In this document: positions 1 through 33,810 of the stretch, piece by piece
Layout: each line of letters begins with the position of its first letter
Numbering within the stretch: the first letter of the stretch is position 1
Assembly: GCA_902782235.1 (NCBI GenBank)
Contig: CACZML010000006.1
Location: 1-33,810 of the forward strand
DNA from: Oscillospiraceae bacterium
GTDB lineage: Bacteria > Bacillota > Clostridia > Saccharofermentanales > Saccharofermentanaceae
Direction: 5' to 3'
Length of the DNA stretch: 33,810 bases
Notes under the pieces: model-generated
Databases searched by the model: none
The model's input: only the letters and a program-made list of their open reading frames with translations
Told to the model about the DNA's origin: nothing
Position numbers and translations under genes: made by a program

Positions 1-282
1 GAACTTAAGAAAGCACTTGAAGGCTATCTCCAGATTGAACCCACAGTATCCGACATCTGGGTAAGACTTATGAGGGAGAACGGCACGGACCGCCTTATCT
101 GGCTTATCGTTGCAGATGCTGAAGGAGAGGGAGAGCCCCTCAAATATACACTTGAGAACTTAAGAAAGTATTGTCTTCCTTATCTCGACAACATGGATGC
201 CATGGTCGTATCCAGCAAAGAGGATTTTGCAGGTAAGGTAATAGAAGGCGTTAAGCCTTTTGTCACAAGGATCGACGGCTAA
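1..282 (+). CDS. SseB-like C-terminal domain protein (5' truncated)
   Basis: The reading frame is open from the first base of the window and ends in TAA at 280-282, so only the last 93 residues are present. The fragment has an amphipathic helix followed by alternating strands and ends in KPFVTRID, close to the 'PFY-R' ending of the SseB C-terminal domain (enhanced serine sensitivity family). In many Firmicutes SseB-like domains occur in small cytosolic proteins of unknown biochemical role. The stop lies only 3 nt before the next ATG, so the two genes are probably co-transcribed. The family call rests on overall pattern, not on catalytic residues, and could be wrong. The true start lies outside the window. 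Confidence 0.5.
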   Translation, partial: ELKKALEGYLQIEPTVSDIWVRLMRENGTDRLIWLIVADAEGEGEPLKYTLENLRKYCLPYLDNMDAMVVSSKEDFAGKVIEGVKPFVTRIDG

Positions 283-285
283 ACC

Positions 286-963
286 ATGAGCAGAGGCAAG
301 ACAGGACTTATCGTTCTTACGATACTGGCGGCAATGTTCTTCCTGTTTATTGCCATCCTTTTCGGCTCGAGCTCGAAAAGACAGGGCGTTATCGACAGGA
401 AGGCAGCTCTGGATGAGAAGCTTTCTGCCTATGCCCAGATGGATATCACGATCTACTGGATCGGCGAGTTTCCTTCTGAACTGGAAGTTCTGGTCCCTGT
501 TACGCAGGTTATCGCTCCGGAAAGCGTATCTTCGGACAATCTCCCCATAAAGACATCTTCTATCCATGTCACGGAGCGTGATGAATTCGGAAATGTAGTA
601 AAAGAAGAGATCCCGAGGGAGTATTCTCAGTACATGCTCATCGTTATCTCAGGTAACCCGGTCCTTTCGGATTCCGCAAAGGAAGCCCTGAGCAATGCGG
701 TAGCCAAAAATGGCGTGCCGGTATTTGCGATCGGCAATGAAGCGTCTGAAATCATTGGAAATATCCTGATGTATTACCGCCATAAGAGCGGTCCCGGGAG
801 CTCACTTTTCTACAGTCTCAGCTCCAGATACAAGGAAAACCCCATTCCTGAGGACATAATTCAGGCCGGAGGCATGGATCTTGCTGAAGCCATGCCTGAG
901 ATAATCGATCTGGCCATTGCCCAATATTCCGCAGACGAGCGCTTACTGCCCGCAGACGGTTAA
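286..963 (+). CDS. Membrane-anchored protein of unknown function
   Basis: The product is 225 residues. Residues about 7-27 form one strongly hydrophobic segment preceded by Arg/Lys, so the protein is probably anchored in the membrane with its bulk outside the cell. The rest is soluble-looking, with a central alternating hydrophobic core (YMLIVISGNPVL, then VPVFAIGNEASEI) that suggests an alpha/beta fold. I recognise no catalytic motif and no family. It starts 3 nt after the SseB-like gene, which suggests translational coupling. The coding sequence is followed by a small hairpin and then the xpt promoter, so it probably ends the upstream transcription unit. The ATG at 286 is the first start after the preceding stop, but no strong ribosome binding site is visible before it. 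Confidence 0.7.
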   Translation: MSRGKTGLIVLTILAAMFFLFIAILFGSSSKRQGVIDRKAALDEKLSAYAQMDITIYWIGEFPSELEVLVPVTQVIAPESVSSDNLPIKTSSIHVTERDEFGNVVKEEIPREYSQYMLIVISGNPVLSDSAKEALSNAVAKNGVPVFAIGNEASEIIGNILMYYRHKSGPGSSLFYSLSSRYKENPIPEDIIQAGGMDLAEAMPEIIDLAIAQYSADERLLPADG

Positions 964-970
964 TTTTCCA

Positions 971-990
971 GTGGCAAATTGCCACATTTT
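971..990 (+). terminator. Weak hairpin terminator after the upstream operon
   Basis: GTGGCAA and TTGCCAC form a perfect inverted repeat around a single A (effectively a 5-bp GC-containing stem with an AT loop) and are followed by ATTTT. It starts 8 nt after the stop of the preceding gene. The stem is short and the T-tract weak, so termination may be partial. Confidence 0.4.
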
Positions 991-1038
991 CGACAGCCCA
1001 AAACCACCTAAAAAGTGCAAAAAATAAGCCGTTTCGGT

Positions 1039-1070
1039 TTGACACGAAATTGTAATAATTATAATATAAG
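1039..1070 (+). promoter_or_regulatory. SigA-type promoter for xpt
   Basis: A perfect -35 TTGACA lies at 1039-1044. Two overlapping -10 candidates follow: TATAAT at 1060-1065 (15-nt spacer) and TAATAT at 1062-1067 (17-nt spacer). The predicted transcript start is only about 15-20 nt before the ribosome binding site, so there is no room for the purine riboswitch that controls xpt in Bacillus subtilis. Confidence 0.7.
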
Positions 1071-1094
1071 AGGGTGTTTAAATCCTTTTAGGAG

Positions 1095-1679
1095 GTGGTT
1101 CTTATCCGCGCGTTAGAACAAAGGATACTCACCGAAGGACAGATTCTTCCGGGTGAAGTGCTTAAGGTTGGAAGTTTCCTTAACCAGCAGATCGACACAA
1201 AGCTCCTTAAGGATATGGGTGAGGAGATCGCCAGGCTTTTTTCAAGTAACAATGTTACAAAGGTATTAACCATCGAGTCTTCGGGCATTGCGCTCGCTTA
1301 TTCTGCTGCGGTCGCTCTGGGCGTTCCGATGGTGTTTGCCAAGAAGCATAAGAGCAGTAATCTTGCCGGCAACATCCTCACATCGAAGGTTTTCTCTTAC
1401 ACACATCAGCAGACATACGACATCATGGTATCGGGTGATTACATCAATAATGATGACACGATCCTTATCGTCGATGACTTCCTTGCGATGGGAAATGCGC
1501 TTAACGGCCTGATCGATATCGTAGGTCAGGGCGGTGCCAAGCTGGCAGGCTGCGCCATCGCGATCGAGAAGGGCTTCCAGGGCGGCGGTGACGCTTTGAG
1601 AGCAAAGGGGATCAGGGTGGAGTCTCTGGCCATCATTGACAAGATGACCGACGATTCACTGGAGTTCAGGCCCCAATAA
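1095..1679 (+). CDS. xpt: Xanthine phosphoribosyltransferase
   Basis: This enzyme converts xanthine and PRPP to XMP in cytosolic purine salvage. The product matches Bacillus-type Xpt along its length (about 190 residues): VLKVGSFLNQQID near the N-terminus, TIESSGIA, VPMVFAKKHKSS, the PRPP-binding loop ILIVDDFLAMGNA, and IEKGFQ followed by RVESLA near the C-terminus. It lies just upstream of a nucleoside importer, which fits purine salvage. The start is odd. GTG at 1095 is the only canonical start after an in-frame TAG at 1089-1091, but the AGGAGG ribosome binding site (1090-1095) overlaps that codon. Alignment with the Bacillus protein puts initiation near the ATC codon at 1104-1106, 8 nt after the binding site. 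The function is secure; the exact start is not. Confidence 0.93.
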   Translation: MVLIRALEQRILTEGQILPGEVLKVGSFLNQQIDTKLLKDMGEEIARLFSSNNVTKVLTIESSGIALAYSAAVALGVPMVFAKKHKSSNLAGNILTSKVFSYTHQQTYDIMVSGDYINNDDTILIVDDFLAMGNALNGLIDIVGQGGAKLAGCAIAIEKGFQGGGDALRAKGIRVESLAIIDKMTDDSLEFRPQ

Positions 1680-1745
1680 ACCTGAACGGCACTAACTTAG
1701 ATATGCAATTGTTTGGCATATAACAAATTTGAACGGAGGCAGTTT

Positions 1746-2957
1746 ATGAAAAAACTCATTTCGATGTTAGTAACTGCTGCACTCGCAGTTACATCAGTCT
1801 TCGCACTTGCCGGCTGTAATTCAGCTAACGGGGGAAATGGCGGAGCTAAGGCATCTAACTTTAAGGTAGGTGCTATTTACATCAACAGCCAGAACGACAC
1901 ATCAGGTTATACCTATGCTCATCATCACGGTATTACCGAAGGTATGAAGAAGATCGGTCTTGATCCCGCAAAGGATCTCTACATCGTCGACAACATTCCT
2001 GAGGATGACGAGAAGGTTAAGCAGGCAATCGACCAGCTCGCAGGTAACGGATGCAACATCATCTTCGGTATCAGCTTCGGTTACATCAACGCATTCGAAG
2101 CTAAGGCTAAGGAATATCCGGATATCATCTTCTCTCACGCAACAGGTTATCTTTCTAACGACAAGAACTTCAACAACTATTTCGGAAGAATCTATCAGGC
2201 ACGTTACCTCGCTGGTATCGCAGCAGGATATAAGTCTCTCGAGATGAACAATAACAACATCGGTTATGTTTCTGCTTGGGGTACAGAATATGCTGAGACA
2301 TGTTCAGGTATCAATGCATTCGCTATGGGATGCATGGCAGTTAACCCTGATGCAAAGATCAGCGTTTACGAGATCTCCACATGGGGTGACCAGCAGCTTG
2401 AGAGACAGGCAGCTGAGACATTGATCGATACATACGGATGCTGCGTAATCGCTCAGCACTGCGACTCCGCTCAGCCTCAGATCGTTGCTAACGAGAAGGG
2501 CGTATTCGGATGCGGATACAACTCTGATATGTCTACAGAGGCTCCTAAGGCTCACCTTACAGCACCTGTATGGAACTGGGACGTTTACTATGCAACAGCT
2601 ATGAAGGCTGCTATGGAAGATCCGGCTAACTTCATGACAAAGGTAGGCAACTACTATGAAGGCTTGAAGGCTGGATTCGTTGACGTATCACCTCTTACAG
2701 CTAACTGCACAGCAGAGACAAAGGAAGCTATCGACCTTGCAAAGAAGCTCATGATCTCCGGTGAGTGGGATGTATTCTCCGGCGTTAAGCTTTCATTCTC
2801 CGGCGCTGCTGGTTCTGTTGCAGTTGCAAAGACAGATGCTGCCCTCAAGACAAATGACGGCACAGAGATCGTTGCAGCTGGCGGCCCTTCTGTTGAAGAC
2901 GGCGTTATCCAGGGTTCAATGAACTACTACGTAGAAGGCGTTACACAGGTTAACTGA
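1746..2957 (+). CDS. bmpA: BmpA/PnrA-type nucleoside-binding lipoprotein
   Basis: This is the extracellular substrate-binding lipoprotein of an ABC importer of the basic membrane protein family, whose characterised members bind purine nucleosides. The start at 1746 is preferred because GGAGG (1735-1739) lies 6 nt before it and the protein then begins with a lipoprotein signal peptide: MKK, a hydrophobic core, and the lipobox LAGC with Cys24 as the lipidation site. An in-frame upstream start at 1713 would bury the signal. The mature part has the family's order of elements, including VGAIYINSQNDTSGYTYAHH, YDIIFSHATGY-like and YFGRIYQARYLAGIAAGY segments. Length is 403 residues, somewhat longer than the typical 340-380. 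The ATPase and permease genes follow directly. Confidence 0.9.
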   Translation: MKKLISMLVTAALAVTSVFALAGCNSANGGNGGAKASNFKVGAIYINSQNDTSGYTYAHHHGITEGMKKIGLDPAKDLYIVDNIPEDDEKVKQAIDQLAGNGCNIIFGISFGYINAFEAKAKEYPDIIFSHATGYLSNDKNFNNYFGRIYQARYLAGIAAGYKSLEMNNNNIGYVSAWGTEYAETCSGINAFAMGCMAVNPDAKISVYEISTWGDQQLERQAAETLIDTYGCCVIAQHCDSAQPQIVANEKGVFGCGYNSDMSTEAPKAHLTAPVWNWDVYYATAMKAAMEDPANFMTKVGNYYEGLKAGFVDVSPLTANCTAETKEAIDLAKKLMISGEWDVFSGVKLSFSGAAGSVAVAKTDAALKTNDGTEIVAAGGPSVEDGVIQGSMNYYVEGVTQVN

Positions 2958-2987
2958 TAACAGCAATTTTGATCTAAGAGGTGTTTT

Positions 2988-4562
2988 ATGGAATATGCCA
3001 TAGAGCTAAAGGGAATTACTAAAAGTTTCGGCCCTGTGGCGGCCAATAAAAACATCAATCTTTCTCTCCAAAAGGGCGAGATCCTTGCCCTGCTCGGAGA
3101 GAACGGATCAGGCAAAACGACACTTATGAACATGCTGTCGGGCATCTATATGCCCGACAGCGGTTCTATTTTTATTGACGGAAAAAAGGTGTCCATCAAT
3201 TCACCTGAAGATTCCGGCAAACTGGGAATAGGAATGGTTCACCAGCACTTCAAGCTGGTCGAGCGTTTTACGGCGCTCGAGAATATCCGTATAGGTATGA
3301 GGGATGCAGGACGTTTTATGCATGGTGCAGACGTCCGTAAAAAGATTGAAGATACAGCCGCCAAGTTCGGCTTTGATATAGATCTGGACAAGATAGTTGC
3401 CAACATGGCAGTATCCGAGAAGCAGACTTTGGAGATCCTTAAGGTCCTCTGCTATGGCGCGAAAATAATCATCCTCGATGAGCCTACGGCAGTGCTTACG
3501 GTCCAGGAGATCGACCGTCTTTTCGACGTCTTGCGCAAGATGAAGGAAGAAGGTCATTCGATAATAATCATTACACATAAACTCAATGAGGTTATGGCGA
3601 TCTCGGACAGAGTCGCAGTATTAAGACACGGCGAATACATTGACACCGTCGTCACCAAAGAGACAAATGAGAAGGCTCTCACAGAGCTCATGGTAGGACG
3701 CAAGATCGAGCTTAATATCGACCGTCCTGTCATGGAGAAGACTCATCCTCTCCTTGAGATAAGAGACCTTACCGTTAAGAACGATGAGGGCGCTGTGGCA
3801 GTTGACCACATCAATTTCTACATCAGAGGCGGAGAGATGCTGGGCGTTGCGGGAATCGCTGGCTCAGGCCAGAAGGAACTCTGCGAAGCAATCGCCGGAC
3901 TCCGTAAGATTGAAGATGGACAGATGATACACGAAGGTGAGAGTATCGTCGGAATGTCACCTAAGAAGATCTTGGAGCACGGCATCTCGATGAGCTTTAT
4001 TCCTGAGGACCGTCTGGGAATGGGACTTGCACCTTCGCTCTCTATCACGGACAACATGATCCTCAAGAACTACAACGAGTCAAAGGGCATTTTTGTCGAC
4101 CGCAAATCTGCACGAGAAGAAGCGCAGAAGGTAATCGACAGACTTGAAGTCGTTACGCCTTCAACTGAGACCCCTGTAAGAAGGCTTTCAGGCGGTAATG
4201 TCCAGAAGGTTTTGCTCGGACGTGAGATCAAATCAGGTCCTAATGTACTTATCACCGCATATCCTGTAAGAGGTCTTGATATCAATTCTTCTTACACGAT
4301 CTACAATATCCTGAATGAGCAGAAGAAAAAGGGCGTAGGCATCCTCTTCGTCGGCGAAGACCTTGATGTTATGCTTGCTCTCTGCGACAAGATCATGGTC
4401 ATCTGCCACGGCAAACTTCAGGGTGTTGTTAACAGCAATCACACGACCAAAGAAGAGATCGGACTTATGATGACAGGTACAATCAACATCGTAAACAAAG
4501 AAGGTAAGACTGACGGTATCGCTAAGGATTCAGCTTTTACAGATGAGGAGGTCAAGGCCTAA
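2988..4562 (+). CDS. nupA: Nucleoside ABC transporter ATP-binding protein (two ATPase domains)
   Basis: A tandem ATPase of 524 residues in the same layout as Bacillus NupA (YufO) and RbsA/XylG-type proteins. Domain 1 has a complete Walker A (GENGSGKT, about 37-44), Q-loop, Walker B (ILDEPTA, about 162-168) and switch His (ITHKLNE). Its signature is diverged: AVSEKQTLEIL where relatives read SVGxQQRVEIL. Domain 2 has a degenerate Walker A (GIAGSGQKEL, about 289-298), a good signature LSGGNVQK and a family-like Walker B ITAYPVRGLD with no Glu. One ATP site should therefore be fully formed and the other degenerate. The gene follows the binding protein by 30 nt, and its TAA shares one base with the next ATG. 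Confidence 0.93.
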   Translation: MEYAIELKGITKSFGPVAANKNINLSLQKGEILALLGENGSGKTTLMNMLSGIYMPDSGSIFIDGKKVSINSPEDSGKLGIGMVHQHFKLVERFTALENIRIGMRDAGRFMHGADVRKKIEDTAAKFGFDIDLDKIVANMAVSEKQTLEILKVLCYGAKIIILDEPTAVLTVQEIDRLFDVLRKMKEEGHSIIIITHKLNEVMAISDRVAVLRHGEYIDTVVTKETNEKALTELMVGRKIELNIDRPVMEKTHPLLEIRDLTVKNDEGAVAVDHINFYIRGGEMLGVAGIAGSGQKELCEAIAGLRKIEDGQMIHEGESIVGMSPKKILEHGISMSFIPEDRLGMGLAPSLSITDNMILKNYNESKGIFVDRKSAREEAQKVIDRLEVVTPSTETPVRRLSGGNVQKVLLGREIKSGPNVLITAYPVRGLDINSSYTIYNILNEQKKKGVGILFVGEDLDVMLALCDKIMVICHGKLQGVVNSNHTTKEEIGLMMTGTINIVNKEGKTDGIAKDSAFTDEEVKA

Positions 4563-5665
4563 TGAAGAAATATCATCTGGTAAGAAGAGCTGACGCCAAG
4601 CTCAGCAGAACGCTTATTTTCTACGCTGTGGGAATCCTTGTATCACTCACGATCGGTGCGATCATCCTCAGCGTTCTGGGTATCAATCCTTTCGATTACT
4701 ACGGCAAGATGTTCACTATCGGACTTGTCGGAAACAGATATGGTTATAAGAGCATCGAAGGTCTTCTTAAGATCTTTGTTCCGCTCCTTATCACATCACT
4801 TGCCTTAAGCCTTTCATTCAAGATGCGTTTCTGGAATATCGGAGGCGAGGGCGAGTTTTTGATCGGCGCGATCACTGCATCGATCATCGCATTCAACAGT
4901 TCCGGAATGCCTAATTTCGTTACTGTTCTCCTTATGTGCCTTGCTGCGATGATATCGAGCGGAATAATCGGTATCGCAATAGCTGCACTTAAGGTCAGGT
5001 TCAACACAAATGAGACTTTGATGACGCTCATGATCAACTACATTATGCTCTACGTCATAAGATATATCGGCGAGACAAAAGCTGACTGGAATTTCTTCTT
5101 AAGAGAGGATTCCGAAAGACCTAAATTCGGCACTTTCCCTGATTCCGCAGTTATGGCAGGTATCCCCATGGGACAGTTCAAACTCTTGTGGTCAGTAATC
5201 ATCGCATTATTGCTCACTGTAATCGTTTACGTATACCTCAAATACACCAAGCAGGGATATGAGATCTCCGTTGTAGGTGACAGCAGCGCTACGGCAAAAT
5301 ATGCCGGAATGAGCGTAGGTAAGATCGTTTTAAGAACGATGTTCATCTCATCTGCCATGATCGGTCTTGCAGCAGCACTTACAGTATCTGCATCAGGCAC
5401 GATCTCCGATACTGTTACCAATAACGTAGGCTGGACGGGAATCATCGTAGCATGGCTCTCAAAGCTCAGTGTTCCTGCGGTTTTCGTAACATCGATCCTT
5501 ATCTCAATACTGCAGTACGGATGCCAGGCGGCAGCAACACAGTATCCTGCTATCGACAGCAACTACGCTGACCTTTTGCAGGGACTCATCCTGTTCTCCG
5601 TCCTTGTCGCAGACTTCGCTGCAAACTTTAAGATCGTAAAGAAGGAGGAAGCAAAGAATGCTTGA
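4562..5665 (+). CDS. nupB: Nucleoside ABC transporter permease, first subunit
   Basis: A polytopic membrane protein of 367 residues with about ten hydrophobic segments. It belongs to the BPD_transp_2 permease family of ribose and nucleoside importers (YufP/NupB position). Family landmarks are the N-terminal ISVLGINPFDYYGKMF segment, FWNIGGEGEFLIGAI, and the later GYEISVVGDSSATAKYAGM segment, which corresponds to the cytoplasmic loop contacting the ATPase. It overlaps the ATPase gene by 1 nt and the next permease gene by 8 nt, so the three are translationally coupled. The overlap and the RBS AAGGAGG at 5642-5648 also fix the start of the next gene. Confidence 0.92.
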   Translation: MKKYHLVRRADAKLSRTLIFYAVGILVSLTIGAIILSVLGINPFDYYGKMFTIGLVGNRYGYKSIEGLLKIFVPLLITSLALSLSFKMRFWNIGGEGEFLIGAITASIIAFNSSGMPNFVTVLLMCLAAMISSGIIGIAIAALKVRFNTNETLMTLMINYIMLYVIRYIGETKADWNFFLREDSERPKFGTFPDSAVMAGIPMGQFKLLWSVIIALLLTVIVYVYLKYTKQGYEISVVGDSSATAKYAGMSVGKIVLRTMFISSAMIGLAAALTVSASGTISDTVTNNVGWTGIIVAWLSKLSVPAVFVTSILISILQYGCQAAATQYPAIDSNYADLLQGLILFSVLVADFAANFKIVKKEEAKNA

Positions 5666-6650
5666 AGTAATTACATTGTTCCTCTTCAACATAATCGTTT
5701 ACAACATTCCGCTCCTGTACGGCACGACCGGTGAGATCATGATCGAGAAGTCCGGCTCTCTGAACTTAGGTGTAGAGGGTACGATGGCTATCGGTGCGGT
5801 TGCAGGTTATCTTGTAGGCATTAAGGCTGACAGCCTTCTGGTTGCAGTCCTTGTAAGCTTTATTGCATCCGGTCTTGTGGGTCTTCTGTTCTCATTCCTG
5901 ACAGTAACTTTGCAGGCTAACCAGAATGTAACGGGTCTTACGATCACAACATTCGGTGTTGCTTTCTATTACTTTATCGGCAACGCTCTTGCAAACAGCG
6001 AAGGCGGCTGGCCCAGACTCAACGATACAAAGCTCGCGGCACAGTCACAGGCTTTCGCGATCCCCGGATTGTCCAAGATCCCGTTCATCGGAGAAGCTCT
6101 TTTCTCCCACGGAATCCTTGTATATCTCGGCGTCATCATTGCAGTGCTGATGTGGCTCTATTTCAACAAGACCGTTCCCGGCTTGAAGCTCAGGGCGATT
6201 GGTGAGAATCCTGCTGCAGCAGACTCTTTAGGCGTTAACGTAACATTCTATAAATATGCCCACATCATCGCAGGTTCCGGAATCATGGGAATCGGCGGAC
6301 TCTACATGGGTCTTAACATGGGCGGTACATTCGAAGGATCCAACTGCTGGATCAACGGTTACGGCTGGATCTCAATTGCACTCGTTATCTTCGCGAACTG
6401 GAGCCCTGCAAAGGCACTTCTCGGAACACTCGTGTTCGGATTCTTCAATACGCTCCGTGTTCAGAATGCAGCGCTCGCTTATGCGTTCCCGAACGCTCTT
6501 GGCTGGCTTACCAAGATCCCGTCTCACTTCTTCTCGGCACTGCCGTTTATCATAACGCTCATAGTCCTTATCGCAAGCTCTCTCTCATCCAAGAAAAAGA
6601 GCGGTGAGCCTCAGGCGATCGGACGCAATTACTACCGCGAAGACAGATAA
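5658..6650 (+). CDS. nupC: Nucleoside ABC transporter permease, second subunit
   Basis: This is the partner permease of 330 residues (YufQ/NupC position), expected to form a heterodimeric membrane channel with the preceding subunit. It carries the family markers LLYGTTGEIMIEKSGSLNLG near the N-terminus, the cytoplasmic loop LRAIGENPAAADSLGVNV, and SGIMGIGGLYM followed by several hydrophobic segments. The C-terminus is basic and cytosolic (SSKKKSGEPQ). The gene overlaps its upstream partner by 8 nt. The next gene (fprA-like) starts 18 nt downstream with no terminator between, so expression may continue into it. Confidence 0.92.
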   Translation: MLEVITLFLFNIIVYNIPLLYGTTGEIMIEKSGSLNLGVEGTMAIGAVAGYLVGIKADSLLVAVLVSFIASGLVGLLFSFLTVTLQANQNVTGLTITTFGVAFYYFIGNALANSEGGWPRLNDTKLAAQSQAFAIPGLSKIPFIGEALFSHGILVYLGVIIAVLMWLYFNKTVPGLKLRAIGENPAAADSLGVNVTFYKYAHIIAGSGIMGIGGLYMGLNMGGTFEGSNCWINGYGWISIALVIFANWSPAKALLGTLVFGFFNTLRVQNAALAYAFPNALGWLTKIPSHFFSALPFIITLIVLIASSLSSKKKSGEPQAIGRNYYREDR

Positions 6651-6668
6651 AAGGATAAAGGGGAAACT

Positions 6669-7877
6669 ATGCACAACGTAAGAAAACTTACAGACAGCCT
6701 TACCTGGATCGGCGTAACAGACAGAAGGATCGATAAGTTCGAGAAGGTCTACAAGCTTAATTCAGGCATGAATTACAATTCGTATTTTCTTGATTGCGGA
6801 GCCACTGTTCTTTTCGATACAGTCGACAGGGAAGTGGCAGACACTTTCTTCGATAATCTTAAGTATTGTCTGGACGGCCGCTCTCTGGATTACATCGTTA
6901 TCCATCACATGGAGCCGGACCACTCAGCTACACTGGCAACTGTTCTGGATCTTTATGAGAGCGCGAAAATCATCTTAAACGCAAAGACTCTTCAGTTCTT
7001 GTCGCAGTTCTTCCCGGATAAGGATTATTCGGAAAGAGCAGTCGTTGTAAAAGACGGCGATGAGATGGATCTCGGTTCACATAAGTTCAAGTTCGTTTTC
7101 GCACCCATGGTTCACTGGCCTGAGGTCATGATGAGCTTTGATGAGACAGACGGAATTCTCTTCTCCGCTGATGCTTTCGGAAGCTACGGAGCGATCAACG
7201 GTTCCATCTTTGCAGATGACAAGGACTTTGATTCTGAACTTTTAAACGAGGCACGCCGTTACTATACAAATATCGTCGGCAAGTACGGCATGCAGACTGT
7301 AGCCGCTATCAATAAAGTCTCATCTCTTGATATCAAGATGATCTGCCCTCTGCATTCATATGTATGGCGCAAGGATATCGCGAAGATCATTGAATGCTAT
7401 AAGACTTGGGGTACTTACACACCTGAGGAAAAGGGCGTATTTATCCTCGTAGGTTCTATCTACGGACACACGGCAAACGCTGCTGAAGTCCTCATGACAG
7501 AACTCGACCAGAGAGGCATTAAGTCCGTTATCTTAGATGCCACGGCAGCTGATATTTCCGACATTATCGCGATGGCTTTCAAGTACAGCCACATTGCGGT
7601 TGCCTCTGCAACATATAACAACGGCATCTATTCACCGGTCGAGCATGCGGTAAGAGAGCTGGCTGCCCACGGGTTGACGGGAAGAGGCTTCTCTGTTATA
7701 GAGAATGGTACATGGGCTCCTGCCAGCGGCAAGGGTCTTCTGGCGCTCATCGAAGGTTTTAAGAACTGCAGAGTGGTAGGCCAGACAGTAACAATTAAAT
7801 CGTCAGGAAACGATGCTTCGGCGCTTGCTATTTCCGGGCTTGCCGATGCTATCGAGGAAGATATTGGAAACATATAA
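6669..7877 (+). CDS. fprA: FprA-type A-type flavoprotein (di-iron, O2/NO reductase family)
   Basis: A 402-residue flavodiiron protein. The metallo-beta-lactamase-like half carries all the iron ligands expected: H80-x-E82-x-D84 (HHMEPDH), H149 (MVHWPE), D168 (SADAFG) and H229 (CPLHSY). The C-terminal half (about 255-400) is a flavodoxin domain whose FMN phosphate loop reads VGSIYGHTANAAE. Family members reduce O2 to water or NO to N2O and protect strict anaerobes from oxidative or nitrosative stress. There is no C-terminal rubredoxin domain, so an external electron donor is needed; none is encoded nearby. The start at 6669 has AAAGGGGA just upstream. It lies 18 nt from both neighbours. Confidence 0.93.
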   Translation: MHNVRKLTDSLTWIGVTDRRIDKFEKVYKLNSGMNYNSYFLDCGATVLFDTVDREVADTFFDNLKYCLDGRSLDYIVIHHMEPDHSATLATVLDLYESAKIILNAKTLQFLSQFFPDKDYSERAVVVKDGDEMDLGSHKFKFVFAPMVHWPEVMMSFDETDGILFSADAFGSYGAINGSIFADDKDFDSELLNEARRYYTNIVGKYGMQTVAAINKVSSLDIKMICPLHSYVWRKDIAKIIECYKTWGTYTPEEKGVFILVGSIYGHTANAAEVLMTELDQRGIKSVILDATAADISDIIAMAFKYSHIAVASATYNNGIYSPVEHAVRELAAHGLTGRGFSVIENGTWAPASGKGLLALIEGFKNCRVVGQTVTIKSSGNDASALAISGLADAIEEDIGNI

Positions 7878-7895
7878 GAATAAGAGAGGTAGAAA

Positions 7896-10724
7896 ATGCA
7901 TTGTCCAAATTGTGGAAAAGAACTGAATGAGAATCAGAAATTCTGCGGCGGATGCGGATCTGATGTATCCCATCTCTGGCAGCAGGCAGCACCTGCACCG
8001 GTCGAGCCTGCACCCGCAGTTGTTCCTGCTCCCGTTGAGCCTGCACCTGTACCGGCTCCCGTAGAAGCAGCTCCTGCTCCCGCGCCTGCACCGGCACCTG
8101 TTGCAGCAGCACCCGCACCTGCACCGGCTCCTGCTCCTGCACCTGCGCCTGCGCCGGAATCTGCTTTCGGACCTATCGGCACACCTATGCCTACACCCGC
8201 ACCTGTTGCTCCTGCTGCAGGTACTGAGGCTCCGAAGAAAAAGAAGGGCAAGGCAGGTCTTATCATCGGCCTTTCAGTCGGTGGTTTTGTTCTTCTTGCA
8301 GCTATCGTCGTAGGTATTGTTTTCGCTGTAAACAGCATAGCAACTCCTACACCTACACACACGAAGAAGACTACAACGGAATCAACTGACGATCCTACAG
8401 ATACAGAACCCGCTTCAGACAAGGCCAAGAGAACGATCATGGTATATGCGATCGGAACAGACCTTGAATCCAACGGCGCTAACCTTTCTGCTGACGTTAA
8501 GGAAATGATGGCAGCACAGCCCGGCAAGGACGTTAATGTCGTTCTCCAGACAGGCGGATGCAAGGATTTCCAGAATTCATACATGCAGGACGGCGCATGC
8601 CAGCGTTTTGTAATCCAGAACGGCAATATCAAGGAGCTCGAGAACCTTGGTGACGTAAGCATGGTTGAGCAGCAGACATTGCAGGATTTCCTCAAGTTCG
8701 CGAAAGAGAAGTATCCTGCTGAGAACTATATCCTCGTAATGTGGGACCACGGCGGCGGAGTACCTTTGGGATTCGGTCAGGATGAGCTCCACGACGGTAA
8801 GCTCACTGAGATCGAGATCGCTGACGCAATCAGAACTGCTGATATCCAGTACGAGACGATCATCTTCAATGCATGCCTTATGGGTTCACTCGAAGTCGCA
8901 AAGGCTTTGGATCCTTATACAGAGTACATCGTTGCTGCAGAGAGCCCTACATGGGGAAGTGCTTACTATGATGTAGGCATCAACTATACCAACTTCCTTA
9001 ATTATATCGGCAAGGATTTCAAGGGTACTGCAAAAGACTACAGTGAGTACATCGTAAGAGATTACATGGACAATATCGAAGCTACACAGAACGCTACCGG
9101 TTACTACGGTATCGATACATGTATGTCTGCTATCGACACAGATAACATCAATGAAGTTCTGCAGGCTTATGAGAAATTTATCGCAGCTCTCGACAAGCGG
9201 GTTTTCGAGAACAACGGATATGCTGAATATGTACAGTTAAGAGAAGCCTGCGGTTCATTCGAATCCACAGACTCTGTTGACCTTACAACTCTTGCAAGCA
9301 AGTACATCAACTGCGGTGATAAGGAAATCGAGCAGACAGCAAGTAAGCTCATCAACGAAGTCGGCAACTGCGTATTTACTGAGAGCAACAACTCTTACAC
9401 ATATGCACACGGCATGACAACATATGCACCTTATCTCTATCCCCAGTATTACAATGAGGCAAGAATCACATTCAAGACATTGGGTTACCACGATACGACC
9501 ATCGTTTTCTACGATAAGTTCGTAAGTAAGGAACTCTATATCCTTGGCATGACAGATTCTGCAGGTGACTGGTATATCAAGCCGGCTGACGCAGGACAGA
9601 TCAAGTCAGGTAATGTCTATGATATTTCCAACCTCGTTGTAAACATGGGCACTTATGAAGCTATCAAGCTCGAAGAAGATGACTGGAAGGTCATCCGTGA
9701 AGTCAAGGTAACGCTTGCTTATACAATGCCTGAGGAAAAGACTAAGATCTTCTATCTCGGTTCCGACAACCAGTATGAGGTAGATAAGAATAATTACATC
9801 ATTCTCCAGAACCCGACGAAGTGGGTATATTTCAACGAATTCGGATTTGTCACCTGCGAGTGCCTTAAGTATGAGGTTGCAGATGACGGTTCATGGAAGA
9901 AGTACCTTGCTGCAGAAGCACTGGTAAATGACAAGACAGCATATATTGTTATCGCATCAAGCTCTGATAAACCGAACGGAGAGATCATCGGATACTACTA
10001 TGCAGATATCCTCGAAGATAAGTTCGATGCAAACCAGGGCATGCAGTTTACTGATACCGATAAGATCGTATTCCTCCGTGAGTATTACGATTCAACGACC
10101 AAGACAATGAATTACGAGAAGCTTGGTAAGGGCAAGGTAGTATCTTACGAGGAAGCTGTAAAGCTTTACCTGTATTCCAACGTTGATTACGGCGATGTAA
10201 AGGGCTATATCGGATTCGATATCTATGACGTTTACAACAATGACTTCAGACTTCAGTTAAGAGAAGGAAAGCCCGCAGCTGATATCGATCCAAGTGTAAG
10301 AGGTGGTGACAGCAATTTCGATAAGGGCACTACAGATGCTTCCTATATGGTCGGAACAGTTGTTACATACGATGCCGATTCACCTTTCAACGGCGCTACA
10401 TGTGACTTTGTATCTTCAAACAACAAGATCAAATCGGATTCTGTCTACTATAAGGACACCAAGAATATTTCACTGAAGATCGAAGTAGTGAAGAATACGG
10501 ATGAGGAGTATTCCTATGCGTATTACTACAGTGAAGACAATATGTTCTCACAAAGAGAATTCTCTTCTGCTGTAAAGGCCGGCAAGGCAAAGATCAAGAA
10601 GGAAGGTGACAAGTATGTTATCTCCTTCGATAACGAAGAACACATCAAACCGGGCTATTACATTATCATTGTCACAAACAGCGTTGGTGCAAAGCAGGTT
10701 GTGTCTGCGTGCCAGGTAGTTTGA
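7896..10724 (+). CDS. Zinc-ribbon, membrane-anchored clostripain-family (C11) protease
   Basis: A large protein of 942 residues with four parts. Residues 1-21 form a zinc ribbon with Cys3, Cys6, Cys17 and Cys20. Residues about 31-110 are an Ala-Pro-rich linker. A KKKKGK patch precedes one membrane segment (about 121-145). A Thr-rich stalk then leads to a clostripain-like domain starting at RTIMVYAIGTDLESNG (about 179). The catalytic dyad is visible: His285 in MWDHGGG and Cys327 in FNACLMG. The C-terminal 500 residues look beta-rich and extracellular with no recognised domain. The topology implies a cytosolic zinc ribbon and an external protease; relatives cleave after Arg. No signal peptide is present. 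The gene is 18 nt from fprA and 37 nt from ilvB. Confidence 0.85.
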   Translation: MHCPNCGKELNENQKFCGGCGSDVSHLWQQAAPAPVEPAPAVVPAPVEPAPVPAPVEAAPAPAPAPAPVAAAPAPAPAPAPAPAPAPESAFGPIGTPMPTPAPVAPAAGTEAPKKKKGKAGLIIGLSVGGFVLLAAIVVGIVFAVNSIATPTPTHTKKTTTESTDDPTDTEPASDKAKRTIMVYAIGTDLESNGANLSADVKEMMAAQPGKDVNVVLQTGGCKDFQNSYMQDGACQRFVIQNGNIKELENLGDVSMVEQQTLQDFLKFAKEKYPAENYILVMWDHGGGVPLGFGQDELHDGKLTEIEIADAIRTADIQYETIIFNACLMGSLEVAKALDPYTEYIVAAESPTWGSAYYDVGINYTNFLNYIGKDFKGTAKDYSEYIVRDYMDNIEATQNATGYYGIDTCMSAIDTDNINEVLQAYEKFIAALDKRVFENNGYAEYVQLREACGSFESTDSVDLTTLASKYINCGDKEIEQTASKLINEVGNCVFTESNNSYTYAHGMTTYAPYLYPQYYNEARITFKTLGYHDTTIVFYDKFVSKELYILGMTDSAGDWYIKPADAGQIKSGNVYDISNLVVNMGTYEAIKLEEDDWKVIREVKVTLAYTMPEEKTKIFYLGSDNQYEVDKNNYIILQNPTKWVYFNEFGFVTCECLKYEVADDGSWKKYLAAEALVNDKTAYIVIASSSDKPNGEIIGYYYADILEDKFDANQGMQFTDTDKIVFLREYYDSTTKTMNYEKLGKGKVVSYEEAVKLYLYSNVDYGDVKGYIGFDIYDVYNNDFRLQLREGKPAADIDPSVRGGDSNFDKGTTDASYMVGTVVTYDADSPFNGATCDFVSSNNKIKSDSVYYKDTKNISLKIEVVKNTDEEYSYAYYYSEDNMFSQREFSSAVKAGKAKIKKEGDKYVISFDNEEHIKPGYYIIIVTNSVGAKQVVSACQVV
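7985..8165 (+). repeat. Ala-Pro coding repeat in the clostripain-family gene
   Basis: Degenerate 6-12 nt units based on GCACCTGCACCGG or GCTCCTGCACCT encode runs of Pro-Ala with interspersed Val and Glu (for example [17 protein letters not shown]). The region links the zinc ribbon to the membrane segment. Such a repeat can change length by slippage, and it also produces a long spurious open frame on the opposite strand. Confidence 0.8.
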
Positions 10725-10761
10725 ACGGTTTGGGAAAAGGATCATTAAGAGGTGATTTAGC

Positions 10762-12444
10762 ATGAAGATGACCGGAGCACAGATACTTGTCGAGACCTTG
10801 ATAGAACAAGGTGTTGATACCGTGTTCGGTTTTCCGGGCGGAATGGTCGTAGATATCTACGATAAGCTCTACGACAAGCAGGATAAGATCAAGCATATCC
10901 TGACCGCTCACGAGGAAGGTGCCGTTCACAGCGCAGACGGTTATGCAAGAGCCACCGGAAAGACTGGTGTCGTAATCGCGACATCAGGTCCCGGTGCGAC
11001 CAATCTTGTCACCGGAATCGCAACGGCATATCTTGATTCGATCCCTCTTGTAGCCATTACGGGAAACGTTAGAAATTCCATGATCGGAAGAGATTCATTC
11101 CAGGAGATCGATATCACCGGCATCACTCTTCCTATCACGAAGCACAACTTCTTTGTACACAAGGTTTCAAAGCTTGCTGATGTGGTCCGTAAGGCATTTG
11201 AACTCGCACAGACCGGACGTCCCGGACCTGTCCTCATCGATATCCCGAAGGATGTCCAGGAGGCTGTTTTCGATTTCAAGAAACAGCCTGTGACAAAGCC
11301 TGAGCCGATCCCCTGCTGCGGAGATGAAGAGATCGAAAAAGCAGTCAGGCTCATTAAGGAATCCAAGAGACCTTATATCTATTTCGGCGGCGGTGCTGTA
11401 AGGACTGAGCTTGGCGAAGATATCGTTAAGCTTGCAGATAAGCTTGATGCCGTCATCGGCTGTTCCATGATGGGTCTTTCCGAGATCCCTTCCGATTCAC
11501 CGAGATTTCTCGGAATGCAGGGAATGCACGGAAGATATGCTTCTTCAGTTGCTCTTGCAAAAGCTGACCTCATAATCGCTCTTGGTGTCAGATTCTCTGA
11601 CAGGGCGACAGGAAGGACAGAAAAGTTCTCGCTCTCTGCTACAAAGATCCACGTCGACTGCGACCGCGCAGAGATCGGTAAGAACGTTCCTGTAGACCTT
11701 GGAATCTGCTGTGACCTCAAGGATTTTACGGAGCGTCTGATAAAGGCTGTTCCGCAGCGCAAGAATACTGAGTGGATAAAGAAGGTCGACCAGCTTAAGC
11801 AAAGAGAGGCAGACGCTTATGAGGGTCTTCCTTTCCTGCCCAGAGATACGATCAACATCATCTCGGATAACATCAAGCCTGATACAAGACTTGTAACCGA
11901 CGTCGGCCAGCATCAGTGCTGGGCAGCACAGTTCTTCAAGTTCAAGAACAAGCGTACGTGGATAACATCGGGCGGTCTTGGAACAATGGGATTTGGTCTT
12001 GGTGCAGCTATCGGAAGTTCGATCGCAACAAATACAAGAAGTGTTCTTATCACAGGCGACGGAAGCTTCGGTATGTGTTTAAACGAGCTTGCAACGGCAG
12101 TTACATATAATGTTCCTGTTACGATCGTTATCTTCAATAACCATGCTCTCGGCATGGTAAGACAGTGGCAGAAGATTTTCTTCGACGGAAGATTTTCGAA
12201 CACCACACTCGAACGCAAGACTGACTTTGTAAAGCTCGCCCAGGCGTTTGGCGCAAAGGGCTTCAAGGCTACGGACAAGAAATCTTTCGAAGAAGCATTC
12301 AAGAAAGCATATAAGGTAAAGGGTCCTGCGGTAATCGATCTTACGATCAAGACGGACAGCCTTGTTCTCCCGATGTTGAAGCCCGGCGGAACATTCAATA
12401 ACCTTATCTTGAGAAGGGAGGATATCAGCGATGCCGAGAAATAA
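10762..12444 (+). CDS. ilvB: Acetolactate synthase, catalytic subunit
   Basis: This thiamine-diphosphate enzyme joins two pyruvates (or pyruvate and 2-oxobutyrate) in the first common step of branched-chain amino acid synthesis. It is full length at 560 residues. Visible marks are FGFPGG, the catalytic Glu51 in AHEEGAVHSADGYARATG, ATSGPGATNLVTGIA, and the ThDP/Mg motif GDGSFGMCLNEL leading to the FNNHALGMVRQWQ segment. The ribosome binding site AAGAGGTG precedes the ATG at 10762. The gene lies 37 nt after the protease gene with no visible promoter, T-box or leader peptide. Its last 14 nt overlap the start of ilvN. Confidence 0.96.
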   Translation: MKMTGAQILVETLIEQGVDTVFGFPGGMVVDIYDKLYDKQDKIKHILTAHEEGAVHSADGYARATGKTGVVIATSGPGATNLVTGIATAYLDSIPLVAITGNVRNSMIGRDSFQEIDITGITLPITKHNFFVHKVSKLADVVRKAFELAQTGRPGPVLIDIPKDVQEAVFDFKKQPVTKPEPIPCCGDEEIEKAVRLIKESKRPYIYFGGGAVRTELGEDIVKLADKLDAVIGCSMMGLSEIPSDSPRFLGMQGMHGRYASSVALAKADLIIALGVRFSDRATGRTEKFSLSATKIHVDCDRAEIGKNVPVDLGICCDLKDFTERLIKAVPQRKNTEWIKKVDQLKQREADAYEGLPFLPRDTINIISDNIKPDTRLVTDVGQHQCWAAQFFKFKNKRTWITSGGLGTMGFGLGAAIGSSIATNTRSVLITGDGSFGMCLNELATAVTYNVPVTIVIFNNHALGMVRQWQKIFFDGRFSNTTLERKTDFVKLAQAFGAKGFKATDKKSFEEAFKKAYKVKGPAVIDLTIKTDSLVLPMLKPGGTFNNLILRREDISDAEK

Positions 12445-12943
12445 GATAATCATTGCGATCTACGTTGATAACCAGTATGGTGTCCTCTCACGTGTAACCG
12501 CGATGTTCACGAGAAGAGGTTACAACATCGACTCTCTTACGGTAGGTGAGACGGAATCTCCTGAGTATTCACGAATCACGATCACGCTCACTGCTGAGAA
12601 GAACGATAAGGATCAGGTTGTTTCACAACTTCGAAAACTCTATAACGTTAAGAAGGTAATCGTCCTTTCCACCGAGGATTGTATCAAGCGTGAACTTCTC
12701 CTCATAAAGGTAAGGAATACCGAAAAGCAGCATGCCGACATCGTTGAAGCTACGAATATCTTCAGAACGAAGATAATCGATTTCACCGATGAAGCCATCA
12801 GTATCGAAGCTACCGGAGACAGCCAGAAGATCGATGCTTTCATAGAGTACATGAAGAAATTCGAGATCATCGAAATGTGCCGTACAGGTATCGTTGCGCT
12901 CGACAGGGGCGGCACAAATATCTGGTCTGAACACGAAGACTGA
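12431..12943 (+). CDS. ilvN: Acetolactate synthase, regulatory subunit
   Basis: This 170-residue subunit activates IlvB and confers valine feedback control. The N-terminal ACT domain (about residues 5-78) has the family signature RRGYNIDSLTVGETE, and the C-terminal domain extends to the usual length of large-type IlvN/IlvH, ending MCRTGIVALDRGG. The start codon overlaps the end of ilvB by 14 nt, with GGGAGGATA as ribosome binding site inside ilvB. The tight overlap suggests stoichiometric coupled translation. No other branched-chain synthesis gene (ilvC, ilvD, leu) follows. Confidence 0.95.
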   Translation: MPRNKIIIAIYVDNQYGVLSRVTAMFTRRGYNIDSLTVGETESPEYSRITITLTAEKNDKDQVVSQLRKLYNVKKVIVLSTEDCIKRELLLIKVRNTEKQHADIVEATNIFRTKIIDFTDEAISIEATGDSQKIDAFIEYMKKFEIIEMCRTGIVALDRGGTNIWSEHED

Positions 12944-12991
12944 TTTACTCAAATTAATACAAATTTAATCAAAATTACTCCCTTCTTCGTT

Positions 12992-12997
12992 TATAAT
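12992..12997 (+). promoter_or_regulatory. Probable -10 box for hpf
   Basis: A perfect TATAAT stands in the AT-rich 75-nt gap between ilvN and hpf. No convincing -35 lies at 16-18 nt upstream, so this promoter may need an activator or may use another sigma factor. A small hairpin (TCAAAGG at 13002-13008 pairing with CCTTTTGA at 13015-13022, one bulge) lies in the presumed leader. Confidence 0.4.
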
Positions 12998-13048
12998 TAA
13001 ATCAAAGGTCAAAGCCTTTTGAAACTTTCAACGGAAGGGAGTGATTTT

Positions 13049-13591
13049 ATGAAGATCACTACACAGGGTAACGGAATTCGCATCGGTACGAGACTTGAGG
13101 AAAAGATCGCTTCCAAGATGTCGAAGTTCGACAAGTACTTCGGTGATGAAGGAACACTCAATGTCCGCATCAGACCTGAAGGATCCGATATGGTAGTCGA
13201 GATCACAATGAAGTTCGACGGCAGGATCTTAAGAGCTGAGGCAGTTGATGAGGATATCCTGACAGCAGTTGACAGAACAGTTGATAAGCTCGAATCTCAG
13301 ATCAGAAGACAGAAGACCAAGTTCCTTAAGAGAAAGAAGGACTTCCCGGGAATCGTTAATTATCTTGAGGATGACGGCGGAGCTGATTTCGACTTCGTTG
13401 ACGAGAAGGACGAGAAGATCACAAAGCGTAAGCAGTTTGCATTAAGACCTATGACATCTGAGGATGCTATCCTCCAGCTCGAGATGTTAGGACACGACTT
13501 CTTCGTATACCTTGACAGCGATACAAATTCTGTCTGCGTTATTTATAAGAGATATGACGGCGGCTATGGCCTGCTTGAACCTGAATATTGA
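13049..13591 (+). CDS. hpf: Long-form ribosome hibernation promoting factor
   Basis: This cytosolic protein binds the 30S decoding region and pairs ribosomes into inactive 100S dimers in stationary phase. The start at 13049 follows AAGGGAGTGA by about 8 nt and gives a protein beginning MKITTQGNGIRIG; an upstream in-frame start would add ten unrelated residues. The 180-residue length marks the long form. It has an N-terminal S30AE domain (about 1-95) with a basic patch RRQKTKFLKRKK at its end, an acidic linker, and the C-terminal dimerisation domain (about 128-180), including ALRPMTSEDAILQLEMLGHDFFVY and the ending RRYDGGYGLLEP-like. A strong terminator follows, so hpf is probably monocistronic. 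Confidence 0.94.
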   Translation: MKITTQGNGIRIGTRLEEKIASKMSKFDKYFGDEGTLNVRIRPEGSDMVVEITMKFDGRILRAEAVDEDILTAVDRTVDKLESQIRRQKTKFLKRKKDFPGIVNYLEDDGGADFDFVDEKDEKITKRKQFALRPMTSEDAILQLEMLGHDFFVYLDSDTNSVCVIYKRYDGGYGLLEPEY

Positions 13592-13613
13592 TCTATTACA
13601 ACTGATATAACGG

Positions 13614-13642
13614 GGGCTGCCTTCAAGGCAGCCTCTTTTTTT
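13614..13642 (+). terminator. Intrinsic terminator of hpf
   Basis: GGCTGCC (13615-13621) pairs with GGCAGCC (13627-13633) across a TTCAA loop, and a run of seven T follows at 13636-13642. It is a textbook factor-independent terminator about 25 nt after the hpf stop. Confidence 0.93.
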
Positions 13643-13895
13643 GCCCGAAAACGTCCGGAATGCTTGAAATTAAGATGTTTTAAGATAATTGCCTAACATT
13701 TGACGGGAATTTTTTACAATTTTCAACCTAAAATGCTTTAAAGATATCTGACGGTCCGCTTTTTTGATTATGGGGATAATATTGGCAAGGTTTACCGTCA
13801 TTTAACCGAAAATAGTCATAATGACAGTATGCTTAGGCTTTTCAATCAGGGCCGTAAGTGAGATTATTAGTCGACTGCGAAAAGGGGATATGTAA
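13643..13895. other. Non-coding gap with a long-range dyad
   Basis: Together with the terminator this makes a gap of about 304 bases without a gene. It is AT-rich and holds a 7-bp inverted repeat TGACGGT (13749-13755) / ACCGTCA (13794-13800) around 38 nt, a TAATAT box at 13777-13782 inside that dyad, and a shorter GTCAT-A-ATGAC dyad near 13815. It may contain the promoter and a structured leader of the YunG-like gene. I recognise no known riboswitch or small RNA. Confidence 0.4.
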
Positions 13896-14342
13896 ATGGA
13901 ATACAAGTTTTTAGGACATGAGACCGCTTCAGAGGTAAAGCCTAAGGAAGGCTGCGGTTATAAACTGGATTCTCTTCTGGATCTTTATGATGTATTAGCC
14001 GGCGGGGTGTGGAGAGCTGCAACATGCGCTCCGAGAATGCAGGCCAACTGGACTGCCGAGAACATGACATACGGACAGTGCTCCATCACGGCGTTTCTCA
14101 TCCAGGACATTTTCGGAGGCGAGGTCTACGGCATTAAGAGACCTGACGGAAATTTCCACTGCTATAACGTTATCGACGGAAAGCAGTACGATCTTACAAT
14201 CGAGCAGTTCGGCGATGAAGCCAAGGACCTTGTTTACGACAATACGAACCCCCAGCTCCGTGAGGTTCATTTCAGAAAGGAAGAGAAGTACAACAGATAT
14301 CTCCTCTTAAAGAGCCTTTTAAAAGGCGTACGCGGAGCATAA
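13896..14342 (+). CDS. YunG-like conserved protein
   Basis: The protein has 148 residues and resembles Bacillus YunG, whose function is unknown. The family pattern is visible: a Trp-x(3)-TC segment (GGVWRAATCAP), GQCSITAFLIQDIFGG with Cys62, then a His88 region (NFHCYNVIDGKQYDLT) ending in an Asp-Leu-Thr and QF. The order Cys, His, Asp/Asn is like papain or transglutaminase-type folds, but catalytic activity is inference only. It has no signal or membrane segment, so it is cytosolic. AAGGGG lies 8 nt before the ATG. The next gene begins about 90 nt later with its own -10 box, so this looks like a single-gene unit. Confidence 0.7.
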   Translation: MEYKFLGHETASEVKPKEGCGYKLDSLLDLYDVLAGGVWRAATCAPRMQANWTAENMTYGQCSITAFLIQDIFGGEVYGIKRPDGNFHCYNVIDGKQYDLTIEQFGDEAKDLVYDNTNPQLREVHFRKEEKYNRYLLLKSLLKGVRGA

Positions 14343-14377
14343 ACCCGTTTTCTGTAACATAATTGTTTCACTAATAA

Positions 14378-14383
14378 TATAAT
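14378..14383 (+). promoter_or_regulatory. Candidate -10 box for the deacetylase gene
   Basis: TATAAT occurs at 14378-14383, about 58 nt before the chosen start. The best upstream match is TGTAAC at 14353-14358 (19-nt spacer), so the -35 is weak. This is a low-certainty promoter call. Confidence 0.35.
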
Positions 14384-14435
14384 CAGAGTGATAAACTTAT
14401 TTTGAGATTTTTCGGACTCAAAAAGGAGAGTGTAT

Positions 14436-15839
14436 ATGCGCAAGACGTTCACGACATTATTTGTCCTCGCCGTGATCACGGGTGTCTTGAGCTTTATCGC
14501 TACGCTCTGTGATGTCAGATCGGGAGCGAACAGGGGTTACGTCATGTCAGGTGACGCCACATATTACTACGATGATTTCGGTGAGGAATATGTCGGCTTT
14601 AAGGTAATGCCTGAGGACGGTACCACAAAATATTTCGATGAAGATACTCATATAATGGCCAAGGGTGAGACTGAGATCTCAGGCAACATGTACCTTTTCA
14701 GCAATGAAGGTGTAATGCTCACGGGCTTCCAGACTACCGGCGGCAAGACCAGATATTACAGTCCCGGCACCGGCGTCATGAAGAAGGGCTGGCTTAATGA
14801 CAATTCAGAAACTTATTACTTCGATGAGACGACCGGCGAGATGGTTACTGGCTGGACAGAGATAGACGGTAATAAGTATTATTTCGATCCTTCTGACGGA
14901 AAGTCCGCCAAGGGCATGTTCAAGCTCGACAACGGAACTTATTATGCCGATCCGGAGAACTGCAGGGTCGCTTCAGGCCTTAAGGTGATCGAAGGTAAGC
15001 AGTATTTCTTCGATGAGGAAACAGGTCTCATGAAGACCGGCTGGATCGATTACAACGATGAGAGATATTTCTTCAATGAGGAAACAGGCGAAGGTCTTGA
15101 CGGAATCGTCGAAAAGGAAGACGGCAAGTACGGCTTTATCGGCGGCCTTATGATCAGGAATAAGAGAGCCATGGCTGACAACCACCTCTATTATTTCGGA
15201 GACGACGGAAAGGTCGTACGTGAGGTTGACGGCAGCAAGCCGATGGTCGCATTAACATACGACGACGGTCCGTCACAATATACCAATTCGATCATTGATA
15301 CGCTCGAGAAGTACGGCGGCAAGGCCACCTTCTTTATCGTCGGCGACAGAATATCCTGGAACGAGGATCCTGCAAAGCGCGAAGGCGAACTGAATTACGA
15401 ACTCGGCAACCACACATACAGTCACAACACGCTTACAAAACTCAAGAAAGAACAGATACAGGAGAAGATCCAGAAGACTGATGACGAGCTTATCAGAGTC
15501 ACCGGCAGGAAGTCTACCTGCTTAAGACCGCCGGGAGGAAGCTGCAATAAGACCGTCAGGGAATCTGTAGAGCTTCCGATCATTCTCTGGAGTATCGATT
15601 CAAGAGACTGGGAGAGCAGAAATGCTGACAAGATCTGTGCGCGTGTAATCGGCAAGGTTAAGGACGGCGATATCGTTCTTATGCATGACCTTTACCAGGC
15701 AACGGCAGATGCTACGAAGAGGATCGTTCCTGCACTCGTTAATGCGGGATTCCAGCTTGTAACTGTTGAGGAGATGGGTCTTCTTAAGCGCGGCGGTTTG
15801 GAACCCGGCGTGGTCTACTACTCTATCGAAAAGAAGTAA
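14436..15839 (+). CDS. Polysaccharide deacetylase with cell-wall-binding repeats
   Basis: A secreted or membrane-anchored enzyme of 467 residues. The start at 14436 follows AAAGGAG by 7-8 nt. Residues 6-25 are one hydrophobic segment. Residues about 40-265 hold eight to ten repeats of about 20 residues with the choline-binding pattern (for example GKTRYYSPGTGVMKKGW and GNKYYFDPSDG). The C-terminal NodB domain has TYDDGP (274-279, catalytic Asp276 and metal Asp277), the metal histidines in NHTYSH (His326, His330), RPPGGS (364-369) and a final LMHD (His417). The family removes acetyl groups from peptidoglycan GlcNAc/MurNAc or chitin-like sugars. Peptidoglycan is the likely substrate given the wall repeats. 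The next gene begins 14 nt downstream. Confidence 0.9.
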   Translation: MRKTFTTLFVLAVITGVLSFIATLCDVRSGANRGYVMSGDATYYYDDFGEEYVGFKVMPEDGTTKYFDEDTHIMAKGETEISGNMYLFSNEGVMLTGFQTTGGKTRYYSPGTGVMKKGWLNDNSETYYFDETTGEMVTGWTEIDGNKYYFDPSDGKSAKGMFKLDNGTYYADPENCRVASGLKVIEGKQYFFDEETGLMKTGWIDYNDERYFFNEETGEGLDGIVEKEDGKYGFIGGLMIRNKRAMADNHLYYFGDDGKVVREVDGSKPMVALTYDDGPSQYTNSIIDTLEKYGGKATFFIVGDRISWNEDPAKREGELNYELGNHTYSHNTLTKLKKEQIQEKIQKTDDELIRVTGRKSTCLRPPGGSCNKTVRESVELPIILWSIDSRDWESRNADKICARVIGKVKDGDIVLMHDLYQATADATKRIVPALVNAGFQLVTVEEMGLLKRGGLEPGVVYYSIEKK

Positions 15840-15853
15840 GGTTCTGATCATCT

Positions 15854-17491
15854 ATGGATAATATAACTGATTATGTCCGCTGGTACGGCTCGATCGACTT
15901 TGAAGGAAGGCCTTTCACAAGAGTCGATAATATCGTGCTCAGTCAGTTATCTTATCTTGATCTGAAAGATATCCCGGAGCTATATACTGACGGCGGTTAC
16001 ATGACACTTAAAGATGCCGTGAACTTCCTTACCAACCAGGGTATCTCAATTAGGAAAATGGCGCCCGATGACAGCATCAGGTTTACAAACCTCGTCAAGG
16101 CTGCTGCCGCTTCAAAAAGATTCGGAAACCTCTATATATCTTCATTTGTTGATGTGTTCGACGAGGAAGATTCCATTCAGTTTGCAGCAATGACATTCTC
16201 TCCGGAACCTAAGGGCGGATGGGCGTTTATCGGCTTCAGGGGAACCGACAGCACGATAGCCGGCTGGAAGGAAGATTTCATGATGAGCTTCATGCTGACG
16301 TCTTCCCAGAAGATGGCCGCAGACTACGTGAGAAAGAGCCTTAATACTTTTGAAGTGATAATGACTGGCGGCCATTCGAAGGGCGGAAACCTTGCGATCT
16401 ATTCTGCCGCTGTTCTTCCTGATGAACTGTTTGACAGGGTTGAGCACATCTATACGAACGACGGTCCGGGATTCTGTCCTGAAGTATTGAAGGAAGACCT
16501 TATCAAGAGGGCAAATCCCAAGACGACAAGGATCATTCCGCAGTTCTCAGTTGTAGGTAATGTTTTCGCACCGAAGGTCGATGACAGCTATGTCATCAAG
16601 AGCGATAAGCAGGGCGGTGACCAGCACGAGCTCTGTTCGTGGCTCATTGATCACGGCGACCTGATGCTCGCGCCTGAAGGCATGGATCCTCTGGCCATAA
16701 AGATCAACAGCGGATTCGATAAGTGGATATATTCCGTTGATATCGAAGAGCGGAAGAGATTTATAAATGCGCTTTTCGATGCCATGAGCGAAGATGGAAC
16801 GATTACAGTCGAACAGTTCTCAGCCCAGGGTACTAAGGGATGGGAAAGAGTTCTTGGCGTTGTGTTAGGCGACGACGAAGGATTCAGGATAGCCGCAGCT
16901 TCTCTGCCGGACCATCTGCTCCTGGACGGTGCAGGCAAGAAGGTAGCAAAATCAGGCATAGTAAGACAGTTCAGAAGATCAGACCTTGCAAAAGGTCTTG
17001 CCATGATCCTTGGCGGACTTTTTATCTTCCTTATTCCGGAATCGTTTTTGTTCCTGTTTGTATCGATCCTTTTATTCGCCGCAACGGTAATATCCATCGT
17101 GCTTTGCGTAAAGAAGATGAAGAAGGACAACTGGAACTTCCAGCTGCACTTAGTCGATGCGACGGTGGCATCCGCGCTCCTTGCGACGACCGTCATTACG
17201 TTCGTAAAAGAAGGCGCGCTTTTTGTAATGGCGAGCGGCATCTTCGCGGCACTGCTTTTCGCATGTGCCTATAACTGTTTTGCAAGAGCGAAAAAGACCC
17301 ATAACAGGCCATTTGTGGTAATGCTCATCATCATGAGCGCTGTCTGGGCGGTAAGCGGAATCTATATTCTTTTCGCGCCCGAAAACACTCTTTCTGTTTA
17401 CATGATAATCGTCGGAATCCTTGCGATCATCGACGGACTTATCAGAGTGCTTAGGGCGTATAAGATCAGACACCGCTGGTACGTCAAATAA
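15854..17491 (+). CDS. Mbeg1-like alpha/beta hydrolase joined to a membrane domain
   Basis: The product has 545 residues. The first 370 match the Mbeg1-like (DUF2974) family common in Clostridia: VDNIVLSQLSYLD near the N-terminus, AFIGFRGTDSTIAGWKEDF (oxyanion region), the nucleophile elbow GGHSKGGNLA with Ser175, and the DGPGF segment. This is a lipase-like alpha/beta hydrolase fold; substrates are unknown. Residues about 378-538 hold five or six hydrophobic helices whose last pair (IYILFAPENTLSVYMIIVG, then DGLIRVLRAY) resembles the HdeD/DUF308 pattern. The hydrolase would sit on the cytosolic face because there is no signal peptide. The gene lies 14 nt after the deacetylase gene; its ribosome binding site is weak (AAGG, about 12 nt upstream). 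Confidence 0.8.
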   Translation: MDNITDYVRWYGSIDFEGRPFTRVDNIVLSQLSYLDLKDIPELYTDGGYMTLKDAVNFLTNQGISIRKMAPDDSIRFTNLVKAAAASKRFGNLYISSFVDVFDEEDSIQFAAMTFSPEPKGGWAFIGFRGTDSTIAGWKEDFMMSFMLTSSQKMAADYVRKSLNTFEVIMTGGHSKGGNLAIYSAAVLPDELFDRVEHIYTNDGPGFCPEVLKEDLIKRANPKTTRIIPQFSVVGNVFAPKVDDSYVIKSDKQGGDQHELCSWLIDHGDLMLAPEGMDPLAIKINSGFDKWIYSVDIEERKRFINALFDAMSEDGTITVEQFSAQGTKGWERVLGVVLGDDEGFRIAAASLPDHLLLDGAGKKVAKSGIVRQFRRSDLAKGLAMILGGLFIFLIPESFLFLFVSILLFAATVISIVLCVKKMKKDNWNFQLHLVDATVASALLATTVITFVKEGALFVMASGIFAALLFACAYNCFARAKKTHNRPFVVMLIIMSAVWAVSGIYILFAPENTLSVYMIIVGILAIIDGLIRVLRAYKIRHRWYVK

Positions 17492-17524
17492 CTCACACCC
17501 TTGCAAGCAACTAGCTCGATTGCG

Positions 17525-17533
17525 TGCTATAAT
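17525..17533 (+). promoter_or_regulatory. Extended -10 promoter for the coiled-coil gene
   Basis: TGC immediately precedes a perfect TATAAT (17528-17533), about 33 nt before the ATG at 17566. A TTGCAA at 17501-17506 is too far (21-nt spacer) for a standard -35, but an extended -10 can work without one. Confidence 0.6.
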
Positions 17534-17565
17534 CAATATATTCAGAACAAGGAGGGAGCTTTCAT

Positions 17566-18252
17566 ATGGCAGAAGATTTAGAGAAGAAAATGGAACCCGA
17601 GATCAGCGAAGCCGCTGATAAGGCAGCAGAAGCCGTCAAGGAAGAGGTAACTGCTGTAGAAGAAAAGGCAGCCGAGAAAGTAGCTGAGGCAGCCAAGGAT
17701 ACCGCAGCAGCAACAGCAGCTGCAGCAACTGCAGTGACAGCAACCGCCGCAAAAGAAGCCGAAGCAGCAGCTAAGGCAGCAAAGAAAGCAGAAGAGCAGG
17801 CCGCAAAGGAAGCTAAGAAGGCTGAAGAACAGGCAGCCAAGGAAGCAGCCAAGAAGCAGGCTCAGGCTGAGAAGCAGGCCGAGAAGGAAAGAATCGCAAA
17901 AGAGAAGGCTGAGGCCAAGCTCGAGAAGAAGAGACAGAAGAAGGCTGCAGAACAGGCTCTTATCGATGCATGCCCTGCACAGTACAGACCTGTTTCCACA
18001 TCCAAGTATTTCTGGCTCGCATTCTTAAGCTGTGTTCCCGTAATCGGTTTTATCGCAACATTCATCCTTTCCATTGCAGGACGCAACAGAAATGTTAAGA
18101 ACTTCGAGAGAGCAATCCTCGCTTATTACATCATCGCCATCGTTCTCGTTCTTATCGGTCTGATCGTAGTCGGAATCTGTCTGCCGTCAGCAGTAAGAGA
18201 GAATGCCATCGAAGCCATCAGGACAATGCTCAGTTCCATAAGCTTCGGCTAA
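17566..18252 (+). CDS. Ala/Lys/Glu coiled-coil protein with two C-terminal membrane helices
   Basis: The product has 228 residues. Residues about 5-140 are almost entirely Ala, Lys and Glu with some Gln and Val, in long helical heptad-like runs (for example KKAEEQAAKEAKKAEEQAAK). A short segment with a Cys-Pro leads to two membrane helices (about 148-168 and 184-208) separated by a basic loop (AGRNRNVKNFER). The helical region is probably cytosolic. I do not recognise a family. The sequence could be a structural or scaffold protein. The ribosome binding site AAGGAGGGAG is strong, an extended -10 promoter precedes it and a terminator follows, so it is a well-expressed single-gene unit. The repetitive codons produce long spurious frames on the other strand. 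Confidence 0.8.
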   Translation: MAEDLEKKMEPEISEAADKAAEAVKEEVTAVEEKAAEKVAEAAKDTAAATAAAATAVTATAAKEAEAAAKAAKKAEEQAAKEAKKAEEQAAKEAAKKQAQAEKQAEKERIAKEKAEAKLEKKRQKKAAEQALIDACPAQYRPVSTSKYFWLAFLSCVPVIGFIATFILSIAGRNRNVKNFERAILAYYIIAIVLVLIGLIVVGICLPSAVRENAIEAIRTMLSSISFG

Positions 18253-18270
18253 GCTTTGTTACAGACTTAA

Positions 18271-18307
18271 AACAACGGCCCCTGCTATGCTGCAGGGGCT
18301 TTTTGTT
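18271..18307 (+). terminator. Strong intrinsic terminator
   Basis: GCCCCTGC (18278-18285) pairs with GCAGGGGC (18292-18299) across a six-base loop, followed by five T. Flanking AACAA/TTGTT extends the stem and makes the structure usable from both directions. It ends the coiled-coil gene unit. Confidence 0.93.
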
Positions 18308-18337
18308 GCCTTCTTTTTATCCTGATGTCTCATGTCT

Positions 18338-18375
18338 GTAACATTGTTATTTTACAATTTGGGTAACAAAGTTAT
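18338..18375 (+). promoter_or_regulatory. Two operator-like repeats flanking a -10 box
   Basis: GTAACATTGTTAT (18338-18350) and GTAACAAAGTTAT (18363-18375) are two copies of GTAACAnnGTTAT, 25 nt apart start to start. Each copy has an internal TAAC/GTTA dyad. A TACAAT box (18353-18358) lies exactly between them. The arrangement suggests a repressor site over the promoter of the regulator pair that follows, possibly autoregulation. No good -35 is visible. Confidence 0.55.
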
Positions 18376-18396
18376 GAAAGAGGGTAATTGGCAATT

Positions 18397-19023
18397 ATGG
18401 AAGACAAACTTATCTCAAAGAAAGACCTGCTCACAAAGGAAGGAATCTCCTACGGAACACTCTACCGCTGGAAGCGTCAGGGACTTATTCCGGAGAGCTG
18501 GTTCATTCACAAGGCAACAGAGATCGGTCAGGCTACATTCTTCCCTGAAGAGAAGATCACAGCCAGGATCGCACGCATCAAGGATCTCAAGAGCGAGCTT
18601 TCCGTTGACCAGATGCAGGAGCTTTTCTCTGCTAACGTAGAGAGCTTCAAGATCCCTTTGCAGGATTTCAAGGATCTCGAGATCGTCGGCAGAATGTCCA
18701 TTACCGCTTTCACTTCCGTCTTCCCGATGAAGGACCTTCTCGATTTCAACGATGTTTTCGGAATGTATGTCGTAGATCATCTCATGAAGCTTTCCGGAAT
18801 CTATCTTGAAGATGCAAAGCAGGTATTAAGACTCCTGTGCAAGTATCTCTCCGCTGAGGCTTCCAAGGAATACCAGCTCATTCTTCTCCGCAAGATGGGC
18901 GTTCCGATGACAGTTCTCGTAAGAGGCGAAGATGAGATCCTGCTCGAAGACAACGCAGAAGTAATTGCATGTGCTAACCTCGGCGAATTCGAAGAAGCAC
19001 TTAAGGATCAGCTTATTGCCTGA
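18397..19023 (+). CDS. yhbD: YhbD-like MerR-type HTH protein (DUF4004)
   Basis: The protein has 208 residues from the ATG at 18397, matching the start of Bacillus YhbD (ME-x-LISKKELL). A TTG nine bases earlier is in frame but only 3 nt from the AGAGGG ribosome binding site, so the ATG is preferred. The N-terminal winged helix-turn-helix of MerR type includes GISYGTLYRWKRQGLIPESWF and TFFPEEKITARIARIKDLK (about residues 15-68). The rest is an all-alpha and mixed domain specific to the family. In Bacillus the gene sits with bactofilin genes; no bactofilin is present here. It starts after operator-like repeats and ends 6 nt before the next regulator gene. Confidence 0.82.
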   Translation: MEDKLISKKDLLTKEGISYGTLYRWKRQGLIPESWFIHKATEIGQATFFPEEKITARIARIKDLKSELSVDQMQELFSANVESFKIPLQDFKDLEIVGRMSITAFTSVFPMKDLLDFNDVFGMYVVDHLMKLSGIYLEDAKQVLRLLCKYLSAEASKEYQLILLRKMGVPMTVLVRGEDEILLEDNAEVIACANLGEFEEALKDQLIA

Positions 19024-19029
19024 TAAGAA

Positions 19030-19425
19030 ATGACCATGGCTGCAAAAGAAGAACAGTTCATCGAAGTATTAGGCGTTCTTGCAGAAGGCGTCAGATATAA
19101 GATTCTCTCTCTTCTGGCTTCGAAAGGCGAACTTCCCGCAAAGGACATCCTCGCTGAATTCGAATTCACGCAGCCGACCCTGTCCCACCACATGGCTTGC
19201 CTCGTTGAGGCCCGTCTCGTAAATGTGGAGCGCAAAGGCAGATTCGCTTACTACTCGGTAAACAAAGACACCATTGATCTTGTATCTTCCGGAATAGAAG
19301 CTCTCAAGACCGGCTCGAAAAAGTCATCCAAAGCAAAGACTCCCGAATCAGATGACATCGAGAAGATCAAGAAGAGCAAGAAAAAGAAGAAGAAAGACAA
19401 GAACAAGAAAAAGAAAAAAGACTGA
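19030..19425 (+). CDS. ArsR-like HTH regulator with poly-lysine tail
   Basis: The protein has 131 residues. Residues about 8-82 form a winged helix of ArsR/SmtB type: ALAEGVRYKILSLL-like first helices, the recognition region FTQPTLSHHMACLVEARLV, and the wing ERKGRFAYYSVN. No Cys-rich metal site such as ELCVCDL is present, so metal sensing is not supported. After residue about 92 the protein is very basic and low in complexity, ending KKSKKKKKKDKNKKKKKD. Two possible ATGs (19030 and 19036) are in frame, with only a weak AAGAA upstream; coupling to the preceding gene (6-nt gap) is likely. A terminator follows within 10 nt. Confidence 0.85.
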   Translation: MTMAAKEEQFIEVLGVLAEGVRYKILSLLASKGELPAKDILAEFEFTQPTLSHHMACLVEARLVNVERKGRFAYYSVNKDTIDLVSSGIEALKTGSKKSSKAKTPESDDIEKIKKSKKKKKKDKNKKKKKD

Positions 19426-19430
19426 TTGGA

Positions 19431-19459
19431 AAGCCGTTCCATAACCGGGACGGCTTTTT
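19431..19459 (+). terminator. Intrinsic terminator of the regulator pair
   Basis: GCCGTTCC (19433-19440) pairs with GGGACGGC (19447-19454), with one G-T pair, followed by five T. It lies just after the stop at 19425. Confidence 0.9.
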
Positions 19460-19537
19460 ACTGCAACAATATATATGCAATAATTGTATTTAAGATATAA
19501 GCAGGCGTTTTTGTTCTCAGGAAGAGAAGGTGTCCAT

Positions 19538-19936
19538 ATGAGAAAACTGACAGCAGTAATCCTGATTTTTGCAATGACCTTATCTTTATGTGGCTGCAGG
19601 AAAACAAAAGTAAAGATGCTCGTGAAGGAATACAGAAGCGGCTTTGGAATAACCGGCCAGGATTTTTCCGGATACAGGGAATATGAGGTAAAGAATATAA
19701 AAGAAGGCGATGTGATCGTTGGAGGATTTTTGGGATCTGAATTTAAGATCGCAGAAAATGAAAGAGAAGCGGAAAACGTGTGGGTCATGAAAATCGGCGA
19801 GATCAGCGGTGAAGGAGTAGTGGTAACCACCAGGCAAGGAACTCTGACGAGGACCTACGGAATACCTATGTCGCTCGAATCTTTAGGTCATATGGATGAC
19901 GGACCGAATTGCAGTTACATGGTTATATTCAGCTGA
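19538..19936 (+). CDS. Small lipoprotein of unknown function
   Basis: The start at 19538 follows GAGAAGG by about 7 nt and gives a 132-residue protein with a lipoprotein signal peptide: MRKLT, a hydrophobic core, and the lipobox LCGC with the modified Cys at about residue 20. An upstream in-frame start (19484) would bury the signal. The mature part is about 110 residues, mostly beta-like, and includes VGGFLGSEFKI and VVVTTRQGTLTRTYGIPM. I do not recognise a domain. It stands alone after a terminator and converges with mscL on the other strand. Confidence 0.75.
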   Translation: MRKLTAVILIFAMTLSLCGCRKTKVKMLVKEYRSGFGITGQDFSGYREYEVKNIKEGDVIVGGFLGSEFKIAENEREAENVWVMKIGEISGEGVVVTTRQGTLTRTYGIPMSLESLGHMDDGPNCSYMVIFS

Positions 19937-19952
19937 GGGTTAAGATACCAAA

Positions 19953-19998
19953 TACTTTTTTCATACCTGAATCCGCTAATTTGAGCACGAAAAAAGTA
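19953..19998. repeat. 10-bp inverted repeat in the convergent gap
   Basis: TACTTTTTTC (19953-19962) and GAAAAAAGTA (19989-19998) are perfect inverted copies around 26 nt. The gap lies between the convergent lipoprotein and mscL genes. The pairing is AT-rich and could help stop transcription from either side, but it is not a standard terminator. Confidence 0.35.
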
Positions 19999-20028
19999 CG
20001 GCTTGAAGATGCGTTGTTTTCCGGCCAT

Positions 20029-20063
20029 AAAAAAGCGGTGCCCATCAACAGGACACCGCCTTT
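20029..20063 (-). terminator. Intrinsic terminator of mscL
   Basis: Read on the - strand, GGCGGTG and CACCGC pair across about 13 nt and are followed by six T. It lies about 20 nt after the mscL stop. Confidence 0.85.
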
Positions 20064-20084
20064 CAAATACAACATAAATAACAG

Positions 20085-20540
20085 TTACTTGCTGTTCTGT
20101 GCCTTGAGGAGATCCTTGATCTCTGTGAGGAGTTTAACTTCATCAGAAGGCTCGGGTGCAGGTGCAGGTTCTTCTTCCTTAGCGCCCTTCTTCTTCTTTG
20201 CGAGCTTTCCAACGCCACCCTTAAGAGTATTGATAGCCTTGAGCATGAAGAAGAGGATCAAAGCCATGATAAGGAAGTTGATGATAGCTGTGATGAATGC
20301 ACCGTAGTTGAGTGAAAGAGCTGCGATCTGCTCAGGGTCGAGACCTGTATAGTCTACCCACGGAAGTCTGATCGCGCCTGCGATCTCAGCGCCGCCTACA
20401 GAAGCGATCAAAGGATTGATGAAGCTGTCTGTGAAAGACGTAACAATGTCCTTGAACGCAGCACCGATGATGACACCGATAGCCATGTCAACTACGTTAC
20501 CCTTGAGTGCGAATTCCTTGAATTCTGATATTAAACCCAT
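20085..20540 (-). CDS. mscL: Large-conductance mechanosensitive channel
   Basis: MscL forms a homopentameric membrane pore that opens under hypo-osmotic shock. The protein has 151 residues, within the family range. The N-terminal family signature is present (KEFALKGNVVDMAIGVIIGAAF, split here as the amphipathic helix and start of TM1), followed by the periplasmic loop and TM2 (FLIMALILFFMLKAINTL). The tail is charged and Pro/Ala/Glu-rich (KKKKGAKEEEPAPAPEP) before a final helix, as in Firmicute MscL. On the - strand, AGGAGGG lies about 8 nt before the ATG. A strong hairpin stands about 31 nt upstream of the start, leaving almost no room for a separate promoter. Confidence 0.96.
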   Translation of the reverse strand: MGLISEFKEFALKGNVVDMAIGVIIGAAFKDIVTSFTDSFINPLIASVGGAEIAGAIRLPWVDYTGLDPEQIAALSLNYGAFITAIINFLIMALILFFMLKAINTLKGGVGKLAKKKKGAKEEEPAPAPEPSDEVKLLTEIKDLLKAQNSK

Positions 20541-20571
20541 ATGTTTCTCCCTCCTGATGTGGATTGTTATT

Positions 20572-20610
20572 AAAACCCCGGGCCTGCAAACAGAGACCCG
20601 GGAGGTTTTA
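20572..20610 (-). terminator. Large hairpin between the P-loop gene and mscL
   Basis: On the - strand AAAACC-T-CCCGGG pairs with CCCGGG-G-GGTTTT across a 14-nt loop, giving a stem of about 12 bp and ending in four T. It begins 17 nt after the P-loop gene's stop. It reads as a terminator of that gene, possibly leaky because the T-tract is short. Confidence 0.75.
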
Positions 20611-20626
20611 CGGATATTAAATTGTA

Positions 20627-21034
20627 TTAAGCGAACTTTCTTGCTTCTTCGGGAAGGCTATCAACATCGCCGCTGTAAAGGATAGTAGCAACAACGGGTG
20701 TGTCCTTCAGAAATGCATCAAGCTTCAAAAGGAAAGCGCCGAGGCCTTCGGGATCGTAGTTATTAGCTACTTTGCAGATTGCGTCAACATAGATATGTGT
20801 AAGATCGTAATCTTTGGAGCAGATACCGCAGATGAATGCGAGAACCTGGTCAAAACCTTCGATGGGGTATTCCTTCATATTTACAAGACGGACTGTGGGC
20901 TTAAGAAGCTGGTCTAATCTATTTCCTCTCTCAAGGCATACGACGTTGCTGTCAGAAGCTGCAACTGCGTTAATGTCATCGACGAGCTTTGCTGTCTTGC
21001 CCGTGCCCTTAGGTCCTGCAATAAGTTTAATCAT
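20627..21034 (-). CDS. Small P-loop ATPase-like protein
   Basis: The product is 135 residues from the ATG at 21034, which has AAAGGAG 7 nt upstream on the - strand; a longer in-frame start at 21139 would add a non-conserved tract. It begins MIKLIAGPKGTGKTAK, a clear Walker A with the Lys and Thr in place. A later HIYVDAICK gives a hydrophobic strand ending in Asp that could serve as Walker B. There are no membrane segments. The protein resembles a family of about 130-residue P-loop proteins frequent in Clostridia and of no known function, sometimes labelled PilT-like; that resemblance is from memory. It is divergent from rimP. Confidence 0.75.
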   Translation of the reverse strand: MIKLIAGPKGTGKTAKLVDDINAVAASDSNVVCLERGNRLDQLLKPTVRLVNMKEYPIEGFDQVLAFICGICSKDYDLTHIYVDAICKVANNYDPEGLGAFLLKLDAFLKDTPVVATILYSGDVDSLPEEARKFA

Positions 21035-21147
21035 AGAATGTCTCCTTTGGGGATCATATTTCCATGTGTATCTGGATAGACTTATTTTACTGTATTTGAA
21101 GCGCGAAATGAATATAAAAGTGTAAAAAAATGGGGACAATTTTCGGT

Positions 21148-21176
21148 TTGCACTATTCTTTTAAATATGATAGAAT
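21148..21176 (+). promoter_or_regulatory. SigA-type promoter of the rimP-nusA-infB operon
   Basis: TTGCAC (21148-21153) and TAGAAT (21171-21176) are separated by exactly 17 nt. The predicted transcript starts near 21183 and carries a leader of about 70 nt before the rimP start codon. Confidence 0.75.
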
Positions 21177-21204
21177 TACCGAGTTCATAAAAGGGTTTTT
21201 ATCG

Positions 21205-21235
21205 AACGGACAGCCGGATGGCGTGTCCGTTTTTT
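21205..21235 (+). terminator. Terminator inside the rimP-nusA leader (attenuator candidate)
   Basis: ACGGACA (21206-21212) pairs with TGTCCGT (21224-21230), extended inside by GCC/GGC with a one-base bulge and a GGAT loop, and followed by six T to 21235. It lies downstream of the operon promoter and only 8 nt before the rimP ribosome binding site, so most transcripts that terminate here would never reach rimP or nusA. Confidence 0.8.
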
Positions 21236-21255
21236 GTTGTAGAAGGAGAAATGTT

Positions 21256-21720
21256 TTGGCTAAAAGATCCAAGGTGGCACAGGAAGCATATGAACTTGCT
21301 GAACCTGTAGTAACAGAGCTGGGATTTGATCTGGTCGACTGCTCTTATGTCAAAGAGGCCAGAGGCATGGTCCTTACGCTCTATATCGATAAGAGGGGCG
21401 GAATCGGAATCGACGACTGCGAGACTGTAAGCCGTGCAGTAGATCCGATCATCGATGCATCATCTTCTATCGATCCCGATTTCTTCGAAGTATCCTCACC
21501 CGGTCTTACAAGACCTCTGGAGACTCTGAAGGATTACGTAAGATACGCAGGCGAGAAGGTCGATGTATCACTTTACCAGCCTGTTGATGGAAAGAAGAGC
21601 TTTACTGCCGCTATCAAGGGCGCAGAAGAAGGCAAGGCAACATTCGTATTTGATAACGGCAATGAAGTGACACTCGCATTGGAGGATATCGCAAAGGCCG
21701 TACGTCATATAGATTTCTAA
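21256..21720 (+). CDS. rimP: Ribosome maturation factor RimP
   Basis: RimP helps assemble the 30S subunit. The product is 154 residues, the normal size. The start is TTG at 21256, 7 nt after AAGGAG (21243-21248). An ATG at 21251 is out of frame and only 2 nt from the binding site; it would encode a peptide of 19 residues, so TTG is the real start. Family marks are LAEPVVTELGFDLVDCSY-like at the N-terminus, LTLYIDKRGGIGIDDCETVS, and the signature FFEVSSPGLTRPL. The C-terminal Sm-like domain follows, ending VRHIDF. It opens the nusA operon, as in most bacteria. Confidence 0.95.
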   Translation: MAKRSKVAQEAYELAEPVVTELGFDLVDCSYVKEARGMVLTLYIDKRGGIGIDDCETVSRAVDPIIDASSSIDPDFFEVSSPGLTRPLETLKDYVRYAGEKVDVSLYQPVDGKKSFTAAIKGAEEGKATFVFDNGNEVTLALEDIAKAVRHIDF

Positions 21721-21748
21721 AGTTTATTAATGTTAGGAGGAAATAAAA

Positions 21749-22921
21749 ATGCCCAGAAAGAAGAATGAAGAGGAACCCAAGGATACAATAGTAAGTCTTG
21801 TTAAGCTCCTCGCTGAAGAAAGAGACATCGACGAAGAAGAAGTATTCCAGGCGATCGAGAGCGGTCTTGTTGCAGCATACAGACGTGAGTTCGGCGGCAA
21901 CAAGCAGGATATCAAGTCCGTAAGTGCTGAGATCGACAGAGAGACAGGCGAGATCTACGTTTATAAGCTCGCTGAGGTCGTTGATGATGTAGTTGACGAG
22001 GCTAACGAGATTTCCATTGAAGATGCTAAAGAGCTTGGCTATGAGGATGTTGAAGTCGGAGACGAGATCGAGATCGGTATCGACGTTGAAGACTTAGGAC
22101 GCCTTGCTGCAAGCGCTGCAAAGAATGCGATCAACCAGAAGCTCAGAGATGCTGAGTCTTTAAAGATCGAAAAGGAGTTCTCCGGCAAGATCGGTGAGAT
22201 CACATCCGGTACGATCGTTCGTAAGGACGCAAGAAACGTATACGTAAACATCGGCCGTGCTGAAGCTATCGTTAAGCACGACGGCCAGATCAGAAATAAC
22301 AGAAACGAGCATTACGATCAGGACAGGATCATGAAGTTCCTCGTTATGGGCGTTGAAGAAGCTAACGGCAGACCTTCCGTTGTTCTTTCCAGAACAGACG
22401 CAAGACTCGTTACAAAGCTTTTCGAGCTCGAGGTACCTGAGATCAAAGCAGGCGACGTTGTCATCAGATCCGTTGCAAGAGAAGCAGGCTCCAGAACAAA
22501 GGTTGCTGTTTACTCCAAGGATCCCGATATCGATGCAAAGGGTTCCTGCGTTGGTCAGAGAGGCCAGAGAGTTCAGCAGATCATGAACGAGCTCGCAGAA
22601 GAGAAGATCGACATCGTTGACTGGAAGGAAGATCCGGCACTCTTCATCAGCGAAGCTTTGCAGCCTGCAAAGGTTTCCAGAGTTGATACCGAGATCACAA
22701 CAAACGAGAATGGTGAAGTCGAGAGATATGCAAAGGTTATCGTACCTGACCAGCAGTTCTCACTTGCAATCGGTAAGAGCGGCCAGAATGTACGTCTTGC
22801 TGCAAGACTTACTGGTTTCAAGATCGACATCAAGAAAGAGTCTGACGAGAGCGTAGAAGCATCCAAGGCACTTATCGATGACTTTACAGTCGTTGATGAC
22901 GAAGCAGGTAAGAACGAGTAA
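21749..22921 (+). CDS. nusA: Transcription termination/antitermination factor NusA
   Basis: NusA binds RNA polymerase and modulates pausing, intrinsic termination and antitermination. The 390-residue length is typical of Firmicutes; the C-terminal acidic repeats of Proteobacterial NusA are missing. The N-terminal polymerase-binding domain (about 12-130) is followed by an S1 domain (GEITSGTIVRKDARNVYVNIG), KH1 (DPDIDAKGSCVGQRGQRVQ) and KH2 (PDQQFSLAIGKSGQNVRLAA). AGGAGG lies 8 nt before the ATG. It is 28 nt after rimP. A terminator in the operon leader offers a site for autoregulation. Confidence 0.97.
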   Translation: MPRKKNEEEPKDTIVSLVKLLAEERDIDEEEVFQAIESGLVAAYRREFGGNKQDIKSVSAEIDRETGEIYVYKLAEVVDDVVDEANEISIEDAKELGYEDVEVGDEIEIGIDVEDLGRLAASAAKNAINQKLRDAESLKIEKEFSGKIGEITSGTIVRKDARNVYVNIGRAEAIVKHDGQIRNNRNEHYDQDRIMKFLVMGVEEANGRPSVVLSRTDARLVTKLFELEVPEIKAGDVVIRSVAREAGSRTKVAVYSKDPDIDAKGSCVGQRGQRVQQIMNELAEEKIDIVDWKEDPALFISEALQPAKVSRVDTEITTNENGEVERYAKVIVPDQQFSLAIGKSGQNVRLAARLTGFKIDIKKESDESVEASKALIDDFTVVDDEAGKNE

Positions 22922-22942
22922 TAAGCAAAGCGATCAGAAGTT

Positions 22943-23218
22943 ATGAAGAAAAAGCCGCAAAGAAGTTGTGTATCCTGCAGAACGGTAAGAGATAAGAGCG
23001 ATCTCCTGCGTGTCGTTGTAACACCCGATGGTGATGTTGCGTACGACCCGACCGGCAAGCTCGCCGGAAGAGGCGCTTACCTTTGCCGTAATGAGGAATG
23101 CATAACAGCTGAGCTTAAGAAGGCAGCAAAGCTTTCCAAGGGACTTAAGAAGCCTTTGACAGAAGAAGAGATCAAGGAACTTGCTAAATCACTTTTGGAG
23201 AGCATAAAGGAAGAGTAA
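22943..23218 (+). CDS. ylxR: YlxR family RNA-binding protein (RnpM)
   Basis: This 91-residue nucleic-acid-binding protein lies between nusA and infB in most Firmicutes; Bacillus YlxR has been linked to RNase P modulation and named RnpM. The family pattern is clear: RSCVSCRTVRDKSDLLRVV near the N-terminus, then DPTGKLAGRGAYLC. The C-terminal half is Lys-rich and helical. Its TAA shares one base with the ATG of the next gene, so translation is coupled. Confidence 0.93.
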   Translation: MKKKPQRSCVSCRTVRDKSDLLRVVVTPDGDVAYDPTGKLAGRGAYLCRNEECITAELKKAAKLSKGLKKPLTEEEIKELAKSLLESIKEE

Positions 23219-23550
23219 TGACAGATAAGGAAAGAGCATACGGAATGATCGGGCTTGCCACAAGGGCAGGCAAGGCAGTATCGGGAAGTGATGCGGTGGC
23301 CGGAGCGGTCCGCGCAGGCAACGTAAAACTCCTGATAATCACCAAAGACATTTCGGGCAATTCTTTGGACAGGATCTTAAAGAACATAAAGGGAAAAGAA
23401 GAGATACCCTGCTACAGTTTCGGAAGATCTGATGAACTGGGAGATGCCTTAGGGAAACCTGCAAGAACAGTTGCGGCAATTACTGATAAAAGCTTTGCGG
23501 ATGGAATTTCCGCCATACTCGAGAAAATCAACGAGGAGGAAGATACTTGA
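23218..23550 (+). CDS. ylxQ: YlxQ, L7Ae/L30e-family RNA-binding protein
   Basis: The product has 110 residues and is a K-turn-type RNA-binding fold. The L7Ae pattern is visible: [18 protein letters not shown] near the N-terminus, [17 protein letters not shown] (core strand and RNA-binding loop) and [19 protein letters not shown]. It overlaps ylxR by 1 nt and infB by 1 nt (TGA and ATG share the A at 23550). The position between ylxR and infB is standard for Firmicutes. The biological role is still not well defined. Confidence 0.92.
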
Positions 23551-26411
23551 TGAGTGAAGATATCGATAATAAGAAGAAAGACTTAACCGTCGGAGGCGTG
23601 TCCGGCAGTAAGAAGATGAGGCTCGGAAGAGTCCATAAAAAGAAGACAGAAGATGCACCCGAAGCAGCAGCTCCGGCAGTTGAGGCAAAGGTTGAGACAC
23701 CCGCACCTGCACCTGCTCCCGCTCCTGTTGAAGAGGTTAAGCCTGTAAAGAAGGCAGCAGCTAAGAAGACTGAAGAGGAAAAGCCGGCTGAAGAGAAGAA
23801 GCCTGCTAAGAAGTCTGCTGCAAAGACAGAAAAGACTGAGAAGACAGAGAAGGCTGAAGCTCCCGCAAAGAAGACTTCCGCAAAGAAGGCTTCCGAGAAG
23901 AAGGAAGCTGAAGCTGCTCCTGAAGCTCCTGCAGAAGAAAAGAAGCCTGCAAAGAAGGCTCCTGCAAAAGCTCCCAAGACTGAAGCCAAGCCCGAGAAGA
24001 AGGCTGAAGAGCCTGCTGCAAAGGCACCTGAGGCTAAGGAAGTCAAGGAAGAGAAGAAGCCTGAAGTTAAGCCTGAGGCAACACCTGAGGTCAAGCCCGA
24101 GCCTGTAAAGGAAGAGAAGAAGCCTGAAGAAAAGCCCGTACAGCCCGCAAAGCCGAGGCTCTCATCAGCTGTAATCTCACTTCCTGACGTTCCCGCAAGA
24201 GGCGAGACTATCAGAAGCTCCACGGTTATTACTTATGCCGGAAGAGATAAGAAGAGCCCGATGAGATCAGGTGGCCAGGGCGGCTACAATAACAACAGAC
24301 AGGGCGGCTTCCAGAAGCAGGGCGGCGGTTTCCAAAAGCCCGCTGGCGGCGGATTCGATAAGGACAAGGACGACGATAACCAGCGTCCTCAGTTCAAGAG
24401 AGCACCCAAGCCGAGAGCTGAGGCTCCTATCGAAGATGCAAAGAAGAGCAGATCTTCTTATGCCGAGAAGAGTGCTTTCGAGAAGAAGCACAATAACAAT
24501 GACAGAAGAGACGGCGAGAAGAACGCCAATATCGATAAGAGAAAGCAGTCAAGAACTTCGCAGTTCACAGGCCGTGTTAACAGCGATGGTGATTATGATG
24601 ATTTCTCATTCAAGAAGAAGAAAAAGAAGCAGGAGACACAGCAGTCTGTTGTTGAGCAGGTAATCACTGAGATCAAGATCCCTGCTTTCATTACAGTTAA
24701 GGAATTCGCTGAAGGTATCGGCAAGAAGAGCTCCGACATCATCATGGCTTTGATGAAGCTCGGCGTTATGGCTACCATCAACCAGGAACTCGATTTCGAT
24801 ACTGCATGCCTCGTTGCAGACAGCTTCGGAATCAATGCCGAACTCTTAGAGGAGAAGACAGAGGAAGATATCCTCTTTACAGATGAGGATAATCCGGAGA
24901 ACCTCGAGACAAGACCTCCGGTTGTCGTTGTTATGGGTCACGTTGACCATGGTAAGACATCACTCCTCGATAAGATCAGATCATCCAACGTTACTGAAGG
25001 CGAAGCCGGCGGTATCACACAGAAGATCGGTGCTTACACGGTAAGACTTAAGGGCCGTCAGATCACATTCCTCGACACCCCTGGTCACGAAGCGTTCACA
25101 ACGATGAGAGCAAGAGGTGCACAGTTCACGGATATCGCTATTCTCGTTGTTGCTGCAGACGACGGTGTAATGCCTCAGACGATCGAAGCTATCAACCACG
25201 CAAAGGCTGCTAACACAGAGATCATCGTTGCGATCAACAAGATCGATAAGCCGGGCGCAAATCCTGACAGAGTTAAGCAGGAGCTTACACAGTACGGTCT
25301 CGTATGCGAGGAATGGGGCGGCCAGACGATCATGGTACCTATCTCTGCAAAGCAGGGTACAGGTATTGATGACCTTCTCGAAAATGTATTGCTCACAGCA
25401 GACATCATGGAGCTCAAGGCCGATCCTAAGAGCCAGGCAAAGGGTGCCGTTATCGAAGCTAAGCTCGACAAGAACAGAGGTGCTGTTGCATCCGTTCTCA
25501 TCCAGCGCGGTACTTTGAGACAGGGTGATACAGTTGTCTGCGGTCCTATCTTGGGCAACGTAAGAGCTATGTACGACGATAAGGGTATGCCGATCAAGAA
25601 GGCAGGTCCTTCGATCCCTGTTGAGATCTTAGGTCTTCCTGAGGTTCCTCAGGCAGGTGAGATCCTCTATGCAGTATCTGACGATAAGACAGCAAGACAG
25701 CTTGTTGAAAAGCGTAAGATCAAGCAGAGAGAAGAGCAGCTCCACAGATCATCCAAGATGAGCCTTGATACGCTCGCAGCCCAGATGGCAGCAGGCGATG
25801 TTAAGGATCTCAACATCATCATCAAGGCTGACGTCCAGGGTTCTGTTGAAGCCGTTCAGCAGTCACTTGAGAAGCTCACAAATGAGGAAGTTAAGATCAA
25901 CGTTATCCACGGCGCAGTCGGTGCGATCAACGAATCAGATATCGTACTTGCTGACGTTTCAAATGCTATCATCATCGGCTTCAACGTAAGACCTTCACAG
26001 ATGATCATCGATAAGGCAAAAGAGACCGGCGTAGACATCAGACTTTACAGCGTCATCTATAACGCGATCGAAGATGTCGAGAACGCTATGAAGGGTATGC
26101 TTGCACCTAAGATCGAAGAAGTCATCTGGGGTCATGCCGAAGTCAGACAGCTCTTCAAGGTCAGCGGTATCGGTACTATCGGAGGCTGCTATGTTACTGA
26201 CGGTAAGATCCTCAGAGCATCCAACGTCAGAGTCATCAGAGACGACGTTGTCGTATACACAGGCGTCCTTGGTTCTTTGCAGCACGAGAAGGATTCCGTT
26301 AAGGAAGTTCTGTCAGGACACGAGTGCGGTCTTACAGTCGAGAAGTATAACGACATTAAGATCGGCGACGTTATCGAAGCTTTCGGCAACGTCGAAGTAA
26401 AGAGGGACTGA
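23550..26411 (+). CDS. infB: Translation initiation factor IF-2
   Basis: This GTPase brings initiator tRNA to the 30S subunit and promotes subunit joining. The ATG at 23550 is 9 nt after GAGGAGGA; an in-frame TTG at 23547 is less likely. The protein has 953 residues, long for a Firmicute. Residues about 30-215 are a Lys/Ala/Pro/Glu low-complexity tract. Residues about 238-275 are Gly/Gln/Asn/Phe-rich ([18 protein letters not shown]). The IF2_N domain then precedes the G domain, whose G1 GHVDHGKT starts at Gly463, followed by [17 protein letters not shown] (G3) and NKIDKP (G4). The C-terminal domains II, III and IV are complete, with the final C2 domain containing [14 protein letters not shown]. 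Confidence 0.97.
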
Positions 26412-26412
26412 T

Positions 26413-26826
26413 ATGAAAAACAGAAGACCTGAGATAGTTGGAGATGAGATCCAGAAGATCGTCTCCACGATTATCTCAACCAAGTTAAAGGATCCCAGAG
26501 TTCCTTTGCTTACATCTGTTACGTCCGTTAAGATGAGCAGGGATCTGTCGCATGCCACGATCTTCATCTCCGTTTATGGCGATGAGAAGACACAAAAGGA
26601 AGCGATGGAAGCTATCGAGCATGCAAAAGGTTTCATCCGTTACGAGACTGTGCAGGAGATCAATCTGAGAGTTGCTCCTGAATTCAGCTTCAAGCTCGAC
26701 AACACTCTTAACAATGCGTTAAGGATGGAAGCTTTGATCGAGAAAACGATCAAGGAAGACGAAGCAAGGAGACTTGCCAGAGAAGAAAGAGAAGGCAAGT
26801 CTGAAGATAGCCCGGCAGAAGAGTGA
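26413..26826 (+). CDS. rbfA: Ribosome-binding factor A
   Basis: RbfA is a single KH-like domain protein that binds the 5' helix of 16S rRNA and helps 30S maturation. The protein has 137 residues. It has the family opening RRPEIVGDEIQKIVSTII, then LLTSVTSVKMSRDLSHATIFISVYG and the ending EFSFKLDNTLNNALRMEALIEKT. The C-terminal 30 residues are acidic and charged, a common variable tail. It begins 1 nt after the infB stop with AGAGGG inside infB as ribosome binding site. ylxP, found between infB and rbfA in Bacillus, is absent. Confidence 0.95.
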   Translation: MKNRRPEIVGDEIQKIVSTIISTKLKDPRVPLLTSVTSVKMSRDLSHATIFISVYGDEKTQKEAMEAIEHAKGFIRYETVQEINLRVAPEFSFKLDNTLNNALRMEALIEKTIKEDEARRLAREEREGKSEDSPAEE

Positions 26827-26862
26827 TCTCCTGCCTCTAACGCTGTTTAGAACGGAGTTTTT

Positions 26863-27927
26863 ATGAGAGAACGCTATAAGGAAGGCAGCAGAAGAACTGC
26901 CATGAACATCTTAAGCGTTATAGAGAAGCTCAAGGCGGGCAACGAGCTCGTCCTTGTCTTCCCGCATAGAAGCGTTGACGGTGACTGTGTCGGTTCCAGC
27001 ACCGGCATCGTAAGCATTATCAGGTCTTTGGGAGTAGATGCTTATGTGGCTATTCCTGAAGCTTTACCTGAGAACATGGAATTCTTAGGCATCAGTGAGT
27101 ACCTTTTCCGTCCCGACGGAGATACTGATGAAGCAGCAGAATTCAAGAACAATAAGACCATTGGAGGCAAGAAAGTCGGCGCGGTCATCGCGACCGATAT
27201 TTCGGACAGTTCGAGAATGGGAATCAGCGGTGAGATATTCGATTCGGTAGACACCAAGCTCGTTATCGACCACCATGCTTCCGTAATTCACAGATCCGAT
27301 AATATGTGGATCGATCCGGACAGTTCATCCGCAAGTGAGATGGTCTACTATGTTGCTCTTCAGATCGCAGACATCACGGGCCGGGACGTAAGCGAAGTTC
27401 TTGCTCCCAATGCCGCGAAAGCAGTTCTTGCCGGAATCGTTACCGACACCGGAAGATTCACATTTACAAATACACGTCCTGAGACTCTTGAGACAGCAGG
27501 CGCGCTCATTGATCTGGGCGGCAACATCTCACAGGTCTGCTACAACCTTTTCGACCGTAAGGCAAAAGCAAAGTTCCAGTTATCGGCTAAGGCAAGATCT
27601 GAAGTAAGATTCTTCTTTGATGACAAGTTCGCGCTGACAGTAGTTCCTTATGAACAGTTCAAGATGTTCGGCGCAGGTCCTGACGGCGTTGACGATGTTG
27701 TATCCGCAATGCGTGATATCGACGGAGTCGAGCTCGCCATCGTTTTAAGAGAACTTGAGAACGGCGAGATAAGGGGAAATGTAAGATCCCAGGAATACTT
27801 TGACTGCAGCACATTCGCAGCCGGCTTTGGCGGCGGCGGACATGTAAGAGCTGCAGGTTTTAACGCATCAGGCGACATTAACGAACTCGCTGAAGAAGTA
27901 ATCAAGAGGGTTCAGGCAACCTTATGA
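26863..27927 (+). CDS. nrnA: DHH-DHHA1 phosphoesterase, NrnA-like
   Basis: A 354-residue cytosolic phosphoesterase of the NrnA family, which degrades nanoRNA and pAp and in some species cyclic dinucleotide products. The DHH domain has the Mn ligands PHRSVDGDCVGSS (His35, Asp39, Asp41), IATDISDSSRMG (Asp112) and VIDHHAS (Asp136-His137-His138), and GIVTDTGRF further on. The DHHA1 domain ends with the substrate motif FGGGGHVRAAG. Usual members read NPDGD where this has SVDGD. The CGGAG ribosome binding site lies about 7 nt before the ATG. It is 36 nt after rbfA, and the stop overlaps truB by 4 nt (ATGA). Confidence 0.92.
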   Translation: MRERYKEGSRRTAMNILSVIEKLKAGNELVLVFPHRSVDGDCVGSSTGIVSIIRSLGVDAYVAIPEALPENMEFLGISEYLFRPDGDTDEAAEFKNNKTIGGKKVGAVIATDISDSSRMGISGEIFDSVDTKLVIDHHASVIHRSDNMWIDPDSSSASEMVYYVALQIADITGRDVSEVLAPNAAKAVLAGIVTDTGRFTFTNTRPETLETAGALIDLGGNISQVCYNLFDRKAKAKFQLSAKARSEVRFFFDDKFALTVVPYEQFKMFGAGPDGVDDVVSAMRDIDGVELAIVLRELENGEIRGNVRSQEYFDCSTFAAGFGGGGHVRAAGFNASGDINELAEEVIKRVQATL

Positions 27928-28865
27928 TCCAAGACGGTTTCATCCTTGTAGATAAGCCTGAAGGATGGACGTCCTTTAAGACTGACCGATTCGTCGGCAA
28001 ACTCCTTGGCACACGCAAAGTCGGGCATTTGGGAACATTAGATCCGTTTGCAACGGGTCTTCTTCCCGTGTTCGTCGGCAAGGGCTTGAAGTTCTTAAGG
28101 TTCTGCGAAGGCTTTGACAAGGGGTATTCCTGCAGGTGCATTTTCGGCGCGACAACGGACACGATGGATAAGACCGGTGAATTCACTTCTGAGAATTATC
28201 CTTCATCTGAAGTTTTAGAGCAGCTCGAAAATACAGACTACAAGCTGGTCTACGACGCGGCAATGAAGGTCAAGGACACCAAAGAGCAGCTCCCGCCCGC
28301 ATATTCAGCCAAGAAGATCGACGGAGTAAAGGCATATGAACTCGCAAGAAAAGGCGAGATGCCTGACTTAAAGCCTGCACAGGTTACGATCTATTCGCTT
28401 GATATTACTGATATTTCGAGAACCGAAAAGAGCTTTGCGATCGATTTTGACTGCATGTGCTCCAAGGGTACATATATCAGAACGATCTGCTCTGACTTAG
28501 GTGATATTACAGGCTTTGGCGCGTATGCCGAATCTTTGAGAAGAACGGTCAACGGGCAGTTCAACGTTAAGGATGCATTCACGCCCGACGAGCTTGAGAA
28601 GATGGCGGAAGAAGGCGATTTCTCATTCGTAAGGGATGCCGCTGAGACAATAACTTTCCTGCCTGAGATAAAGCTCGATCCGAAGCAGACAAAGGATATC
28701 AAGTTCGGAAGAAAGATAGCGTTTCCGTTGGATGTTAAGCCTGAAGGTGAAGAGCGCATCTATTACAGGGCGACATCGGAAGGCAAGCTTATCGCAGTTG
28801 TTTTCCCGGCTTTGGAAAACGGCGGATTATTAATGAGGATCGAGAGGCTTTACGCACATGATTAA
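27924..28865 (+). CDS. truB: tRNA pseudouridine-55 synthase
   Basis: TruB makes the conserved pseudouridine at position 55 in the T loop of tRNAs. The protein has 313 residues. Motifs present are DKPEGWTSFK, the catalytic GHLGTLDPFATGLLPV with Asp40, CRCIFGATTDTMDKTG, QLPPAYSAKKIDGVKAYELARKG and CSKGTYIRTICSDLG. A C-terminal PUA-like tail follows. Its ATG is inside the nrnA stop (ATGA overlap of 4 nt) and its end overlaps ribF by 8 nt. The tight overlaps show a continuous translational unit. Confidence 0.96.
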   Translation: MIQDGFILVDKPEGWTSFKTDRFVGKLLGTRKVGHLGTLDPFATGLLPVFVGKGLKFLRFCEGFDKGYSCRCIFGATTDTMDKTGEFTSENYPSSEVLEQLENTDYKLVYDAAMKVKDTKEQLPPAYSAKKIDGVKAYELARKGEMPDLKPAQVTIYSLDITDISRTEKSFAIDFDCMCSKGTYIRTICSDLGDITGFGAYAESLRRTVNGQFNVKDAFTPDELEKMAEEGDFSFVRDAAETITFLPEIKLDPKQTKDIKFGRKIAFPLDVKPEGEERIYYRATSEGKLIAVVFPALENGGLLMRIERLYAHD

Positions 28866-29790
28866 AGTATGCAATACGTATGGTCTTAACGATCTGCCTC
28901 TGGGCTCAAAGGGAAGAGTGATAGCGCTCGGAATGTTCGACGGCCTTCATTCAGGACACATGGATATCATCAAGAAAGCTGTCATGACGGCCGAAAGAGA
29001 CGGCCTTACATCAACGGTCCAGACATTTAAGAATCTGTTTAAGCAGGACAGCAAATCACTTTATACATCTGAAGAGAGATTGAATCTGGTAAGCAGGACC
29101 GGTGCTGACGAACTTCTGGTCTTGGACTTCGATGAAGTAAAGGACATGGAGCCGGAGGATTATCTTAAGAACGTGCTCCTTTACCGCTGCATAGCGGACA
29201 CGCTCATAATGGGCGAGGACTACAGGTTCGGCAAAGGCGCCAGGGGCGACGTTGCCATGATAAAGGAATTTGCAAAGGCAAATGATATCCGCGTGATCGT
29301 GGTAAAAGACCATCTGCACGAAGGAACAGGCAGAAAGATCTCTACGACATGGCTCAGGGAAGCTTTGTCGGAGGGTGATGTCGATCTCGCAAGAGAACTT
29401 TGCGGCGGAAGGAATTACTTCTATTCCGGACGCTGCGTTCAGGGAAAGCAGCTCGGAAGGACGATGGGTTTTCCGACGGCGAATATCATTGTTCCTGAAG
29501 ATAAGTTCGTCGTTAAAAGGGGCGTCTACGTGTCGCGCGTTAAGCTGGGACAGAGGATCCTTTACGGCGTTACCAATATCGGCAGGAGACCTACGCTCGA
29601 AGATGCGGTAAATGATGTTGTCGAGACTTATATTTTCGACTTTGACGAGGACATTTACGGGGCAAATCTTGAGGTCGAGCTCATGCATTTCTTGAGACCT
29701 GAATCGAAGATGACATCTAAAGAAGAACTGATAGATGCCGTAAATCTTAATAAAACGCAGGCCAAAGACTACCTCAAAAACCTCAATTAG
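28858..29790 (+). CDS. ribF: Bifunctional riboflavin kinase / FAD synthetase
   Basis: This enzyme phosphorylates riboflavin to FMN and adenylates FMN to FAD. The 310-residue protein has the N-terminal nucleotidyltransferase domain with GMFDGLHSGHMDII and GEDYRFGKGARGD, then KISTTWLREAL. The C-terminal flavokinase domain has LGRTMGFPTANI, RGVYVSRV and NIGRRPT, ending VELMHFLRPESKM. It closes the operon and overlaps truB by 8 nt. No clear terminator is visible in the 95 nt before lgt. Confidence 0.96.
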   Translation: MIKVCNTYGLNDLPLGSKGRVIALGMFDGLHSGHMDIIKKAVMTAERDGLTSTVQTFKNLFKQDSKSLYTSEERLNLVSRTGADELLVLDFDEVKDMEPEDYLKNVLLYRCIADTLIMGEDYRFGKGARGDVAMIKEFAKANDIRVIVVKDHLHEGTGRKISTTWLREALSEGDVDLARELCGGRNYFYSGRCVQGKQLGRTMGFPTANIIVPEDKFVVKRGVYVSRVKLGQRILYGVTNIGRRPTLEDAVNDVVETYIFDFDEDIYGANLEVELMHFLRPESKMTSKEELIDAVNLNKTQAKDYLKNLN

Positions 29791-29830
29791 ACCGAAATTG
29801 ATGCCTTAAAAAGCCATATTATTTATTTTG

Positions 29831-29839
29831 TGGTAATAT
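29831..29839 (+). promoter_or_regulatory. Extended -10 promoter candidate for lgt-rodA
   Basis: TGG directly precedes TAATAT (29834-29839), about 47 nt before the lgt start. A TTGATG at 29798-29803 is too far to act as its -35. The call rests on the extended -10 and its placement in an AT-rich gap after ribF. Confidence 0.45.
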
Positions 29840-29885
29840 ATCAGGGATTTACTGACCCAAAAGGGTGCAGGGAGGATATAGATAC

Positions 29886-30761
29886 ATGATGAACTTGGTT
29901 GAAGTTAAGTTTCCGGGCCTCGGAATCGACGTGAATGTTAATCCCGTCGCTTTTTCGATCGGCAGCATTGAAGTTTACTGGTACGGTCTTCTGATCGCGT
30001 CAGCAATTGTTTTGTCAGTTGTTCTGGCAGTAAAACAGGCGAAAAAACTGTATTTCCCGGAGACTCTCGTTTACGATACAGTCCTCATGATCATTCCCTG
30101 TGCGATCATCGGCGCAAGACTTTATTTTGTTGCCTGCAACTGGGATTACTACGGCCAGGACTTAAGGAGGATCTTTGATTTCAGATCCGGCGGTCTTGCT
30201 ATCTATGGCGGCGTTATCCTCGTATTCATCGGCGGACTCGTTATGTGCCGCATCAGAAAGATCCCGTTCAGGGAACTTGCTGACTACTGCGTAGTATACC
30301 TTCCTTTGGGACAGGCGATCGGCAGATGGGGCAACTTCTTCAACCAGGAGTGCTTCGGTACGAACACATCACTTCCCTGGGGTATGACAAGCTCCACGAT
30401 CGAAGGTTACCTCAGCCAGAATTGTCCTACACTCGTATCAACAATGCCGGTTCATCCGACATTCCTTTATGAGTCTTTGGCTGACCTTGCGATCTTCTTC
30501 ATCCTTATCTATGTAAGAAAGCACTCGAAGATCCCCTTCGAGACATCATGCGCATATTTCGCACTTTATGGAACAGTAAGATTCTTCATCGAAGGCATCA
30601 GAACTGATTCGCTCTACATCGGCAATACTGGCATCAGGACTTCACAGCTCCTGTCACTTATCCTTGTCGTTGCTGCACTTGCTTATATCGCAGTTGCAAG
30701 AGTAAAGAAGTTCGAGAAGAGTGGCTTCCCTGAAAAGTTATATCTCGAGGAAAAGAACTGA
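29886..30761 (+). CDS. lgt: Prolipoprotein diacylglyceryl transferase
   Basis: Lgt attaches diacylglycerol to the lipobox cysteine of prelipoproteins at the membrane; two such lipoproteins are encoded in this window. The start at 29886 is 10 nt after GGAGG; the longer frame from 29865 would include the ribosome binding site itself. The protein has 291 residues and about seven membrane helices. Family motifs are YWYGLLIASAIVL, GARLYFV, the signature GQAIGRWGNFFNQECFG, and MPVHPTFLYES. The rodA gene starts 2 nt after its stop. Confidence 0.96.
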   Translation: MMNLVEVKFPGLGIDVNVNPVAFSIGSIEVYWYGLLIASAIVLSVVLAVKQAKKLYFPETLVYDTVLMIIPCAIIGARLYFVACNWDYYGQDLRRIFDFRSGGLAIYGGVILVFIGGLVMCRIRKIPFRELADYCVVYLPLGQAIGRWGNFFNQECFGTNTSLPWGMTSSTIEGYLSQNCPTLVSTMPVHPTFLYESLADLAIFFILIYVRKHSKIPFETSCAYFALYGTVRFFIEGIRTDSLYIGNTGIRTSQLLSLILVVAALAYIAVARVKKFEKSGFPEKLYLEEKN

Positions 30762-30763
30762 TA

Positions 30764-31888
30764 ATGAGTAAGGCTGGTTCCGGCGTTGTAAGACTTCGCG
30801 GGAAAGACGGTCTCAAGGCCGTCGACTATTATCTTGTCGTTCCGGTTCTTACGATGACGATAATCGGCCTTTATGTTCTTCAGAAAGTTTTATCCAAAGG
30901 TTATGCCGCTTACCCCGGAAACTACTACAGACAGATAGTAGCTACCGTTGGCGGCGTTATCTGTGCATTGATAATCTCACTGCTCGATGAACACCTCCTT
31001 AAAGCACTGGGAAGGATCATCTATGCGGTTGCGCTTTTCCTTCTGGTCCTGGTTCCGATCGACGGCTATTCACTGGCCGGCACATGGGGCGCCGACTCGT
31101 GGCTGAAGCTTCCTGTAATCGGTAACTTCCAGCCGTCCGAGCTCGCGAAAATCGGTCTTGTCATGCTGGCGGCCGATATTTTCGAACAGATGCATAACAA
31201 AGAAGTAACCATGCTCAAGGGCTTCGGTAAGATGGCTGCAGTCTATGCGCCGCCGATGCTCCTTATCCTCGCACAGCCTGACTTCGGTACCGCGATGGTT
31301 ATCGTATTTACATTCATCTGTATGCTGTTTGCGTGGGGAGTCAGATACAGATACTTCCTTCTCGCATTTTCATCTTTCGTCGTTATCATCGTTCCTTTGG
31401 TATGGTCATTCTATCTGAAGCCCTACCAGAAGGAGAGGATCTTATCGCTCCTGTTCCAGGGTTCGTCACCTCAGTCAGAGTACAACCTCCAGCAGTCCAA
31501 GCTGGCCATAGCTTCAGGCGGTCTTTCCGGAAACCACACCGGAATCTTAACGTCCGTTCCGGTTAAGGAGAGTGACTTCATTTTCGCCGCCATCTCAGAG
31601 CATATGGGATTTATCGGAACGACGACTGTAATCATCCTCGCATTCTTCTTCCTTTGCCGGTGCCTTTATGTTGCTGCAAATATCAAGTCCAAATCCGCAT
31701 CCTATATGATGACCGGATTTACGGGATATTTCGCATTCCACTTTATCGAGAATATGGGCATGGCAGTAGGCCTTCTCCCGATCACCGGTATTCCTTTGCC
31801 GTTCATGAGTTTGGGAGGCACGGCGATGCTCATCAATTTCATTGCGTTCGGAGTTCTTCTGAATATTTCTATCAACCGTAATATGTAG
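30764..31888 (+). CDS. rodA: RodA/FtsW-family peptidoglycan glycosyltransferase
   Basis: A SEDS glycan polymerase of 374 residues with about ten membrane helices. It needs a class B penicillin-binding protein partner. Motifs are FQPSELAKIGLVMLAA, ILAQPDFGTAM, FIFAAISEHMGFIG and the C-terminal LLPITGIPLPFMSLGGTAM. The large extracellular loop carries KERILSLLFQG and the residues YNLQQSKLAIASGGLSG. The short length and the absence of a division-type context favour RodA over FtsW, though this split is not certain. It begins 2 nt after lgt, with AGGAAAAG in the end of lgt as ribosome binding site. Confidence 0.92.
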   Translation: MSKAGSGVVRLRGKDGLKAVDYYLVVPVLTMTIIGLYVLQKVLSKGYAAYPGNYYRQIVATVGGVICALIISLLDEHLLKALGRIIYAVALFLLVLVPIDGYSLAGTWGADSWLKLPVIGNFQPSELAKIGLVMLAADIFEQMHNKEVTMLKGFGKMAAVYAPPMLLILAQPDFGTAMVIVFTFICMLFAWGVRYRYFLLAFSSFVVIIVPLVWSFYLKPYQKERILSLLFQGSSPQSEYNLQQSKLAIASGGLSGNHTGILTSVPVKESDFIFAAISEHMGFIGTTTVIILAFFFLCRCLYVAANIKSKSASYMMTGFTGYFAFHFIENMGMAVGLLPITGIPLPFMSLGGTAMLINFIAFGVLLNISINRNM

Positions 31889-31903
31889 TGCCGGAGGCAT
31901 CTT

Positions 31904-33810
31904 GTGAAGGGTAAATGGAGACAGAATCTTCATATCGAACCGCCCGAAGGTTGGATGAACGACCCTAACGGACTATGCTTTTTTGACGGCAATTATCATG
32001 TGTATTTCCAGTATTCGCCGGGCACACCACGCGGGGGGAGCGTAAGGCGCTGGGGTCACTATGTTAGCCCTGATCTTCTTTCATGGAAATATAAGGGAAT
32101 TGTTCTTAATGCCGACATTCCGGAAGACCGTGACGGCGTGTTCTCAGGCTGTGCTCTGCCTTCTGACGGCCATATCGATTTCTTCTACACGGGAAATGTC
32201 ATGGAGGAAGGCGATCACGATTACGTTCTTGAAGGACGCGGCGCGAATGTGATCCATGTTACGTCTCCTGACGGTTCTTCCATGTCTTCGAAAAAAGTCC
32301 TTCTCAGAAACAGCGACTATCCGGAATTCTGTTCATGCCATGTAAGAGATCCCAAGGTCTGGATCGAAGACGGATCATATAAGATGGTATTAGGCGCGCG
32401 TACAAAAGACGATAAAGGCTGCGTGCTTCTTTACGAAGGCACTGACATTGATTCACTTGAATATAAGAAATGTTATATAGCTCCCGAAATGGGATATATG
32501 TGGGAATGTCCTGACCTCTTCGAAATATCAGGAAATAAGTTCCTTGCATTCTGCCCTCAGGGAATCCCCCAGGGTGAATTCAAATATCAGAACCTTTTCC
32601 AGAGCGGATATTTCACTTTTGATGGTGATGAGCTTTCTGGTTTTGAAGAATTCGATTACGGCTTTGATTTCTATGCTCCTCAGACATTTACTGCTCCTGA
32701 CGGCAGAAGACTTCTCATCGGCTGGATGGGGATCGGCGATGATTCATATACTAATCCGACTATAGATCTCGGCTGGCAGCATTGTCTTACACTGCCGCGC
32801 GAACTGACTGTTGGCGGAGACGGAAAGATACTGCAAAACCCCATTCGTGAGATTGATTCTTTAAAGAAGAAAACAAAGCCTGTCGAAGGCGAAGCCTGGG
32901 AAGGCCTGCCCTTCGAAGTTGGTGCATCTGATTTTGCAGATAACGTATCAGTAAGCATATCCGGTGCTGAGATCACATGGGATAAAGAAAGCGGAGTTTT
33001 AAGTCTGCATTTTACTAATGACGAAGGCTACGGAAGGCGCGAAAGAAAGATCCTTTTGGAATCACTAGAGTCGCTCCGCATCATAGCTGATGTATCTTCA
33101 TTGGAAATATATATCAACGGCGGCCGCTATGTGATGGGCACGAGGTTCTATCCTGAGCACCGCCAGGTAAAGATTGAAGTAAGAGGAGCATCCGCTTTTG
33201 TAAGTCAGCTCAGGCTTAATGATACACTCGTTGCCATAGGCGAAGCGTTAATAGATTTCATTCCTGACAAGAAGGGCTGCGAATTCCACGAAGTAGGTTC
33301 ATTCTCTCCTGCGACGGGCGGCGCTCCTGCAAATGTCTGCGGAGCATTCTCCAGACTTGGCGGCAAGTCCCGCATGATCACCCAGCTTGGGCGTGACCCG
33401 TTCGGCGATGTCATCACACGAACGCTCAATGAAGCAGGTGTTGATACTTCTTATATTTCTTATACAACTAAAGCTAATACCGCGCTCGCGTTTGTAAGCC
33501 ATACGGCGGACGGGAAGAGCACATATTCTTTCTACAGGAATCCGTCGGCGGATATGCTTTTCGAGCCTTCCAACGTAACAGAAGAGATGCTGGGCGACTG
33601 CTATGCGCTCCATTTCTGCAGTGTGTCCTTAGGTGACTTCCCTATGAAGGATGCTCACCGCGCTGCGATCACTATCGCGAGGAGACAGGGTGCGATCGTA
33701 AGCTTCGATCCCAACCTGAGATTCATGCTGTGGGATGACAGGGATGCTCTTAAGAGAGTTATTTGGGAATTCCTGCCAGACTGCGACATCCTGAAGATCT
33801 CTGATGAAGA
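31904..33810 (+). CDS. GH32 sucrose(-6-P) hydrolase fused to PfkB fructokinase (3' truncated)
   Basis: The frame is open from GTG at 31904 (GGAGG 6 nt upstream) to the window end, so at least 635 residues. Residues 1 to about 435 are a GH32 beta-fructosidase with nucleophile Asp20 in WMNDPNG, Asp149 in RDPK and the acid/base Glu201 in ECPDLF. From about residue 440 a PfkB fructokinase begins without a stop: VAIGEALIDFIP, then GGAPANVCGAFSRLGG, QLGRDPFGD and FYRNPSADML. The catalytic GxGD motif lies beyond the window. The protein would hydrolyse sucrose or sucrose-6-P and phosphorylate the released fructose. I checked the frame base by base across the junction and found no stop. It lies 15 nt after rodA. 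Confidence 0.92.
   Translation, partial: MKGKWRQNLHIEPPEGWMNDPNGLCFFDGNYHVYFQYSPGTPRGGSVRRWGHYVSPDLLSWKYKGIVLNADIPEDRDGVFSGCALPSDGHIDFFYTGNVMEEGDHDYVLEGRGANVIHVTSPDGSSMSSKKVLLRNSDYPEFCSCHVRDPKVWIEDGSYKMVLGARTKDDKGCVLLYEGTDIDSLEYKKCYIAPEMGYMWECPDLFEISGNKFLAFCPQGIPQGEFKYQNLFQSGYFTFDGDELSGFEEFDYGFDFYAPQTFTAPDGRRLLIGWMGIGDDSYTNPTIDLGWQHCLTLPRELTVGGDGKILQNPIREIDSLKKKTKPVEGEAWEGLPFEVGASDFADNVSVSISGAEITWDKESGVLSLHFTNDEGYGRRERKILLESLESLRIIADVSSLEIYINGGRYVMGTRFYPEHRQVKIEVRGASAFVSQLRLNDTLVAIGEALIDFIPDKKGCEFHEVGSFSPATGGAPANVCGAFSRLGGKSRMITQLGRDPFGDVITRTLNEAGVDTSYISYTTKANTALAFVSHTADGKSTYSFYRNPSADMLFEPSNVTEEMLGDCYALHFCSVSLGDFPMKDAHRAAITIARRQGAIVSFDPNLRFMLWDDRDALKRVIWEFLPDCDILKISDE

Follow-up and report, generated by a model that had tools for sequence, protein, structure and literature searches.

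The window, i.e., the whole stretch of DNA that was analysed, is an entire contig (C6) of 33810 bases from a 2.55 Mb assembly of 210 contigs and 92% completeness (G000), whose host is a bacterium akin to the rumen Saccharofermentans. A single frame beginning at the GTG codon at 31904 runs without a stop to the contig end and encodes a GH32 hydrolase joined to a PfkB kinase (Table 1). This fused gene is the last of a nusA-infB-rodA run and stands directly after rodA, and the scan of the 15-base gap between the two gave no terminator-like site on the + strand. Since the window is the whole contig, the last ~119 residues of the kinase are absent here, and a search for the missing end elsewhere in the assembly, carried out without a positive control, gave no match. 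No signal peptide was evident by eye in the window protein. The same genome contains a second GH32-like gene of 349 aa on contig C26 (L002, 1492-2541), with WLGNPCG in place of the usual WMNDPNG and, therefore, lacking the nucleophile Asp; GH32-like matches of similar size are common in the genus.

Table 1. Positions of the fused gene, its parts and its upstream neighbours in the window
Feature	Position	Strand	Remarks
nusA (from 21749), infB, rbfA, nrnA-like, truB, ribF, lgt (to 30761)	21749..30761	+	
rodA-like gene	30764..31888	+	TIGR02210 293.6 bits, below the cut-off of 336.7; 15 bases upstream of the fusion
GGAGG, likely ribosome-binding site	31893..31897	+	6 bases before GTG; read by eye
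Fused GH32-PfkB gene	31904..33810	+	GTG start, open at the contig end, 635 codons
GH32 catalytic domain PF00251	31931..32842	+	Residues 10-313, E 5.1e-76, above cut-off
GH32 catalytic residues	31961 (Asp20 codon), 32348 (Asp149 codon), 32504 (Glu201 codon)	+	
Met100 codon	32201..32203	+	Lys position in PTS-linked relatives
GH32 C-terminal domain PF08244	32972..33181	+	Residues 357-426, E 1.8e-8, above cut-off
Short linker	33212..33223	+	Residues 437-440, placed from the model of relative P0001
PfkB kinase domain PF00294	33224..33805	+	Residues 441-634, E 3.6e-29, first two thirds only

The initial annotation had described the hydrolase and the kinase as one chain with no stop or frameshift, which agrees with the single frame and with PF00251, PF08244 and PF00294 all being above their cut-offs, the last of them at 102.5 bits against 25.8. 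The catalytic residues it had named were all found in place, with Asp20 in NDPNG, Asp149 in RDP and Glu201 in EC, and the kinase domain proposed to begin at about residue 440 starts, by PF00294, at 441. The kinase motifs GGAPANV and DPNLR are inside the window, while GAGD falls beyond the contig. The architecture itself was recovered among homologues: 7996 candidates were scored, 7518 passed and 120 were listed, 100 of which bear both domains (BLAST; some are fragments), a proportion that represents no frequency because the fused query itself set the similarity ranking of the list. Relatives were encoded by 114 stretches of the genome collection, and retention of the best 80 led to 76 loci. 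There, 31 further loci (L007-L036 and L045) contain single ORFs of 753-839 aa with both domains, including the fused locus L036 of Ruminococcaceae bacterium YRB3002, whose record title carries no MAG label. The full-length fused relatives are of about 755 aa with the kinase end included, GAGD is invariant across 52 aligned fused proteins, and the catalytic motifs of both halves are invariant or nearly so in these proteins down to 43% identity; a stricter GAGD pattern matched 132 of 145 rows, the pattern being too strict. The open junction in 31 loci, together with the invariant GAGD, argues against the stop or assembly error at the junction that would have undone the fusion, and an assembly artefact or frameshift was ruled out, since these loci come from many records and are fused at the same place. 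The GH32 part is lengthened in L021, L023, P0048 and P0063 by repeat-like inserts (runs of the SENAKSEP or GVAGVDG type), with the frame intact.

The AlphaFold2 model of the relative P0001, built with the 52-protein alignment, has a mean pLDDT of 91.3 and a pTM of 0.84. Its last GH32 strand spans residues 430-436 and its first kinase strand 441-445, with about 4 residues between them, so that the linker proposed at 5-10 residues is indeed short, and slightly shorter than was proposed. The Foldseek search with this model returned the GH32 enzymes 7vco, 6nu7 and 3pig, and the Xylella fructokinase 3lki with a TM of 0.90 by target. The best solved sequence matches of the kinase are also fructokinases, 3ljs and 5ey7, and among the 60 listed of 97 PDB sequence matches none spans both halves in its best stretch. 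The fructokinase model NF006957 (PRK09434) gave 204.4 of 450 bits for P0001, which is below the cut-off, yet it was the best kinase model. Three other PfkB matches in the assembled genome resemble a KDG kinase, a 1-phosphofructokinase-type hexose kinase and ThiD, and the glucokinase subfamily is the best fit for its two ROK kinases (255.4 and 222.4 of 260.35, both under the cut-off), one of which also matches a fructokinase model weakly.

That the two activities normally belong to separate genes, as had been proposed, was seen in the relatives, where GH32 and PfkB are encoded by separate neighbours. In 16 unfused loci read at the base level, with GH32 followed by PfkB, the genes overlap by 8 bases in six cases, by 11 in three and by 4 in one, three more show longer apparent overlaps with uncertain starts, and the remaining gaps are of 0, 14 and 80 bases. 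The flanks of these pairs contain a PTS permease gene in 12 of 16 and a PTS enzyme I gene in 7 of 16. With the sucrose IIBC model TIGR01996, the permease (two were tested) reached 555.2 of 559.3 bits, i.e., just below the cut-off, and it carries IIA; the one enzyme I tested passes TIGR01417. In the clade A2, the fused gene occupies the place of the unfused pair in the PTS cassette, and the order rodA, small genes, permease, fusion, enzyme I was found in L031, L033 and L034. In the window's clade A1 (26 loci), rodA is next upstream in 24, at a distance of 1-21 bases; the other two have lgt upstream, a longer ORF reading having hidden the intervening stretch. Downstream, mraZ is the next gene in 15 of the 26, the MraZ of L098 scoring below the cut-off of its model. 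In L065 of Roseburia porci (7923-10364), GH32 and PfkB lie in the same frame, split by one stop followed immediately by ATG.

According to the kinase trees, the forward fusions fall into three clades (A1, A2 and B) interspersed with unfused rows, P0082 standing on its own; the GH32 tree shows broadly the same picture, with a weaker support for A1 (87/79). The AU tests on the kinase rejected no one-clade tree, the p values being 0.372 for A1 with A2, 0.377 for A1 with A2 and P0082, 0.613 for A1 with P0082, and 0.229 for all forward fusions; the common place behind rodA favours a single origin of A1 and A2. P0134, a protein of 780 aa named sucrose-6-phosphate hydrolase [Clostridium sp.], is not accounted for by a single forward event, because its domains are in the reverse order (PfkB at 1-311, GH32 at 333-766). 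The clade B fusion was found in none of the 12 above-threshold genomes when 391 genomes of the class were searched with P0098; in one genome of this search (G255), an adjacent pair has two stops inside the match.

The presence of the phosphotransferase system was surveyed in 59 genomes, including 35 from the genus. The assembled genome of the window showed no match to PTS EI (PF05524) or EIIC (PF02378), and the same searches were positive in 18 and 21 of the 59 genomes, respectively. The fusion was present in 15 genomes of the genus, in 14 as one match and in G016 via a 796-aa ORF. Neither EI nor EIIC was found in 13 of the 15, that of the window included, ten of these 13 being at least 90% complete and three at 64, 84 and 89%; in the other two (G012 and G030), both were detected, on the same contig. 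Six genomes of the genus carry unfused neighbours: neither PTS protein was found in G007, G031 and G032, G022 and G026 carry the two, and in G028, whose contig begins at the GH32 gene, EI alone is present. Thus, the loss of the PTS is not tied to the fusion alone, as three of the unfused genomes are also PTS-less.

The PTS linkage is followed in the hydrolase by residue 100, directly after YTGNV, which is Met in the window protein. In the first comparison, of 14 PTS-linked with 26 A1 sequences, Lys was present in 14/14 versus 0/26, and nine columns passed the criterion, that of residue 100 among them. In all 76 loci, with the PTS labels taken mostly from flanks of up to 8 kb, Lys was found in 24/24 of those flanked by PTS genes and Lys or Arg in 1/52 of the rest. 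This exception is L065 of Roseburia porci, which has Lys100 although its flanks contain no PTS gene, and which may have PTS genes elsewhere. The PTS-less unfused loci and 13 Enterobacterales loci with an MFS permease (L066, L069-L072, L074-L080 and L082) stood outside the column criterion, and all but L065 are without Lys or Arg in the 76-locus table. By balanced accuracy, column 100 was the best of 410 (0.990 versus 0.941 for the next). On a tree built without this column, seven independent pairs on supported branches differ in the PTS, and Lys changes the same way in six, the opposite way in none and shows no difference in one (sign test, p 0.031, uncorrected, for a column chosen post hoc). 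L103, which overlaps the region of L038, figures among the 76 rows of the table but not among the 75 of the tree; the table excludes L060 and L062 as too fragmentary or too short, and P0082, with Lys, was left out of its counts. L093 resembles P0087 of the clade A1 by its residues. The sucrose-6-phosphate hydrolase of L. gasseri has Arg at this place, and the other four enzymes aligned have Val, Trp, Trp and Thr. Residue 100 is predicted to touch the phosphate of sucrose-6-phosphate. Lys100 is kept in the fused P0072 and P0082, in the reversed P0134 and in the listed clade B rows, which would, therefore, be sucrose-6-phosphate enzymes, and for the clade B the PTS linkage is a prediction only, made from its Lys100. 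In L094 (7352-9079, genome G006), one ORF combines a NUDIX domain (5-115) with a GH32 enzyme (142-558) in which Glu occupies the position of residue 100.

Sucrose-6-phosphate, which the initial annotation had taken as the substrate, became doubtful with the lack of EI and EIIC matches in the assembled genome and with Met in place of Lys100; with no PTS found, plain sucrose is likely. The main reading, to which we give a probability of about 0.6, is that the gene encodes one cytoplasmic GH32-PfkB chain, derived from a pair of a PTS cassette and acting likely on non-phosphorylated sucrose, with the predicted products glucose and fructose and then fructose-6-phosphate. A sucrose PTS cassette with neighbouring scrB and scrK genes would have landed behind rodA, the two enzymes would have fused, and the PTS permease and enzyme I would then have been lost in the window's lineage, the replacement of Lys100 by Met accompanying the change of substrate from sucrose-6-phosphate to sucrose. 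Sucrose would enter by a transporter and be split in the cytoplasm by the GH32 half, the attached kinase would convert the freed fructose to fructose-6-phosphate, and the glucose may be phosphorylated by one of the two ROK kinases of the genome. The fusion would fix the hydrolase and kinase steps at 1:1 at least, and a direct channelling of fructose between the sites is putatively possible. According to PMC7833758, the Km of a Fusobacterium mortiferum enzyme is 0.28 mM for sucrose-6-phosphate and 40 mM for sucrose, so that a PTS-less genome could gain from a substrate switch. A sucrose importer was seen neither next to the fusion nor in the two ABC regions that were read in detail, out of three taken up among the 11 SBP_bac_1 matches of the genome; by eye, and with Pfam run on their binding proteins, L127 adjoins MalQ- and glycogen-phosphorylase-like genes and L128 resembles a polyamine system.

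It is unlikely, although to be kept in view, that the protein is still a sucrose-6-phosphate hydrolase with a fructokinase, fed by a PTS missed in an assembly of 92% completeness and 210 contigs. In accordance with this, the window protein just passes TIGR01322, the sucrose-6-phosphate hydrolase model (356.6 versus 356.4 bits, with the relative P0001 under it at 352.4), and Arg48, the counterpart of L. gasseri Lys74 as counted on the alignment, is still basic; at this subsite -1 position, PMC7833758 lists Lys74 for L. gasseri and Met81 for B. longum. However, Lys100 is lost, and EI and EIIC are both absent from all 13 fusion-bearing genomes of this kind in the genus, ten of them being at least 90% complete. 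That the hydrolase has a different fructoside as its main substrate, for instance kestose or a further fructo-oligosaccharide, with the kinase using the fructose, appears rather improbable: the GH32 enzymes located beside ABC transporters in gut bacteria do degrade kestose and nystose (PMC7833758), but neither a fructan gene nor an importer stands beside the fusion in the loci read. Least of all would the gene be a weakly selected remnant of little activity after the PTS loss, since, for all the dismantling of the sucrose operon in the window's clade and the repeat-like inserts in the GH32 part of the four relatives named above, 31 loci retain an open frame and the catalytic motifs of the 52 fused proteins are kept.

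Beyond the main reading, a wider scenario is put forward only tentatively, in which the fusion arose more than once in gut Clostridia and in both orders, outlived its transporter in Saccharofermentans, was turned from sucrose-6-phosphate to sucrose after the PTS loss by the single change of Lys100 to Met, Leu or Glu, and became a self-contained sucrose module within the infB-rodA-mraZ growth operon that passes fructose between its active sites.

Compared with the separate ScrB/SacA (TIGR01322; solved as 6nu7) and ScrK of the sucrose PTS operon, the fused protein would perform the same two steps in the same hydrolase-then-kinase order, and closely related unfused pairs are found in Ruminococcus-type loci; the differences are one chain instead of two and, in the window's clade, the lack of PTS genes together with the replacement of Lys100 by Met. 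The PTS-free sucrose hydrolases beside an MFS permease in the Enterobacterales loci, which we take to be of the CscA type, likewise act likely on free sucrose, and have Phe or Trp, not Lys or Arg, at the place of residue 100; unlike the fusion, they are unfused, only 33-37% identical in GH32, and have their own permease adjacent. PfkB kinases fused to other enzymes of sugar breakdown are represented by the IolC-aldolase (NF047869) and the KHG/KDPG aldolase-kinase (NF041633), whose partner is, however, an aldolase and not a glycoside hydrolase, and whose scores here are far below the cut-offs. The initial annotation knew of no characterised example of the GH32-PfkB combination, and full-text searches of the open-access literature, which leaves most subscription journals outside, gave no description of the fusion, as judged by titles and the beginnings of abstracts. 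Within this literature, the parts are already known; what is new is their joining in one chain and the variant of it without a PTS.

Residue 100 is one testable residue that may separate the sucrose-6-phosphate hydrolases from the sucrose hydrolases in GH32, and the natural series of fused and unfused pairs makes glycosidase-kinase channelling comparable. In the window's clade, an enzyme of a sugar pathway has apparently outlived its own transporter and stands now behind rodA in a run of growth genes. The related kinase was also met with another partner: in P0121 (725 aa), a kinase 58% identical to that of P0001 is joined to an N-acylglucosamine 2-epimerase-type domain, PF07221. Mannose and glucose isomerase activities are associated with this fold, and, if this half were such an isomerase, P0121 would be another fructose-making enzyme fused to a fructokinase.
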